The notes beneath the pieces were generated by a model, which saw only the letters and a program-made list of their open reading frames with translations, searched no databases and was not told the DNA's origin. Position numbers and translations under genes: made by a program. A stretch of 64,000 nt of DNA from Mycobacterium sp. GTDB taxonomy: Bacteria > Actinomycetota > Actinomycetes > Mycobacteriales > Mycobacteriaceae. The stretch lies in assembly GCA_003987775.1 (NCBI GenBank), contig RXJD01000024.1, forward strand, positions 49,249 to 113,248, given 5' to 3'. Position 1 is the first letter of the stretch. Each line of letters opens with the position of its first letter. Positions 1 to 64,000 of the stretch are shown in pieces.

Positions 1-93
1 GCCTATCCGCCCCGCGCCGACGGCACCACGATCTTCCCGTTCCGCCGGCTGTTCATCGTGGCGCAGGTGGACGGCCGCCGCTCAACTGGTTAA
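1..93 (+). CDS. C-terminal end of an unrecognised protein (partial)
   Basis: An open frame enters from the left edge and stops at TAA 91-93, giving the last 30 residues of a protein (ending VDGRRSTG). The visible part contains a hydrophobic stretch around [12 protein letters not shown] that looks like a terminal beta strand. I do not recognise the family. Its stop overlaps by 12 bases the stop end of the convergent sulfatase gene. Confidence 0.55.
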
Positions 94-1482
94 CCCGGGC
101 TCGACCTCGTCTTCGATGCCGCGGTCGACGGCGATCGCCGAGCGGCTGGTCGCTGCCGAGCGATGGATCTTCAGATACGTTTCGGTGTAGCGCACCGAGA
201 TCCGGGTGCCGGCGAACTCCGAGGGAATCACGTCACCGGTGCGCTGACGCCAATCGTGCAGCCGGACGGCAAGATCGGCCGCGACGTCATCGGAGTCACC
301 CGGAGAATCGCCGGCCAGCAGATTCGTGGTCTCGGTCGGGTCCGTTCGCAGGTCGTAGAGTTCGCGCTCGGGCCGGGGCGCGCTGACGAACGGAGCGACT
401 GCGATTCCCGACGGGCTCTCCTCGATGTCCCATGGCAGGTCCAACAGCGGCCGGGGGACGTAATTCTCGATGTAGCTGTAGTCCTTGGTGCGGATCGCAC
501 GGATCGGGTCGAAGGAGTCGTGGTAGGTCTTCGTGGTGTAGACGTGATCGCGCACCGGAGCGACCTCTTCGGGTGCCAACAGCGCGTCCGCGTGCGACAC
601 GCCGTCCACGTCGCCGGGCACCTCGATGCCCAACAGGCCCAGCAGCGTGGGCAACAGGTCGACGCCGCTGAACAATTCGTCGTACACCCGCGGCGCCACG
701 CCCAGGCTGGTCGGTGGCCGGATGATCAGTGCGATGCCGGTTCCGGCGTCGTAGAGGGTGGACTTGGCGCGCGGGAATGCCGGGCCGTGGTCGGTGAAGA
801 AGACCACCCAGGTGCTGGCGTCCAGACCGGTCTGCGACAGCGTGTCCAGAATCTGGCCCACCGCCGCATCCGCGGTGGTGATCGACCCGTAGAAGTCGGC
901 CAGGTCGCCGCGTACCTCCGGTGTATCCGGCAGGTAGTCCGGCAACTGCACGCTCGCGCTGTCGGCTGGTTCGTAGCGATCGTGCGGGTAGGGCCGGTGG
1001 GTTTCGAAGAAGCCGGCCGTCAGCAGAAATGGCTGGCCGGACAGGTCAGCAGGGCTGTCCTGCAGCCATTCTCCGACCTTCTCCACCACGTACTCGCAGT
1101 AGGAGTTCGACACGTCGAACTCGTCGAAACCAAGCCGCTTGGGATATGACGTCTCGTGCTGCATACCGAAAAGTGCGGAATACCAGCCTGATTGGGAAAG
1201 AATTTGCGGCAAGGTCCGCACGTCGGTGCGGTATTCCCAACCGTGGTGGGCCAACCCGAGCAGGCCGTTGCTCTGCGGGTAGCGGCCGGTGAACAGCGAG
1301 CCGCGCGACGGCGAGCACAGCGGCGCCGTGGCGTGGGCCCGGGTGAACAGGATGCCCTCGGCGGCCAACTGGTCCAGTCGTGGGCTCGACACGTCCGGGT
1401 GGCCGTAGGCACCGAGGTAACGCCCGAGGTCGTGCCAGTGCACGAGCAGGACATTCTGCGCGGCTGTTGCCGAGTCACCCAT
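82..1482 (-). CDS. Sulfatase family protein
   Basis: A 466-residue protein of the type I sulfatase/alkaline phosphatase superfamily, hydrolysing sulfate esters (substrate unknown). The N-terminus has the strand and metal-binding segment around residues 11-21, and the activation motif C56-S-P-S-R60, where Cys56 would be converted to formylglycine. A later FFTDHGPAF segment carries the usual Asp-His metal ligands. No signal peptide is visible, so it is probably cytosolic. The ATG directly abuts the stop of bluB, so the two are likely translationally coupled. It resembles M. tuberculosis Rv0296c in length as I recall it. A cysteine-type sulfatase needs a formylglycine-generating enzyme; an FGE-like domain protein lies 56 kb away at 57.2 kb, but a link is only inference. 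Confidence 0.9.
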
Positions 1483-2151
1483 TCACACCGTCCTTTTGTT
1501 CTGAGGAGTCTGCCACTGATTTTCCGAGACGAACTCCGGCAGCGGTCGCGCCGTCGTCCAGCCGTCGAGCTCCAGCGCCGGGCGTTCCGGGAATTCCGGC
1601 ACCGGCCCCACGCACAGGATGGCCACCGGTTCGGCGCCGTCGGGCATGCCCAGCAACGCCGCCAGCCGGTGCGGATCGAACAGCGACACCCAGCCGACGC
1701 CCAGGCCCTCGCAGCGTGCCGCCAACCACAGGTTCTGGATCGCGCAGGAGACCGACGCGAGATCCATCTGCGGCAGCGTGCGCCGGCCGAAGATGTGCGC
1801 CTCCCGGTCCTCACGCAGCGCCACCACCAGCAGTTCTGCGCACTCCAGCACACCTTCCACTTTCAGGGCCAGGAACTCGGCCTCCCGCTGGCCCAGCGCC
1901 GCGCCGGTGAGCTTGCGTTCCTCGTCGACGAGCCCGTGAATGCGCCGTCGAAGGTCACCGTCGGTGATCCGGATGAAACGCCACGGCTGCATCAGACCCA
2001 CGCTGGGCGCCGCGTGCGCGGCCTGCAGCAGCCGGCTCAGCACCTCCTCGGGCACCCGCGCGCCCGGACGGAAGCGGCGCATGTCGCGTCGTTCCGCGAT
2101 CACGCGGTACACGGCGCGCCGCTCGGCCGCGCTATACGCGTAATCGGTCAT
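1483..2151 (-). CDS. bluB: 5,6-dimethylbenzimidazole synthase (BluB)
   Basis: A 222-residue nitroreductase-fold flavoenzyme. BluB cleaves reduced FMN with oxygen to make 5,6-dimethylbenzimidazole, the lower ligand of cobalamin. Diagnostic segments are APSVGLMQPWRFIR near residue 50, the FGRRTLPQMDLASVS segment near residue 125, and GLGVGWVSLFDP near residue 155, which together separate BluB from ordinary nitroreductases. It corresponds to Rv0306 in M. tuberculosis by my recollection. Second gene of a minus-strand operon: 24 bases downstream of the small conserved gene and immediately upstream of the sulfatase. Confidence 0.9.
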   Translation of the reverse strand: MTDYAYSAAERRAVYRVIAERRDMRRFRPGARVPEEVLSRLLQAAHAAPSVGLMQPWRFIRITDGDLRRRIHGLVDEERKLTGAALGQREAEFLALKVEGVLECAELLVVALREDREAHIFGRRTLPQMDLASVSCAIQNLWLAARCEGLGVGWVSLFDPHRLAALLGMPDGAEPVAILCVGPVPEFPERPALELDGWTTARPLPEFVSENQWQTPQNKRTV

Positions 2152-2175
2152 CCGGTCATCGTAGAAACGTGGCCG

Positions 2176-2658
2176 TCACGGGCTGTAGCTGACGCCCACC
2201 GCCCGGAACACGTATTCGGGCGGCACGTCGAACGCCAGCGACCGCCGCGGCAGGCGGGCCAGCACATCCTCGTCTAGGGAGTCCTTGAAATGCAGCGAGA
2301 GATGACCGTGGAACCGCTCGTCGACCGCGGCGGTGTCCAGGTCGACTTGTAATCCGGTCGCGGAAATCTCCGCCTTCGCCGCACCCACCTGCGCTTCGTC
2401 CCAGCGGACGTCCACGACCCGCCCGGCCAGTTTGGGCACCACCGACATCGTCGCGAGCACCCGCTGCTCGGTGAACGCGAGGGACCCCACGTAACTGGCG
2501 ATGCTGCCCTGGGACCGCAGACCCGGGATGGAGCCGCTGAACCGCCTGGTGACCGCGACGAACTCGGCGAGATGGATGAGGCCTTCGGCCTCCACCTGCG
2601 CATGCAGGTCCGCGGGCAACTTACCGACGCCGAACAACCTACGAAGAATCACGGGCAT
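2176..2658 (-). CDS. Conserved hypothetical protein, Rv0307c-like
   Basis: A 160-residue protein; the ATG at 2658 is chosen because the longer reading frame runs antisense into the PAP2 gene and because 160 residues matches what I recall for Rv0307c. No recognised catalytic motif, signal peptide or membrane segment is visible; the sequence alternates short strands and helices (for example KLAGRVVDVRWDEAQVG). It is the first gene of the operon leading to bluB and the sulfatase, and is divergent from the PAP2 gene with a 57-base shared promoter region. Confidence 0.8.
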   Translation of the reverse strand: MPVILRRLFGVGKLPADLHAQVEAEGLIHLAEFVAVTRRFSGSIPGLRSQGSIASYVGSLAFTEQRVLATMSVVPKLAGRVVDVRWDEAQVGAAKAEISATGLQVDLDTAAVDERFHGHLSLHFKDSLDEDVLARLPRRSLAFDVPPEYVFRAVGVSYSP

Positions 2659-2715
2659 GACGCCAGTATGTGTCCGATTGGCGTTCGGTGCACCGAGCCT
2701 GTATCGATGTAGCCG

Positions 2716-3381
2716 ATGACCAGCCCACGAATTGCCCAACGCCTTTCGTGGTCCGCATGGCTGGCCTTCGCGGCGGTGGTGCTCTACGCCGCGCTGTGGG
2801 TGGGCCACCGGCAGCACTGGGTCTGGCTGCACGATTTCGACTGGGCGCTGCTGAACCCGGCGCACGACATCGGAATCAAGCACACGGGCTGGGTGCGGTT
2901 CTGGGTCATCGTGTCCTTCGTGCTGGGCCCGATTCCGCTGCGGCTGGTGACCTTGGCGGCCATGGTGTTCACGCTGGTGCGACGACGGGTGCGGATGGCG
3001 CTGCTGCTGATGCTCTGCGGGCCGCTGAACGGGTTCATCACCCTGGTGGCCAAGAATCTGGCCGGGCGTCCGCGACCCACCACCGCCCTGGTGTACGCGT
3101 CCGAGACGTCGTTTCCGTCCGGGCATGCGCTCGAGGCGATGTGCAGTCTGCTGGCGCTGCTGGCGCTGGGGCTGCCGGTGGTGAAAAGCGGGCAGGCACG
3201 GATCGTCTTGATGGTGCTGGCCGGGTTGGGCGTGTTCATCGTCGGAGTGGCCCGGGTGGCGCTCAACGTGCACCACCCCTCGGACGTGATCGCCGGCTGG
3301 GCGCTGGGCTATGTGTATTTCATGGTGTGTCTCTGGGGTTTTCGGCCCGGGTCACAGCCCCGTGACCCAACCGGGGCTTAA
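2716..3381 (+). CDS. PAP2-family membrane phosphatase
   Basis: A 221-residue integral membrane protein with five or six hydrophobic helices. It has the three PAP2/acid phosphatase motifs: K113-x6-R120-P121, P134-S-G-H137, and R180-x5-H186-x3-D190. The substrate is probably a lipid phosphate or polyprenyl diphosphate at the membrane. Rv0308 is the likely M. tuberculosis counterpart. It reads toward the exported transpeptidase-like gene 43 bases downstream, which suggests but does not prove a shared cell-envelope role. Confidence 0.9.
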   Translation: MTSPRIAQRLSWSAWLAFAAVVLYAALWVGHRQHWVWLHDFDWALLNPAHDIGIKHTGWVRFWVIVSFVLGPIPLRLVTLAAMVFTLVRRRVRMALLLMLCGPLNGFITLVAKNLAGRPRPTTALVYASETSFPSGHALEAMCSLLALLALGLPVVKSGQARIVLMVLAGLGVFIVGVARVALNVHHPSDVIAGWALGYVYFMVCLWGFRPGSQPRDPTGA

Positions 3382-3424
3382 CCTTTACTTGACCCTGCGC
3401 TACGGCGGGTCTGACGATTGACGC

Positions 3425-4081
3425 ATGCGCCGACTGCTCGCTCAGCTTTGTGCTGTCGTGTGCGCGTTCGTGGTGGCAGGCATGTTCGCACCGGTGGCGG
3501 GGGCCGCCGGCAATCCCTGGTTCGCGAACTCCGTCGGCAATGCGACACAGGTGGTTTCGGTGGTGTCGACCGGTGGGTCGAACGCGAAGATGGACATCTA
3601 TCAACGCACCGCGGCCGGCTGGCAGCCGCTGAAGACCGGGATCCCCACCCACGTCGGCTCGGCGGGTATGGCGCCGCAGGCCAAGAGCGGCTACCCGGCC
3701 ACCCCGATGGGTGTGTACAGCCTGGACTCGGCATTCGGCACCGCACCGAATCCCGGTGGGGGCCTGCCCTACACGCAGGTCGGACCGAACCACTGGTGGA
3801 GCGGTGACGACCACAGTCCCACCTTCAACAGCATGCAGGTGTGCCAGAAGGCGCAGTGTCCCTTCGATACCGCCGAAAGCGAGAATCTGCAGATCCCGCA
3901 GTACAAGCACGCGGTAGTGATGGGCGTCAACAAGAACAAGGTGCCCGGCGGTGGTGCCGCGTTCTTCTTTCACACCACTGACGGCGGGCCCACCGAGGGC
4001 TGCGTCGCGATCGACGACGCCACGCTGGTGTCGATCATCAAGTGGTTGCGCCCCGGCGCGGTGATCGCGATCGCGAAGTAG
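3425..4081 (+). CDS. Exported L,D-transpeptidase-like (YkuD-fold) protein, Rv0309-like
   Basis: A 218-residue protein with a cleavable-looking signal peptide (residues 1-27, ending PVAGA). The C-terminal half contains the YkuD-type signature with His183 and catalytic-candidate Cys193 (HTTDGGPTEGC). Such domains cross-link peptidoglycan 3-3 or exchange peptide side chains; whether this one is an active transpeptidase is inferred. The spacing of 10 between His and Cys and the GC rather than HGC context are slightly unlike the canonical family. It acts outside the cytoplasmic membrane and follows the PAP2 gene. Confidence 0.85.
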   Translation: MRRLLAQLCAVVCAFVVAGMFAPVAGAAGNPWFANSVGNATQVVSVVSTGGSNAKMDIYQRTAAGWQPLKTGIPTHVGSAGMAPQAKSGYPATPMGVYSLDSAFGTAPNPGGGLPYTQVGPNHWWSGDDHSPTFNSMQVCQKAQCPFDTAESENLQIPQYKHAVVMGVNKNKVPGGGAAFFFHTTDGGPTEGCVAIDDATLVSIIKWLRPGAVIAIAK

Positions 4082-4088
4082 GCGAACG

Positions 4089-4577
4089 CTATTCGCTCAC
4101 ATCCGCACGGGCACGGCCGGGCTTGACGTTGAACTTCAGGTCCGCCACCGACATCGTCGCCTCGTAGGTGCGGTCGTAGCCCGTCCCGCTGATCCGCCAC
4201 CCGTCCGGGGTGCGCCGGTACTGGTCGCGGTAGAACGCCGCACCGATCAGCATGAAGTTGAATTCGGCCACTATCACCCGGTCTTGCAGATACCAGATGC
4301 CCGAGGCCGTGTCGCCGTCGACGGTGATCTCCGGGTGATTCACCCGGTGCTCGGTGACGACACCGGGCCCCATGGCTGAGCTCAGGTACTCCACCAGGTC
4401 CTTGCGGTTGTCGAAGTGCAGTTCCTTGCCCAGCGACGAGCCGTAGGCCCCGACGATGTCCTCGGTCATCGTCTCGGCGAAGTCGTCCCAGTGCTTGGTA
4501 TCCATCGCCCGCAGGTAGCGGTACTTGACCTGTTTGATCGCTTCGATGTCTGCCACGGGGTATTCGGAGAGGCTCAC
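4089..4577 (-). CDS. SnoaL-like / NTF2-fold protein, Rv0310c-like
   Basis: A 162-residue protein with the typical SnoaL-like N-terminus (IEAIKQVKYRYLRAMDTKHWDDF) and C-terminal WRISGTGYDRTYEA strand; this cone-shaped fold hosts polyketide cyclases, steroid isomerases and hydratases, so the reaction cannot be read from sequence. I prefer GTG 4577 (a GAG-containing ribosome site is present) over GTG 4595, six codons upstream; the chosen length is close to that recalled for Rv0310c. It converges on the transpeptidase-like gene with a 7-base gap. Confidence 0.8.
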   Translation of the reverse strand: MSLSEYPVADIEAIKQVKYRYLRAMDTKHWDDFAETMTEDIVGAYGSSLGKELHFDNRKDLVEYLSSAMGPGVVTEHRVNHPEITVDGDTASGIWYLQDRVIVAEFNFMLIGAAFYRDQYRRTPDGWRISGTGYDRTYEATMSVADLKFNVKPGRARADVSE

Positions 4578-4789
4578 CGGCTCATTGCAGCACACCGCGC
4601 CGGCCGGGCTGCGGGAGGGCCGGGACGCGACGCGACGGGAGGCGCTTTGTCAATGGTGCCGAACATACCTTTTCGATGACGACACGGCATCGACCAGATA
4701 CCAATGACGTTGCCGCCGAACCATATTCGGTAACTCCGCGGCTAAGGTTAACGCTGGCTACCGACCCCTATCGACGAAAGCATGGCTAT

Positions 4790-6700
4790 ATGTACGACCC
4801 GCTGGGGTTGTCGATCGGGACCATGAACCTGGTTGCGGCGGCGAACGGAAGTTCTCCGGTCATCCGTCGCGCTGTGCTCACCCTGTATCCGCACTGCGCC
4901 CCGAAACTTGGTGTGTTCGGCGAGAATTCGGTCGATCCCGGCACCCTGATGAGTGCCTTCGTGGAACGAATCGGCGACTCCGTGGCGCTGATATCCCCGG
5001 ACGGATCCGCGCATGACCCCGACCTGCTGACGGTCGAGGCGCTCGACGCGATGGTGGTCGCCGTCGGTGCCGACGCGAGTTCCGCCGACATCACGATTGC
5101 CGTTCCGGCGCACTGGAAACCGGCAACCGTGCAAGCCTTGCGCAACGCCCTGCGAACCCACGTGGGGTTCGTCCGCAGCGGGATGGCGCCCAGGCTGGTG
5201 CCGGATGCGATCGCGTCTCTGACGGCGGTGAACGCGGAGGTCGGCGTGCCCACCGGGGGTGTGGTGGGGTTGCTCGACTTCGGCAGCTCCGGCACCTACG
5301 TCACGCTGCTGGAAACCAAGGATGAGTTCGAACCCGTCAGCGCCACAATGTGTTACGACGACTTCTCCGGAAACCAGATCGACCAGGCGCTGCTGTTGCA
5401 CATGATCGACGAGCTGGGTCACGGGGACATCGACACGGCCGGCACCGCGGTTCTCGGTCAGCTCGGTGCGCTGCGGGAGCAGTGCCGAGAGGCCAAGGAG
5501 CGGCTGTCCACCGATGCCGTCACGGAGCTGGCGGCGGAGCTCTCCGGCGCCGGCACCGCGCTCGAGCTGACCCGGGAGAGGTTCGACGATCTGATCGCCG
5601 ACCGGCTGACCGGCCTGATCTACGCCTTCGATGACATGCTGGCCCGCAACAATTCCAGTTTCGCCGACCTGGCGGCGGTGGTGACTGTCGGAGGCGGTGC
5701 CAACATTCCGCTTGTCAGCCAACGCCTTTCGTTCCACACTCGGCTGCCGGTGCTGACCGCGTCGGACCCGGTGAGTGCGGCCGCCAAAGGTGCTCTGCTG
5801 ATGGCGACGCGCAATGACCTGATGGACCTGCGGACCCGGACCTCCATCGGGCTGCTGGCTGCGGGCGCCAAGGCCGCCGGCACCAGCGTGATCGACCTTC
5901 CGGCCGGCGACGTGATGGTGATCGACCAGGACGCGTTGACCGATCGCGAGCTGGCCTGGTCGCAGACCGAGTTCCCCGAGGTGCCGACCCCCTTCCAGGG
6001 CGACTCCTACAACGAAGACGGCCCGTGCTTCTCGATGCGGCTCAACATCATCGACCCGCCGAAAGCACCGAAGCGCCGCATCCGGGTGTCGCAGTTGTTG
6101 ATCGGTCTGTGCGCCGCGGTCGCGATGACCGCGGTCGGCGGGGTTGCGATCACGCTGACCGCCGTCGAGCAACGTCACACTCATCACCCGGCGCCGATCG
6201 TGCCCACCGTCGCACCCCCGCCGGTATCGCCGAGCGCGAAGTTGCCCAATCCGATCCCGACCAGTCCGGCAGAGCCGAGTCCGCTGCCGCCACCCACCGA
6301 GGCGGCGGTTCCCAGTGCGGCTGCACCTACCAGTGTCGAGACGCCGCCGCCCCCGCCGCCGCCTCCACCGTCTCCCGCCATGACGACGACCAGGCCCGCT
6401 CCGCCGCCCACCACCACACACCCGCCCGTCGCCACCACCACGCCGCTCACCTCCGCGCCGCCCTCCACCAGCGAGCCGCCCAGCGCGGCCGAGGCGCCGC
6501 CCAGCGCGGCGGAGGCCCCCGCCACCTCGGAGCCACCGCCGGTGAAAATGACGACGCAGTGGCTGCACGTCCCGCTGCTCCCGCTGCCGATCCCGATCCA
6601 GGTGCCGGCCAACCAGGTGCCGGCCAACCAGGCCCCCGCCAACCAGGTGCCGCAGAACGCCAATCCGCAGAACCCGTTCTCCTCGCCAGGGGGTCCCTGA
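4790..6700 (+). CDS. Hsp70-like ATPase-fold membrane protein with Pro/Thr-rich tail (Rv0312-like)
   Basis: A 636-residue protein from ATG 4790, preceded by GAAAG at a good distance; an in-frame ATG at 4676 would add 38 poorly structured residues. Residues 1-360 are an actin/Hsp70-type nucleotide-binding fold: phosphate-1 loop GLSIGTMN, phosphate-2 loop LLDFGSSGTYV, adenosine motif VTVGGGANIP. One membrane helix lies near residues 435-460, followed by a Pro/Thr/Ser-rich tail with three PANQ repeats (6601-6655). Near residue 590 the tail has a hydrophobic segment WLHVPLLPLPIPI. There is no substrate-binding domain as in DnaK. The C-terminal tail is probably extracytoplasmic. Function unknown; it pairs with the next gene, which has the same architecture. 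Confidence 0.85.
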   Translation: MYDPLGLSIGTMNLVAAANGSSPVIRRAVLTLYPHCAPKLGVFGENSVDPGTLMSAFVERIGDSVALISPDGSAHDPDLLTVEALDAMVVAVGADASSADITIAVPAHWKPATVQALRNALRTHVGFVRSGMAPRLVPDAIASLTAVNAEVGVPTGGVVGLLDFGSSGTYVTLLETKDEFEPVSATMCYDDFSGNQIDQALLLHMIDELGHGDIDTAGTAVLGQLGALREQCREAKERLSTDAVTELAAELSGAGTALELTRERFDDLIADRLTGLIYAFDDMLARNNSSFADLAAVVTVGGGANIPLVSQRLSFHTRLPVLTASDPVSAAAKGALLMATRNDLMDLRTRTSIGLLAAGAKAAGTSVIDLPAGDVMVIDQDALTDRELAWSQTEFPEVPTPFQGDSYNEDGPCFSMRLNIIDPPKAPKRRIRVSQLLIGLCAAVAMTAVGGVAITLTAVEQRHTHHPAPIVPTVAPPPVSPSAKLPNPIPTSPAEPSPLPPPTEAAVPSAAAPTSVETPPPPPPPPPSPAMTTTRPAPPPTTTHPPVATTTPLTSAPPSTSEPPSAAEAPPSAAEAPATSEPPPVKMTTQWLHVPLLPLPIPIQVPANQVPANQAPANQVPQNANPQNPFSSPGGP

Positions 6701-6898
6701 CCGGCGCTTCTCATTTGAGCTTCATAGGAATCGCTCCCTGCCTCGATGTGCGCGAGTAGGGTTTGAGCTGGCAAACTGCATACAGGCCAGCTGAATCGGT
6801 CGCTCCAGCAGTGGGGCGGACATCTGTCGACGGCGGCCCGCGCGGTGCGCCGGTCCGCCTAGACCCCGTGACCAGCTCGCACATGGCTTGGAGGGGTT

Positions 6899-8332
6899 AT
6901 GGACATCGTGCTTGGGGTATCGATGGAGACCTCAGCAGTCCGGATGGTGCTGATCGAGGGCGCGAATGCTGACGGCGCGACCGTCGAGGAAGACAGCATC
7001 GACGTCACTGCCCAGGAGGGCCCAGACGGCGGTGACGCGGCGACCGACCGGGTGATCGCCGCGCTGGTGGGCACCCGGGAAGGCGCGGCCGAGGGCGGCT
7101 ATCAGCTGTCCTCCACCGGCGTCACCTGGACGGACCCCACCGAGGTCGCCGCGCTGCGGCTCGAGCTCGCCGCGCGCGAGGTCGGCAGTGTGATGCTGGT
7201 GTCGCCGCTGCTCGCCGCGGCCGCGTTGGCGCAGACGGTGGGCGCCGCCCTCGATTACGAGCACATCGCGATGCTGTTCGTCGAGGCCGGCAACGCCACG
7301 CTCGCTGTCGTCGAGATCGCCGACGGCTCGATCGTCGACCTGCACCGCCAGTCCGTGAGCGAGGAATCGCCGGCCGCGGGGCTGGTGACGATGGTCGCCG
7401 GGCTGGACGCGCCGGGTTCGCGGGCCGACGGCGTGTTCCTCATCGGATGTGGCGTCGACATCGTCGGCGTGAAGCCGGCTGTGGAGGCCGCGACGTCGTT
7501 GGTGGTCAGCTGCCCCGAAGAGCCGGAGATGGCGCTGGCCAGGGGCGCCGCGCTGGCATCCGCGAATGCGCCGCTGTTCGCTTCCTCGACGTCCGCACTG
7601 GCCTACGCGCTGGATCCGGGCACCGGTGAGGTGAATCCCCGCGCGCTCACCCCCAGCTACCTCGATGTCTGCGCCATGGCCGGAGTCAGTGAAGGCGCGC
7701 TGGCTTACAGCGCGGTGGACGAGGAGACCGACCCGGCCGCCGAACCCGAGACCGACACCCGGCGCAAGCCATTGGTGCTGGTGAGTGCGGCCATCGCCGG
7801 AGTCGCGGCGGTGGTGGCCGGGGTGCTGATCGTCTCGCTGGGCTCGCATGTCCGCCCGACCGCGGCTCGGCAACCCAGCCCGCGCGAGAGCGCCGAGGCG
7901 CCGGCGTCTCAGGCACCCGCAACCGAATTGCCGGCGCAGGTGTTGTTGCCGGGCACCAGCGCGGCACCGCCCCCGAGTGCGACGCCGGCGGCCCCGCCGT
8001 CCGTGCAGGTCGCGGCTGCACCCGCCCCGCCGCCGGTGATTCAGCAGGCGCCGCCGCAGACCGTCACCAGGCCGGCACAGGCCCCGGCATACGTGGCGCC
8101 CGCGCCGCGCCGGCAGCCCACCCAGCAGGCGGCCCCACCGGTGCAGGCGCCGGTGCAACAAGCAGCCCCGCCGTCGGCGCCGCCGCCGGCGGCGCCCGCA
8201 CCGGCCGCCCCGGCGCCGGCAGCGCCACCGACTCCGGTCATGACGATGTACCTGCACCTGCCGTTCGTGTCGATTCCGATCCCGATCAACCCGCCACCGC
8301 CACCGGCCCCGCCCGCGGAGCCGGGGCCGTAG
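6899..8332 (+). CDS. DUF7159-type actin-fold-like membrane protein with Pro/Ala-rich tail
   Basis: A 477-residue protein with a strong ribosome site (GGAGGGG) before ATG 6899. The N-terminus LGVSMETSAVRMVLIEG and the FLIGCGVD...PEEPEMALARGAALA segment resemble, in weakened form, the first phosphate loop and the closing segment of Hsp70/actin ATPases. A single membrane helix lies at about 289-316. The tail is Pro/Ala-rich and ends with YLHLPFVSIPIPINPP, matching the terminal motif of the preceding gene. A longer paralogue starts at 46672. Function is unknown; the shared layout suggests the two neighbours form a membrane complex (inference). Confidence 0.85.
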   Translation: MDIVLGVSMETSAVRMVLIEGANADGATVEEDSIDVTAQEGPDGGDAATDRVIAALVGTREGAAEGGYQLSSTGVTWTDPTEVAALRLELAAREVGSVMLVSPLLAAAALAQTVGAALDYEHIAMLFVEAGNATLAVVEIADGSIVDLHRQSVSEESPAAGLVTMVAGLDAPGSRADGVFLIGCGVDIVGVKPAVEAATSLVVSCPEEPEMALARGAALASANAPLFASSTSALAYALDPGTGEVNPRALTPSYLDVCAMAGVSEGALAYSAVDEETDPAAEPETDTRRKPLVLVSAAIAGVAAVVAGVLIVSLGSHVRPTAARQPSPRESAEAPASQAPATELPAQVLLPGTSAAPPPSATPAAPPSVQVAAAPAPPPVIQQAPPQTVTRPAQAPAYVAPAPRRQPTQQAAPPVQAPVQQAAPPSAPPPAAPAPAAPAPAAPPTPVMTMYLHLPFVSIPIPINPPPPPAPPAEPGP

Positions 8333-8364
8333 CGGAACCGCCGGGTTGAGCGCAGACTGGGTCT

Positions 8365-8787
8365 ATGAGCGATAAGGGTGGATCGGGCGGCGGCTTCGGG
8401 TTCGATCCCGAGGATTTCGATCGGGTGATCCGGGAGGGCACCGAGGGTCTGCGTGACGCGTTCGAGCGGATCAGCAGATATGTCGGGTCGCCCGGCGGGC
8501 GCCCGGGCTGGTCGTTGCTCTTTGAGGACCTCTCCCGCCGCAGCCGCCCGGAACCCGAAACCACCGGTGAGGCCGGTGACGGCGTCTGGGCCATCTACAC
8601 GGTGGACGCCGACGGCGGCGCCCGGGTCGAGCAGGTCTACGCCAACGAACTCGACGCGTTGCGCGCCAACAAGAACAACACCGACCCGAAGCGCAAGGTG
8701 CGCTTCCTGCCGTACGGCATTGCCGTCAGCGTGTTGGACGACCCGACTGATGGCCCAGCGAAAGACGCAATAGGCGATCCTGCCTAG
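8365..8787 (+). CDS. Conserved hypothetical protein, Rv0313-like
   Basis: A 140-residue soluble protein, Gly-rich at the start (GGSGGGFGFDPEDFDRVIRE) with a helical middle and a C-terminal part VWAIYTVDADGGARVEQVYANELDALRANKNNTDPKRKVRFLPYG split here only for description of a mixed alpha/beta domain. Confidence 0.7.
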   Translation: MSDKGGSGGGFGFDPEDFDRVIREGTEGLRDAFERISRYVGSPGGRPGWSLLFEDLSRRSRPEPETTGEAGDGVWAIYTVDADGGARVEQVYANELDALRANKNNTDPKRKVRFLPYGIAVSVLDDPTDGPAKDAIGDPA

Positions 8788-8816
8788 CCTCGGCGGCGGC
8801 CTATGCTGGGCAGATT

Positions 8817-11800
8817 GTGGCCGCCCAACCCTCCGTCTGCCATAACTGCGGATCCGAGCCGCGCCAGGGTGCGCGGTTCTGCGACGCGTGCGGTGCGCCG
8901 CTGACGGTGGTCGTCCAGCCTGCCGAATACAAGCAGGTGACCGTCCTGTTCGCCGACGTGGTGCGGTCGATGGACATGGCGGCGGCCCTCGGGCCCGAGC
9001 GGTTGCGCGAGGTGATGACCGAGTTGGTGGATCGGTCGGCGGCGGTGGTGCAGCGTTACGCGGGCACCGTGGACAAATTCACCGGCGACGGCATCATGGC
9101 GCTCTTCGGTGCGCCGATCGCGTTGGAGGACCATGCTTTTCGGGCTTGTCTGGCAGCCATGGACATCCAGCAGGTGGCGCAGCGGCTGGGTGCCGAGGTC
9201 GCCCGCAGGGACAACATCGATCTGCGGGTGCGGGTCGGCCTGAATTCCGGGCAGGTGATCGCGGGTGAAGTCGGTGCCGCCCACCTCGGCTACACCGCCG
9301 TCGGCGAGCAGGTGGGGATGGCTCAGCGGATGGAATCCGTCGCACCACCGGGCGGAGTCATGCTCAGCGAGTCCACCGCCCGGCTGGTGGAGGACCGGGT
9401 GGCCCTCGCGCCACCGGAAACGGTGCGCATCAAAGGCGTCGAGGCCGGCGTCCCGGCGCGGCGACTGCTAGGCGTCGGTGTCGAGGATCCCGGACGGACG
9501 CACAAGGTGCGGCACGAGTCCCGGCTGGTCGGTCGCCACGCGGAGACTGCGGCCGCAGCGCGACTTCTGGACGAGGCGGCACGAGGCGACGGAGCCATCG
9601 TCACGGTGTCGGGGCGGCCCGGTGTCGGGAAGACCAGGTTGGGTCGCGAGGTGGTGGCGACGGCCAGCGGGCGCGGATTCGAAGTCTTTGTCACCTACTG
9701 CGAATCCCACACCCGCGATATCCCGTTCCACGTGATCTCCCGGCTGCTGCGGGCGGTCTTCGGCGTCGGTGCGGTGCCGGCGGAGGCCGGCCGGGCGCGG
9801 GTCCGGGCCAAGATTCCCGGCGCGGGCGCTGAGGATCTGCTGCTGCTCGACGACCTGCTGGGCATTCGCGACCCCGAGACGGTGTTACCGGACATCACCC
9901 CCGAAGCCCGGCGCCGCCGGTTGGTCAAACTCATCGAAACCGTTGCGCTGCATCGCGTCGAGCCGGCGTTGTATGTGGTCGAGGATGCGCACTGGATCGA
10001 CAGCGTCAGCGAAGCCCTGCTCGCCGACTTCGCCGCGGCGGTACCCCGGATGCGCGCAATGCTGCTGGTGATCTACCGGCCCGAGTATGCCGGGACGCTG
10101 TCCTCGATCACCGGTTCACACCAGCTTTCTCTTGTGCCCCTTGATGATTCGCACACCGCCGAATTGGTCGGCGCGCTCCTGGGACCGGATCCCTCGGTGC
10201 TCGGGCTGGCGGTCGTGATCGCCGAGCGGGCGGCGGGCCTGCCGTTCGCCGCCGAAGAGATCGTGCGCGACCTGGCCGAGCGGGGTGTGTTGGAAGGGTT
10301 GCCGGGCAGTTATGTCTGCGTCCGTCCGCAAGCCGACATCCAGGTGCCGGCCAGTGTCCAGGCGATCATCAGTGCCCGTATAGACCGCCTCACCGCAACG
10401 GCCAAACGCACGCTGAACGCCGCGGCCGTGATAGGCCTCCGTTTCGACCAGCAGTTGCTCGAATCGCTGATGGAGTCAACGGATTTGATGCCGCTGATCG
10501 AAGCCGAGTTGATCGAGCAGATCGCCTTCACACCGCAGGCCAGGTACGCGTTCTGCCATCCGCTGATCCAGGCGGTGGCCTACGAATCGCAGTTGAAGTC
10601 CGGGCGGTCGGAGTTGCACCGGCGCGTCGCGGCCGTGTTGCAACGCACCCACGGCCGCTATACCGGACAGGAGGCCGCCATCGTCGCCACTCAGTACGCG
10701 GCCGCCGGCGATCTGCGGGACGCATTCGACTGGCACATGCAGGCGGCAACCTGGTACGGCACCCGCGACATCCGGGCGGCGCGGAAGAGCTGGGAACTGG
10801 CGCGCGACGTCGCCGACCGGTTGCCCGACGACGAACCGGAACGGCTGGCCATGCGGATCGGACCGCGGGCAATGCTGTGCGGCAGCACTTTTCAAGTTGG
10901 TGGTACCCCCTCGGACACCGGATTCGACGAACTGCGCGAACTCACCACCGCCGCGGGCGACAAGAGGTCGCTGGTGCTGGGGATGGCCGGACACCTGACC
11001 GCGCTGACCTTCAACTCCCGCAACTCCGAAGCCGCCGAGGTGGCCTCGGAGTTCGCCACGCTGGTCGAGTCGATCGGCGATCCGGCGCTGACCGTCGGAC
11101 TGTTCTACGCAGGAGCGCAGGCGAAGTGGGAAGCCGGCCAGGCGAGCGAGAGTCTGCGCCTGACCCAGCGGGTCATCGACATCGCCGACGGCGACGCCAC
11201 CATGGGCGACTTTCTCATCGGCTCGCCCCTCGCCTTCGCGCTCACCGTCAAGGGTGCCGCCGGCATGTTCCTGGGCCGCGACGGCTGGCGCGATGACATG
11301 GAGGCGGGCATCGCGCTGGCCCGCGCCGTCGACGAGGGCGCGGCGCCGTTCGCGCACCTCTACAAGTACCAGGCCGCGCTGCAGAACGGCGCCGTGCTGC
11401 CCACCGCGGCGGACGTGGCTCGGGCATCCGAAGACCTGGAACTCGTCGAGCAGTCCGGTAACAACACAGCGTTGGCGTACGCACTTCTCAATCAAGCGAC
11501 CACGCTGATACACACCGACACCGCCAATCGAGCGCCCGGGCTGGAGTGCCTGACCAGGGCCCGCGAGTTGTTCGTCGCGGAGAAGCTCACCGTGTCGCTG
11601 CGGCGGATGGTCGACATCGAATTCGCCCGGGAACGCGCGCGCTCCGGCGATGTCGATGCCGCAATCGACTCGGCCACAACGGTTCTCGCCGAGCAATTCG
11701 ACTGCGGCGAGGTGATCTTCCGCGGCCCGGCGACCGCGGTCCTGGTCGAGGCGCTGTTGTCGCGGGGATCGGCCGCCGACCTGCAGGCCGCTCACCACGC

Positions 11801-11978
11801 CGTCGACCGGTTGGCGGCGGTGCCGACCGAGCCGGGGTTCGTGCTGTTCGAGCTTCCGGTACTGCGGTTGCGGGGCCTGCTCGCGAGGGCCCGCCGGGAC
11901 GAAGCGGGGCACCGGCGGTTCACGCAACGCTGCCTGACTCTGGCGCGAGAGGCAGGTTACGAGGCTTACCTGGGCTGA
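8817..11978 (+). CDS. Class III nucleotidyl cyclase-AAA ATPase-TPR regulator
   Basis: A 1053-residue protein from GTG 8817. Order of domains: a zinc ribbon (C8, C11, C22, C25); a class III cyclase domain (about 38-210) with metal Asp47 and Asp91 and the KxxGD lysine Lys87; a STAND/AAA-type ATPase with Walker A GRPGVGKT near residue 265 and Walker B YVVEDAHWID near 385; then a long helical TPR-like region to the end. Unlike many relatives it has no C-terminal LuxR helix-turn-helix. The usual transition-state Asn-x3-Arg is VGMAQRM here, so the Asn is Gly and cyclase activity is doubtful. It probably acts as a soluble signalling ATPase. Confidence 0.88.
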   Translation: MAAQPSVCHNCGSEPRQGARFCDACGAPLTVVVQPAEYKQVTVLFADVVRSMDMAAALGPERLREVMTELVDRSAAVVQRYAGTVDKFTGDGIMALFGAPIALEDHAFRACLAAMDIQQVAQRLGAEVARRDNIDLRVRVGLNSGQVIAGEVGAAHLGYTAVGEQVGMAQRMESVAPPGGVMLSESTARLVEDRVALAPPETVRIKGVEAGVPARRLLGVGVEDPGRTHKVRHESRLVGRHAETAAAARLLDEAARGDGAIVTVSGRPGVGKTRLGREVVATASGRGFEVFVTYCESHTRDIPFHVISRLLRAVFGVGAVPAEAGRARVRAKIPGAGAEDLLLLDDLLGIRDPETVLPDITPEARRRRLVKLIETVALHRVEPALYVVEDAHWIDSVSEALLADFAAAVPRMRAMLLVIYRPEYAGTLSSITGSHQLSLVPLDDSHTAELVGALLGPDPSVLGLAVVIAERAAGLPFAAEEIVRDLAERGVLEGLPGSYVCVRPQADIQVPASVQAIISARIDRLTATAKRTLNAAAVIGLRFDQQLLESLMESTDLMPLIEAELIEQIAFTPQARYAFCHPLIQAVAYESQLKSGRSELHRRVAAVLQRTHGRYTGQEAAIVATQYAAAGDLRDAFDWHMQAATWYGTRDIRAARKSWELARDVADRLPDDEPERLAMRIGPRAMLCGSTFQVGGTPSDTGFDELRELTTAAGDKRSLVLGMAGHLTALTFNSRNSEAAEVASEFATLVESIGDPALTVGLFYAGAQAKWEAGQASESLRLTQRVIDIADGDATMGDFLIGSPLAFALTVKGAAGMFLGRDGWRDDMEAGIALARAVDEGAAPFAHLYKYQAALQNGAVLPTAADVARASEDLELVEQSGNNTALAYALLNQATTLIHTDTANRAPGLECLTRARELFVAEKLTVSLRRMVDIEFARERARSGDVDAAIDSATTVLAEQFDCGEVIFRGPATAVLVEALLSRGSAADLQAAHHAVDRLAAVPTEPGFVLFELPVLRLRGLLARARRDEAGHRRFTQRCLTLAREAGYEAYLG

Positions 11979-11996
11979 CCCTCGCCGGGTCAGCCC
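11972..11996. terminator. Shared bidirectional terminator stem
   Basis: A perfect 10-base stem (GGGCTGACCC at 11972-11981, GGGTCAGCCC at 11987-11996) with a 5-base loop. It contains the stop codons of both convergent genes (TGA 11976-11978 on plus, TGA at 11990-11992 on minus). No U-tract follows, as is common in mycobacteria. Confidence 0.65.
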
Positions 11997-12718
11997 TGCT
12001 CGACCGTGTTCCCGCTGCCGCTCTTGGTGATCTTCGGCGAGCCGGAATGATAGGTCACCTTGTTGTTGAGCCCGGAAGTTTCGATGGTGTCCACGTTGTC
12101 TACGGTGACGACGTTCTGCAGACCCTGCACGTTGACCGTCGCGCAGTGCCCGGTGATCGTCACCGTGTTGGAGATCCCGCTGATCTCGATCACGTTGCCG
12201 TTGCAGGCGACGGTCTTGTTCTCGTTGATGCCCGAGATCGTGATCGTCTCGCCCGCCGGTGCGGTGGACGACGGTGACGGACCCGCGCTGGGCGTGCGCG
12301 TCTTACCGGTTGACGGTGTGGTGCGACTCGGCGCCTTACCGGTCGTGGTTGCCGCCGAGGTGCTCTCGGTGGGGGAGGGCACGACGAGATCGTCATGGGA
12401 GAACTGGTGTGCGGCATAGGCGGCGATGCCGCCCACCAACACCAGCACGCCGAGGACGCCCGCCGCGGCCAGAATCCAGAACCAGCGCATGCCTGATGAC
12501 GAGCGGGGCGTGGCGCCGGGATACGGGCTGCTGTACCCGTAGCCGGGAGGGGACATGTTCGACGGTGTCGGCGGGGGGACGGGCCCCGGCGGGGGCGGCG
12601 GATAGTTGTAGCCGCCGCCGGAGCCCAGGCCGGCGCCCGACTCGGATGCCCGTGCCTGATCGGCCAGTGGCTGCTCCAGCTCCCGGATCCGGGCTTCCGG
12701 GTCATCCTCTGAATTCAT
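11990..12718 (-). CDS. DUF3060 membrane protein, Rv0314c-like
   Basis: A 242-residue protein from ATG 12718. Residues 1-75 are acidic, then Pro/Gly-rich; one membrane helix (FWILAAAGVLGVLVLVGG) lies near residues 79-100; a Ser/Thr/Pro linker follows; the C-terminal 85 residues (TITISGINENKTVACNGN onwards) form the repetitive beta-rich DUF3060 domain, presumably outside the membrane. The domain's role is not known. It has the place expected for Rv0314c relative to Rv0312/Rv0313 orthologues, except for the cyclase gene in between. Confidence 0.82.
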   Translation of the reverse strand: MNSEDDPEARIRELEQPLADQARASESGAGLGSGGGYNYPPPPPGPVPPPTPSNMSPPGYGYSSPYPGATPRSSSGMRWFWILAAAGVLGVLVLVGGIAAYAAHQFSHDDLVVPSPTESTSAATTTGKAPSRTTPSTGKTRTPSAGPSPSSTAPAGETITISGINENKTVACNGNVIEISGISNTVTITGHCATVNVQGLQNVVTVDNVDTIETSGLNNKVTYHSGSPKITKSGSGNTVEQG

Positions 12719-12766
12719 GCCTGAGATGCTCCCATATCGGCAACCCCGCGGAATAGGCTCAGCGTC

Positions 12767-13780
12767 GTGCCCGCCTTGCCGAATCGCCAGATCCTGTTGC
12801 GCCGCCGCCCCTCCGGTCTGGTGCAGCCCGAAGACACCGAGTTGATCACCCGGCCGGCCCCCGAACTCGCGGCGGGAGAGGCGTTGTTGCGCACCACCTA
12901 CGTGGGCATCGACGCCGCCCTGCGCACCTGGCTGGACGACCAGCCCAGTTACCTGCCCCCGGTGCAGATCGGTGAGGTGATCCGGGCGGCGGGAATCGGC
13001 GAGGTCGTCGAAACACGTTGCGATGCTTACGCCGTCGGCGACATCGTCACCACGCTGACCGGCTTCCAGGAGTACGTGGTCATCCGCGACGACATCTTCA
13101 GCACGCCCATCCCGGGTGAGGACGACCAGTTGGCGATCATGTCGGTGTACGGGCCGACCGGCGCCACCGCCTACTTCGGGATGACCGATATCGGCCGCCC
13201 GGAACCGGGAGAGACCGTGGTGGTCTCCGCCGCGGCGGGTGCCACCGGATCGGTGGCCGGGCAGATCGCCAAGATCGCCGGCGCCCGGGTGGTGGGTATC
13301 GCGGGCGGTCCCGAGAAATGCCGGGCGGTGGTCGAGGACTTCGGATTCGACGCGTGCATCGACTACAAGAACGACGACATCGTCGCCGCGCTCAAAGAGC
13401 ACTGCCCGCGCCGCGTCGACGTCTATTTCGACAATGTCGGCGGACCCATCCTCAACGCGGTGCTGGGCCGGCTCGCGTCCAAGGCGCGCGTGGTGCTCTG
13501 CGGTGTCATCTCCAGTTACCTCACCGGCGAGCACCCGGGACCGGCGAACTACGTCAACCTGCTGTCCAAGACCGCATCGATGCAGGGGTTCAACGCGCTC
13601 GACCAGTGGGGCCGCTTCGACGAGGCGTTCGCCAACCTGCGCCAGTGGGAGTCCGAGGGGCGCCTGCGACACCGTCAGACCATTTACGACGGCATCGAAC
13701 AGTGCGTCGACGCTCTCAACGGACTTTTCACCGGGGCGAATATCGGCAAGACGCTGGTCAAGATCAGCGAGCCGGGCTGA
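12767..13780 (+). CDS. NADP-dependent oxidoreductase, CurA/leukotriene-B4-dehydrogenase-like MDR
   Basis: A 337-residue zinc-independent medium-chain reductase from GTG 12767. The nucleotide-binding signature AAAGATGSVAGQIAKIAGARVVG lies near residue 155 and the family segment YFDNVGGPILNAVL near residue 220. Relatives reduce the C=C bond of enones or enals with NADPH. No structural zinc cysteine cluster is seen. It stands at the left end of the catabolic gene block and converges on the broken aldehyde dehydrogenase with a 1-base gap. Confidence 0.88.
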   Translation: MPALPNRQILLRRRPSGLVQPEDTELITRPAPELAAGEALLRTTYVGIDAALRTWLDDQPSYLPPVQIGEVIRAAGIGEVVETRCDAYAVGDIVTTLTGFQEYVVIRDDIFSTPIPGEDDQLAIMSVYGPTGATAYFGMTDIGRPEPGETVVVSAAAGATGSVAGQIAKIAGARVVGIAGGPEKCRAVVEDFGFDACIDYKNDDIVAALKEHCPRRVDVYFDNVGGPILNAVLGRLASKARVVLCGVISSYLTGEHPGPANYVNLLSKTASMQGFNALDQWGRFDEAFANLRQWESEGRLRHRQTIYDGIEQCVDALNGLFTGANIGKTLVKISEPG

Positions 13781-13781
13781 G

Positions 13782-15181
13782 TCAGCGGGTGATTGCGATC
13801 GACTTGGTGTCCAGGTAACCGTCGAGGCCCTCCGGTCCCAGTTCCCGTCCGTAGCCACTGCCCTTCACGCCGCCGAACGGCGCGAAAGGGTCCATGGTGT
13901 AGCCCTGGTTGACACCCATGGTGCCGGTGCGTACCCGGGCCGCGATGCCCAGCGCCCGGTCGGTGTCGCCCGTCCACACCGAACCGGCCAGCCCGTAGTC
14001 GGAGTCGTTGGCGATAACCACCGCCTCGTCTTCGTCGCGGTACCCGATGACGGTGATCACCGGGCCGAAGATCTCTTCGCGCGCGATCCGCATGCTGTTG
14101 TCGGCCTCGGCGAAAAGGGTTGGGCGCACGTACCATCCGCGGTCGAGGCCGTCGGGCATGCCGGTCCCGCCGGTGACCAGCCGGGCGCCTTCGCGTTCGC
14201 CGATCCGGATGTAGTCGAGCACACGTTGCTGCTGGCGGTGGAGACCAGCGGCCCGAGCTGGGTCTCCGGATCGGTCGGATCCCCGACGCGCAGCCCGCTC
14301 ATCTCGGCGGCCAGCGCCTGGACGTACTCGTCCTGGCGGTGCGCCGGCACCAGCACCCGGGTCAGCGCGTTGCAGATCTGGCCGCTGTTGGACAGGCTCG
14401 CCGACCGCACTCCTGCCGCGACCTTGTCGGGCGCGGCGTCCTCGAGGACGATCGCAGCGGATTTTCCGCCGAGTTCCAGGCCGACCCGGGTGAGATTGGC
14501 CGCGCATGCCGCGGCTACCGCCCGCCCCGCGCCGGTGGAACCGGTGAACGACACCCTGTCCACGCCGGGATGGGCTACCAGGAGTTCACCGGTGTCGCGC
14601 CCCCCGGTCACCACGCTGACCAAGCCCGGCGGGAACTCCGCCTCTTCCAGCAACTCTGCCAACAACAGTGCGTCCAAAGGACTTTCAGCGGCCGGCTTCA
14701 GCACAACGGTGCAGCCCGCCAGCAGCGCGGGAACCAGTTTGGTCATGATCAGGAACTGCGGCATGTTCCAGGGCACGATCGCGGCGACCACGCCGACCGG
14801 CTCCTTGCGGATGTGCACATCGGCGCCGAAGAACCCGGGGCGGGTCTCCTGCCACGAGTGACGCTCGGCCAAGTCGCAGAACGCCCGCATCATCATCGCC
14901 GGCAACCCGACCTGGGCGCGTCTGGCGAAGGTGATCGGGGCGCCGATCTCAGCGGTGATGGTCTCGGCCATCCGCGCGCTGTGCTGCTGGTAGATCTCGG
15001 CGAGCCGGCGAATCAACGCAATACGGTCAGCCGGTGCGTAGCCCGACCACGGTCGCGAATTCAGTGCTGTGCGTGCGGTATTGACGGCGGCGTCGACGTC
15101 GGCCGGCCCGGCGGCAGGCACCTGCGCGATGGGCTCCTCGGTGTGTGGCGAGATGACCTGGAAGTCCTGCCCCGTTGTCAC
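13782..15181 (-). pseudogene. Aldehyde dehydrogenase, interrupted by a frameshift
   Basis: Two reading frames together make one NAD-dependent aldehyde dehydrogenase of about 467 residues. The first part runs from GTG 15181 (ribosome site GGGAG) through the Glu motif LELGGKS and the catalytic-Cys segment NSGQICNALTR to ETQLGPLVS. Homology continues in another frame as RQQQRVLDYIRIG and on to the end at 13782. The break lies at 14234-14240; adding one C to the minus-strand ACCGCC run restores the frame. Either a true recent pseudogene or a sequencing indel. It is divergent from the Rieske gene, sharing an operator-like palindrome. Confidence 0.85.
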
Positions 15182-15200
15182 TCGGTGCTCCCATCGCTGG

Positions 15201-15219
15201 AATATCAACTACTTGTGAT
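15201..15219. promoter_or_regulatory. Candidate MarR operator 1
   Basis: The sequence AATATCAACTACTTGTGAT is an imperfect palindrome between the divergent aldehyde dehydrogenase and Rieske oxygenase genes. The reverse complement of a second site at 18617-18635 is AATATCAAGTACTTGTTAT, differing at only two positions. The cluster encodes one MarR regulator, the natural candidate to bind both. Confidence 0.6.
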
Positions 15220-15269
15220 CCTGCCCACGAGCATATACCGTCGGCTTCGACGGACGGACAGGAGCGGTC

Positions 15270-16535
15270 ATGCCCCGATTTCCCAAGCCACCGGAAGGCA
15301 GCTGGACCCAGCACTACCCCGAACTGGGCACCGGGCCGGTGTCCTATGAGGACTCCATCAGCCCGGAGATCTACCAACTCGAGCGCGAGGCGATATTCAA
15401 GCGGGCCTGGCTCAATGTGGCCCGGGTGGAGCAACTTCCGCGCAAGGGCAGCTACCTGACCCGGGAGCTGAAGGTGGTCAACACCTCGATCATTCTGGTG
15501 CGCAACGGGTCCGGAGAGATCAAGGCTTACCACAACGTGTGCCGCCATCGCGGCAACAAGCTGGTGTGGAATGACATGCCGCTGCAGGAGACCAGCGGCG
15601 TGTGCCGGCAGTTCACCTGCAAGTACCACGCGTGGCGCTACGACCTGGACGGCAACCTGACGTTCGTGCAGCAGGAAGACGAGTTCTTCGACCTGGACAA
15701 GAGCCGGTACGGGCTGGTGCCGGTGCACTGCGATGTCTGGGAAGGCTTCGTCTTCGTCAACTTCGCCAGGCAGCCCGAGCAGTCACTGCGCGAGTTCCTC
15801 GGTCCGATGGTCACCGCACTGGAAGGCTATCCGTTCGGCACGATGACCTCGCGCTGGAGCTATCGCTCTGAGGTGAAGGCGAATTGGAAGCTCTACATGG
15901 ACGCGTTCCAGGAGTTCTATCACGCGCCGGTGTTGCATGCGAACCAGTCGCCGACCGCGTATTCCAAGGCCGCGGCGCAAGCCGGCTTCGAGGCTCCGCA
16001 CTACCGTTTGGAGGGTCCGCACCGGCTGGTCAGCACCTCCGGCGTGCGGGCCTGGGAGATGGCGCCGGAGATGCGCAAACCGATCGAGGACATCTGTCAG
16101 AGCGGACTTTTCGGGCCGTGGGACAAACCCGACCTCGGCGAGCTGCCGCCGGGCCTGAATCCCGCGAAATGTGAACCGTGGGGACTGGATTCGTTCCAGC
16201 TGTTCCCCAACTTCGTGATTCTGTTCTGGGGTCAGGGCTGGTACCTGACCTACCACTACTGGCCGACGTCGCACCAGAGCCACATCTTCGAAGGCACGTT
16301 GTACTTCCCCCGGCCGCGCACTCCGCGGGAGCGGGTAGCCCAGGAGCTGGCGGCGGTGTCGTTCAAGGAGTACGGCCTGCAGGATGCCAACACCCTCGAG
16401 GCGACCCAGTCCATGATCGAGTCGCGGGTGATCGACGAGTTCCTGCTCTGCGATCAGGAGATCCTGCTGCGTCACCTGCACAAGGAGACGGCGGCCTGGA
16501 TCGAGGATTACCGGGCCGGGAGTGTGACGCGATGA
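15270..16535 (+). CDS. Rieske non-heme iron oxygenase, alpha subunit (copy 1)
   Basis: A 421-residue ring-hydroxylating-type oxygenase. The Rieske 2Fe-2S cluster is held by C91-x-H93 and C117-x2-H120. The mononuclear iron site shows the usual bridging Asp211, His218 and His223 (DAFQEFYHAPVLH), with the third carboxylate expected near the C-terminus (VIDEFLLCDQE). A GGAG ribosome site precedes ATG 15270. The stop overlaps the next gene's start by ATGA. It is clearly paralogous to the protein at 19740 from the first to the last residue. Substrate unknown; electrons probably come from the ferredoxin at 18645. No classical beta subunit gene is nearby. Confidence 0.92.
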   Translation: MPRFPKPPEGSWTQHYPELGTGPVSYEDSISPEIYQLEREAIFKRAWLNVARVEQLPRKGSYLTRELKVVNTSIILVRNGSGEIKAYHNVCRHRGNKLVWNDMPLQETSGVCRQFTCKYHAWRYDLDGNLTFVQQEDEFFDLDKSRYGLVPVHCDVWEGFVFVNFARQPEQSLREFLGPMVTALEGYPFGTMTSRWSYRSEVKANWKLYMDAFQEFYHAPVLHANQSPTAYSKAAAQAGFEAPHYRLEGPHRLVSTSGVRAWEMAPEMRKPIEDICQSGLFGPWDKPDLGELPPGLNPAKCEPWGLDSFQLFPNFVILFWGQGWYLTYHYWPTSHQSHIFEGTLYFPRPRTPRERVAQELAAVSFKEYGLQDANTLEATQSMIESRVIDEFLLCDQEILLRHLHKETAAWIEDYRAGSVTR

Positions 16536-16861
16536 CAGCACTGCTCCCAACGGAATTCGCCGACCTCGAGCAGTTCTCGGACTGGTGCCTGCCGTCGGAG
16601 CGGCAGCGTTACGCCAAGCGTCTGGCCAGTTCCATGACCGAGATGAAGGCTTTCTACGACGCGATCACCCCCCGCGCGGAAGAGGCTCTCGTCTACTGCG
16701 ACAGGTTTCCGCTCGACGACCTTCCGGACGACGTGCTGAACCTCATGCACCTGCTGTACTCCATGATCATGGTGTCGTTCCCGGTGGAGTGCTGGAAACA
16801 GCCCCGGGTGCCCGACTCGGGCGCCTCCACCCTGGACTGCGTGTCCGAGCCCGTCCCGTGA
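16532..16861 (+). CDS. Small partner protein of Rieske oxygenase 1, unknown family
   Basis: A 109-residue protein starting in an ATGA overlap with the oxygenase gene. It is not recognised. It is related to the protein at 20999, sharing the LLP..FA.LE start, a WCL motif, a YC D..FPLDDLPDDVLNL core and a hydrophobic helix after it; both end in EPVP. The tight coupling of each copy to its own oxygenase alpha gene implies a subunit or assembly role (inference). No signal peptide; the hydrophobic helix (LMHLLYSMIMVSFPVE) may be buried. Confidence 0.8.
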   Translation: MTALLPTEFADLEQFSDWCLPSERQRYAKRLASSMTEMKAFYDAITPRAEEALVYCDRFPLDDLPDDVLNLMHLLYSMIMVSFPVECWKQPRVPDSGASTLDCVSEPVP

Positions 16862-18132
16862 GCGGTACCACCGTCCTGCGTGCGGCCCGTTGGGTCGACG
16901 TCGAATCCGGTCAGGTTCGCTCGCCGGCGACGATCGTGGTGGATGGCGAGCGCATCGTTGCGGTGAATGGTGAAGGGCCGCAGCCGGATTCGGCCACGGT
17001 AATCGACCTCGGCGATGTGACGCTGTTACCGGGTCTGATGGACATGGAACTCAACCTGTTCATCGGCGGACCCGGTGGCCCGGAAGGGCTGCCGGCGCCG
17101 ATGCACGGCGTGCAGGACGACCCCGCGTATCGCACGCTGCGGGCCGCGGTCAACGCGCGTACCACGCTGGACGCCGGCTTCACCACCGTGCGCAACCTCG
17201 GTCTGATGGTCAAGACCGGCGGCTACCTCCTGGACGTCGCGCTACAGCGCGCCATCGACCAGGGCTGGCACGTGGGCCCTCGGGTCTATCCGGCCGGGCA
17301 TGCCGTCACGCCCTACGGTGGCCACCTGGACCCCACGGTGTTTCAGCGGCTGGCGCCGGGCATCATGCCGCTCTCGGTCGCCGAGGGCATCGCCAACGGG
17401 GTGCCGGACGTGATCGCCTGCGTCCGCTACCAGATCCGCCATGGCGCCAAGCTGATCAAGGTGTCGGCCTCCGGCGGTGTCATGTCGCACAGCACCGCTC
17501 CGGGCTCTCAACAGTATTCGGACGCCGAATTCGCCGCGATCGCCGACGAGGCGCACCGGGCCGGGGTGCGGGTAGCCGCACACGCGGTCGGCGACACCGC
17601 CATCCAAGCCTGCATCCGCGCCGGCATCGACTGCATCGAACACGGGTTCCTGGCCAGTGACGAGACGATTCAGATGATGGTCGACCACGGCACGTTCCTG
17701 GTCTCGACGACCTACCTGACCGAGGCGATGGCGATCGACCGGATCGCTCCGGAGCTGCGTAAGAAGGCCGAGGAGGTGTTCCCGCGGGCGAAGTCCATGC
17801 TGCCCAAGGCGATTGCCGCGGGGGTGCGCATCGCGTGCGGGACCGACGCGCCGGCCATTCCGCACGGCCAGAACGCGAAGGAACTGGTCGCCCTGGTCGA
17901 CCGCGGCATGACGCCGATGCAGGCGATTCAAGCCGCCACGGTGGTAGCGGCTGACCTGGTCGAGGCCGGTGACGAGCTGGGCCGGCTCGCGCCGGGTTTC
18001 CTCGCGGACATCGTCGCGGTGCCGGGTGATCCCACCGAGGACATCGCCGCGACTCTGGATGTGTGCTTCGTGATGAAGAACGGCCAGATTCACCAGGCCC
18101 CCACGATGAACTCGCGCGCTGGCGTCGAATGA
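16858..18132 (+). CDS. Amidohydrolase-superfamily protein (imidazolonepropionase/prolidase-like)
   Basis: A 424-residue protein from GTG 16858, overlapping the previous stop by GTGA. The composite beta-sandwich/TIM-barrel pattern of metal-dependent hydrolases is clear: the carboxylated-Lys candidate in GAKLIKVSASGG, His in AAHAVGD, His in CIEHGF and the catalytic Asp in ACGTDAP. The first metal motif, normally HxH after PGLxD, is MELNL here, so both His ligands are Glu and Asn. It may bind a different metal set or only one metal. Likely hydrolyses an amide or lactone intermediate in the pathway served by the oxygenases. Confidence 0.85.
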   Translation: MSGTTVLRAARWVDVESGQVRSPATIVVDGERIVAVNGEGPQPDSATVIDLGDVTLLPGLMDMELNLFIGGPGGPEGLPAPMHGVQDDPAYRTLRAAVNARTTLDAGFTTVRNLGLMVKTGGYLLDVALQRAIDQGWHVGPRVYPAGHAVTPYGGHLDPTVFQRLAPGIMPLSVAEGIANGVPDVIACVRYQIRHGAKLIKVSASGGVMSHSTAPGSQQYSDAEFAAIADEAHRAGVRVAAHAVGDTAIQACIRAGIDCIEHGFLASDETIQMMVDHGTFLVSTTYLTEAMAIDRIAPELRKKAEEVFPRAKSMLPKAIAAGVRIACGTDAPAIPHGQNAKELVALVDRGMTPMQAIQAATVVAADLVEAGDELGRLAPGFLADIVAVPGDPTEDIAATLDVCFVMKNGQIHQAPTMNSRAGVE

Positions 18133-18596
18133 TGGCGGAAGGCATGGAACTCACCGATCACCTGCTGTGGCTGCTCAAGCAGGCCTTCTACCACTCGCTG
18201 ACCACCATCAACGAAGCGATGAGTGCGCACGGCGTGAGCACGGCCCAGATCGGGGTGCTGCGCCAGCTTGCCAACGAGCCGGGCCTGTCGGGGGCCGAAC
18301 TCGCGCGACGGCTGCTGATCAGCCCGCAGGGGGTTCAGGCCGCGCTGACGTCGCTGGAGCGCCGTGGTCTGGTGGAGCGGAAGAAGGACCCGCAGCACGG
18401 ACGCATCCTGCAGGCGTATCTCACCGGCGAGGGGCGCGACGTCGCCGCGACGGTGGTCGCCACGGCGCTGTCCGCCCATGAAGAGGTGTTCGGCGTCCTG
18501 AGTGCCCGGGAGCAGGAGACGTTGCGGGAGTTGCTGGGGCGGGTGGTCGAAAAGGGCACGGGCCATGAGCTTTTCAGCGACGCGAACGACGAATGA
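18129..18596 (+). CDS. MarR-family transcriptional regulator
   Basis: A 155-residue winged-helix regulator. ATG 18129 overlaps the amidohydrolase stop (ATGA); in-frame starts further upstream would lie inside that gene. The core LSGAELARRLLISPQGVQAALTSLERRGLVER and the wing DPQHGRILQAYLTGEG are typical. It probably dimerises and represses until a pathway compound binds. The two matching palindromes at 15201 and 18617 flank the operon that contains it. Confidence 0.9.
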   Translation: MMAEGMELTDHLLWLLKQAFYHSLTTINEAMSAHGVSTAQIGVLRQLANEPGLSGAELARRLLISPQGVQAALTSLERRGLVERKKDPQHGRILQAYLTGEGRDVAATVVATALSAHEEVFGVLSAREQETLRELLGRVVEKGTGHELFSDANDE

Positions 18597-18616
18597 ACCC
18601 CAGCGACTTGAGATGA

Positions 18617-18635
18617 ATAACAAGTACTTGATATT
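18617..18635. promoter_or_regulatory. Candidate MarR operator 2
   Basis: ATAACAAGTACTTGATATT, with a perfect 10-base core palindrome CAAGTACTTG at 18621-18630, lies 10 bases before the ferredoxin ATG. On the minus strand it matches operator 1 at 17 of 19 positions. Its position so close to the start suggests repression by blocking transcription of the ferredoxin-SDR-oxygenase 2 operon. Confidence 0.65.
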
Positions 18636-18644
18636 ATCGCCCGG

Positions 18645-18959
18645 ATGCCTGAGTCCCGCGCCGTGCCCCAGTTGGGTGACGCCGTCACCGAGCAGGTGAC
18701 CATCGAACTCGACCGGCGCACCGTCACGGTGCCGTATTCCAGAGGTGACACCTTGCTGCAGACCGCACGGATGGCCGGCCTGGCCGCACCGTCGTCGTGC
18801 GAAGTCGGTTCCTGCGGAACATGTATGGCGCGACTGACCGAAGGCGACGCGCGCATGCTCAACAACGACGCGCTGGAGGACGAGGAACTGGACGAGGGCT
18901 GGATCCTGACGTGTCAGGCGCTGCCCACCAGTCGCGCGGTGCGGGTGGTCTACGAATGA
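18645..18959 (+). CDS. 2Fe-2S plant-type ferredoxin
   Basis: A 104-residue protein with the plant-type ferredoxin cysteine pattern C-x4-C-x2-C (SSCEVGSCGTCMA) and a fourth Cys in LTCQALP. It is the likely electron carrier for the two Rieske oxygenases. No ferredoxin reductase gene is present in the block, so electrons must come from a reductase encoded elsewhere. Its stop overlaps the SDR start by ATGA. Confidence 0.9.
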   Translation: MPESRAVPQLGDAVTEQVTIELDRRTVTVPYSRGDTLLQTARMAGLAAPSSCEVGSCGTCMARLTEGDARMLNNDALEDEELDEGWILTCQALPTSRAVRVVYE

Positions 18960-19726
18960 GCGACAGGGTGGTCGACAGGGTGGCTTCCCGAGTGGCCCTG
19001 GTGACCGGCGGCGGCTCCGGCATCGGTGAGGCCATCTGTCACGAATTGGCAGGCCGTGGAATGAAAGTCGCCGTGCTCGACGTCAATGCGAAAGCCGCGC
19101 AACGGGTCAGCGCGGAACTGCGGACAGGCGGCGCGTCCGCCATCGCCGTGGGTGCCGATGTCACCGACCGGCCCGCCGTAGAACGGGCCTTCGCTCAGGT
19201 CCGCACCGAGCTGGGTTCGGTGTCGGTCTTGGTGACCAGCGCGGGGTTGTTCGGATTCGCGCCGTTTCTGGAGATCACCGAGCGGGACTGGACGCGGATC
19301 GTCGACGTGAACTTGACCGGCACCTTTCACTGCTGCCAGGTGGCGCTGCCCGACATGGTGGCGGCGAATTGGGGCCGGGTGGTGTTGATCTCGTCGTCGA
19401 GCGCGCAGCGCGGGTCGCCGAAGGCCGCCCACTATGCGGCGGCCAAAGGCGCGGTGCTGACGCTGGCCAAGTCGCTGGCGCGGGAATTCGCCGCATACGG
19501 GATCACGGTGAACACCATCCCGCCGTCGGGTATCGAGACACCGATGCAGCACCAAGGCCAGGCCGCCGGCTATCTGCCGCCGAACGAGCAGATCGCCGCC
19601 AGCATTCCGGTCGGGTACCTGGGCACCGGGGCCGACATCGCCGCGGCGGTGGGATTTCTGTGCTCGGAGGAGGCCCGGTTCATCACCGGCCAGGTACTCG
19701 GTGTCAACGGCGGAGCGGTGTTGTGA
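18956..19726 (+). CDS. Short-chain dehydrogenase/reductase (SDR)
   Basis: A 256-residue classical SDR from ATG 18956 (ATGA overlap with the ferredoxin). Cofactor motif TGGGSGIG lies near residue 18; catalytic Ser (ISSSSAQRG) and Y-x3-K (HYAAAKG) follow; TVNTIPPSGIETPM is the usual segment after the active site. The Asp in VLDVN at the end of strand 2 favours NAD(H). Probably oxidises an alcohol or cis-diol formed in the pathway. Confidence 0.9.
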   Translation: MSDRVVDRVASRVALVTGGGSGIGEAICHELAGRGMKVAVLDVNAKAAQRVSAELRTGGASAIAVGADVTDRPAVERAFAQVRTELGSVSVLVTSAGLFGFAPFLEITERDWTRIVDVNLTGTFHCCQVALPDMVAANWGRVVLISSSSAQRGSPKAAHYAAAKGAVLTLAKSLAREFAAYGITVNTIPPSGIETPMQHQGQAAGYLPPNEQIAASIPVGYLGTGADIAAAVGFLCSEEARFITGQVLGVNGGAVL

Positions 19727-19739
19727 GAGGCAGGCGACG

Positions 19740-20996
19740 ATGACGCGAACGGGTCGACCGGCGGAGGGGTCCTGGACCGAGCACTACCCCGAATTGGGCA
19801 CCGGCCCAATCTCTTTCCGGGACTCCACGTCACCGGAGTTCTACCAGCTCGAACGCGAGGCCGTCTTCAAGCGGGCCTGGCTCAACGTCGCTCGGGTCGA
19901 GGAGTTGCCCCGCACCGGCAGCTACGTCACCAGAGAGCTTGAGGTCGCCGGCGTCTCGGTAATCCTGGTCCGGGGCCGTGACGATCGGATCCGGGCGTTC
20001 TACAACGTCTGCCGGCACCGCGGAAACAAGCTGGTGTGGAACGACTTTCCCGGCGCGCAGACCCGCGGCACCTGCCGGCAGTTCACCTGCAAGTATCACG
20101 GCTGGCGCTACGGTCTGGACGGCGAGCTGACTTTCGTGCAGCAACAGTCGGAGTTCTTCGACCTCATTCCGGCCGATTACGGACTGGCCCCGGTGCACTG
20201 CGACATCTGGAACGGTTTCATCTTCATCAACCTGGACGCCGAACCGCGCCAAGGACTCCGGGAATTCCTGGGGCCGATGGTCACCGCCCTGGACGCCTAT
20301 CCGTTCGGGAAATTGACCGAACGCTACGAATGGGTGGCGCACAACAACAGCAACTGGAAGATCTTCGCCGACGCGTTCCAGGAGTACTACCACGTGCCCT
20401 CTCTGCACCCGCAGCAGGTGCCGCCGGAGGTGCGCGACCCGAACGCCGGATTCACGTGTGGGCACTTCCAACTCGACGGTCCGCACCGGCTGGTGTCGAC
20501 GGCGGGGCGGCGGCGTTGGCTGCTGCCGCAGGAATACATGTATCCGATCGAGCGGGCCACCCGCAGCGGACTGGTCGGCCCGTGGCGCACCCCCGACATC
20601 GGTGAGCTGCCGGGCGGGCTCAATCCGGGCGGTATCGAGCCCTGGGGGATCAGCAATTTCCAGATCTTCCCCAACGTCGAGATCCTGATCTACGGCGGGT
20701 GGTACCTGCTCTACCGGTACTGGCCCACGTCGCACAACACCCACCGCTTCGAGGCCTACACCTATTTCCACCCCGCCCGCAGCGTGCGTGAGCGGGTGGA
20801 ACACGAAGTCGCCGCGGTGGTGCTCAAGGAATTCGCCCTGCAGGACGCGGGCATGCTCGGCGGAACCCAGGCCGCCCTGGAGTACGGCATCGTCGACGAG
20901 TTCCCGCTCAACGACCAGGAGATCCTGGTGCGCCACCTGCACAAGGTGGCCGTCGACTGGGTCGAGGCGTACCGTCGCGAAACCGTGGGAGTGTGA
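19740..20996 (+). CDS. Rieske non-heme iron oxygenase, alpha subunit (copy 2)
   Basis: A 418-residue paralogue of the oxygenase at 15270. The first 60 residues align almost without change (EGSWTxHYPELGTGP). Rieske ligands are C91, H93, C117, H120; the iron site is in DAFQEYYHVPSLH. ATG 19740 matches copy 1 in length and has a GAGAGG upstream; an in-frame ATG at 19701 would lie inside the SDR gene. The substrate-facing segment after the His pair differs from copy 1, so the two may take different substrates or successive intermediates. Confidence 0.92.
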   Translation: MTRTGRPAEGSWTEHYPELGTGPISFRDSTSPEFYQLEREAVFKRAWLNVARVEELPRTGSYVTRELEVAGVSVILVRGRDDRIRAFYNVCRHRGNKLVWNDFPGAQTRGTCRQFTCKYHGWRYGLDGELTFVQQQSEFFDLIPADYGLAPVHCDIWNGFIFINLDAEPRQGLREFLGPMVTALDAYPFGKLTERYEWVAHNNSNWKIFADAFQEYYHVPSLHPQQVPPEVRDPNAGFTCGHFQLDGPHRLVSTAGRRRWLLPQEYMYPIERATRSGLVGPWRTPDIGELPGGLNPGGIEPWGISNFQIFPNVEILIYGGWYLLYRYWPTSHNTHRFEAYTYFHPARSVRERVEHEVAAVVLKEFALQDAGMLGGTQAALEYGIVDEFPLNDQEILVRHLHKVAVDWVEAYRRETVGV

Positions 20997-20998
20997 GC

Positions 20999-21334
20999 AT
21001 GTCCGCAAGTCTGCTGCCCAGTGCCTTCGCCGAACTCGAGCCCTACGCGCAAACCTGGTGTCTGGCAACCGAAACCGAACGCTGGAACGCGCGCATGGCC
21101 AGCACCATGGCCGCGATGCAGGAGTTCTACGACGCGTTCTTCCCGCGGCTGGAAGAGGCCATCGACTACTGCGACAAGTTCCCGCTCGACGACCTGCCCG
21201 ACGACGTGCTCAACCTGCTCCGCCTGATTTATTCGCTGGTCCTGGTCGCGATGGCGGTCGAGATCATGCATCAGCCGGCACCGACCAATTCCGCGGATGC
21301 CGTGATGATCCGCACCGGCGAACCGGTGCCGTGA
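20999..21334 (+). CDS. Small partner protein of Rieske oxygenase 2, unknown family
   Basis: A 111-residue paralogue of the protein at 16532. ATG 20999 is preferred (GGGAG seven bases upstream, alignment with copy 1); GTG 20993 in a GTGA overlap is possible. Shared features are the WCL motif, EFYDAxxPRxEEAxxYCD, and FPLDDLPDDVLNLLRLIYSLV. The strict one-to-one repeat of oxygenase plus small protein is its best clue to function. Confidence 0.8.
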   Translation: MSASLLPSAFAELEPYAQTWCLATETERWNARMASTMAAMQEFYDAFFPRLEEAIDYCDKFPLDDLPDDVLNLLRLIYSLVLVAMAVEIMHQPAPTNSADAVMIRTGEPVP

Positions 21335-21347
21335 GAAGGGTCAGGTC

Positions 21348-22193
21348 ATGAGTCTGCTGACGATCAACAAACTCACCGAATCGGTTGGCGCCGAGGTCTC
21401 CGGTCTCGACGCGACCGACCTCGCCGCCGACGACTCGGTAGGCAGCGTTATCCTCGACGCCCTGGAAGCCAACGGCGTCCTGGTATTTCGTGGCCTTCGG
21501 CTCGATCCCGAGGCGCAGGTCGGGTTCTGCCGCCGCCTCGGCGGCGTCGATCACTCGGCCGACGGGCATCACCCGGTCGCGGGCATCTATCCCATCACCC
21601 TGGACCCGGCGAAGAATTCGTCGGCCGCCTATCTGAAGGCGACGTTCGACTGGCACATCGACGGCTGCACGCCGCTGGGCAACGAATACCCGCAGAAGGC
21701 CACCGTGCTGTCGGCGGTGCAGGTGGCCGAATGGGGCGGGGAGACCGAGTTCGCCAATTCTTATGCGGCATACGAGGTGCTGACCGTGGCGGAAAGGGAG
21801 CAGTACCGCTCGCTGCGGGTGGTGCATTCGCTGGAGGCATCCCAACGCCGCGTCACCCCCGATCCCAGTCCCGAACAGCTGGCGCGCTGGCGGTCCCGAC
21901 CTACCCACGAGCACCCGCTGGTGTGGACGCACCGCAGCGGCCGCAAGTCGTTGGTGCTCGGTGCTTCCGCCGACTACGTCGTCGGCATGGATCCCGCTGA
22001 GGGCCGTGCCTTGCTGGCCGAGCTGCTCGCGCGCGCCACCACACCCGAGCGGGTGTACAGCCACGTCTGGTCCGTCGGCGACACCGTCATCTGGGACAAC
22101 CGCGGCGTCCTGCACCGCGCGGCGCCCTACGACCCGGCTTCTCGGCGCGAGATGTTGCGCACCACCGTGCTGGGCGACGAACCGATCCGATAA
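21348..22193 (+). CDS. TauD/TfdA-family Fe(II)/2-oxoglutarate dioxygenase
   Basis: A 281-residue dioxygenase with the facial triad WHID (H-x-D) near residue 103 and the distal His in DNRGVLHRAAPYD, followed by the 2-oxoglutarate-binding Arg (SRREMLRTT). Relatives hydroxylate taurine, phenoxyalkanoates or alkyl sulfates, releasing CO2 and succinate. It lies 13 bases after the small partner gene and is probably cotranscribed. Confidence 0.9.
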   Translation: MSLLTINKLTESVGAEVSGLDATDLAADDSVGSVILDALEANGVLVFRGLRLDPEAQVGFCRRLGGVDHSADGHHPVAGIYPITLDPAKNSSAAYLKATFDWHIDGCTPLGNEYPQKATVLSAVQVAEWGGETEFANSYAAYEVLTVAEREQYRSLRVVHSLEASQRRVTPDPSPEQLARWRSRPTHEHPLVWTHRSGRKSLVLGASADYVVGMDPAEGRALLAELLARATTPERVYSHVWSVGDTVIWDNRGVLHRAAPYDPASRREMLRTTVLGDEPIR

Positions 22194-22212
22194 CCCACCA
22201 GGAGGCACACAC

Positions 22213-22515
22213 ATGGCCAGGGCACTGCTGTTGGTCGAGAGCAAGCCCGCGTCACCGGACCTCGCGGAGGAATACCACCGCTGGCACGAGCAGACGCACC
22301 TACCGGAGATGCTCGACGTCGAGGGCTTCGCCTCGGCCCGGCGCTGGCAGGCCGTCGACGGCGACTCGTTCCTGACGCTCTACGAGATCGACACGGATGT
22401 CGAGATGGCTCGCGCCAATCTGAAAGCGGCATTGGCCAGCGGCCGCATGTCGCGGCCGTCCGCCGTCCACACCGACCCGCCTCCGGCCATGCGGTACTTC
22501 ACACCGGCGCCTTGA
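22213..22515 (+). CDS. Dimeric alpha/beta-barrel (EthD/DUF4286-like) protein
   Basis: A 100-residue protein with a near-perfect Shine-Dalgarno AGGAGG before ATG 22213. The pattern ARALLLVESKPASPDLAEEY then HRWHEQTHLPEML is the ferredoxin-like fold of EthD/Dabb-type proteins, with the typical WH..THxP motif. Such proteins assist monooxygenases or dehydrate intermediates. Last gene of the catabolic block. Confidence 0.75.
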   Translation: MARALLLVESKPASPDLAEEYHRWHEQTHLPEMLDVEGFASARRWQAVDGDSFLTLYEIDTDVEMARANLKAALASGRMSRPSAVHTDPPPAMRYFTPAP

Positions 22516-22630
22516 ATTCGACGCGATTCCTGGCCACCGCGCGAAAAGCTTGGGGCACTGACCAGTAGGTACGTCGACACCGCCTCGCCAGAGTCCACGC
22601 GACGGCGGGCGGGCTGCTATCTTCCATGCC

Positions 22631-23515
22631 ATGCCACAGATGGACCGTCGCCGCATGCTCATGATGGCGGGATTCAGCGCACTGGCGGCCGCGACCGCGG
22701 CCCCGATAGCAAACGCCAGCCCGTCCCGGCCGGCCGCACCCGCCGGCCCAGCGCCGGTGCCGGCCGCCCCCGCGGCCGGAGCGGCCGGTGGATTCATCTG
22801 GCACGACGAGTTCGACGGCCCGGCCGGTTCGGCGCCCGACCCCGGTAAGTGGTCGGTGTCGAACTTCCGCACCCCGATCCGCAACCCGGTCGGATTCGAC
22901 CAGCCGCAGTTCTGGGGGCAGTACCGCGACAGCCGCCAGAACGTGTTCCTGGACGGCAATTCCAACCTGGTACTGCGCGCCACCCACGACGGCCACGGCG
23001 GCTACTTCGGCGGCCTGGTGCACGGTCTGTGGCGCGGCGGCGTCGGCACCACCTGGGAAGCCCGGATTAAATTCAACTGCCTGGCGCCCGGCATGTGGCC
23101 GGCGTGGTGGCTGTCTAACGACGACCCGGGCCGCAGCGGCGAGATCGACCTGATCGAGTGGTACGGCAACGGCACGTGGCCTTCGGGCACCACCGTGCAC
23201 GCCAACCCCGACGGCACCGCGTTCGAGACCAACCCGATCGGCGTCGACGGCGGCTGGCACAACTGGCGCGTCAAGTGGGACGTCACCGGGATGTATTTCT
23301 GGGTGGACTATGCCGACGGCATGGCCCCGTACTTCTCGGTCCCGGCCACCGGTATCGAGAACCTGGACGAGCCCTTCAAGGAGTGGCCGTTCAACGACCC
23401 GGACTACACCGTGTTCCCGGTCCTCAACCTGGCCGTCGGTGGCTCAGGCGGCGGCGACCCGGCCGCCGGAAGCTACCCGCAGGACATGCTCGTGGACTGG
23501 GTGCGCGTCTTCTGA
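22631..23515 (+). CDS. Exported GH16 beta-1,3-glucanase-like glycoside hydrolase (Rv0315-like)
   Basis: A 294-residue protein with a Tat-type signal (DRRRMLMMAGFSALAAA, Arg pair near residue 5) and a Pro/Ala linker to residue 50. The GH16 active-site motif SGEIDLIEWYG (E-x-D-x2-E) supplies the nucleophile and acid/base Glu. Expected activity is endo-1,3-beta-glucan cleavage outside the cell. Rv0315 is the likely counterpart; in M. tuberculosis it sits next to Rv0314c, while here about 10 kb lies between. Confidence 0.9.
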   Translation: MPQMDRRRMLMMAGFSALAAATAAPIANASPSRPAAPAGPAPVPAAPAAGAAGGFIWHDEFDGPAGSAPDPGKWSVSNFRTPIRNPVGFDQPQFWGQYRDSRQNVFLDGNSNLVLRATHDGHGGYFGGLVHGLWRGGVGTTWEARIKFNCLAPGMWPAWWLSNDDPGRSGEIDLIEWYGNGTWPSGTTVHANPDGTAFETNPIGVDGGWHNWRVKWDVTGMYFWVDYADGMAPYFSVPATGIENLDEPFKEWPFNDPDYTVFPVLNLAVGGSGGGDPAAGSYPQDMLVDWVRVF

Positions 23516-23539
23516 CGCCCGAGTTTCGACGGGTGTGCC

Positions 23540-23770
23540 CTAGTTCGACAAGTGCAGGTACCAGAGCCCGTCGTCGCCCTGGCGGCAGTCCCAGTGGGTG
23601 TAAGCCCCGTCGTTGTGAGTGATCTCCACGTGCGGGCCGTCCGCCTGGCAGGCCGCTAGCGTCGCGTAACTGCCTTCGACCTGCACTTCATCGGCGTTGG
23701 CTACGGCTACTGCGGTGGTGAGCAGCGCGGCGCCGGCCGTCAGAATCCCGGCAGCGAACATGGTCTTCAT
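23540..23770 (-). CDS. Small secreted protein
   Basis: A 76-residue protein with a signal peptide (MKTMFAAGILTAGAALLTTAVAVANA) and a mature part of about 50 residues with two cysteines (AACQADG, WDCRQGDDG) likely forming a disulfide. A strong GGGGG-type ribosome site lies upstream of ATG 23770. Family not recognised; many mycobacteria encode such short exported proteins. Confidence 0.75.
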   Translation of the reverse strand: MKTMFAAGILTAGAALLTTAVAVANADEVQVEGSYATLAACQADGPHVEITHNDGAYTHWDCRQGDDGLWYLHLSN

Positions 23771-23846
23771 CTTCGAGCCCCCTTCAGACACTGTTGCCTC
23801 TCGTGTTGCCCGATTCGCCGAAACCGAAACTGTGACCACACCTCGT

Positions 23847-23862
23847 TCGAACGTATGATCGA
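23847..23862. promoter_or_regulatory. Candidate LexA/SOS box
   Basis: TCGAACGTATGATCGA fits the mycobacterial SOS box TCGAAC-N4-GTTCGA with one mismatch out of 12 fixed positions. It ends 4 bases before the ATG of the small gene at 23866 and lies 76 bases upstream of the divergent secreted-protein gene. Confidence 0.5.
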
Positions 23863-23865
23863 AAG

Positions 23866-24180
23866 ATGGGGCGGCTCGCGTCGATCGGGTACAACGGGCA
23901 ACCGCTCCGCGGACCTTTCCGCCCGGTACGGCCGCCGGTGCTGGTGCTGGTGGATCTGACGGTGTTGTTCCCGCGCGAGCCGCACCGCTCGGGCCGCTAT
24001 CACCCGAACGGCCTGCAGTTGCACAAGGTCGTCGAAGGCAGGCTGAGTTGCTGGGGGCTATGCGAACAGGGCGACTGGTGGGGGCTGGTGACCTACCCGG
24101 TGGAGTTCGGCGCCCGGCAGAAGTCGGTGACGCACTGGGTGCCGGCCTGGACGCTGCGCCGAAAAGGTGAGCGGCCCTGA
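23866..24180 (+). CDS. Conserved hypothetical protein, possibly SOS-controlled
   Basis: A 104-residue basic protein with no known motif. It is rich in Trp and Pro (GDWWGLVTYPVEFG, THWVPAWTLRRK) and has a short beta-rich core. The SOS-like box directly upstream is the only functional hint; the start ATG has no clear Shine-Dalgarno, so translation may be leaderless or weak. It ends 34 bases before the chosen start of the next gene. Confidence 0.65.
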   Translation: MGRLASIGYNGQPLRGPFRPVRPPVLVLVDLTVLFPREPHRSGRYHPNGLQLHKVVEGRLSCWGLCEQGDWWGLVTYPVEFGARQKSVTHWVPAWTLRRKGERP

Positions 24181-24214
24181 GGTTCTGCAGATGCGCACCG
24201 TTAGGGTGGACCGA

Positions 24215-25714
24215 ATGAACGAACGGCCCCTGCGACCGCTGCGCAGCGTCAAACAGATCACCCGTGGTTTGGGCGCTCTCGATCGCGAACTGTTCGAGGC
24301 GGTCGCCGAGAGCCCGACTCCGCTGCTCGACAAGGCGATGCCGCCGCTGACCCGGGCCGCCGACCATTCCAAGCTGTGGTTTGCGATCGGCGCGTTGTTG
24401 CTCGCATCGGGCAAGCACTCGGCGCAGCGCGGCGCCACGCGCGGGCTGGTGTCGCTGGGCGTCACCAGCCTGGTGACCAATCAGGTCGCCAAGCGGGTCC
24501 GCCGGCGGCCGCGTCCGCTCTACGATTCGGTGCCGCTGGTCCGGCGGGTGCGGCGACGCCCGACGTCGAATTCGTTGCCCTCGGGGCACTCCGCCAGCGC
24601 CGCCGCATTCGCCGTCGGGGTCGGCCTGGAGAACCCAACGCTGGGTTTCGGGTTGGCGTTGCTGGCCAGCCTGGTCGGGTTGTCCCGGGTGGCGGTCGGC
24701 GCGCACTACCCGGGTGATGTCGTCATCGGATTCGGCATCGGCTCCGGTATCGCCGTGCTGGGTAGCCGGCTGGTCCCGCCGATCGTCGAGACCGCGTTGC
24801 CGAAAACCGAACCACTGCGGGCGGACGTCCCGGAACGTCCCGACGGCGCCGGGGTGGTGCTGGTCGTCAACCCGGCGTCGAACAGCGGCAGCGGTGCCCG
24901 CGTCGCCGAGGAGGTTCGCGACCAGCTGTCCGCAGCGGAGATCGTCGAACTCGACCCCGATGACGACCCGGTGCAGGTATTGCGCGACGCCGCCGAGCGC
25001 GCCGAGGTGCTGGCGGTGGGCGGGGGCGATGGCACCGTCGCCGCGGCTGCGGCGGTCGCTGCCGACGCGGGTGTGCCGCTGGCCGTGTTCCCGGGCGGGA
25101 CCTTCAACCACTTCGCCAAGGACATCGGCTGCGACTCCACCGCCAAGACCATCGAGGCGATCCGGCGTGGCAGCGTGGCCTACGTCGACATGATGTGCCT
25201 CAACGAGAGTCAGATGGTGGTCAACACCGCCAGCATCGGCGCCTATCCCGCCTTCGTCCAAGAGCGGGAGAAGCTCGAGAAGCGCATCGGCAAGCCGCTG
25301 GCCGGCATGTACGCGATGCTGCACACATTGCTCAACGGCCAGCCCGTGCGCATCAGCTACGACAACAAGACGCTGCAGACCTCCCTGATGTTCATCGGCA
25401 ATTCGCTTTATCTGCCAACGGGATTCGCGCCGTCGCGGCGCACCCGGATGGACGACGGCCTGATCGACGTGCGCATTCTGGAAACCGGTCGCCGGCTGGC
25501 CAGGACCAGGATCCTGAGCGCACTGGCGCTGGGCCGGCTGGAACGCAGCCCGCTCTACCACGAGATGCAGGTGCCGGAGTTCACCTTCACCGCCGTCGAC
25601 GGACCCACCGTGGTGGCCCATGACGGCGAGATAGGCGAAAAGTACGACAAAGCCACCTTCGCCTCGAAGTACCGCGCCCTGCCGGTCTACCGCCCGCTTC
25701 CGCTCATTCGGTGA
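24215..25714 (+). CDS. Bifunctional PAP2 phosphatase / diacylglycerol kinase-like protein
   Basis: A 499-residue fusion. The N-terminal half has PAP2 motifs ([30 protein letters not shown]); the C-terminal half is a DagK/LCB5-type lipid kinase with [22 protein letters not shown] and [15 protein letters not shown] 24215 follows GGGTGGA; an in-frame ATG at 24191 is possible. The combination suggests turnover of phosphatidate or a related lipid phosphate at the membrane. The gene converges on xylB with an 11-base overlap. Confidence 0.88.
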
Positions 25715-27086
25715 GATCTCGCACCTGCGCGTAGCGCTCGAGTATCCACGGTGCGGCGTCGGCCGCATACTCGCGTGCCGCGGGTGGTGACCAGGCGGGC
25801 GGTTCCGCTGATCCGCTGCATGCCCAGGCCGCCTGCCGCGCCGCGCCCAGAGCGACGTATTCGGCTGGGGTGGGCACCAATACGGGCATGCCGAACACGC
25901 TCGGCGCGATCTCGCGCACCGCGCGTGACTGCGCCCCGCCACCGATCAGCAGGAGGCGGCGCACGCTGACGCCGTGCGCGGTGAGCTGGGCGAGGCCCTC
26001 GGCCAGTGCGCACAGCATGCCTTCCACCGCCGCCCTGGCCAGGTTGGCCGGCGTCGCATTGGCGACCCGAAGCCCGTGCAGCGCGCCACTGGCGTTGGGC
26101 CGGTTGGGTGTTCGCTCACCTTCCAGATAGGGGACAAGCACCAGGCCCGCACTGCCCGGGGGCGCCGAAAGTGCCAGCCGGGACAGTTCCGCATGGTCGA
26201 TGCTCAGCATCCTCGCCGCCGCGTCGAGCACCCGCGCCGCGTTCAGCGTGCACACCAGGGGAAGGTAACGGCCGGTGCCGTCGGCGAACCCGGCCACAAA
26301 ACCTTGATCGTCACGTACCGCAGCGGTGGCCACGGCGCACACCACACCGGAGGTTCCGATCGAGACGATCACGTCGCCTGTTACCGCGCCCAGGCCCAGC
26401 GCCGCGGCGGCATTGTCACCCAGGCCGGCTCCGAACAGTGTTGCACCGCTGACTGATTCGGAGGGACGCAGCACGCGTGGCAGTGCCGGACTGCGCCCCC
26501 GCAGCGCCAGTTCGAGCAGGTCGGCGCGGTACCGGCCGGTCTCGGCGTCGAAGTAACCGGTGCCGCTGGCGTCGCTGCGGTCGGTGGTCAGTGCCGCAGG
26601 GTCGGACTCGCCCCGCAGCCGCCAGGTCAGCCAGTCGTGCGGCAGACACACCGCCGCCGTGCGGTCGGCGTGGTGAGGTTCGTGGTCGGCGAGCCAGCGC
26701 AGTTTCGCGACCGTGACCGCGGCCAGTGGTACCAGTCCGACGGCGTGCGCCCACTCCTGCGGTCCGCCCAGTTCGTCCACCAGGTCGCGTGCTGCCCCAG
26801 CCGAGCGCACGTCGTTCCACAGCAGCGCGGGGCGCACGACTGCACCGGCGGCGTCCAGGCACACCATGCCGTGCTGCTGTGCGCCGACCGATACCGCTGC
26901 CACGTCGTCGAATCCGCCCGCCGCAGCGATCGCCTGCCCCGCCGCCGATTCCCATGCGGCCGGGTCTATTTCGGTGCCGTCGGGGTGGGCGGCCCGGCCC
27001 TGGCGAAGCACCGCGCCGGTATCGGCGTCGCACACCAGAACCTTGCAGGACTGGGTCGAGCAGTCGATGCCGGCGACCAGGGTCAC
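25704..27086 (-). CDS. xylB: Xylulokinase (FGGY family)
   Basis: A 460-residue sugar kinase phosphorylating D-xylulose to D-xylulose 5-phosphate. Motifs: phosphate-1 [13 protein letters not shown] at the N-terminus, [11 protein letters not shown] near residue 65, GTSGVVCAV in the C-terminal lobe. GTG 27086 overlaps the mannitol dehydrogenase stop by GTGA; the longer upstream frame is antisense noise. Last gene of a polyol operon: the dehydrogenase would oxidise arabitol or mannitol to the ketose and XylB would phosphorylate xylulose. Confidence 0.9.
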
Positions 27087-28477
27087 GTTCGCAACAGCTT
27101 CGCGACCGTCGCGCGGGCGCCGTCGCGGTGCAGCGAGTCCAGCGTCCACAGATAGGGCTCCACGAAGCGGGGTTCCTCGATCAGATTGCCGAAGATGGAC
27201 CTGTTGGCCAGAAACGCCGAAGCATCGGTGCGCTGCGAGCGGGCGATCGGAATCAGCGATTCCGCCCGCGGATCCACCACGTCGATCGGGCGGCCCTGCT
27301 CGTCGACCCCCTCGGCGTAGCGGGCCCAACTGGCGACGATGGCCGCGGACAACCGCACCGGGCCGCCGGAGCGCAGGTTGTCGCGGACCACCGGCAGCAG
27401 CCACTTGGGGATCCGGTCCGACGATTCGGCGCACAGGCGGGTGACCGTGTCGCGGACGTGGGCGTTGGCGAACCGGGGGAGCAGCCCATCCTTGAACTCC
27501 CGCAGCCCGGGCACCGGCGTGAGTGTCGGCATCGCCTCGCAATCCATATAACGCCAGAGGAATTCGGCGAACAGCGGGTCCTGGGCAGCGTCGTGCACCA
27601 AGCGATACCCGGCCAGATACGCGAAGTAACAGAGGCCTTGATGGCTGGCGTTGAGCAGCCGCAGCTTCATCGCTTCGTACGGGGACACGTCCTCGGCGAA
27701 CGTGACGCCGGCCCGGTCCAGGGGTGGTCGCCCGTCGGCGAAGTCGTCCTCGAGGGCCCACATGGCGAAGGGTTCGGTGATCACCGGCCAGGCGTCGTCG
27801 ACTCCGAATTCGGTTGTCAGGCTTTCGATCACGTCGGGGGTGGTGGCCGGTGTGATCCGGTCGACCATCGAATTCGGAAACTTGGTGTTCTCGTCCATCC
27901 ATTGTGCGAGTGCGGGATTGGACGTTTCGGCGTAGGAGGTGAACGCCTGCCGGGCGATGTGCCCGTTTCCGACGATGTTGTCGCAGGACACGATGGTGGG
28001 GGATTTCAGGCCGCGCAGGCGCCGCCGGTTCAGCGCCTCGGTCACCAGAGCGAAGACGGGACTCAGCGGTTCGTTGTATCCGCCTTCGGTGATGGTCAGC
28101 GTGATGATGCGTACGCCGGGATCGGCGAGCAGCTCGATCACCGACTCGGGATCATCTGGTGCATAACGGAAGTCGATGATGGAGCCGATGATTCGAGGTT
28201 CCCGGGTGCCGTCGGGATGTGCCAGGGTCAGGGTGTACAGATGATCCTGGTCGCGCAGCGCGTCGCGCATCCGGCGGTCGCGGGGCAGCACCCCGACCCC
28301 GCAGATTCCCCACTTTCGTGCGGTCCCCTGACTGAGCAGCCGGTCGACGTACATGGCCTGATGGGCGCGGTGGAAGCCGCCGACACCGAAATGCACGATG
28401 CCCACCTTGATCCGGCTGCGATCGTAGGTGGGTTTCGGAATCTGCAGCGCGCTCAGGTTCTGTGCGTTGAGTTTCAT
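27083..28477 (-). CDS. Mannitol/arabitol 2-dehydrogenase (long-chain polyol dehydrogenase)
   Basis: A 464-residue NAD-dependent polyol dehydrogenase, with the N-terminal dinucleotide segment [16 protein letters not shown] and the catalytic-helix region [15 protein letters not shown] 28477 overlaps the AraC stop by ATGA. Pairing with xylulokinase favours D-arabitol to D-xylulose, with mannitol to fructose as the alternative. No transporter is encoded nearby. Confidence 0.9.
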
Positions 28478-29307
28478 GCCGGAAACTCGCTGCCGTGGCG
28501 ACGGTAGGCGGACGGGGGCAGGCCCCACGCGCTTCGGAATGCCCGGGTGAACGAGCTGGCGCTGTCGAAGCCCACCCGGGTGGCGACCTGCAGCACGCTC
28601 AACTCCGAGTCGGCGAGCAGCGCCGCCGCCCGCATCAGGCGGGCTTGTTGCGTGTAGTCGCGCCAGGTCATCTGCAACTCGCGATGACACAATCGCCGCA
28701 ACGAACGTGACGACATGCCCGCAGCGGCGGCGGCGTCATCAATAGTAATGTCCGACAACGTATTCCGCGTGTGCTTCAACGCCAGGGCGAGTTGCGGATG
28801 AGTGGTCGTCGGGAGGCTGAACGGGCTCTGCGAAGCCAGCAGCTCGGCCAGTAACTCGGCGAAGCAGTGGAAGTACGCCTCGGCCACCGGGTCGGACGAA
28901 TCCCGGTTGATGGGCCACCGGCAGGAGTAGATGATCATCTGCCGGATCAGGGGCGAGACCATCACGATCCCGGCGCCCGGCCGGCTGGGCTGCAGGTGGA
29001 CCGGGTGCAGGAATATGGAGACCGAGCGCACCCGGGTGTCGATGGTGCTGATGTGTCCCAGCCCCGCTGGGATCCACGCGGCCTGCCGCTCGGACAACAC
29101 GTACGCGCCGGCATCGGTCTCCACTTCCAGGACGCCCTGCACCACGTACTCCAGCTGGTGCAGGTCGTGGGCGTGGCGCGCGGTCGTGACGCGCTCGCCC
29201 TCGTAGACGAACGCGCCGGCCCTGCAGGCGCCACCCTGCCGCATATCGATCAATACCGGAGTGTCCGCGCAGGACAAGACTGTGGCCGTCTGTGCAGAGA
29301 ATGTCAT
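28474..29307 (-). CDS. AraC-family transcriptional regulator
   Basis: A 277-residue regulator: N-terminal cupin sensing domain (residues 1-150; HAHDLHQLEYVVQGVLEVE) and C-terminal double helix-turn-helix (from about 180; SSRSLRRLCHRELQ and VATRVGFDSASSFTRAFRSAWG). First gene of the AraC-dehydrogenase-xylulokinase operon, so it likely controls its own operon in response to a polyol. The divergent methyltransferase starts only 27 bases away. Confidence 0.9.
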   Translation of the reverse strand: MTFSAQTATVLSCADTPVLIDMRQGGACRAGAFVYEGERVTTARHAHDLHQLEYVVQGVLEVETDAGAYVLSERQAAWIPAGLGHISTIDTRVRSVSIFLHPVHLQPSRPGAGIVMVSPLIRQMIIYSCRWPINRDSSDPVAEAYFHCFAELLAELLASQSPFSLPTTTHPQLALALKHTRNTLSDITIDDAAAAAGMSSRSLRRLCHRELQMTWRDYTQQARLMRAAALLADSELSVLQVATRVGFDSASSFTRAFRSAWGLPPSAYRRHGSEFPA

Positions 29308-29334
29308 GACTCTCCGATGGTACGACTGAGTGTC

Positions 29335-30015
29335 ATGTCAGCGCAGTCGTTTACGCCCGCCGCGGGAAACCCGAAGTACACCAGGTACTACGACGCCGTG
29401 ATCGCGCTGCTCACGCGCGAAGACCGGTGGCGATGCGCCGCCATCGCGCAGCTCGCACTGAAGCCGCGCGACACTGTCGTCGATATCGGCTGTGGCACAG
29501 GATCATTGGCGATAAGGATGAAGCAGCAGCAGCCGGACGCCCGAGTCGTCGGGGTGGACCCCGACCCCCAGGTGCTGGCGATAGCAGAAGCGAAGGTGCG
29601 CCGGGCCGGAGTCGAGGTCGAGTTCGTGCAGGCCATGGGTGACCGGGCCGTCGAGCGGATCGGACCCGGCATCGCCGACAAGGTGGTGTCCAGCCTGGTG
29701 TTGCATCAATGCCCGGTGCCGATGAAGACGGCGATCATCGCCACCATGTTCGCGCTGCTGCGGCCCGGCGGCGAACTCGTGATCGCCGACTTCGGGGTGC
29801 AGCGCGATGCACTGATGCGCCTGGGTTTCCGGATCGTGCAGTTCGCCGACGGCAAACAGGACACCCAACCCAACGCGGACGGAATCCTGCCGGGGTTGAT
29901 CGAGCGGGCCGGTTTCGCCGATGTCGCCGAAGTGTCGGCGACCAGGACTGTTTCCGGGTCCATCTCCCTGTACCGGGCAACGCGACCGGTTTCGGCGGAC
30001 CAGGCGAGCCGCTAA
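29335..30015 (+). CDS. Class I SAM-dependent methyltransferase
   Basis: A 226-residue methyltransferase with motif I VVDIGCGTGSLAI near residue 45, acidic strand-2 end VVGVDPDP and LRPGGELVIADFG after strand 5 (UbiE-like). Substrate not deducible. ATG 29335 chosen; ATG 29317, six codons earlier, is an alternative. Followed after nine bases by the lipoprotein gene. Confidence 0.85.
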   Translation: MSAQSFTPAAGNPKYTRYYDAVIALLTREDRWRCAAIAQLALKPRDTVVDIGCGTGSLAIRMKQQQPDARVVGVDPDPQVLAIAEAKVRRAGVEVEFVQAMGDRAVERIGPGIADKVVSSLVLHQCPVPMKTAIIATMFALLRPGGELVIADFGVQRDALMRLGFRIVQFADGKQDTQPNADGILPGLIERAGFADVAEVSATRTVSGSISLYRATRPVSADQASR

Positions 30016-30024
30016 TGTCAGACG

Positions 30025-31104
30025 ATGTACCTTGCGCGACCGGCAAAGGCGCTGGCGATCCTGTGTTCGGCGACCGTTCTGGTTGCCGGCTGCCACTCGA
30101 AACCACCGACCTCGAGTTCGGACGCGCCGCCCGGTGCCGGCTCCGCACCTCACAACACGCCGGTGCCGGCCGGGGTGCTGTTCAGCACGGCGGTGCCGTG
30201 GAACGTCGATGTCTCCGGCGCCGCAAAGTCAGGCCGCTCGGATGCGATCATTCATGCGCTGAGCGCGGCGGGCGGCTGGGGAACCGGAGGGCTGCAGGCG
30301 GATTTCTCCATCCCGGTGTTCTTCGCCGACGGTAACGCGCGCCGGATGCAGGTGGTCGGCACCGACGAATACTGCTACGACGGGCCGGATTGCGACTCCG
30401 TACCCGCCGAGATGCCGGTGCCGGCGAACGCCTACTTCGAAGGTTCGTCCAGTCTCAAGTGTGACACCAGCGGTGCCACTCAAGGCCAGGAAGACTGCCA
30501 TCTGCTGGTCGTCGACCGGGGCCGGCACACGCTCTATGAGATCTACCACGGTGGCCGGTCCGGGGAAGACCTTACGGCGCAAGGCTTTTTCACCTGGGAC
30601 CTCACCAGGGACTATCCCGATACCCTGCGCGGCGACCAGTGCACCAGTGCGGACGCGGCGGGTTTCCCGATCGCGGCCATGACCCCCACTGCCGACGAAG
30701 TCGCTTCCGGCGCAATAAATCACGCGATCCGCTTCATTCTCCCCAATGACCGGATGAAGGCCGGCGTCTACGTCCGGCCTGCTACCCATGCAGGCGGGCC
30801 GGCCAGCACCGACCCGAATGCGCCGCCCTACGGCGTGCGGTTCCGGTTGCGCGCCGGTTTCGACGAGTCACACTTCTCCGCCTCCGAGCGGGTGGTGATC
30901 GCCGCGCTCAAGAAGTACGGCATGCTGCTCGCCGACGGCGGTCAGGTGCCGCTCACTTTCGCCGACGATCGGACGAGCGGTAAGAAGTGGTCCGAATTGG
31001 GCATCACGGCACAGTCTTTCAACAACATCGGCGTGGAGGAGTTCGAAGTCGTCAACCTCGGCGCTGACGTCCCGCTCACCTACGACTGCATCCGCAACGA
31101 ATGA
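30025..31104 (+). CDS. Lipoprotein of unknown function
   Basis: A 359-residue protein with a type II signal peptide and lipobox LVAG-C23, followed by a Ser/Pro linker. The mature part has paired cysteines (EYCYDGPDC, LKCDTSG, EDCHLL, DQCTSAD) and a Thr/Asp-rich beta pattern. No family recognised. Likely anchored to the outer face of the cytoplasmic membrane. It converges on the methyltransferase gene downstream with a 6-base gap. Confidence 0.8.
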   Translation: MYLARPAKALAILCSATVLVAGCHSKPPTSSSDAPPGAGSAPHNTPVPAGVLFSTAVPWNVDVSGAAKSGRSDAIIHALSAAGGWGTGGLQADFSIPVFFADGNARRMQVVGTDEYCYDGPDCDSVPAEMPVPANAYFEGSSSLKCDTSGATQGQEDCHLLVVDRGRHTLYEIYHGGRSGEDLTAQGFFTWDLTRDYPDTLRGDQCTSADAAGFPIAAMTPTADEVASGAINHAIRFILPNDRMKAGVYVRPATHAGGPASTDPNAPPYGVRFRLRAGFDESHFSASERVVIAALKKYGMLLADGGQVPLTFADDRTSGKKWSELGITAQSFNNIGVEEFEVVNLGADVPLTYDCIRNE

Positions 31105-31110
31105 CCGGGG

Positions 31111-31995
31111 TCAGCCTTTGGCCAGGGTGAACTGCGCGACGTCGGTGTAGCCCTCGCGGAACAGGTCGGCGCACCCGGTCAGGTACTTCATGTACCGGTC
31201 GTAAACCTCTTGCGACTGAACGGCGATGGCCTCGTCGCGGTTGGCTTCCAGCGCGCTGGCCCAGATGTCGAGGGTACGAGCGTAGTGCGGGCGCAGCTGC
31301 TGCAACCGGTTGAGCGAGAAGCCCGCTCGCTCGGCGTGCTCCTGGACGGTCTTGGCGGCGGGGAGGTCTCCGCCCGGGAAGATCTCGTCCATGATGAACT
31401 TCATGAACCGCAGCTTGGTCATGGTGATCGGCAGCTCGCGTTCGGCGAACTCCTCCTCGCTGGGCTGGATGATGGTGTGCAGCAGCATCACACCGTCGGC
31501 GGGAAGCGCCTCGTAGGCCATCGCGAAGAAGTCGGTGTAGCGGTCACGCCCGAAATGCTCGAAGGCGCCGATGGATACGATCCGGTCAACTTTTTCGTCG
31601 AACTGTTCCCAGCCCTGCAGCAGCACGCGCTTGCTGCGCGGGCTGGGATGCTCGTCGAGCCGTCGCTGGGTGTGCGCTTGCTGGTTGCGGCTCAACGTCA
31701 GGCCAATCACGTTCACGTCGTACTGCTCGAGCGCGCGGATAATCGTCGTACCCCAGCCGCAACCGATGTCCAGCAGCGTCATGCCGGGTTCTAATCCGAG
31801 CTTGCCGAGTGAGAGGTCCACCTTGGCGATCTGCGCCTCTTCGAGCGACATATCTTCGCGCTCGAAATATGCGCAACTGTAGGTGCGCGTCGGGTCCAGG
31901 AAGATCTTGAAGAACTCGTCGGAGAGGTCGTAGTGCGCTTGGACGTCCTCGAAATATGGCTTCAAAGTATCGGATTCATTCTTGTTCTCAGGCAT
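31111..31995 (-). CDS. Cyclopropane-fatty-acyl/mycolic-acid methyltransferase (CMAS family)
   Basis: A 294-residue enzyme, the usual size of CmaA/MmaA/PcaA. SAM motif [11 protein letters not shown] near residue 72, the CMAS segments [10 protein letters not shown] and GLTLSRNQ, and the active-site segment [13 protein letters not shown] are all present. It modifies double bonds of mycolic acid precursors (cyclopropane or oxygenated methyl groups); which product cannot be told. ATG 31995 chosen because upstream frame lies in the MMPL gene's 3-prime flank. Confidence 0.92.
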
Positions 31996-32069
31996 TAGGG
32001 CAACTTTCGACTCGACTCCCCCGTCGAGCGTAGCGTCGCGTGATCCAAGCCCGATTGACCTAGACCATG

Positions 32070-35000
32070 CTAACCCTTCCGGGAGACCGCTGCGGACGCG
32101 CGGCCGGGAAGCGGCTCCCGCGACACGTGATGATGCATCGCGACGCGCGGTCCACGCCCGGAAACCGGGACGGTTCCGTCGTGTAGCCGAAGGATCCGGC
32201 CACCGATCTGGATGTAGGAGTCGGGCCGCCATATCACCTGTTCCCACGGGGTGATCCGGGTCCACCCGGGCTGCCCCGGCTCGCGGACGTACACGCCGTT
32301 GGTGGAGCCGCGGTCGACGACGATGACCTCGCCGCCGAGTGTGCAGACCTCCACGTGGGCCCGGGACAACAGGCCGGCCGGATCCTCCAGCGTCACCGGG
32401 CGCAGCCCGCGCTGCGCGGCGGCCGACCCGTGCGGGTCACGGCCGATGACGCAGTCGCGGTCGATCTCGAAACGGGAACCGTCTTCAAGGACGACCCACC
32501 GCTTGGGCTGCGGCGAAGCCACCGACGGCGCATACCCGGCCTGCGTCGGACGCAGGATGGCTCCGTCGCCCGGCACCGTGCCGTCGGCGATCCGGTACAC
32601 ACCGTTCGGCTGGACACCCGCGCGCGAGCGCTGCCCCAATCCGTCGACGGCGATGACGGCGGCCACCGCGGGCATCGGCACCGAGTAGTGCACCAGGCGA
32701 CCGCGGCCGTGCAGCAGCGTCCGGTCGTCGCCTTCGTCGAGCACGACGGTGATGCTGCCGCAGAGCAGGATTTCCAGGCCGGCGGACGTGGGCGTGACGA
32801 TGCCGACGTCGACCAGGGTGTGGGTCCAGGGCTGGCGGGAGAGCTTGGCGAAGGCGCTGACCAGCTTCTCCGGGTCGGTCCGCCGGACCATCTCGGAGAG
32901 GGCCGCCAATTGCTGCGCGGCGACGGAGGTTTCGGTGAGCGCCGTCCGCTCGCGGTGGGCCACCACGATGACGGTGCCGTTGACGTTGGCCACCAAGTGC
33001 GCACCGGGGATGACCTCGACCTCAGTCGATGGCACGGTCGACGGCCCGGCCGCGACGTGTTCCCCGGCCGCTTGGAGCGCGGCCGCGACGGCGAGGTCTT
33101 CGGCGGGCGCCGCTGCTACGGCTTCCGGGGCCTGCGCCGGGGTGTCCCCTGGGACGTGCGCCGGAGTGTCCTCTGGGGCCGGGGTTTCGCTGATGCCGAT
33201 GCGAGAGTGCAACCAGCGCAGCGGCCGCGGCGCCCACCAATTCAGGTCACCGGCAACCCGCAGGAATGCCGGCACGACGACGCCGCGGATGATCGTCGCG
33301 TCGATGACGACGGCCAGCGCCGTGCCGATGCCGAACATCTTCATGAACGACAGTCCGTTGGCGAACGAGATCAGGGTGATGGTCAGCAGCAGCGCGGCGC
33401 TGGTCACGATCCGGCCCACCCGGCCCAACCCGATGACGGTCGACGCGTCGTTCGACAAGCCCGAGTCGCGGGCCTCCTTGATCCGGCTGAGCAGGAAGAT
33501 CTCGTAGTCCACGGACAAGCTGAAGGCGATGGCGCAGAGCAGGACCACCATCGACGGGTTCAGCGGCGCCGGTGTGAATCCCAGCAGCCCCGCCAGGTGG
33601 CCGTCCTGGAAGACCCAGACCAGGACACCCAGCACCGCGCTGAGCACCAGCAGGTTCAGCAGCAGCGCCTTCACCGGCACCACCACGCTGCCCGTGAACA
33701 GGAACAGCAGAATGAAGGTGGCGACGGCAATCAAGCCAATGGCCAGGGGGAGCCGGTCGGCGATCGCGGCGCGGCTGTCGATCAGGGTGGCGGTCGGACC
33801 GCCGACCTCGACTCGGTGGCCGCTGATCTTCGCGCGGATGTCGCGCACCAGGTGCTGGGCCGTTTCCGAGTCGGCCTGTACCGACAGGTAGACGAACGCG
33901 TAGCCGGCTCCGGATGCGGCCGGCGCCGGTCCCACCGGCTGGCCGTGCTCGTACCGGCCGATGGGGCCGTTGACCAGGACGACGCCCTCCATCCGTGAAA
34001 CGTCGGCGGCGAGGCCGGCGAGCACTGCGGCGTCGTTGCGGGTGACCAGCGTGATCGCCTGGGAGGGATCCAGGGAGAAGTCGTGCTGCAGCGACTCGGC
34101 CACCAGACGGGCACTGGATTCGGTGGGCAGGGCGCGCTCGTCGGGGGTGGCGTACTGGGCGTGCAGGAAGGGGACTCCCAGCGCGAGCAACGCCGCGACC
34201 ACCGGCAACGCGTACAGCAGCGGGCGCCGGGTGACGACCTCGGCGAAACGCCGCCAGAACAGCGAGTCGGCCGACAGCGGCACCTTGCGGCGGATGACGG
34301 CCAGCGAGTCGACGCGCTTGCCGAGCAGGGTCAGCAGCGCCGGCAGCACCACAATCGCGCTGAACGCCGACAGCAGGACGGTGGCTGTGGCGGCCAGCCC
34401 GACCGACCGCAGGAAGTAGGTGGGGAACACCAGCAGGCTGGTCATCGCCAGCGTCACCGTCGCCGCACTGAACAGGATGGTCCGGCCGGCGGTGTTGACG
34501 GTGGCGATGATGGCCTGATGGTGCCCCTTGCCATTGGCACTTTCCTCCCGGAACCGGGACACCATCAGCAGGCCGAAGTCGATCGATAACCCGAGCCCGA
34601 ATGCGGTGGTGACGGTCAGGGCGTGCACGGACACGTCGGTGATCGTCGTCATGAGCAGCAGGACCGACAGGGTCGAGACGATCGAGACGACGCCGACCAC
34701 CACCGGCAGCGCCGCGGCGATGAGACCGCCGAACACGACCACCAGCACCGCGAGCGAGATGGGCACGGCGATGCTTTCGCTCGTCTTGAGGTCGTGCTTG
34801 ACCTTGTCCCGGATCTCCTGCTGCACGCCCAGCGCACCGCCGGCGCGCACGGTGATGTTCGGGTCGGTGGGCAGGTGGGCGATGATCCGCTTGGCCGTGT
34901 CCGCGGCCTCGTCCGCGGTTCCGCCGACGTGCACCAGGATCAGACCGGAGCGCCCGTCCTTGCTGCGCAGATCGCCGGCACCCTCGTCACCGAAGGCCCT

Positions 35001-35309
35001 GGTGACCTTTGCCTTGGGTTCGGAGGCGATGAGCCGCAGCACGCGGTCCCGTACCGGTGCCACATCGGGCGCCTCGACGGTGCCCTCGTGCGGAAGCAGC
35101 TGGATGACCAGGTTCGAAGTGGTGCCGAAATGCTGGTCCAGGAACTCCTCGGCCTGCGACGATTCCGCGGCCGGGTCGGTGTTACCGCCCGTCCCCAGCT
35201 TGTCGGACACCGAGCCGCCGAGCACGACGCTGATGCCGAGCAGAACCAGGACCGCCGCCAGCACCGCCTTCGGGCGCCGCACGGTAAAGGTGGCCAAGTG
35301 CCTCAACAT
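32070..35309 (-). CDS. MMPL/RND-family transporter with C-terminal FHA domain
   Basis: A 1079-residue protein. Residues 1-710 are the MMPL fold: two halves each with six membrane helices, a periplasmic loop after the first helix and the proton-relay segments [11 protein letters not shown] (near 246) and [11 protein letters not shown] (near 600). A Pro/Ala linker leads to a cytoplasmic region and a forkhead-associated domain at about 950-1055 with GRD, SRAHVEV and STNGVYV. FHA domains bind phosphothreonine, so activity may be under Ser/Thr kinase control. This domain is not part of ordinary MmpL proteins. Strong ribosome site (AAGG, GAGGG) before ATG 35309. No mmpS gene adjoins it. Confidence 0.88.
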
Positions 35310-35381
35310 GTCCCTCGCCTTTCCCCTTGATGGCAGGAGTCTGTCGCGCCGGCCTTGGGGCTTTCTAAAGGTCCGCTGCTG

Positions 35382-36365
35382 TCAGTTGCGCGGCTCGCCG
35401 GCCAGCCAGAGGCGGACCAGGCAGCGTCGCGCGTCGGCCTCGGGTGCATCGACGAAGCTGCGGCGGTTGTGCAGCGTCGCGTGGTTGTCGGCGAAGAAGA
35501 CGTCCCCGGGGTTCAGGGTGAATTCGACGTGGTGAGCCGGGTCGTTCAGGGCCCGGTCCAGAGCGTCCAGTGCCTGGCGCTGGCGGTCGGTCATGGGCCG
35601 GCCGCTGCGGTAGTGGCCCAGTTCGATGTGCAGACGGTTGTACCGGATGCGGACACCCTCGCGGGTGTCGGTGAACACCGAGCCGTATGTGAACGGGTCT
35701 TCGCCCGGCTGGGTCTCGTGCGAGCGGTCGAAGCAGAATTCGCCGTAAAGTTCCTCCACCAGTTCGGGATTCGTCGCCAGCAGGGCGTTGTACGCGGTGT
35801 GGCCGCTGACCATCACCGACTCGCCCCCGGACGCCGCCTTGCGCAGGCACAGCAGGCCGAGCACGTCGGGCCGGCTGTCGGCGTAAGCGCAGGCTGAGTC
35901 GGTGTGAAAGATTAACTCCGAGTTGGTTTTAGAGCCACGTGCCTCGGCAACCGTCTGGCCGGTGTCCTGCACCAGGTAGACGCGGTCGCCCTGGCGGTTC
36001 TGCGGTTGCGGGCCGCCCAGATAGGTGCCCAGGCCCCAGTACAGCATCGAGGCTTCCTCGTCCGACCAGTCCTGCAGCGGCAGGCCGCGCAGCACGCAGA
36101 ACCCCGGACCCAGGCGCAGGCAGTGCCGGATCCCGCGGGCGATCTCCACCAGCTCGGGCTCCTGAAAGTCCGATGCCACAATGGTTTCCAGGCGCCGGCC
36201 GAGACGGCGCAGCCGGTCGCGGATGCGCAGGCAGGCCGCGGCGTGCTGCGGCTCGACGGCGATCATGTAGTCCCAGGCGTCCAAGCCGGCGTGATCCCAC
36301 ACCGTCGGTGCGGCGATCGGCCGCCGCCGGCTTACCTGCTGCTGTGTGCCATTCGATGTGAGCAT
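35382..36365 (-). CDS. TauD/TfdA-type Fe(II)/2-oxoglutarate oxygenase
   Basis: A 327-residue protein with the clavaminate-synthase-like fold: H-x-D in FHTDSACAYAD near residue 155, distal His in DNHATLHNRRSF and an Arg (RRCLVRLWLAGEP) for 2-oxoglutarate. The long N-terminal part (about 100 residues before the core) resembles oxygenases that hydroxylate free or carrier-bound amino acids, but no biosynthetic genes adjoin it. Convergence is on nothing; it lies downstream in the same direction as the gene scar. Confidence 0.85.
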   Translation of the reverse strand: MLTSNGTQQQVSRRRPIAAPTVWDHAGLDAWDYMIAVEPQHAAACLRIRDRLRRLGRRLETIVASDFQEPELVEIARGIRHCLRLGPGFCVLRGLPLQDWSDEEASMLYWGLGTYLGGPQPQNRQGDRVYLVQDTGQTVAEARGSKTNSELIFHTDSACAYADSRPDVLGLLCLRKAASGGESVMVSGHTAYNALLATNPELVEELYGEFCFDRSHETQPGEDPFTYGSVFTDTREGVRIRYNRLHIELGHYRSGRPMTDRQRQALDALDRALNDPAHHVEFTLNPGDVFFADNHATLHNRRSFVDAPEADARRCLVRLWLAGEPRN

Positions 36366-36439
36366 CTCTTCATCCCCTCTCGTCCGGCTGAGATGCGTTT
36401 CTATGAGTTTGGCGAGAGTCGCTTGAGAAATTCTTGGAG

Positions 36440-36820
36440 TTAGACGAGCCAGCTCGGCTGAGCGATCTGGAAGCGGTCAGCGGCGTAGCACTTCAGGGCA
36501 GCCGGACTGAAAATGACGTGCTGGCCGGCGGTGTGCAGATAGCGGAAGCACCGCTGAATGGGGTGAGTGGCATGCACCACGCCAGCACCCGTCAAGCCGA
36601 ACGCCGTGTCGACGGCGTCGCGTCCCGCGCGCATCGCCTGTTGTGCGGCGAGCTGAAAACGCGCGCGCTGCTGCACGGTTGGCGTGTCACCGGCGCATGC
36701 CGTATCCCAGAGAGCGCCGGCCTCGTCGAGGACAAATGCTCGCGCGGAACGGAGTTCTGCTTCCGCCCTTGCCAACTCGACCTGCGCGGCGGGGTCCTCA
36801 GCTATCGGGTGCGACGTCCC
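36440..36820 (-). pseudogene. Remnant of an acyl-CoA dehydrogenase/flavin monooxygenase C-terminus
   Basis: An open frame of about 125 codons shows only the C-terminal helical domain of an acyl-CoA dehydrogenase-type protein (HsaA/DszC-like): AEDPAAQVELARAEAELRSARAFV, GLTGAGVVHATHPIQRCFR and LHTAGQHVIFSPAALK. The N-terminal and middle domains, including the FAD site, are missing; the frame continues a few codons upstream into unrelated sequence. A broken gene, joined to the TetR fragment on the other strand. Confidence 0.75.
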
Positions 36821-36833
36821 GGCGCGCACCTTT

Positions 36834-37049
36834 GTCCGCGAGGTCGGTGAACTCGTCAAGTGCAATGCCACGCATCTGGCGTCGACCATGCCACGCAGTG
36901 CACCTGTCGAGTTGTTGGCGCGCGACGTGCTGTGGACATATCACGCGCCCGAACTCTATGAGCTGCTCGTGATCGAGCGGGGTTGGTCGGCAAGCCGCTA
37001 CGGCGAGTTCATCACCGGGGCGCTCACCGACGCCCTGATCAAGCGGTGA
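36834..37049 (+). pseudogene. Remnant of a TetR-family regulator C-terminus
   Basis: About 70 codons encode a typical TetR C-terminal effector-domain end (APVELLARDVLWTYHAPELY, LLVIERGWSASRYGEFITG). The helix-turn-helix domain is absent; upstream the frame turns into the antisense of the acyl-CoA dehydrogenase fragment. It overlaps the end of the AbrB-family gene by 11 bases. Confidence 0.65.
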
Positions 37050-38064
37050 CGGGGACCAGTTCGGGGCGCACCCGGGCCGCGGAGGTGCGATGCGGCGTGA
37101 AGCGGATGAACATCTTGGCCACGAACGGTGCGGCGACCAACATCAGCACCACCCGAATGACCTGGGACGCCATCACGAACGTCACGTTGGAGCCCGAACC
37201 TGCGGCGGTGCCGAGCACCGCGTAGACCCCACCGGGGCTGGTGGCCAGGTACCCGTCGAGCATGCTCAGGCCGGCCGAGTGGGCGAGCACCACGCCGAGG
37301 CCGGCCGCGGCGACATTCAGGACCATGATCAGGGCGAACGCGCCGGGCAGGATCCGGCGAATCGCCCGCATCGACTCCCGGTCCAGCGCCAGCACCGTCT
37401 GCAGCACGATCAACACGATTCCGGCCTGGAACAACAGCATCGGAACCGCGAGTCCCTTGGCCAGGCCGGCGAACTCCAGGCCGATGGTGATCACCATCGG
37501 GCCGATCAGCCCACCGCCGGGCAACCGCAGCCGGCGACCGGCCACCGCGCCGACCAGCACGATCGAGGCGATCAGCGGAAGCGTGACATACCAAGGCAGA
37601 GAACCGCTCTCGTTGACCTGTGCGGCGTGGGACGGAGTGCTGTGGTAGAACGCCGTGGCGACGACGGGCATGGCGGCCGTGATCAGGGCAACGCGCAGAT
37701 ATTGGACTGCCGCGACGACCCGGTCGTCTCCGCCGAGTTCGCGGGCGATGGCGACCAGTCCGGCTGAGCCTCCGGCCACCAGCGCGAGGCCGCCGGTCAG
37801 CGGCGTGATGTCGCGGTGCAGGCCGAGTAATGCACCGCCCGCGACGCTGAGGACCAGGGTGCTGACGGCGACCGCGACGACGATCGGCCAGTGCGAGCCC
37901 AGTGCGGCGAATGAGATGTCGCGCACCATCAGCCCGGTGTACACGCCGAGCACGCCCTGGGCGGCCAGGCCGATTCCCGGCACGGCTTTGGGCGCATACC
38001 GCGCCATCGACCAGGCGAAGGCCCCGCAGGCAATGGCCACGAAGAGAAGGTCAATCGGGTTCAT
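37039..38064 (-). CDS. AbrB-family (PF05145-like) integral membrane protein
   Basis: A 341-residue hydrophobic protein with about ten membrane helices arranged as two repeats; GGSAGLVAIARELGGDDR and YLATSPGGVYAVLGTAAGSG are the matching repeat signatures. The family is often mislabelled as AbrB regulator or ammonia monooxygenase; its transported substrate is unknown. It is not a DNA-binding protein. Confidence 0.85.
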   Translation of the reverse strand: MNPIDLLFVAIACGAFAWSMARYAPKAVPGIGLAAQGVLGVYTGLMVRDISFAALGSHWPIVVAVAVSTLVLSVAGGALLGLHRDITPLTGGLALVAGGSAGLVAIARELGGDDRVVAAVQYLRVALITAAMPVVATAFYHSTPSHAAQVNESGSLPWYVTLPLIASIVLVGAVAGRRLRLPGGGLIGPMVITIGLEFAGLAKGLAVPMLLFQAGIVLIVLQTVLALDRESMRAIRRILPGAFALIMVLNVAAAGLGVVLAHSAGLSMLDGYLATSPGGVYAVLGTAAGSGSNVTFVMASQVIRVVLMLVAAPFVAKMFIRFTPHRTSAARVRPELVPVTA

Positions 38065-38181
38065 GGTGCAGAGCGTTCAGCAGGCGCCTTGGTGGATTCT
38101 TGAAACGCAGTACAGGGTGCCGTTCAAGTTGAGTACCGGCCTACTCAATCCGGGCCGCCGCCACCGGCGCACGCTGGGCCG

Positions 38182-38370
38182 ATGGCCGAGGAACTCACCG
38201 AGCGTGAGCGGGCACTACGCAGGTTGCCGTTGCCTTACTCGTTGGCGCTGCGGCTGCGCGACGCCGGCGTGGCGCCGGAGGTGATCTGCGAGTACGTCGG
38301 CGTCGAGAACGCCTTCCTCGACGGTTTCTATCGGGTCGCCGAAGCGAAACTTGTTGCGCTGCAGAAGTAA
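38182..38370 (+). CDS. Small HTH-like protein upstream of the P450
   Basis: A 62-residue helical protein. The middle (ALRLRDAGVAPEVICEYVGVENAFLDGFYR) resembles a helix-turn-helix of the sigma region 4 type seen in small mycobacterial proteins. It ends 10 bases before the P450 start, whose AAGGAG ribosome site overlaps its stop, so both are on one transcript. Role unknown. Confidence 0.7.
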   Translation: MAEELTERERALRRLPLPYSLALRLRDAGVAPEVICEYVGVENAFLDGFYRVAEAKLVALQK

Positions 38371-38380
38371 AGGAGCCCAC

Positions 38381-39760
38381 ATGACCCTGGCTATCGAACA
38401 CGCGGACCTCGCGGCCTTGCCGCCGGCCCCGAAGAATCCGTTGCCCTACCGAAAGCAGATGCAGGCGGTGCGCTCCTACATCGACGGTATTCAGCAGCTC
38501 ATCGACGCGGGCGGGCCCGTGACCCGAATCGCGTTGGGACCCCGATGGCTGGTCCCGACCATAGTTGTGATCGCCTCACCCCAGGGCGCCCGCGACGTGC
38601 TGGGCCGCACCGACGAGATCGCCGACCGGGGTCCCACGCCGGGCATGCTGCAGATGTACCGGCTGATGGGCGGCAACCTGTTGAACCTGCCCCACCAGCG
38701 CTGGTTGCCGCGGCGCCGCACCCTGCAGCCGATGTTCACCAAACACCACGTGGCACGCTACGCCGGGCACATGGCAGCGGCAGCACAGTCGGTGGTCGAC
38801 CGCTGGGCCGACGCCAAGACGGTCGACCTAGACGCCGAGTGCCGGGTACTGACGTTGCGGGCGCTCGGGCGCTCGGTGCTGGGCCTGGATCTCGACGACC
38901 GGGCCGACGCCATCGGCCCGGCGTTGCGCGACGCACTCGGGTGGGCTGCCGACCGCGCAGCGAGGCCGGTCAATCTGCCGCACTGGTTGCCCACCGCTGG
39001 TCAGCGGCGGGCGCGTGCCGCCAACGCCTACCTGCACCGGCTCGCCGCCGAGATCCTCGGTGCCGTTCGTGCCGATCCTTCGCTCGATGCACCACTGGTA
39101 CGCGCGCTGGTTGCCGCGACCGATCCGGCCACCGGGCGCCGGCTCTGCGACGCCGAGATCTGCCATGAGCTGGTGCTGTTCATGCTCGCCGGGCACGACA
39201 CCACCTCCACCACCCTGACCTACGCGTTATGGGCGCTGGGTCACCATCCGGACCTCCAAGAGCAGGTCCTTGCCGAAGTGACGGCGCTGGGGCACCGGCC
39301 GCTGCGTCCCGAAGACGTGCCCCAGCTCGGCTACACCGTGCGGGTGCTCCACGAGGCGTTGCGGCTCTGCCCGCCTGCCGCGGGAACACCGCGGCGGCTC
39401 AACACAGACCTGGCCGTCGACGGTTACCGGATCGAGGCCGGCACCGTCGCGGTGGTCGACTTCTATGCCCTGCACCGCGATCCGCAATTGTGGGACGATC
39501 CGCTGACATTCGACCCCGATCGGTTCCTGCCCGAACGCTCCAAGGGCCGCAGCCGTTGGCAATATCTGCCGTTCGGCGGTGGACCGCGCTCGTGCATCGG
39601 CGACCACTTCGCGATGCTCGAGGCGACCCTGGCACTGGCCACGATCATTCGTGCGGCGCGAATCGAGTCGATAGGCGATGACTTCCCGTTGGCAACGCCG
39701 TTCACGGTGGTGGCCGCCGCACCCATTTACGCCGAAGTCGCGGTTCGCAGCCGTGTGTGA
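38381..39760 (+). CDS. Cytochrome P450
   Basis: A 459-residue soluble P450. I-helix oxygen motif AGHDTTST near residue 266, E-x2-R in EALRLCPPA, and heme loop FGGGPRSCIGDHFA with the axial Cys. The GPRSCIG form and length resemble class II-like bacterial P450s of the CYP4/CYP102-related group rather than the short CYP families. ATG 38381 chosen (AAGGAG). Substrate unknown; no redox partner adjoins. Confidence 0.92.
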   Translation: MTLAIEHADLAALPPAPKNPLPYRKQMQAVRSYIDGIQQLIDAGGPVTRIALGPRWLVPTIVVIASPQGARDVLGRTDEIADRGPTPGMLQMYRLMGGNLLNLPHQRWLPRRRTLQPMFTKHHVARYAGHMAAAAQSVVDRWADAKTVDLDAECRVLTLRALGRSVLGLDLDDRADAIGPALRDALGWAADRAARPVNLPHWLPTAGQRRARAANAYLHRLAAEILGAVRADPSLDAPLVRALVAATDPATGRRLCDAEICHELVLFMLAGHDTTSTTLTYALWALGHHPDLQEQVLAEVTALGHRPLRPEDVPQLGYTVRVLHEALRLCPPAAGTPRRLNTDLAVDGYRIEAGTVAVVDFYALHRDPQLWDDPLTFDPDRFLPERSKGRSRWQYLPFGGGPRSCIGDHFAMLEATLALATIIRAARIESIGDDFPLATPFTVVAAAPIYAEVAVRSRV

Positions 39761-39768
39761 AGTGCGTT

Positions 39769-39779
39769 ATTCCCTGCAA
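39769..39779 (+). promoter_or_regulatory. 11-mer shared with the S9 peptidase upstream region
   Basis: ATTCCCTGCAA occurs here, 87 bases before the LuxR start, and again in the same orientation relative to its gene 21 bases before the S9 peptidase start (44375-44385, minus strand). It also forms part of a short inverted repeat CCCTG-CAA-CAGGG here. A possible common regulator site. Confidence 0.35.
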
Positions 39780-39866
39780 CAGGGTGCCGGGGAGTCGATC
39801 AGGTGAGCTGTAGGGCATGTCGGCTGTTCCGCTGTGCGCAGGTGCCGACTCTCCTAGGCTAACCGG

Positions 39867-42476
39867 GTGCGTCTGAGGTGGCCGCTGACCGGCCGGGCAC
39901 AGGAGGTCGCGGTCATCCAGTCCGCGATTTCCGATCCGCGCACCCCGGGGGTCCTGGTCTGCGGTGCGCCCGGCGTCGGAAAGAGTCGGCTCGCCGGTGA
40001 CGCACTCACCGGGCTTCGTGGGTGCGTCACCCGGCGGGCGGTCGCCAGCGCGTCGGCGCGATCGCTTCCGTTGGGGGCCTTCGCTGCCTGGGCGCGGCTG
40101 CCCGAGCCGGGCGACGGGCAGCTGGTGCACCTCGTCCGCGACATGATCGAGGCGCTGACGGCGACACCGGAACGCGCTGCGGTGGTCATCGTCGTCGACG
40201 ACGCGCACCTGCTCGATGACTTGTCGGTGTTCGTGCTGCAACAGATCGTCGCGCGCCGGTCGGCAAAACTGGTGCTGACGATCCGCGGCGGTGAGCCGGT
40301 GCCTGCCGCGCTGCGGGAGGTGTGGGGATCCGAGTTCGAACGACTCGATCTGCAGCCGCTGTCGGCCGACGAGACGGCCAGGCTGTTATCGGCGGCATTG
40401 AACGGTCCCGTGGATCCGGATGTCTCACAACGCCTTTGGAAGCTGACCCGCGGCAACGTGCTCTATCTGCGCAACATCGTCGAGACGGAACTGGTCGACG
40501 GACGATTGGCGCAACACGGTGGCTACTGGCGATGGACGGGCGACCCGGTGGTGCCGCCGAGTCTGGCCGAGTTGATCGAGTCACGCATGGGTGCTTTGCC
40601 CGGCGCCGTTGGCGATGTGGTGGACACGCTGGCGGTGGGGGAGCCACTGGAGCTGAAGTCCCTGGCGCGGTTAGTGGATGCGGCGGCCATCGAGGAGGCC
40701 GACGTACGGGGATTGATCGCGATCGGTCCGGTCGACGGGGGCGTGGAAGTCCGGCTCGCTCATCCGCTGTACGGCGAACTGCGTCGCTCGCGGGCCGCAG
40801 CTACCCGGCTGCGACGGCTGCGGGGCCGGGTCGCTACGGAGCTGGCCGCGTCCGACGACCGTGACGAGGTGCGAACGGTGGTGCGGCGCGCCGTGTTGAG
40901 CGTCGACTCCGATCTCGCGCCGGACGCGGAACTACTTCTGCGAGCCGCGGAAGGGGCGATGTTCCTGGCCGATGCTCCGCTGGCGGATCGGTTGGCGGCA
41001 GCCGCAATTCGCGCCGGTTGTGGCGTGGCGGCCTACAACATCCGCTCCTTCGCCCTGGCGTGGCAGGGACGCGGTGCTGAGGCCGATGCCGCGGTGGCCG
41101 CGACACCGACCGACGGTCTCGGGGAAGAGGATCGCGTGTACCTGCTCGGCCACCGGGGCTTCAACAAGCTGTGGGGGCTGGCCGATCCGGACGGCGCCCG
41201 CCAGCTGTTCGAGGAAGCCGCACACCTGGGTACGGCGTTGACCCGTAGCTGGAGCGATGCCTATCTGACCGTCTACTGGGCGTCGATGGCGCAGCCCGAC
41301 AAGGCGATAGCGCGGGGCGATGGCGTCGACTTGGAGCGCCTGCCCGGCATCATCAGTTCGGCTGCGGCGTGGGCGCTGGTGGTCGCACACGGGGATGCGG
41401 GCCACGCCCGCGAGGCGGACCGGATAGCCGAAGTGGGTTATGCGTGCGTGCAGCGCACCGCCACCGCTGCCCACATGAGGCTCATCATCGCCGACCGTCA
41501 TCTCGGGGCCCGCCTGCTCGGCGGTCACCTGTCGCAGGCCACTGCCCTGGCCGAACAGGAGCGTGAGCAGACCGTGAACGTTCCGGGCGTGGCCCAGCTG
41601 CTGGGCGCCGCGATCGTGGGCCGCGCCGCCGCGGCATCCGGCCGCCTGGATGAAGCACGTCGCCTCTTGCAGACCGTCGTCGAGCTTTTCAGCGGTGACT
41701 CCAACGGTTTTCGCTATCGCTATCTGATTCCCCTCACCGTCACACTGGCCATGTGCGGTCTGGCCGGCGAAGCGTCGGCCGCACTGAGTGCCGTGGAAGC
41801 CGAGCGCCATCGAAGCTGGAGATTCGTCGACTACGAGGCTGACCTGGCGCGAGCGTGGGTCTGCGCCTGCCAGGGCGCCCTGAGTGAAGCGGTCGAGATC
41901 GCGGTCCGCGCGGCCGAACAAGCAGCTGCCAACGGTCAATTCGCTGCGGAGGTGCTGTGCCTGCAGACCGCCGCGCAATTCGGCGAGGGGTCGACGGCGG
42001 CGCGGCTGCGCGAACTGGAGTCGACGGTGCAAGGTCCGCGCGTCGCCGCGGCCGCTCGCCTTGCCGCTGCGCTGGCGGCAGGTGACGGGTCCGAGTTGTC
42101 CTCGGTATCAGAGGAATTCGAAGCTATGGGCGATCTGATCGCCGCGCTGGACGCTGCCGCGCACGCTGCGATTGTGTTTCGCCACAAAGACTTACGGGGG
42201 TCGGCGCTGAGTTGCTCGACGCGCGCTGACGCACTGGCCGAGCGGTGCGGCGGCGCCCGCACCCCGGCGCTTCGACAGGCCAGCGTGCCGGTGCCGTTCA
42301 CCTCGCGTGAGCGGGAGATCGTCATGCTGCTCGGGGAGGGCCTGCCCAGCCGGTTGGTGGCCGAGCGCCTGACCCTGTCGGTACGCACTGTCGAAGGCCA
42401 CATCTACCGGGCGATGACCAAGACCGGTGTGTCGAGCCGCGAGGAACTCGCTGCGTTGCTGAAACCGCGGGCTTAA
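39867..42476 (+). CDS. LuxR-family ATPase regulator (LAL type)
   Basis: An 869-residue regulator from GTG 39867. N-terminal AAA/STAND ATPase with Walker A CGAPGVGKSRL near residue 33 and Walker B VVIVVDDAHLLDD near 110; a long TPR-like helical centre; C-terminal LuxR helix-turn-helix in residues 811-865 (SREREIVMLLGEG, RTVEGHIYRAMTKTG). Converges on the S9 peptidase with stops overlapping by three bases. The shared 11-mer upstream of both suggests control of the peptidase gene. Confidence 0.9.
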   Translation: MRLRWPLTGRAQEVAVIQSAISDPRTPGVLVCGAPGVGKSRLAGDALTGLRGCVTRRAVASASARSLPLGAFAAWARLPEPGDGQLVHLVRDMIEALTATPERAAVVIVVDDAHLLDDLSVFVLQQIVARRSAKLVLTIRGGEPVPAALREVWGSEFERLDLQPLSADETARLLSAALNGPVDPDVSQRLWKLTRGNVLYLRNIVETELVDGRLAQHGGYWRWTGDPVVPPSLAELIESRMGALPGAVGDVVDTLAVGEPLELKSLARLVDAAAIEEADVRGLIAIGPVDGGVEVRLAHPLYGELRRSRAAATRLRRLRGRVATELAASDDRDEVRTVVRRAVLSVDSDLAPDAELLLRAAEGAMFLADAPLADRLAAAAIRAGCGVAAYNIRSFALAWQGRGAEADAAVAATPTDGLGEEDRVYLLGHRGFNKLWGLADPDGARQLFEEAAHLGTALTRSWSDAYLTVYWASMAQPDKAIARGDGVDLERLPGIISSAAAWALVVAHGDAGHAREADRIAEVGYACVQRTATAAHMRLIIADRHLGARLLGGHLSQATALAEQEREQTVNVPGVAQLLGAAIVGRAAAASGRLDEARRLLQTVVELFSGDSNGFRYRYLIPLTVTLAMCGLAGEASAALSAVEAERHRSWRFVDYEADLARAWVCACQGALSEAVEIAVRAAEQAAANGQFAAEVLCLQTAAQFGEGSTAARLRELESTVQGPRVAAAARLAAALAAGDGSELSSVSEEFEAMGDLIAALDAAAHAAIVFRHKDLRGSALSCSTRADALAERCGGARTPALRQASVPVPFTSREREIVMLLGEGLPSRLVAERLTLSVRTVEGHIYRAMTKTGVSSREELAALLKPRA

Positions 42477-44353
42477 GCCCGACCGCCCAGGTGCTGTTCG
42501 AGGAACCGGTCAACGGCCTCGTACAAGTCAATGAGGTTCTCCGGGTTGAGAAAACCGTGGCCCTCGTCCTCTTTGACCAGGTACTCCACTTCAACCCCGC
42601 GCGCCCGCAGTGCCTCCACCAGATTGTCGGACTCGGCCTGCACAACGCGAACGTCGTTGGCGCCCTGCGCAACCAGCAACGGCGTCCTGATTCGTTCGAC
42701 CTTGGTGATCGGCGAGCGCTCCAGCATGTCCGCCTCCTGCACCGGATCCTCCGGGTTGCCGACAAACAGGTGCCAGTTGTTGGCCAGATGGGGCCGAGCG
42801 CTCGGCGGAAGTGTGCGCATGAAGTTGGCCAGGCTGGAGATACCGACATAGTCGATGGCTGCCGCGAAGACGTCCGGGGTAAAGGTGACGCCGACCAGGG
42901 CGGCGTATCCGCCGTAGGAGCCGCCGAAGATGGCGACCCGGGCGGGGTCCGCGTAACCTTCCGCGACGGCCCAGTTCACCGCGTCGATCAGGTCGTCATG
43001 CATCTTGCCCGCGAACTCCCCGACCGCGGCCTTGACGAATGCCTTGCCGAATCCTGTTGAGCCGCGGAAGTTGACTTGCAGCACCGCATATCCGCGATTG
43101 GCGAGGAGTTGCACCTCCGGGTCGAACCGCCACCAGTCCCGGGCCCACGGGCCGCCGTGCACGAGCAGCACCAGCGGAAGTCCCTTCGGTTCCACTCCGA
43201 CGGGCAGCGTCAGGTACGAAGGCAGGTCCAGTCCGTCGCGCGACAGGATCGTCACGGGTGTCATCGGTGCCAACTGCTCAGGGTCGAGGTGTGGGAAGGG
43301 CCGGAACAGCAGCCTGCTTCGGCCGGTGGAGTGGTCATAGAAGTAGGTCCGTCCAGGGTCGCGGTCGTGGTTGAAGCTGACGATCCACCGCAGGCCGCTC
43401 TCGTCCGACGACAGCGCCCCGATCTCACCCTCGGACAGCGTCTGCAGGCTCGTCAGGACCTCGGCGAACAGTGGGTCGAGCGGCCTGATGACCTGTCCCG
43501 CGCCCAGATACCGTGCGCCGAGAAGCTCGCCGGTACGTCGGTGTTGGATCAGTGGTTGCGGGACGAGAGGCAGGACCAGGCCCCGGGAGTCCAGGTCATA
43601 CGTCGGGTGGCTGTCTACGGCGGTTTCGGTGCCGGTGGCTACGTCAAGCCGGACCAGTCGCGTGCGGTCAGTGCCCGCGTTGGACCCTATCCAGAGTCCT
43701 GTTCCGTCAGGGGTGGCCACCATCGGAAAGACGCCCAGGGTGTAGTCGGCGCCGTCATAGGTCGCGATCCGCCGCAGCGACCCCGATACGGCGTCCCATT
43801 GGTGAACTTCCACATCACCGGCCGCGGTGAGTGCCATCGCGAAGAGGGCGCCGTTGCGGCCGCTGAGCCATCCCGCGACCTGCCCGGGATTCTCGGCGAG
43901 CAGGGTGAGTTCGCCTGTGGCGATGTCGAGTTCGTAGACGTCCAGCAGGGCGATGTTGCGCTTGTTCAGATGCACGATGGCCTTGCCGGACAGTCCGCCC
44001 GGGTTCTCCAGGATCGCCTTGGTGCCATCGAAGGGCGTGAGGTCCACGGCCGCGGCTTCGGGATCGTCCAGGTCGACCCGGAAGACGTGCCAATTCTCGT
44101 CTCCGCCACGGTCCTGCAGATACAGCAGCCAGCGGGGGTTGTCGGTCCATTCGTAGCTCAGTACCGAACGGGTTTCGTCAGCGGTGACGCAGCGAGCCGG
44201 CTCGCCTTCGTCCACCGGTTGCACCCACACGTTCAGTCGGTTGCGCCACGGGGCGAGGTAGGCCATCCGGGTTCCGTCCGGTGAGATGGTCGCTCCGGCG
44301 CGGACGGGAGGGCGAAAAAAGTCCTCGACGGAGATCGGTTCGGGCAGTGCCAT
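42473..44353 (-). CDS. S9-family prolyl oligopeptidase-like serine peptidase
   Basis: A 626-residue cytosolic peptidase: N-terminal beta-propeller (residues 20-390, WD-like repeats such as ISPDGTRMAYLAP) and C-terminal alpha/beta hydrolase with nucleophile in GGSYGGY (Ser near 478), Asp in QGANDVRV (near 568) and His in DEGHGFLNPEN (near 600). Acyl-aminoacyl or dipeptidyl peptidase activity is likely. ATG 44353 chosen with AAGGAG upstream. It lies 38 bases downstream of the TetR gene and may be in its operon. Confidence 0.9.
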   Translation of the reverse strand: MALPEPISVEDFFRPPVRAGATISPDGTRMAYLAPWRNRLNVWVQPVDEGEPARCVTADETRSVLSYEWTDNPRWLLYLQDRGGDENWHVFRVDLDDPEAAAVDLTPFDGTKAILENPGGLSGKAIVHLNKRNIALLDVYELDIATGELTLLAENPGQVAGWLSGRNGALFAMALTAAGDVEVHQWDAVSGSLRRIATYDGADYTLGVFPMVATPDGTGLWIGSNAGTDRTRLVRLDVATGTETAVDSHPTYDLDSRGLVLPLVPQPLIQHRRTGELLGARYLGAGQVIRPLDPLFAEVLTSLQTLSEGEIGALSSDESGLRWIVSFNHDRDPGRTYFYDHSTGRSRLLFRPFPHLDPEQLAPMTPVTILSRDGLDLPSYLTLPVGVEPKGLPLVLLVHGGPWARDWWRFDPEVQLLANRGYAVLQVNFRGSTGFGKAFVKAAVGEFAGKMHDDLIDAVNWAVAEGYADPARVAIFGGSYGGYAALVGVTFTPDVFAAAIDYVGISSLANFMRTLPPSARPHLANNWHLFVGNPEDPVQEADMLERSPITKVERIRTPLLVAQGANDVRVVQAESDNLVEALRARGVEVEYLVKEDEGHGFLNPENLIDLYEAVDRFLEQHLGGRA

Positions 44354-44374
44354 GTGGCGACTCCTTGTGTTGCC

Positions 44375-44385
44375 TTGCAGGGAAT
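44375..44385 (-). promoter_or_regulatory. 11-mer shared with the LuxR regulator upstream region
   Basis: Read on the minus strand this is ATTCCCTGCAA, identical to 39769-39779. It lies between the TetR stop and the S9 start. Confidence 0.35.
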
Positions 44386-44391
44386 TTCGAG

Positions 44392-45009
44392 CTAATCGAG
44401 CGTCGGTCCACCGATGCGCCCGTTGGTCGCGTCGAGAATCGCCCGGTCGATGAGCGTGAGCGTCTGCTGTGGGCTGATCACTTCGCCGCGAGCCACGACT
44501 GCGGTGCTCACGTCCTCGTCGATCACCCGCAGCGCACCCGTCACCGCCGCTGCGCACAGCCGGACCGTGAGATCCTCGGGATGCATCCGCAGTCTCTTGG
44601 CGATGACAGGGATGAAGCCTCGTTCGAGTTGGTCGTGGACCATCAGGTACGCCGTACGCAGTGCCGGTTCGGCCGCCGTCATGCTGGCGATTCGCATCGC
44701 ACTCACCTCGTCGGCGATGTCCTGTTCGGTGAACGGGTGAGCGATCGCGTCGGCGGCCATGTGTTCGCCCAGCGACAGCTCAGGCGGCCACCGGTCCAGT
44801 ACTGCGATGAATCGGTGCGTCGTCTTGGCGAGTACCGGTTCGACGCAGCTCTCCTTCGACCGGAAGTACCTCCAGATCGTCCGGGTGGAAAGTCCTGCGG
44901 CGGCGGCGATGTCGTCACCGGTCGTCCCTGACACCCCGTGCTGCCAGAACAGTTCGCAGGCGTGGCGCGATACCTGTAGCCGGGCCTCGCCGTGCGCCAA
45001 ATCCTCCAC
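44392..45009 (-). CDS. TetR-family transcriptional regulator
   Basis: A 205-residue regulator with the N-terminal helix-turn-helix TTGDDIAAAAGLSTRTIWRYFRSKE (residues 29-53) and an effector-binding C-terminal domain. GTG 45009 is the frame start; a TTG at 45000 is an alternative. Twin palindromes directly upstream imply autoregulation. The hydrolase gene lies upstream and the S9 peptidase downstream on the same strand. Confidence 0.9.
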   Translation of the reverse strand: MEDLAHGEARLQVSRHACELFWQHGVSGTTGDDIAAAAGLSTRTIWRYFRSKESCVEPVLAKTTHRFIAVLDRWPPELSLGEHMAADAIAHPFTEQDIADEVSAMRIASMTAAEPALRTAYLMVHDQLERGFIPVIAKRLRMHPEDLTVRLCAAAVTGALRVIDEDVSTAVVARGEVISPQQTLTLIDRAILDATNGRIGGPTLD

Positions 45010-45012
45010 CCC

Positions 45013-45053
45013 CTGTCACTTAGTGACAGCACCAATGTGTCACTAAGTGACAG
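45013..45053. promoter_or_regulatory. Twin palindromic operator of the TetR gene
   Basis: Two near-identical 16-base palindromes, TGTCACTTAGTGACAG (45014-45029) and TGTCACTAAGTGACAG (45038-45053), are spaced 24 bases centre to centre, just over two helical turns. They fill the 57-base gap between the hydrolase stop and the TetR start. Perfect dyads here are typical TetR-dimer sites. Confidence 0.8.
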
Positions 45054-45066
45054 GGTGAGTCAAGTT

Positions 45067-45828
45067 CTAGTCGTCGTCGAGGTACGCGTCGGCCCACGCG
45101 CCGATGATGCGGGCGGCCCGGCGAGCCTGACCCCGCGCGGTGAGCAGGTGGTCGGAGCCTTCCAGCGAGACGAAGCTGCGCGGGTGGCGCGCCAAGCGGA
45201 AGATCTCGGTGGCGTTTGCGATGCCGACCGTGTTGTCGGTGGGGGAGTGCAGGATCAACAGCGGCAACCGCAGACCCTTGATCTTGTCGTGCAGGTGCGC
45301 CGCGCGGACGTCCTCGACGAATGCCCGCTTCAGGGTCAGCGTTCGCCCGCCGACCATCCACTCGGCACTGCCCTCGGACAGGCAGCGGTCAACCACTGCG
45401 TCGTAATGCTTTTCGACGTGACTCGGGTCGATGGGCGCGGCGACCGTGACGACCGCCCGCACCCCCGGCGACTGCCGGGCGGCGGCGAGTGCGGCGGCGC
45501 CGCCCCACGAATGACCGACCAGAATGTCGGCCGGCGTTCCGCGCTCGGCCATGAACTCGCATGCCTTGACGATGTCGTCGACCTTGACGGTGAACGACCC
45601 GTCGCCCCAATCTCCTTCTGAGCCACTGAGACCCAGCGCATCGAAGCGCAGCATGCCGATCCCGTCGGCGGCCAGCTGCTTGCAGATCCGGGCGGCGGCA
45701 GGCGACTCCTTGCCGAGAGTGAAGCCGTGCGCGAATACTCCCCAGCCACGCACCTCGCCCTCCGGCACATCGATGATTCCCGCCAGGTTCGGCCCCGTCG
45801 AACTTTGGAACGTCACACGTTCGCCCAT
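45067..45828 (-). CDS. Alpha/beta hydrolase
   Basis: A 253-residue hydrolase with the nucleophile elbow GHSWGG (Ser near 107), Asp in LHSPTDNTVG and His in EGSDHLL. The oxyanion region is VFAHGFTLGKES. Resembles OsmC-associated or dienelactone-type hydrolases; substrate unknown. It is upstream of the TetR operator, so it has its own promoter. Confidence 0.88.
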   Translation of the reverse strand: MGERVTFQSSTGPNLAGIIDVPEGEVRGWGVFAHGFTLGKESPAAARICKQLAADGIGMLRFDALGLSGSEGDWGDGSFTVKVDDIVKACEFMAERGTPADILVGHSWGGAAALAAARQSPGVRAVVTVAAPIDPSHVEKHYDAVVDRCLSEGSAEWMVGGRTLTLKRAFVEDVRAAHLHDKIKGLRLPLLILHSPTDNTVGIANATEIFRLARHPRSFVSLEGSDHLLTARGQARRAARIIGAWADAYLDDD

Positions 45829-45899
45829 GCAGGAGATCTAACACGGCCGCTGTCCCGAGCGGTTCGACGCATAGTCGGCCAGATCCGTAACATCGCGTC

Positions 45900-46538
45900 A
45901 TGAGGCTTGTCGCGACAACGCCAGGCGCGCATGCTGCCCTCGGCCTGGTGACCGCCATCCTGCTGGGTTTCGGATTGACCATCGCCCCGGCGCCGTTGCA
46001 GGCAACTGCATCGGCGGCCTGCCCGGACGTCGAGGTGGTTTTCGCTCGCGGCCGCGAGGAGCCTCCCGGCGTCGGTGCTGTTGGCGATGCGCTGGTCAAT
46101 TCGTTGCGGGGCAAGACGCGCTTGTCGGTCGGCGTCTACGGGGTGAACTATCCGGCCAACATCACCACCGGCAGCGGCGCCAACGATATGAGTGCCCACG
46201 TCCAATCCATGGCCAGAGACTGTCCCAACACCCGACTGGTACTCGGTGGCTACTCGCTCGGAGCCGAGGTGGCCGACCTGGTGACCGGCGGGCGACCGCT
46301 GTTCGGGTTCACCAACCCCTTGCCGCCGGGCGTGGACCAGCATGTCGCGGCGGTCGCGTTGTTCGGCAACGGCACCCGTGGACTGTCACCGGCCTTCGCG
46401 GGAAGGACGATCGACCAGTGCGCGCAAGGCGACCCCATCTGTGGCAGAGGGACGAATTGGCCGTCGCATCTGCAGCCGTCCTACATCGACTCCGGGCTGG
46501 TCGATCAGGCTGCCGGCTTTGTGGCCGGCCGGCTTTAG
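45900..46538 (+). CDS. Exported cutinase-like protein (Culp family)
   Basis: A 212-residue protein with a signal peptide (to about residue 40) and the cutinase fold: Cys41, nucleophile Ser119 in GGYSLGAEV, Asp178 in QGDPICG and His190 in NWPSH. Mycobacterial relatives are esterases, phospholipases or trehalose-ester-active enzymes at the cell surface. The residue after Ser, normally Gln and part of the oxyanion hole, is Leu120 here. Confidence 0.88.
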   Translation: MRLVATTPGAHAALGLVTAILLGFGLTIAPAPLQATASAACPDVEVVFARGREEPPGVGAVGDALVNSLRGKTRLSVGVYGVNYPANITTGSGANDMSAHVQSMARDCPNTRLVLGGYSLGAEVADLVTGGRPLFGFTNPLPPGVDQHVAAVALFGNGTRGLSPAFAGRTIDQCAQGDPICGRGTNWPSHLQPSYIDSGLVDQAAGFVAGRL

Positions 46539-46671
46539 CGCCTGAATTCTCAGCTAAAACCTAACTTCTGGGTACGGCGATGAATCCGATGCGGTGATAT
46601 TTTAGATCTGCGAGTGTCGCGGTTGACACGGCTGGGACCGGGACTCGCCGGCTAACGCATTTGGAGAAAAA

Positions 46672-48933
46672 GTGGACATCGTAATCGGGCTATCGATGAC
46701 ACCTGCAACCGTTCGTATGGTGCTGGTCGAAGGGCAAAACGCCGATGGCGTCACCATCGAGGAGCGTGAGCTCGCGGTGGACGTGAGTGTCGGCTCAGCA
46801 ACCGACCATGTGGTGGCGGCGATCTTGGATGCCTACGAAGCCGCGGCTGCGTCCGGCAACCGGGTGGCATCGGTCGGCGTGACCTGGACGGACGAGTCAG
46901 ACGCTCGCGCGCTGGACGATGCGCTGGCCGTGTGCGACCTCGACAACGTCACCCTCACCCCGCCGTTCGTCGCCGCGACGACCCTGGCTCAAGCGGTCGC
47001 GCAGGCGATCAACAGTGAGCACATGGCGGTGCTGTTCGTCGAATCCGACAGTGCGACCCTGGGCGTGATCGACACCGATCAAGCGGCGATCGCCGACATC
47101 CGGAGCGAGCCGCTGCACGGCGTCGGCGCCATCACCACACCGACCGAGTTGATCGCGTGGGCCGAGACACTCGACACCCGGCCGGATGGCATCTTCCTCA
47201 TCGGTTCGGGCGTGGATATCGGGCTGATCAAACTGAAACTCGAGACGGTGACGCCGCTTGCGGTGATCGTGCCCGAAGAGCCGGAGACCGCGCTGGCCCG
47301 GGGCGCCGCGCTGGCCTCTGTCGACACATCGCTGTACGCCTTGGCCACCGACTCCTTCGCCTACGCGCGGGTCCCCGATGCGGTGGAGGCGGACCCTGAT
47401 GCGGTGACGTTGGAGCGCATCGCCTATAGCGTCGCACCCGATGACGAGGCGGACGCGCCGACGACGGTGCTGGGGACCACCGATGAAGATGGTCTGGACG
47501 AGACGTTGCCGCAACGCAGGCCGATCGTGATGATGGGCAGCGTCGGAGCGGTGGCCGTGATCAGTGCTGTTGTGGCGCTGGAAGTTTCGTTGGCGCTCGG
47601 TATCCGGCCGGCAGCGGTGGGTCTGCAGCACATTCCGGGCCAGAATCGCCTCGTGCAGGCGCCGCTGATGCCTCTGGCGCCGGCGGCCGTCGCGGCGGCT
47701 CCACGACCGACGGCGATGCGCCCCTCGGGTCCGACGGCACAGTTGCCTTCCACTGACGCTCTCTTGCCCTCGCCTCCTGCGGTGGTGCCCGGAGATTCGC
47801 CAGGGGTGGCGCCCGCACTTCTTGCGTTGCCCGTTCTGATGCCGAATCCCGTGCCGCCCCGGACGCCGGACGTCGATTACCCCAACTACCCGATACTGCT
47901 GCCGTTGCCGGTGGTGCAGCCGCCCAGTACGGCCCCGACCGTGCCCCCGCGCCAACTGCCGACCACGGTTCCGGTGACATCGCCACCCCCCACAACGGTT
48001 CCGGTGACGTCGCAGCCCCCCACGACGGTTCCCGTGACGCAGTCTCCGACGACGGTTCCGGTGACGCAGCCGCCGACGACGGGCCCGGTGACGCAGCCGC
48101 CGACGACGGTTCCGGTGACGCAGCCGACGGTTCCGGTGACCCAGGCCCCGACGACGGTTCCGGTAACGCAGCCGACGGTTCCGCTGACCCAGGCCCCGAC
48201 GACGGTTCCGATGACCCAGGCCCCGACGACGGTTCCGGTGACCCAGGCGCCGACGCCGGTTCCGGTGACCCAGCCGCCGACATATGTTCCGGTATCGCAG
48301 CCGCCCAGGCCTGTTCCGGTGGCTCCGCCGCCGGTTCGCGTCCCCGAACCTCAACTGCCCGTTAATGTTCCAGCACCTGATGCTCCGGCGGTCCCCGGCC
48401 TCCCGGGTCTGGAAACGCCGCCGTTTCCCGCGTCACCTGGCCTTGGCGTACCGGGGCAGGACGTGCCGCCGGCGGCGCCCCAGTTGCCAGGCTCACTGAG
48501 CGTTCCGGCACAGGAGCCTTTGACCACTGGCGGGGGCAGTGCCGGGATCCCCGGCATCACCGGCGGCGGAAGTGCCGGGATTCCCGGAGCCGGCTCGTCT
48601 GTCATCGGCGGTGGTTCGCTTACCGGCGGTGGCGCACCGGGTGGTGACAGTGGCTCCCTGGGCGGCGGTGGTGGTTCGCTGGGCGGCGGCTCGTTGGGCG
48701 GTGGCGGCTCGTTGGGCGGTGGCGGCTCGCTGGGTGGTGGCTCGTTGGGCGGTGGCTCGTTGGGCGGTGGCTCGCTTGGCGGTGGCTCGTTGGGCGGCGG
48801 CTCGCTTGGCGGCGGCTCCTTTGGCGGTGGTTTTGGTGGTGGCTCGTTTGGTGGTGGTTCGCTGGGCGGTGGCGGCAGCAGCTCCATCGGCGGCAGCAGC
48901 TCCAGCGGTAGCTCCGGCGGCGGAAAGAGCTAG
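46672..48933 (+). CDS. DUF7159-type membrane protein with Pro/Thr and Gly/Ser repeat tail
   Basis: A 753-residue paralogue of the protein at 6899, from GTG 46672 after TTGGAGAA. Head: MDIVIGLSM..TVRMVLVEG and FLIGSGVDIG..PEEPETALARGAALA; one membrane helix at about 283-311. The tail has about 12 copies of TTVPVTQ-P/A-P, then a Pro/Ala linker, then a Gly/Ser/Leu repeat (GGGSLGGGS). Unlike the 6899 protein it does not end in the LHLPFVSIPIPI segment. The head suggests a degenerate actin/Hsp70 fold; the tail probably spans the envelope. Confidence 0.82.
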   Translation: MDIVIGLSMTPATVRMVLVEGQNADGVTIEERELAVDVSVGSATDHVVAAILDAYEAAAASGNRVASVGVTWTDESDARALDDALAVCDLDNVTLTPPFVAATTLAQAVAQAINSEHMAVLFVESDSATLGVIDTDQAAIADIRSEPLHGVGAITTPTELIAWAETLDTRPDGIFLIGSGVDIGLIKLKLETVTPLAVIVPEEPETALARGAALASVDTSLYALATDSFAYARVPDAVEADPDAVTLERIAYSVAPDDEADAPTTVLGTTDEDGLDETLPQRRPIVMMGSVGAVAVISAVVALEVSLALGIRPAAVGLQHIPGQNRLVQAPLMPLAPAAVAAAPRPTAMRPSGPTAQLPSTDALLPSPPAVVPGDSPGVAPALLALPVLMPNPVPPRTPDVDYPNYPILLPLPVVQPPSTAPTVPPRQLPTTVPVTSPPPTTVPVTSQPPTTVPVTQSPTTVPVTQPPTTGPVTQPPTTVPVTQPTVPVTQAPTTVPVTQPTVPLTQAPTTVPMTQAPTTVPVTQAPTPVPVTQPPTYVPVSQPPRPVPVAPPPVRVPEPQLPVNVPAPDAPAVPGLPGLETPPFPASPGLGVPGQDVPPAAPQLPGSLSVPAQEPLTTGGGSAGIPGITGGGSAGIPGAGSSVIGGGSLTGGGAPGGDSGSLGGGGGSLGGGSLGGGGSLGGGGSLGGGSLGGGSLGGGSLGGGSLGGGSLGGGSFGGGFGGGSFGGGSLGGGGSSSIGGSSSSGSSGGGKS
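47956..48310 (+). repeat. Tandem repeat coding for TTVPVTQxP
   Basis: About 12 imperfect copies of a unit close to ACGACGGTTCCGGTGACCC, of 24-30 bases, encode the Pro/Thr repeats of the 46672 protein. Copy number is likely to vary between strains. Confidence 0.75.
48660..48875 (+). repeat. Tandem repeat coding for GGGSL
   Basis: Some 12-14 copies of a 15-18 base unit close to GGCGGTGGCTCGTTG encode the Gly/Ser/Leu tail of the 46672 protein. Slippage-prone and a likely spot for assembly error. Confidence 0.75.
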
Positions 48934-49072
48934 GCGGGGCCGGCTATCAGGGCCGCCGGGCGCCGAGTGGCCGGAGCTTGGCAACCCTCCCGAAGTCATC
49001 TGCGCGAACGTCTGATCCGCAGAAAGATCAATTGCTTGACGTGCTGCCTGACGCGAGGCACCCTGTGATACA

Positions 49073-49093
49073 GGTCATATGACCACTGGTCAT
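49073..49093. promoter_or_regulatory. Palindrome upstream of the ferritin-like gene
   Basis: GGTCATATGACC is a perfect 12-base palindrome at 49073-49084, followed by a third half-site GGTCAT at 49088-49093. It lies 33 bases before the start codon and is a plausible repressor site; the regulator is not identified. Confidence 0.45.
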
Positions 49094-49116
49094 ACCGCGG
49101 AGAGAGGTGGCAGCAC

Positions 49117-50217
49117 ATGACCACACGGGACATGTACACCGACGTGCCCACGCCCTACTCGTGGGCGGTCCCCAGTGCGGGCGATGCACGCTTCACCTGG
49201 GAGTACGACGAGGGGCGCGCCCGGCTGCTCTCCCTCTACCAAAAGGGCAAAGACAAGCAGTGGGATGCGCAGTTGCGCATCGACTGGGGCCAGGACGTGG
49301 ACCCGCACAACCCGATCGGGTTGCCCGACGAGTTCAATCCGCTGTTCGGCAGCCCGATGTGGGACGCCGCCGACGAGGCGCGTCGCGCCGAGATGCGCCA
49401 GCACTTCCAGGCCTGGCAGTTCTCACAGTTCCTGCACGGCGAGCAGGGGGCGATGGTGTGCGCGGCCAAGATCGTCGAGGTCGTGCCGGACTTGGACGCC
49501 AAGTTTTACGCGGCCACCCAGACCATGGACGAGGCCCGGCACGTCGAGGCGTTCTCGCGATTCCTCCAGGAGAAGATCGGCCTGGTGTACCCGATCAACA
49601 AGAACCTGACCGCGCTGTTGGACGACACCCTGCGCGACTCGCGCTGGGACATGCCTTACCTGGGTATGCAGGTGCTCATTGAAGGGCTCGCACTGGCCGC
49701 CTTCGGTGTGCTGCGTGACATGGCGGCGCCGGACTCGCTGGCCAAGCAGGTGCTGGCCTACGTGATGCAGGACGAGGCCCGGCACGTCGCGTTCGGCCGA
49801 ATCTCGCTCAAGGACTACTACTCCGCACTTACCGACGCCGAGCGGGACGAGCGCGAGGAGTTCGTCGTGGACGCCTGTTATCTGATGCGCGACCGCTTCC
49901 GCGGCGAGGAGGTGTTCGAGACCCTCGGCATGAACGTCCAAGAATGCGCCGAGTGGGTCGACAAGTCACCGCTGATGATCCAGTTCCGCTCACACCTGTT
50001 CAGCCGCATCGTGCCGATCGTGAAGGACATCGGGCTGTGGGGCGACAAGGTGCAGAAAGCCTTCCGCGACATGGGCGTTCACGAGATGTCGTCCTTCGAC
50101 ATCGAGGCGCTGATGAAAGCCGACGAAGATCAGGCCGAGGCGCTGGACAAGGCGCACGCCGAGATGGCCGAACGGGCGCTCGAGGTGGACCAGGTGATCG
50201 CGGCGGGCGCGGGCTGA
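49117..50217 (+). CDS. Diiron ferritin-like domain protein
   Basis: A 366-residue protein with the four-helix diiron pattern: Glu in LHGEQGAM, E-x2-H in DEARHVEAF, Glu in LIEGLALAAF, and E-x2-H in DEARHVAFG. This is the ligand set of ribonucleotide reductase R2/AurF-like oxygenases and ferritins. Substrate oxidation (N-oxygenation, desaturation or hydroxylation) is likely, but the specific reaction cannot be read. A good GAGAGGTGG ribosome site precedes ATG 49117. It converges on the glycosylase gene with no gap. Confidence 0.85.
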   Translation: MTTRDMYTDVPTPYSWAVPSAGDARFTWEYDEGRARLLSLYQKGKDKQWDAQLRIDWGQDVDPHNPIGLPDEFNPLFGSPMWDAADEARRAEMRQHFQAWQFSQFLHGEQGAMVCAAKIVEVVPDLDAKFYAATQTMDEARHVEAFSRFLQEKIGLVYPINKNLTALLDDTLRDSRWDMPYLGMQVLIEGLALAAFGVLRDMAAPDSLAKQVLAYVMQDEARHVAFGRISLKDYYSALTDAERDEREEFVVDACYLMRDRFRGEEVFETLGMNVQECAEWVDKSPLMIQFRSHLFSRIVPIVKDIGLWGDKVQKAFRDMGVHEMSSFDIEALMKADEDQAEALDKAHAEMAERALEVDQVIAAGAG

Positions 50218-50724
50218 TCAGACCAGCGCCTGCCGGAGCTCCGCGTAGGCAGCGACCAGGGCGTCCAGGCTGAAAGTCCGATTGAGCCCGCTGGGATTCG
50301 GCAGGATCCAGGCCGTCGTGCCCGCGACTTGGCCGGGGTAACGGCCCCAGTCGACGACGGATGTGCCGGTGATTGCCGACACGGCCCGCTTGCCCAGGAA
50401 CGCGATGACCCGCGGTGCGCAGCGGCGCATCTTCGCCTCGAATTCCGGACGCGCCTGCCGGAACTCCGCGCGTGATATGTCGTCTGCTCGTCTGGTCGCC
50501 CGGCTGACTACAGCTGTTATGCCACAACCATATTCGAGTAGGCGGCGCTCCTCCTGCGGGCGTAGCCGCTCGTCGGTGAACCCGGCGAGGTGCAGCACCG
50601 GCCAGAACCTGTTGCTGCGGCTGGAGAAGTTGTGACCGTCGGCGACCGCGGTGACAGCAGGGTTGATGCCGCAGAAGATGACGTCGAGGCCGTCGGCCAG
50701 GATGTCCGAGTCGTATCCGGTCAA
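50218..50724 (-). CDS. mug: Mismatch-specific uracil/thymine DNA glycosylase (MUG family)
   Basis: A 168-residue base-excision repair enzyme. Motifs FCGINPA (water-activating Asn) near residue 17 and NPSGLNR near residue 148 are diagnostic of MUG/TDG. Start assigned to TTG 50724, overlapping the upstream stop by TTGA, because the frame has no ATG or GTG in the required place; confidence in this start is moderate. Its position behind a BVMO-esterase is presumably just operon sharing. Confidence 0.85.
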
Positions 50725-53330
50725 CCCTGGACCAACGCCGCGCTCTTCGCGGCGTCGGTCGCGAAGAACCCGCGCAGGGCATCGGCGATCTGGGCCCGGA
50801 TCGGGGCGCCGGAGACGACCACGTCGACCATCGACAGCGACAGGTGCGTGTGCCCGCGCGCCCGCACGTGCTGTGTCGAAACACCCGCTGCGGCAAGCGC
50901 TTCCGCGTACGCGTCGCCCTCGTCCCGTAATGGGTCGAACTCCGCTGTGACGACGAGCGCCGGCGGCAGGCCGGACAGGTCGGGGGTGCGTAGTGGCGCG
51001 ATTCGCGGGTCCTCGCGCAGGTCCGGGTCGGCGTAGTAATCGAAGAACCACCGCATCAACGCGGCGGTGAGGCCGTAGCCGTCGGCGTTCTCGGTGTAGG
51101 AGGCGCGACTCAGATCGGAATCGACGACCGGCGTGATCAGCGCCTGGCCGACAATCGCCGGCCAGCCGGTGTCCCTGGCCAGCCGGCACACCACCGTGGC
51201 GATGCCAGCCCCGGCGCTCCAACCGCACACCGCGAGTCGACCGGGGATACCGCCGAGTTCCTGCGCGTGCTCGGCAACCCACCGCGCTGCCGCCCAGCCG
51301 TCCTCGAGCGCGGCCGGGAAGCGGTGCTCCGGTGCGTGCCGGTAGTCCACCGACACGATCAGCGCATCGGTGCGTACACACAGGTCCCGGCACAACGGGT
51401 CGTCGGAGGCGTGGTCGCCGAGAACCCAGCCGCCGCCGTGGAAGTAGACGACGACGGGATGCGGGCCCGGGCTGGCCGGTCGGTACAGACGGTAGGCCAG
51501 CGGTCCGGCGGCCCCGGGCAGCGTTCCGTCGACGACTTCGCCGACGTCCGGGCCCGGTGGCCGGGCCAGGTTCATCTCGTTCATGAAGGCGCGCGCCTGC
51601 TCGGCCGGCATCGACTCCAGTGGCGGCAACTCCAGCAGCGCCATCTGCTCGAGGACCATCTGCACGTCGGGTTGCAGGCGACGCACCACGCCGTCGTTGC
51701 ACTGCGCACCGCCAGGTCCGGACAGCGCGAAGCCCAGGTAGTCGCCGGCGACCACCTCGTCACACGCCACCCGGTAGAAGTCGACGCCGGCAGCGTAGGC
51801 CATGAACGTCCGTGGCTTGCCCGGTATGTTTGCCCCGACGTACCACGAATTGGCCTGCGGGAAAAGGGTTATGGATGCGGCGTCGTCGACGTGCTGCATC
51901 CACCCTGCTTCGGCGAGCTTGGTGGGCTCGATCCGGTCGAAGCCGTGGTCGCGCAGATACGTCAAAGCGTCGGCGACGAAATCCACGTGTTGCTCGATGG
52001 ACACCGCCATGTTCGACAGCACCGAGGGGCTCTGCGGGCCCGCGATGAGGAACAGATTGGGGAATCCCTCGGTCATCAGGCCCAGGTAGGTGTTCGGGCC
52101 GTGTGACCACTTCTCCTTGAGTGCAAGTCCGTCGCGGCCCACGATGTCGATGGCCGCCACAGCGCCCGTGATCGCGTCGAAGCCGGTGGCGAAGACAATC
52201 GCGTCGAACTCGAAAGACTCACCGACCGTATCGATTCCGTCGCGGGTCACGCCAACCAACGGCTGATCCTGCAGATTCACCAGCCGAACGTGCGGCAGGT
52301 TGAAGGTGGCGTAGTAGTTGGTGTCCAGGCACAGCCGCTTGGCGCCGACCGGATACGTCTTGGGGCATAGCGTCTCGGCTGTCTGCGGATCCCGCACGAT
52401 ACCGCGGATCTTGCCGTGAATGAAGTCGGCAAAGTCTTTGTTGGCCAACGGGTTACTCATCACGTCGGCGTAGAGGTTGAGTACTTCCAGCAGTTCACCA
52501 CGCTGCCAGGCGCGTTCGTAGCGCTCCTGACGTTCCTCGGCGGACACCGAGAATGCTGGGGTGATGGTGCGCTCCACCGGCACCCCGCCGAAGGAGCATT
52601 TCGCCGCCTGCCGGTAGGCCGATTCGTCGGCCATCTCCGCGAGCTTATCCGGCGAAACGGGGCCGTTCTGGGCGGGAATCGAGAAGCACGGCGTGCGTTG
52701 GAAGACCACCAACTCTGATGCCTGCGCGGCGATCAGCGGAATCGACTGAATGCCCGACGAACCGGTCCCGACAACACCGACGCGCTTACCGGTGAAGTCG
52801 ACGGGCTCGTGGGGCCAGCGACTGGTGAAATACGTCTCGCCGGTGAAGTTTTCGACGCCGTCGATGTCGAGATCCTTCGGTACCGACAGACAGCCCGTCG
52901 CCATCACCAGGTAGCGGCAGGTGACTTCCTCACCCTGATCGGTGCGCACCCGGTAGCCGGACGAGTCGTCGTCCCAGTGCGCATGGGTGACGCGCGTGCC
53001 GAACTGGATGTCGCGACGCAGATCGTGCTTGTCCGCGACGTGGTTCAGATAACGCAGAATCTCGGGTTGGGTGGCGTACTTCTCCGACCATTGCCAGTCG
53101 CGCGCCCAGTCCGCATCGAAGCTGAACATGTAATCGACGCTGGGAATGTCGACCCGTGCGCCGGGATAGCGGTTCCAGTACCAGGTGCCCCCGATGTCGT
53201 CGCCCGCCTCGAATATCCGCATCGACAGACCCGCGAGCCGAAGACGGTAGGCGGCGTACAGGCCGGCGAAGCCGGCGCCTACAACCACGACGTCGGGGTT
53301 GGAGTGTTGATCAGCCATGTGAATCATCAT
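50721..53330 (-). CDS. Baeyer-Villiger monooxygenase / esterase fusion
   Basis: An 869-residue two-enzyme protein. Residues 1-530 are a type I flavin monooxygenase: FAD GAGFAG at 18-23, NADP-side VGTGSSGIQ near 190, and [10 protein letters not shown] near 370. The BVMO fingerprint reads [12 protein letters not shown] (162-173), with Phe168 where His is usual. Residues 560-869 are an HSL-type alpha/beta hydrolase: HGGGW, nucleophile [17 protein letters not shown] and GHTHLS. The fusion would convert a ketone to an ester and cleave it. ATG 53330 preferred; GTG 53336 and ATG 53318 possible. Confidence 0.9.
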
Positions 53331-53351
53331 GACCACTCGGAGGCGGTTTGT

Positions 53352-54317
53352 TTAGGGGTGAAATTGGCCGTGCTCGGTGACGACGGCGGTGATCAGCTCG
53401 GCCGGGGTCACATCGAAGGCCGGGTTGAATGCCTCTGCGTCCGGTGGAGTGATGGTGACGCCGGCGTAGGCCCTCAGCTCTTCGGGCGCGCGTTCCTCGA
53501 TGGCGATCTCGGCGCCGGAGCGTAGCGAGGCGTCGATGGTGGACGACGGCGCGACCACGACGAGTGGCACGTTGTGGTGACGGGCGGCGATGGCCAGGCC
53601 GTAGGTGCCGATCTTGTTGGCGACGTCGCCGTTGGCGGCGATTCGGTCGGCACCGACCAGCACGCAGTCCACCAAGCCGCGTGCCATCGCTGCCGCCGCG
53701 GCGCTGTCCGGTTGTACCCGGTAGGGCACACCGGCCTGTGCCAGCTCCCACGCCGTCAGCCTGGACCCCTGCAGCAGCGGTCGTGTCTCGTCGACCAGCA
53801 CCGATTCGACCAGCCCGCGCTGATGCAGATGCCATACGACGCCGAGTGCGCTGCCCCAGGCCACCGTGGCGAGGTGGCCGGCATTGCAGTGGCTGAGCAG
53901 TCGCAGCGGGCGGCGGTCGGAGAGCGAGAGCACAATCTCGGCGGCGTGGCCGGACGCGGCGCGGTTGAGGCGTTCGTCCTCGTCGAGGATGGAAAGTGCT
54001 TCAGCCAGTACGGATTCGGTGCCCTCGCCGAGCTTGCGCAGGGCGCGCTCGACTCCCCAGCTGAGGTTGACGGCGGTCGGTCGGGCGTGGGCGACCCGTT
54101 CGGCCGAGGCCCGGACGTCGCCTCCCTCGCGGGCGGCGAGCACCACTCCGAGTGCCCCCGCTGCGCCGAGGGCCGGAGCGCCACGGACCGCCAGGCGGCG
54201 GATCGCGTCGATCAACTCGTCGACGGTGCGCAGTCGGAGGATGCGGTATTCGGCGGGCAGCGCGGTCTGGTCGATGATCGTGACCGCGTCGTCGTCCCAG
54301 TCGATGGTTCTGCGCAC
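53352..54317 (-). CDS. mtnA: S-methyl-5-thioribose-1-phosphate isomerase
   Basis: A 321-residue isomerase of the methionine salvage pathway, converting 5-methylthioribose 1-phosphate to the ribulose form. Motifs: RRLAVRGAPALG near residue 45, catalytic Cys in LLSHCNAGHLAT, DETRPLLQG and catalytic Asp in VGADRIAANGDVANKIGTY. GTG 54317 with AGGG eight bases upstream is chosen. First gene of the mtnA-BVMO-mug operon (21 bases to the BVMO start). No other salvage genes are nearby. Confidence 0.9.
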   Translation of the reverse strand: MRRTIDWDDDAVTIIDQTALPAEYRILRLRTVDELIDAIRRLAVRGAPALGAAGALGVVLAAREGGDVRASAERVAHARPTAVNLSWGVERALRKLGEGTESVLAEALSILDEDERLNRAASGHAAEIVLSLSDRRPLRLLSHCNAGHLATVAWGSALGVVWHLHQRGLVESVLVDETRPLLQGSRLTAWELAQAGVPYRVQPDSAAAAAMARGLVDCVLVGADRIAANGDVANKIGTYGLAIAARHHNVPLVVVAPSSTIDASLRSGAEIAIEERAPEELRAYAGVTITPPDAEAFNPAFDVTPAELITAVVTEHGQFHP

Positions 54318-54441
54318 GTTGGTGACCCTAGCTCGCGCCGATGAGGTGACTGCAGCCCCGAGTCGGCACGGACTTAATCCTCTATCCACTTCGGTGGCGC
54401 TGGCCGACGATGGCACCGCAGGACGATCAGGAAGGTCACCC

Positions 54442-57078
54442 ATGTCGACGAAACTGGGGGCGGCTCCGCTGGCCGCGGCCGCGACTACCGCCGGCGACGG
54501 CGACGCACTGGACAACGACGACCGCCGCCGCCGAGAGATCGACGCCATCGTCGACACCGCCGCGGCCGCGGCCGCCGAATTCCGCAAGCTCGATCAGACC
54601 CAGGTCGACCGGATCGTCGAGGCGATGGTGCGCGCCGGGCTGCGTGCCGCAGCGGAGTTGGCGGGCCTGGCGATCGAGGAGACCGGGTTCGGGGTCTTCG
54701 AGGACAAGGTCGTGAAGAACTACGTGGCGACCGAGTTCCTCCACGACTATCTCCGTGACAAGAAGTCGGTGGGCGTGGTTGACGAGGACATCGAGAACAA
54801 CATCGTCCACGTCGCCGAACCCATTGGCGTGGTGCTCGCCATCACCCCGGTGACCAACCCGACGTCGACGGTGCTGTTCAAGGCGATCGTGGCGGCGAAG
54901 ACACGCAACGCCATCGTGTTCCGGCCGTCACCGTATGCCGTGCGGTGCTGCGAGCGCAGCGTCGAAATCCTGCGCGAGGCGGCCGAAGCCGCCGGGATGC
55001 CGGTCGGGGCGCTGCAGGTCATTCCCGACGCTGCCCACGAGGTGACGCACTATCTGTTCAAACATCCGCAGGTCGACTTCATCTGGGTGACCGGTGGACC
55101 CAAGATCGTGGCGCTGGCGAGCGCTACCGGGAAACCGGGCCTCTGCGTGGGCCCCGGGAATGCGCCCATCTACGCTCACAAGACCGCGGACATCAAGGGT
55201 GCCGTCGTCGACATCCTCATCTCGAAAACCTTTGACTCGTCGGTTATCTGCCCCGCCGAGCAGACCTGCATCATCGACGACGAGGTGTATGACGCGATGA
55301 TCGCCGAGTTCGAGCGGATGGGCGCGCGGGTGCTCACCGACGACGAAGCCGCCGCCATAACGCGATTCGCGTTCGGTTGTGGCGACAAGGTCTCGCTCGA
55401 TGCGGTGGGCCAGAAGGCGCCGGAACTTGCTGCGCGGGCAGGGTTTTCGGTGCCCCCGACGGTGAAAGTGTTGCTGGCCCCGTTGCCGGCGGACCTCGAC
55501 GAACTCGCCGTACACCCGCTTTTGCAGGAGAAGCTGATGCCCGTGCTCGGCGTGGTTCGGGCACGCGACGTCCAACACGCCATCGACGTCGCGGTCATGG
55601 TGACCGAACACGGCGGGCTGGGCCACACGTCGGCCGTCTACTCCAACGATCAGGCGGTGATCGACGCCTACAGCGCGGCTGTCCGCACCGGGCGGATCCT
55701 GGTGAACGCGCCGACCGCGGTCGGCGCACTCGGTGGCGTCTACAACAATCTGACCCCGACCTTCTCGCTCGGATGCGGAACATGGGGAGGGTCGAGCACC
55801 ACCGAGAACGTCAACTATCGGCAGCTGCTGAACATCAAGACGGTCGCGAAGCGCCGCACCCCGCCGCAGTGGTTCCGCGTCCCGTCCAACACCTACTTCA
55901 ACGCCGGCGCGCTGGAGAACCTGCGTGAGCTGGACTGCGACGCCGTCGTGGTGGTCACCGACGCCGTCAGCGACGAGCGGGGTGTGGTCGACCTGCTGCG
56001 CGGCAAGATGCGCACCCGGCACGTGCACGTGTTCAGCGAAGTGACCCCGGAGCCGGACGAGACGACGATCCGCCGCGGCGTCGAACTTTTGGAAAGGGTG
56101 CAACCCGAGGTTCTCATCGCCGTGGGTGGCGGTTCGGTGCTCGATGCCGGCAAGGCGATGCGGTTGTTCTACGAGCATCCGGAGAAGACCCTCGACGAGT
56201 TGACCATGCCGTTCCTCGACCCACGCAAGCGGGTGGCCGACTATCCGACCGACCGGCACCGACTCCAATTGGTCGCCATACCAACGACTTCGGGCACCGG
56301 CTCGGAGGTCTCGCCGGCAGCGGTGCTGACCGTGCAGGGCCGGAAGGAGACGCTGGTCGATTACAGCCTGGTGCCTGAGCTGGCGATCATCGACCCGGAG
56401 CTGGCGTCGTCGATGCCGCCGGTTCTGACAGCGGACACCGGTATCGATGCGTTGACGCACGCGCTGGAGGCGGCGGTCTCGATCTTCGCGTCGCCATACA
56501 CCGACGCGTTGTGCGCGCAGGCGGCGCGGCTGATCTTCGAGGGATTGCCCAGGGCATATCACGATCCCGACGACTTGGCCGCGCGCACCGACATGGCGAA
56601 CGCGGCGACGTTGGCCGGGCTCGCGTTCTCGAATGCCTTCGTGGGAACGAACCATGCGCTGGCCCACGCCGTCGGCGCGAAATTCGGTATCGCACACGGG
56701 CGGGCGAACGCGATCTTCCTGCCGCATGTGCTGCGCTACAACGCAAGCCTGCCCACCAAATTCATGCCGGCGCCCGGCTACTCGGCCTATATCGCCCCCG
56801 ACAAATACGCCCAGATCGGCCAGCTCATCTTCGGTGGCCACGAGCCGCAGGAGTGCCGCGGCCGCTTGTTCCGGGGAGTCGAGGACCTGTTGCGTCAGGT
56901 CGACATGCCGCGCTCGCTGCGGGATATGGGTGTCGCCGAAGAGGAGTTCCTGGCGGCGCTGCCGGTGTTGGCCATGACGGCGTTCGAGGACCTCAGCAAC
57001 CGGACCAACCCGCGGATGCCGCTGGTCAGTGAGATCACGGAGTTGCTGCGGGCGGGGTATTACGGGGCTACCGCATGA
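54442..57078 (+). CDS. adhE: Bifunctional acetaldehyde-CoA/alcohol dehydrogenase (AdhE)
   Basis: An 878-residue AdhE, the full family length. N-terminal CoA-acylating aldehyde dehydrogenase with catalytic Cys in SSVICPAEQT (near residue 270); linker near 450; C-terminal iron-dependent alcohol dehydrogenase with GGGSVLDAGKAM and metal ligands in DALTHALEA and TNHALAHAVGAKFGIAHG. It interconverts acetyl-CoA, acetaldehyde and ethanol with NADH and normally forms spirosomes. GGAAGG precedes ATG 54442; longer frames are antisense to mtnA. Unusual in an obligate aerobe. Confidence 0.92.
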   Translation: MSTKLGAAPLAAAATTAGDGDALDNDDRRRREIDAIVDTAAAAAAEFRKLDQTQVDRIVEAMVRAGLRAAAELAGLAIEETGFGVFEDKVVKNYVATEFLHDYLRDKKSVGVVDEDIENNIVHVAEPIGVVLAITPVTNPTSTVLFKAIVAAKTRNAIVFRPSPYAVRCCERSVEILREAAEAAGMPVGALQVIPDAAHEVTHYLFKHPQVDFIWVTGGPKIVALASATGKPGLCVGPGNAPIYAHKTADIKGAVVDILISKTFDSSVICPAEQTCIIDDEVYDAMIAEFERMGARVLTDDEAAAITRFAFGCGDKVSLDAVGQKAPELAARAGFSVPPTVKVLLAPLPADLDELAVHPLLQEKLMPVLGVVRARDVQHAIDVAVMVTEHGGLGHTSAVYSNDQAVIDAYSAAVRTGRILVNAPTAVGALGGVYNNLTPTFSLGCGTWGGSSTTENVNYRQLLNIKTVAKRRTPPQWFRVPSNTYFNAGALENLRELDCDAVVVVTDAVSDERGVVDLLRGKMRTRHVHVFSEVTPEPDETTIRRGVELLERVQPEVLIAVGGGSVLDAGKAMRLFYEHPEKTLDELTMPFLDPRKRVADYPTDRHRLQLVAIPTTSGTGSEVSPAAVLTVQGRKETLVDYSLVPELAIIDPELASSMPPVLTADTGIDALTHALEAAVSIFASPYTDALCAQAARLIFEGLPRAYHDPDDLAARTDMANAATLAGLAFSNAFVGTNHALAHAVGAKFGIAHGRANAIFLPHVLRYNASLPTKFMPAPGYSAYIAPDKYAQIGQLIFGGHEPQECRGRLFRGVEDLLRQVDMPRSLRDMGVAEEEFLAALPVLAMTAFEDLSNRTNPRMPLVSEITELLRAGYYGATA

Positions 57079-57185
57079 CCGCCGCCGGCCGATAGCGAGG
57101 CCGTCGTGAATGAATTCATGTATTGCGCTGTGGCGCAGCGTGAATCATCCTGTGCCGCGGCCAGGGGCTGTTAGCATCGCAGCCT

Positions 57186-58409
57186 GTGTCATCAGAAGGA
57201 ACATGGCCGAATTTTGTCAGTGGCATCTCAGCAGCAGGGGTAGAAGATCTGCGGGCGATCGCCGGCAACTTTGCCGACTGGCAGCTCTCGGCGCCTATTG
57301 ACACAGCACTTACCACCGCGGAAGCCCTAGCCGCCGAGTACCTTTCGAAGCTGCGCTATCCCCACCACATCTTTGGTGAACTATCCGAAGACGCGCAGGA
57401 TCGAGCGGCTGCGGCCGTCGGTTGCCCGACCCGTGCGCAGTGGCAACCGCCGGAGTCGAAACCCGGAACGCCGGCGTACGCCGAGCCGTCCTGGGAGGAC
57501 GATGTGTACGAGGTGCTGTTCAAGCAGTTGCCGCCCGAGCCGCCGCGACCGAGACCGGTATCCGACCGTACGTCGGCCGCGTCGCAGTGGCCCGAGCTTG
57601 CGGAGGGCGCCGTGAGTGACGCAGCGCTACGTCACCGCCTCGCCCTGGAATTGGCCGGAGCCTTGGGCGCAGATTGGTCGCCCGTTCCCGACGTCGGCGA
57701 CGCCGTGGTCCGGGTGCGCTTCGAACGCGGCGACCTGAATTTCGTGGTCGTGCCCGGCGGGCAGATGACGATGGGTATGACGGAGGCCGAGCTGGCAGAA
57801 CTTGATGTGCTGGGCGACGAGGTTGCCGAAAGCGCTGAATTTTTCGCCGCGCACGCGGCCCCGGCGCACTCGGTTACCGTCGAGCCGTTCCTCTGCGCGG
57901 AGACACCGCTGTTGGCACGGCATGCCGCGATCCTGACGATCGAGGGAGACGACGCCAACGTCCACGGCGTCCTGCGGCAAAACAGCTGGCAGGCGGCGGC
58001 GACGGTAGCGGCGTGCGGACTGCGTCTGCCGTCCGAGGCCGAATGGGAATGGGTTGCGCGCGACGGTGGCCGGCAATCCTGGATCTGCGGAGCAGAGCGG
58101 CCCGAAGTATGGACCGAGCGGATTCTCAACGGTGGTCCGGATGAGGCTCGTACGCCGTTCGGGACTCTGATGCTGGGTTGGGGCGAATGGGTCGACGACG
58201 GGTGGCACGACGACTATGTCGGTGCACCGTCTGACTCTGGGCCTTGGGGACCTGTGGACAGGCCCGACACCGTGCGCGGCGGTGCATTCGCGTGCTGGCC
58301 CTGGCAAGGCGGCGGCGAGGCGCTTCTGCTGCATGCGGCGTCGCGTGACCGCGGTTTCGGCCAAGCGATCCACGCGGTGCGGCTTGCGACGGATCTTCCG
58401 CCGCGATAG
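57186..58409 (+). CDS. FGE-sulfatase (SUMF1/EgtB-like) domain protein
   Basis: A 407-residue protein from GTG 57186. The N-terminal 150 residues are helical and unrecognised. Residues 185-405 show a formylglycine-generating-enzyme-type fold: VVVPGGQMTMGMTEAE, LRLPSEAEWEWVARDGG (hallmark) and DTVRGGAFACWPWQGG, ending in FGQAIHAVRLATD. The copper-binding Cys pair of true FGE is not clear, so it may be a non-catalytic or differently acting member. A 10-base palindrome ATGAATTCAT (57110-57119) lies upstream. Confidence 0.7.
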   Translation: MSSEGTWPNFVSGISAAGVEDLRAIAGNFADWQLSAPIDTALTTAEALAAEYLSKLRYPHHIFGELSEDAQDRAAAAVGCPTRAQWQPPESKPGTPAYAEPSWEDDVYEVLFKQLPPEPPRPRPVSDRTSAASQWPELAEGAVSDAALRHRLALELAGALGADWSPVPDVGDAVVRVRFERGDLNFVVVPGGQMTMGMTEAELAELDVLGDEVAESAEFFAAHAAPAHSVTVEPFLCAETPLLARHAAILTIEGDDANVHGVLRQNSWQAAATVAACGLRLPSEAEWEWVARDGGRQSWICGAERPEVWTERILNGGPDEARTPFGTLMLGWGEWVDDGWHDDYVGAPSDSGPWGPVDRPDTVRGGAFACWPWQGGGEALLLHAASRDRGFGQAIHAVRLATDLPPR

Positions 58410-58429
58410 CGAAGTCATCGATTCTCGGA

Positions 58430-58642
58430 TTTCGACGACGCAACTCCTACAATTCGGCCGAATCGCTGGTGCTCTTGCCGGGCTTGGTGCCCCCGTCGAT
58501 ATCGGCTTGGCGCATTCACCTGGTCAGCGTCATCGGGTGTACACCGAAATCGGTGGCGATCTGCTCGATCGTCACCCGTCGTCGCGGTTGCGGGCGACCC
58601 GCACGACGTCGTCACGGAACTCTCCGGGTAGGGCCTGGGCAC
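58430..58642 (-). mobile_element. Fossil of an IS3-family transposase OrfA
   Basis: Reading the minus strand in pieces gives PRPYPE, FRDDVVRVARNRDDG, VTIEQIATDFGVHPMTLTR, MRQADIDGGTKPG and SDSAEL, which together match the N-terminal helix-turn-helix protein of IS3-type elements. The pieces lie in different frames and are broken by at least two frameshifts and two stop codons. No OrfB and no clear terminal inverted repeats are seen. It marks the left border of the accessory region. Confidence 0.7.
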
Positions 58643-59051
58643 ACTGACATCCTTTAAGCGTGCCCACGCTGGGCAGGCCAACTCAGATGTCACCTATTCG
58701 TGCAGCAGACCCGACCCCTTCTCGTTTTCGTCGTTACCTACGACGAAAGCGATCTGCCCTGGCTTGAAATTCACAGCCACCGAGCCGAGCTGGAATCCCG
58801 GTCCCCTAGGCGGCGGACATGTGTGGGGCAGGGGCGGAAGTGGCCGGCCTGCCTTAACAGCGCGTCTGTTTCGTTGAGCGTCGCGTCAACCCTGCGGCCT
58901 AGACCGTACTTAGCCTGGGTCGACGTCACGGCCACACATTTAAGTAGGCGACTACTCACGTCCGCGGCATGTTTCCGGTGCGACCATCCGAATGCGACGT
59001 TCCTCGCGACCAGAGCGAGTGGTGAGCACGATCCCGATGGGAGGTGGGGCT
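58643..59051. other. Non-coding stretch between IS fossil and accessory cassette
   Basis: No supported gene. An open frame at 58700-59119 has no coding character and overlaps the next gene. One perfect 9-base inverted repeat (58726-58748) is the only structure noticed. Probably holds the promoter of the downstream cassette. Confidence 0.5.
58726..58748. repeat. Perfect inverted repeat (hairpin)
   Basis: TTTCGTCGT (58726-58734) and ACGACGAAA (58740-58748) form a 9-base stem with a 5-base loop. Could be a terminator-like hairpin or an operator. No U-tract follows. Confidence 0.4.
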
Positions 59052-60011
59052 GTGATCAACAACTCCGCGGGGCGCACAGGCCTGGAAGGTGCGCAATCGC
59101 ATTCGACGCGAAGAAGTGATGCGGTTGTGCATGGTTGGTACGCCGATGGAGGGGAGGAGGCGCAGATGCGTTGGGATGGAACGACATGGACGTCCTCTAC
59201 GGCGCAGTCGAAACAACGCGGTGGGCGACGTGCCGACGCGAGTTCCCAAGCTGATGCCAGGAATCAGGCGCCATTCTCGCTAGACCGATCCGCCGAATGG
59301 GGTGCTGCGCCTTCACGGGGTCCGGCTTGCCATCAGGATTCGCGATCAGAACCGAAAGGCGGCAAGACAACTGCAGACCACTCATACGTGGTACATCACG
59401 AGGCCCATCAAAGAGCCGATGAGATCAAGGGTGATCGTCGCGCTGGCATTCTGGTCGTGCGCGGCACGGCCCGGGCGGTGCAGCAGCGGTCTACCGGGGG
59501 TCAAGTTTCCACCGAGGTGTTGTCATTCCGCTTGGAACGCTACGACTCGAAAGGCGAACGTCTGCGGCCAGTTCCCGTAGTACTCCGTGGAAACATGATT
59601 GTCGGTGGCAGCCGAATCGCCGGTCAACTGAACGACGGTGACGAAGTCGAGGTGCGTGGCGTGCTGCAGGACGGAACATTGCGTGCCGAAGCCGTGGTGA
59701 ACCTGACTACGGGTGCGGAACTGCGCAGCCGTTCCGGTTTGCAAGACCTTTCCGACGCACTCTCTGGTAAAGCCGGCAAGAAGCTCCGCAAGGGCCTGAT
59801 CGTCACGCTTTCGTTGATCGCGAGCGTCATTGCTGTCGTCATTACCGCGTTCGTGCTTTTCGTCTATTTCGCGCAGGACAGTTTTCAGCAACATGTGGAC
59901 CGGACCACAAGTCAGTTCGAGCGGGATAAGAAGGACGCGCTGAGGAACTTCTGCATGAATGTGCGGGACAACGGAATGAAGCTTCCTCACGAATGTGACG
60001 GGGTCTTGTGA
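59052..60011 (+). CDS. DUF2510-like membrane protein of the accessory cassette
   Basis: A 319-residue protein from GTG 59052, chosen because GGAGG lies seven bases upstream; ATG 58992 would add 20 residues. A short DUF2510-like unit (HGWYADGG..AQMRWDGTTWT) is near residues 27-50, then a disordered linker, then a beta-rich OB-like segment (about 120-230, EVEVRGVLQDGTLRAEAV). A membrane helix at about 249-274 is followed by a 45-residue tail with two cysteines. Probably a membrane-anchored partner of the ATPase that starts 48 bases downstream. Confidence 0.72.
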   Translation: MINNSAGRTGLEGAQSHSTRRSDAVVHGWYADGGEEAQMRWDGTTWTSSTAQSKQRGGRRADASSQADARNQAPFSLDRSAEWGAAPSRGPACHQDSRSEPKGGKTTADHSYVVHHEAHQRADEIKGDRRAGILVVRGTARAVQQRSTGGQVSTEVLSFRLERYDSKGERLRPVPVVLRGNMIVGGSRIAGQLNDGDEVEVRGVLQDGTLRAEAVVNLTTGAELRSRSGLQDLSDALSGKAGKKLRKGLIVTLSLIASVIAVVITAFVLFVYFAQDSFQQHVDRTTSQFERDKKDALRNFCMNVRDNGMKLPHECDGVL

Positions 60012-60059
60012 AATTGCCTGGGAGCCAGGCTTTTATCTGTATGTGCGAGAGGAAAAATC

Positions 60060-63000
60060 GTGCCTACCGACAGCGTGACAACAGCCCGGATCGACTATTT
60101 GCAGCGTTGCGGGGCCGCGCCGATTCAGCCTTCACCGCCTTACACGATCGGAGATCCATCTGCACGCCGCCTGCTCAGAGTTCAAGGGATAGGCAAGGCG
60201 AGTAACCGACGACGGCAGCACGACAAGCTTGAACCTTGGCGGCCGGTTACTACCGAGCTAATCACCGGCCTCTACGCTTACCGGATTCCACTGGCGTACG
60301 CGCTGCGAGGCTCAAGAAGCGGCGTAGAGGTTTGCCTTGGCACTTGGCCGACCCGCGTGGCGGATTCCGCACAGAACGACATGCAGATGGCGGTTATCGG
60401 ATCCGTTCTGCAAGGGCTATACCCGATCGTCGACCTTGCTCCGGCATCGGCGGAATGGCAGTCCTGGCTGCTAGCCGGACTCGCATTGGGGATACCGTCA
60501 CCAACTGGAATCGACGAATCTGATGGAGCAGCGCCGATCGACCGAGTTATCCGGTCCATGAGCGGAATGGATTGGGCTTTATTAATTTTGGCGCAGCCCG
60601 CTGCCGAGCAGGGCATCGCACGCCAGCGCGAATCGATCCTCAACGAAATGCGCGTGGTGATGTCGGCCGCACAGCACGAGGCCGCGCCGAGTCCCCTGAC
60701 GGAGCAGTATGTTGAACTACTCAAGGGGGCATTGGCCGCCATGGGTGACGGGATGGCCACTGGCGGCTGGCGCACCGGGATTTATCTGCTCGGGGATCAC
60801 GATAGCTACCCGCGGCTGGCGAGCGCATGGCGAAGCGTCATGTCCGGAGCGAAATCGCTGCCCGAACCTGTCCGGACCTTCGATTTCCCAAACGCAGGCG
60901 AGGTTGCGCAGCTTTGGGCGTTGCCCGACACAGAAGGATCAACCGGACCCGGGCACTATCGGCGACCGTTCGAATACCAAACACTTTTGTCGACAACGCA
61001 ACTGGCGGCGTGCGTGCACCTACCCGAACTTGAGACGCCGGGTTTCAACGTGCGGCCGGCGCCTTCATTTTCAGTGTCCCGCGCACCGTCGCGGCCGGGG
61101 GTGCCCGTCGTCGATGTCGGCGAGGTGATGATTCAACGTCGAGCGACCGGGCTGCCCTATCGTCTCGAACTCGACCAACTAACTCGCCATGCCTTCATTG
61201 CTGGGCTGACTGGGGCCGGCAAGACAAATACGCTGATATACCTCCTGAGCCAAGCCGCAGCTGTCGGCGTGCCGTTTCTGGTGATCGAGCCGGCGAAGAC
61301 GGAGTATCGAGAGCTGCTCAACCGCAGCGATTTTGGCCGAGATGTGCGAGTCTTCACGGTCGGGCGCGAACAGGTTGCGCCACTGCGGATGAACCCCTTT
61401 GAAGTGGCGCCTGGGGTCGATGTCTCCACGCACCTCGATCTGCTGAAGGCGGTGTTTACGGCAAGCTTCGCCCTGTGGATACCGCTGCCGCAAGTGCTCG
61501 AGCACTGCCTCGTGGACCTGTACACCGAACGGGGATGGGATTTTGGATCGAGCGAACATCCTGGGGGTGATGTAACTGGTACCTCCGCTGTCCCCCGGCT
61601 TGCGGATCTGGTGGCCGCAGTCGAGCGCACCGTTCCGACCCTCGGTTATAAGAGCGAGTCCACCCAAGAAATCACCGCGTCACTGACCACCCGCCTGAAC
61701 GCACTCAGGCGTGGTGCTCGTGGCTTGATGCTCGATGTCGAGCGTTCAATCCCGATGGAGGAAATTCTGCGGCACCCGACCGTCATCGAGCTTGAGGGTC
61801 TCGGGGATGACGCGGACAAGGCGTTCATGATGGGACTGATCCTGATCCGGCTGTACGAACACCGGCGGGCCGCGCATGCCGCCGCGCTCACCGCCGCGGC
61901 ACGAAAGGGCAAGCCGCCGCCACAACCAGGCCGTCTGCGCCACATCGTCGTAGTAGAGGAGTCGCATCGGCTGCTTGGGTCAGAGCGCAAGCAATCCGAT
62001 GCCTGGACCGCCGACCCCAAGGGCGCGTTCGTCGACGCTTTTAGCCAGATGCTCTCGGAGGTAAGGGCTTACGGGCAGAGCATCGTCGTGGCGGACCAGG
62101 TGCCTGTGCGCCTGGCCCCAGACGTTATAAAGAATACGAATCTCAAGATCGGACATCGACTCGTCGCCGGCGACGATCGCGATGCGATGGCAAAAGCGAT
62201 GTCGATGAACGAGGAGCAATCGGCTCAACTCGCTGTCCTGCCGCCAGGACGGGCCGCGGTCTTCAGCGAGGGCGATCACACGCCCGTAATCGTGCAAGTA
62301 CCGCAGGCGAAGGACCAGGCCACCGATGCCGCTATCGATGATGCGGCGGTCGCCAGGGCAATGAGTCGTTGGCGCGACGATCCTGTGGTCGGTCAATGGT
62401 TTGCCAGCAGCGCAGTGTGTCACGGCGCCTGCCGCGACCCGCGTGCCTGTCGGATGGCGACGGCCTTGACCGACCTCCCGGACGCGAAGTTGCTCGCGAA
62501 CCGCCTTTGGCATACAGCTGTCGAACACCCGGACGGGATTGACGTCGTATGGCCTGACGTTAGGGCGTTCGTCGCCTACCGAGCGGCGGGGGCAGGCAGC
62601 GCGAATTTCTTTGTCGGCGGAAATGATTCGGTCGGCCTCGATACTCGGGTGCACAGCTTCGCGCTGCATGCTATGGCGATCGTGACGGCGCGCCGTGCCG
62701 TGCAAAAAGGCTGGGCGGCGTCAGATGTCGCGCAATTAGAAGAGCTGGCTCGCTCCGCTGTAGACGAGCGGACGAAATCGACCGAGCGATGGCTGGGAGC
62801 GACGAGCGTGCGCATCGACCTGCTTTCCTTGGCTGCGCGTCTTCAGACGCGAACTCACGATCCACTACCGCTGTGCAGTGCGATATGCACGGACGGCCGT
62901 TGCCCGTACCTGCATGCCTTAGTCGATATCCGCACGGCCCCGCGACACCAAGCAATTGCAGACGCCGGTCCGCCTCCCGACGACCAGCTGATCGAGATTG

Positions 63001-63209
63001 CGAACAGTCTTGCGCAAGACATCACCTCGGTTGCTTCGGATGTGCCCGGCACTGCCGCGTTTCTCACCCAATCACGTTGGCGAGCAACAGCATGCGCAGC
63101 GCAACTGCTGCGATGCGACACCGATCATCCGCACCACCATGCCAAGCTGGTCGCCGAGGCGATCTCTGCGGCCGGCTGGAACATCCACTACGAGGAGCAG
63201 GAGAAGTAG
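60060..63209 (+). CDS. HerA/FtsK-type ATPase with C-terminal Cys-motifs
   Basis: A 1049-residue protein from GTG 60060 with GAGAGGA upstream. Residues 1-370 form an N-terminal region with no match I recognise. The ATPase core has Walker A GLTGAGKTNT near 381-390, IEPAKTEYRELL after it, and Walker B IVVVEESHRLL near 628-637, as in HerA/DUF87 helicase-translocases. Near the end are two cysteine groups: CHGACRDPRAC (about 787-797) and CSAICTDGRCPYLH (about 938-951); the second is exactly C-x3-C-x4-C-x3-H. A hexameric DNA-translocating motor is likely. Stop and next start abut. Confidence 0.85.
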   Translation: MPTDSVTTARIDYLQRCGAAPIQPSPPYTIGDPSARRLLRVQGIGKASNRRRQHDKLEPWRPVTTELITGLYAYRIPLAYALRGSRSGVEVCLGTWPTRVADSAQNDMQMAVIGSVLQGLYPIVDLAPASAEWQSWLLAGLALGIPSPTGIDESDGAAPIDRVIRSMSGMDWALLILAQPAAEQGIARQRESILNEMRVVMSAAQHEAAPSPLTEQYVELLKGALAAMGDGMATGGWRTGIYLLGDHDSYPRLASAWRSVMSGAKSLPEPVRTFDFPNAGEVAQLWALPDTEGSTGPGHYRRPFEYQTLLSTTQLAACVHLPELETPGFNVRPAPSFSVSRAPSRPGVPVVDVGEVMIQRRATGLPYRLELDQLTRHAFIAGLTGAGKTNTLIYLLSQAAAVGVPFLVIEPAKTEYRELLNRSDFGRDVRVFTVGREQVAPLRMNPFEVAPGVDVSTHLDLLKAVFTASFALWIPLPQVLEHCLVDLYTERGWDFGSSEHPGGDVTGTSAVPRLADLVAAVERTVPTLGYKSESTQEITASLTTRLNALRRGARGLMLDVERSIPMEEILRHPTVIELEGLGDDADKAFMMGLILIRLYEHRRAAHAAALTAAARKGKPPPQPGRLRHIVVVEESHRLLGSERKQSDAWTADPKGAFVDAFSQMLSEVRAYGQSIVVADQVPVRLAPDVIKNTNLKIGHRLVAGDDRDAMAKAMSMNEEQSAQLAVLPPGRAAVFSEGDHTPVIVQVPQAKDQATDAAIDDAAVARAMSRWRDDPVVGQWFASSAVCHGACRDPRACRMATALTDLPDAKLLANRLWHTAVEHPDGIDVVWPDVRAFVAYRAAGAGSANFFVGGNDSVGLDTRVHSFALHAMAIVTARRAVQKGWAASDVAQLEELARSAVDERTKSTERWLGATSVRIDLLSLAARLQTRTHDPLPLCSAICTDGRCPYLHALVDIRTAPRHQAIADAGPPPDDQLIEIANSLAQDITSVASDVPGTAAFLTQSRWRATACAAQLLRCDTDHPHHHAKLVAEAISAAGWNIHYEEQEK

Positions 63210-63605
63210 ATGACCATGCCAGCCGGGACCCAGGGACGGGTATCAGTGGGCCTATTGCGCCTTGTGCAGGTGAACACGACGACGGCCGAGGCAGCCATTG
63301 CTGCAGTGGAGGAGTATGGCGCCGATCCCGAAACATTGTTGATACGGCTGGGAGTGATGCAGCTCCTGAAACTTCAGCTCGAAAGTCTGCGCGCGATCGA
63401 CGAGGACGAAGCTGCATTGCTGGCGTCCTACCGTCGCTGGGTTGAAGTTGGGCTGGATTACATGGGTCCGGCGCCTGAGACCACAGGCCGTGACTACGCG
63501 TTGGCATCTAGTCTTCTCAACGTAGAGATGCACTTCGCTTCGGGCGGTCGGACGCCGGTTGGTGGCCGTGGCGCTATTCCGTTTGAACTGGCGGGTGAAT
63601 CGTGA
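63210..63605 (+). CDS. Small helical protein of the accessory cassette
   Basis: A 131-residue soluble protein, starting on the base after the ATPase stop. Mostly helical (TTAEAAIAAVEEYGADPETLLIRLGVMQLLKLQ). No family recognised. The GTGA overlap with the following gene and the abutting start show tight cotranslation with the ATPase. Confidence 0.7.
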   Translation: MTMPAGTQGRVSVGLLRLVQVNTTTAEAAIAAVEEYGADPETLLIRLGVMQLLKLQLESLRAIDEDEAALLASYRRWVEVGLDYMGPAPETTGRDYALASSLLNVEMHFASGGRTPVGGRGAIPFELAGES

Positions 63606-63985
63606 GCGGGGGCAAGAAGAGGACCACTGCGCCGCCGCCCGAGTCCTCAGCATTGCGACAAGCAGCTACGTCAGCGGTTCTTACCGGTCCTAAAGCGGCC
63701 CTCCCGATTTGGGTGGCGCCGGCCGCGAAGGAAATCGGCAAGGGAATCCTGCAATGGGGCGCACGACAGATCTTGGGAGAGCCGGATCAGAAGTCGACGA
63801 GTGGCCAGCCCATCACAATCAACATCACTGGTCCGACGCAAAACGCCACTGTCACCGGTGGGAATACCACGGTCACCGGCGGGACTACCTCCGCCACCGG
63901 CGGAAAAATGAATCGCCCTGGTTCTGCCGGAGACTCGGGCTATTGGATTCCGATCAGTGGTTGGTCGGTCCGTTGTGCATCGTAG
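63602..63985 (+). CDS. Small protein with Thr/Gly-rich beta repeat
   Basis: A 127-residue protein from GTG 63602 (GTGA overlap). A basic N-terminus and one helical segment (residues 30-60) precede a Thr/Gly/Asn repeat: ITINITGPTQNATV, TGGNTTVTGG, TTSATGG. The repeat may form a small beta-solenoid or fibre. It ends 15 bases before the window edge, so more cassette genes may follow. Confidence 0.65.
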   Translation: MSGGKKRTTAPPPESSALRQAATSAVLTGPKAALPIWVAPAAKEIGKGILQWGARQILGEPDQKSTSGQPITINITGPTQNATVTGGNTTVTGGTTSATGGKMNRPGSAGDSGYWIPISGWSVRCAS

Positions 63986-64000
63986 AACGCGGCTTCGAAC

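Follow-up and report, generated by a model that had tools for sequence, protein, structure and literature searches.

What does a cluster of four genes at the very end of a mycobacterial contig do, when no described system seems to contain the same set? The stretch of DNA analyzed here (64,000 nucleotides, hereafter the window) ends with genes for a membrane protein (P1), a large ATPase, and two small proteins (P3 and P4). An earlier note on this DNA had named no known system with this composition, and no description was found in the literature searched. Our leading reading, to which we give a probability of roughly 0.47, is that the locus is a horizontally acquired copy, probably inactive, of a mobile effector-translocation cassette that would operate in the manner of polymorphic toxin systems. 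A machine, little studied so far, for moving effectors or toxins is possible because relatives of the ATPase often adjoin swappable effector or toxin genes.

As the earlier note had read them, and as the analysis confirms, the four frames all lie on the forward strand with tight joins. The ATPase gene (60060 to 63209) starts 48 bp past P1, the ATG of P3 (63210 to 63605) abuts the ATPase stop codon, and P4 (63602 to 63908) begins at a GTG that overlaps the P3 stop as GTGA. The G+C content is 61.5% over positions 59052 to 63907, compared with 65.0 to 70.5% in 107 other stretches of the same length within positions 1 to 58000. The lower G+C content that had been remarked on is thus real, and it supports the conclusion that the cassette was acquired horizontally. 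Likewise, the suspected IS3 neighbor is apparent by eye as a decayed IS3-type OrfA remnant on the reverse strand upstream (about 58415 to 58690), consisting of transposase-like fragments in three frames with stops.

The fourth frame, however, is not a whole gene. Positions 63909 to 64000, where the contig stops at the window edge, are the end of a multi-copy IS3-family-like element that interrupts P4, and copies of these last 92 bp at 99 to 100% occur at nine other places in the same genome; at eight or more of these places a contig ends. Because these 92 bp are the end of an IS element, the C terminus of P4 as printed is IS sequence, and the 5′ part of the gene comprises 102 codons before the element. 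This part is Ser/Thr/Gly-rich. The Thr/Gly repeat described earlier covers only about 30 residues ahead of the element. The far side of the insertion is absent from the assembly: all nine opposite IS ends pair with the other nine copies via 3-bp flank duplications, and none of the nine carries a duplication matching the P4 flank.

P1 (59052 to 60011, forward strand, 319 aa) lies in a reading frame that opens at 58992, but the GTG at 59052, preceded by GGGAGGTGG, is the likelier start. The protein carries a DUF2510-like N terminus, a low-complexity linker, an SSB/PriB-like OB domain, and one strong transmembrane (TM) segment, where hydropathy reaches 2.83 at residue 249. Its earlier description as a DUF2510 membrane protein therefore holds for the membrane part, but not for DUF2510, whose match (21.5 bits, E 1.9e-4) is under the Pfam gathering cut-off of 24. 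The guess of an OB-like region agrees with the predicted structure (mean pLDDT 67.8, with the OB part mostly at 86 to 93) and with Foldseek matches of that model to SSB/PriB (best E 3.9e-5). The nearest relative of P1 is found in M. franklinii (42% across 306 aa). When a P1 profile was compared with 396 genomes of the phylum, zinc-ribbon matches predominated, and the OB matches distant from any ATPase were two mycobacterial kinases.

The ATPase comprises an N-terminal domain (residues 1 to 340, approximately), a motor of the VirB4/DndH/HerA type (about 340 to 760), and a helical C-terminal part with conserved Cys. Both its Walker A (GLTGAGKT, residues 382 to 389) and Walker B (IVVVEE) motifs are intact. 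The score for the DUF87/HerA central domain (35.8 bits against a cut-off of 23.2), together with the fold of the motor, places the protein in the HerA/FtsK superfamily, in keeping with its earlier naming as a HerA-type ATPase. Structure comparison puts VirB4 among the two nearest motor folds, with DndH-C and the motors of SIR2-HerA and HerA-DUF4297 also near. There is a single motor region rather than tandem FtsK-type domains, and no Pfam match to the VirB4 N-terminal domain (CagE/TrbE/VirB) was obtained for 15 members of the ATPase family at E ≤ 1.

Co-occurrence elsewhere, which the earlier note had named as its own test, is borne out for P1 and the ATPase. Of 24 close loci, 22 have a P1-type OB protein next to the ATPase (4/4 on plasmids, 16/18 on genome contigs, and 2/2 from a scan of the class), and the P1-type gene is convergent to the ATPase gene in four of these 22. 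L030 and L033 start at a contig end. Distances between P1 proteins and between ATPases are correlated (Mantel r 0.70 over 21 loci, 0/5000 permutations), and the OB part of P1 is found in none of 61 wider-family loci. P3 (131 aa, helical as judged by eye) has one match among 32 loci, a homologue at the equivalent position in Rhizobium lusitanum (tblastn 5e-9, pairwise 4e-13), and yielded nothing at E ≤ 0.1 in the plasmid collection. The protein in the P4 position in Rhizobium does not match P4 significantly (E 16); it appears to be low-complexity from end to end. Searches of Pfam, PADLOC, NCBIfam, and PHROGs returned nothing firm for P3 or P4. For the ATPase, a single-protein scan of viral contigs gave no relative, and phage records gave two partial matches.

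The window ATPase is a mosaic. Residues 1 to 345 are 62% identical to the M. franklinii protein and 36% to that of Rhizobium, whereas residues 346 to 760 are 52% and 70% identical, respectively, with a break after residue 327 (0/1000 permutations). Such a mosaic hints at a recombining module, made up of motor, adaptor, and cargo, that can be exchanged relative to the half that goes with the membrane partner. The pattern is not general, given that P1 distances correlate similarly with all three ATPase parts across 21 loci (r 0.66, 0.67, and 0.63). A general link between the C-terminal half of the ATPase and the cargo was also tested, and was borne out neither by these correlations nor by loci L029 and L036, whose ATPases are 35% identical at the C terminus and no more alike there than elsewhere.

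What varies is the protein encoded downstream. The ATPases of 18 loci are alignable in all 153 pairs (37 to 97%), but among their downstream proteins, once low complexity is masked, only four between-locus pairs match at E < 0.001. The one clear exchange involves the Streptomyces loci L029 and L036, whose downstream proteins have a 304-aa C-terminal part in common (71%) beside ATPases that are 43.7% identical, as would be expected of C-terminal domain exchange. Counting against the main reading, no downstream protein tested from the clade, at 11 loci (L014, L016, L028 to L031, L033, L035, L039, L123, and L124), contains a Pfam domain above cut-off; the C terminus of the L123 protein has a weak GIY-YIG match (E 0.069) under it. 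As a separate observation, the motif [DE][RH][PG][DEST][LV], which was picked post hoc and is a lead only, has 14 occurrences, shared among 8 out of 17 clade downstream proteins. Its frequency in them is 1.90 per 1000 aa, compared to 0.25 in a background of 371 ORFs from these loci that takes in some of the 17. P4 lacks it.

Toxin-type domains do appear in the wider family. Pfam matches of this type at E ≤ 0.001 were found in 11 of 54 downstream proteins, which were chosen by a simple rule of length and GC3 and may include ORFs picked in error; 7 of the 61 loci (L019, L129, L131, L132, L155, L156, and L158) had no convincing downstream ORF and were left out. The matches are Colicin-DNase/WHH (3, on the assumption that the Colicin-DNase and WHH matches, three of each, fall in the same proteins), YwqJ-deaminase (3), ADPrib_exo_Tox (2), LHH (1), EndoU (1), and Peptidase_C2 (1). 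Another protein has a RelA_SpoT match under cut-off, MurT accounts for 12 of the 54, and about 27 have no match at all, so that, where a domain can be named, it is in most cases MurT or one of the polymorphic-toxin kind. SMI1/KNR4 genes follow in three wider-family loci, from E. coli, Treponema, and Exiguobacterium; the E. coli relative of the ATPase is present in 1 of 5426 E. coli genomes.

These features resemble polymorphic toxin systems as treated by Zhang et al. (2012, PMC3482391), where ATPase-driven trafficking includes T7SS/ESX with a YueA-type ATPase. As there, a constant motor of the FtsK/HerA superfamily adjoins proteins with differing C-terminal domains, and the wider family has YwqJ-deaminase, LHH/WHH, EndoU, and ART domains. 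Unlike the T7SS/ESX trafficking outlined there, the cassette has one VirB4/DndH-like motor domain and an SSB-like OB membrane partner, and P3 and P4 (the latter as the 5′ part of an interrupted gene) have no WXG100 or LXG match in Pfam. A further difference from polymorphic toxin systems is that no immunity-like gene was seen to follow the downstream proteins regularly in the close clade.

If the locus does derive from such a machine, in an intact relative P1 would hold a ring of the ATPase at the membrane through its TM anchor, with the SSB-like OB domain turned towards the motor. The C-terminal half of the ATPase, aided in some members by a small adaptor protein at the P3 position, would engage the cargo, which we infer to be protein rather than DNA: a Ser/Thr/Gly/Pro-rich, probably disordered protein from the adjoining gene, at the P4 position. 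ATP hydrolysis might then thread or expose this cargo, whose exchangeable C-terminal domain would be the active part and the seat of any toxicity. An OB fold like that of SSB, in company with a motor whose kin include DndH, HerA, and CedD, would suit DNA as well as protein.

Two other functions must be weighed. It is unlikely, though it is the strongest of the alternatives, that the cassette is an antiphage system in which DNA entering the cell is sensed or pumped by the ATPase together with its membrane OB partner, and a downstream effector acts inside the infected cell. Known HerA antiphage systems include SIR2-HerA/Nezha and HerA-DUF4297, and the cassette shares their HerA-type motor core and the neighborhood of their motor folds; the likeness of P1 to SSB would also fit, as would the conflict-type neighbors of some relatives (a TIR-like gene beside L035, noted by eye, NACHT at L016, and Csm6 at L052). 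However, the four genes include neither SIR2 nor DUF4297 within a sequence that ends inside P4, and they add a membrane OB partner. The ATPase scores 32.5 bits against the NCBIfam HerA_antiphage cut-off of 800, P1, P3, and the P4 part have no PADLOC match, no defence gene is named in a 27-kb Rhodococcus opacus stretch, and the SMI1/KNR4 immunity genes of some wider-family loci fit delivered toxins better. DndH and the "HerA/FtsK capture systems" have REase, Orc/CDC6, D5 helicase, wHTH, or PglZ as partners, and the portions of the two reports concerned (PMC10853773, PMC12839542) describe neither an OB-TM partner nor a Ser/Gly-rich exchangeable protein.

Quite improbable is an accessory role in plasmid or ICE transfer, in which the VirB4-like motor and the membrane SSB-like protein aid DNA transfer, with the downstream protein travelling along as a helper. 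The VirB4-like fold of the motor, an ATPase match to CedD (62 bits), the plasmid location of some members, and the MobC, relaxase, and T4SS coupling protein genes near the R. opacus copy all favor it, but no other VirB gene was noticed in the cassette, the other three plasmid stretches lack an annotated relaxase or T4SS gene, 24 of the 43 plasmids with a match are typed as non-mobilizable, and the exchanged C-terminal part is left unexplained. Least probable is that the cassette is a decayed passenger that does nothing for this host, a low-G+C remnant flanked by IS elements. The IS remnant at left and the IS within P4 at right favor this, as does a sample of 301 genomes of the family, in which no other member of the genus yielded the ATPase at E ≤ 1e-20. 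Against it, the frames of P1, the ATPase, and P3 are open, the Walker motifs are intact, and such a reading describes the window copy and not the family.

Returning to effector translocation, we more tentatively propose that the family could represent an undescribed, cross-phylum class of such machines, built from a VirB4/DndH-type motor, a clade-specific membrane partner, and cargo with exchangeable toxin-like C termini. The partner is an SSB-like OB-TM protein in the clade of the window and, elsewhere, a dynamin pair with a small hydrophobic-tail protein, or a larger protein. If this is true, several phyla would share an overlooked way of handling toxins or other effectors by a single VirB4/HerA-type motor, with no need for a complete secretion system of type IV or type VII. 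As a ready marker for such loci, the pair of P1 and ATPase is available, and with intact plasmid copies in non-pathogenic soil bacteria, what HerA-type motors move besides DNA becomes directly testable. Should the cassette instead prove to be a defence or DNA-transfer system, its conserved membrane OB partner would still constitute a new variant there.

The four cassette genes lie at the right end of the window (G000:C84:49249-113248), which coincides with the contig end. The closest named relatives point to a mycobacterial host, as do a PE-type protein of this genome and its neighbours, judged by eye to be mycobacterial in character. The gene for the membrane protein P1 (59052-60011, in an ORF that opens at 58992) is followed on the same (+) strand by those for the ATPase (60060-63209) and P3 (63210-63605), and by the start portion of P4 (from 63602). 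The four same-direction genes described in the earlier note are all located, except that P4 is represented by its 5′ part only. The terminal 92 bp of the window have 99-100% matches at nine further genome sites, and eight or more of these sites are at contig ends. Including the window copy, there are ten IS ends of this type and nine of the opposite type, and the 3-bp flanks pair each of the nine opposite ends one-to-one with nine of the ten window-type ends. Because the copy in P4 (flank AAA) alone lacks such a partner, P4 is interrupted by an IS element after 102 codons, and the far side is absent from the assembly.

The cassette has a GC content of 61.5%, compared to 65.0-70.5% for 107 stretches of equal size in the rest of the window, and an IS3 OrfA remnant split across three frames lies to its left; the low GC content and decayed IS3 element reported previously are both borne out. 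Immediately before this remnant is a gene (57186-58409) for an FGE/EgtB-like formylglycine-enzyme-domain protein, marginally over the Pfam cut-off. An aldehyde dehydrogenase fused to an iron-containing alcohol dehydrogenase (AdhE-like) is encoded at 53352-57078, adjoined on the opposite strand by an MtnA-like gene recognized by eye, a pairing unusual for an aerobic actinomycete.

P1 has a single strong hydrophobic segment, and its predicted structure contains an OB fold resembling SSB and PriB (best E 3.9e-5), in agreement with the OB-like region proposed earlier. Several Streptomyces and Herbidospora homologues carry zinc ribbons in place of the DUF2510-like N-terminus, and the Rhizobium homologue carries further transmembrane segments there. 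A mycobacterial Ser/Thr kinase also contains the P1-type OB-TM module, flanked there by the kinase domain and a part that looks extracellular (L161:5521-7656, and L162:6011-7840 from the same genome as the window, C24).

Full-length ATPase relatives were identified in 24 loci, comprising four distinct plasmids, 18 genome contigs and two class-scan genomes; a fifth plasmid record (H2) duplicates the R. opacus plasmid and is not counted separately. A P1-type protein adjoins the ATPase in 22 of these loci; of the four genes whose co-occurrence the earlier note asked about, this pair does recur elsewhere. The P1-type gene is convergent to the ATPase gene in L032, L041, L042 and L044; L030 and L033 start at a contig end. 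The P1 OB part was found in 0 of 61 loci of the wider ATPase family, where L047 matches the zinc ribbon only. P1 and ATPase distances are correlated across loci. The motor tree covers 84 sequences, L041 and L045 being too short to include. In it these close relatives form a clade of 23 rows (SH-aLRT 99, from a rapid method that gave long-branch warnings in other parts of the tree), and the ATPase of the window is sister to that of Rhizobium lusitanum (support 100). This Rhizobium locus (L043), with its close ATPase relative and P1- and P3-type genes, lies far outside Actinomycetota. The ATPase is rare: at E ≤ 1e-20 it occurs in five of 301 sampled family genomes, with no hit in other genomes of the genus, and at E ≤ 1e-40 in six of 396 sampled phylum genomes. 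The wider family is present in 45 of 394 class genomes.

The downstream genes of the clade encode long proteins rich in Ser/Thr/Gly/Pro, most of which show no match to one another. The L029 and L036 proteins share 304 C-terminal residues at 71%, although their ATPases are 43.7% identical. A smaller ORF separates the ATPase gene from that of the long protein in the window, Rhizobium, L015, L028, L029, L033, L040, L123 and L124, with a proven P3 homologue in Rhizobium only. In the Chloroflexota locus L031, the long downstream protein is followed by a second small protein (5440-5913) in which a DUF2510-like stretch and a tail of hydrophobic residues were recognized by eye. No Pfam domain above cut-off was detected in the downstream proteins of 11 clade loci tested, and immunity-like genes were not a regular feature of the clade loci.

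Wider-family ATPases, which are ~30-40% identical over the motor, have toxin-type proteins directly 3′ in many loci. These include an LHH nuclease in E. coli and Colicin-DNase/WHH proteins in Treponema and Exiguobacterium, all with SMI1/KNR4, an ADP-ribosyltransferase in S. clavuligerus (from annotation), and EndoU, YwqJ-deaminase, calpain-like protease and ART proteins in other loci. Among 54 downstream proteins, 11 match toxin-type families, 12 are MurT, about 27 have no match, and one has a RelA_SpoT match below cut-off. The MurT cases, 12 of the 54, belong to a chromosomal ATPase branch adjoining murT in one actinobacterial family (L058 and, in part, L139-L154). Upstream partners vary: E. 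coli, Lactococcus and Treponema have a dynamin pair together with a small protein, and other loci have larger proteins. On plasmids of these three (L046, L047 and L053), a gene for a nuclease toxin accompanies the two dynamin-family genes and those for the small protein and the HerA-like ATPase, and two of these loci also have SMI1/KNR4.

In combining a constant motor and membrane partner with variable downstream proteins, the cassette resembles polymorphic toxin systems that rely on ATPase pumps (PMC3482391) in its layout, and therefore it probably works like such a system. Because any toxin domain or immunity gene in this clade is putative, we propose a likeness rather than membership. An antiphage system built around the HerA-type motor is an unlikely alternative, and use of the motor for DNA transfer is more doubtful still. 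In the descriptions consulted, HerA/FtsK capture systems have partners that differ from those of the cassette. The open-access literature, as distinct from subscription papers and preprints, yielded no description of this gene set, in line with the earlier note, to which no system with this set was known.

Residues 1-345 of the window ATPase are 62% identical to the Mycobacteroides franklinii protein and 36% to that of Rhizobium, whereas the corresponding values are 52% and 70% for residues 346-760, and 24% and 40% for residues 761-1049. The best break falls after residue 327 and was reached by 0 of 1000 permutations; in this comparison of three sequences, the recombinant could be any of them. 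Such a mosaic pattern is not general across 21 loci. Because the window P1 is closest to that of M. franklinii and the window P3 matches Rhizobium, the mosaic ATPase suggests that motor, adaptor and cargo may have been exchanged as a unit against the membrane-partner half.
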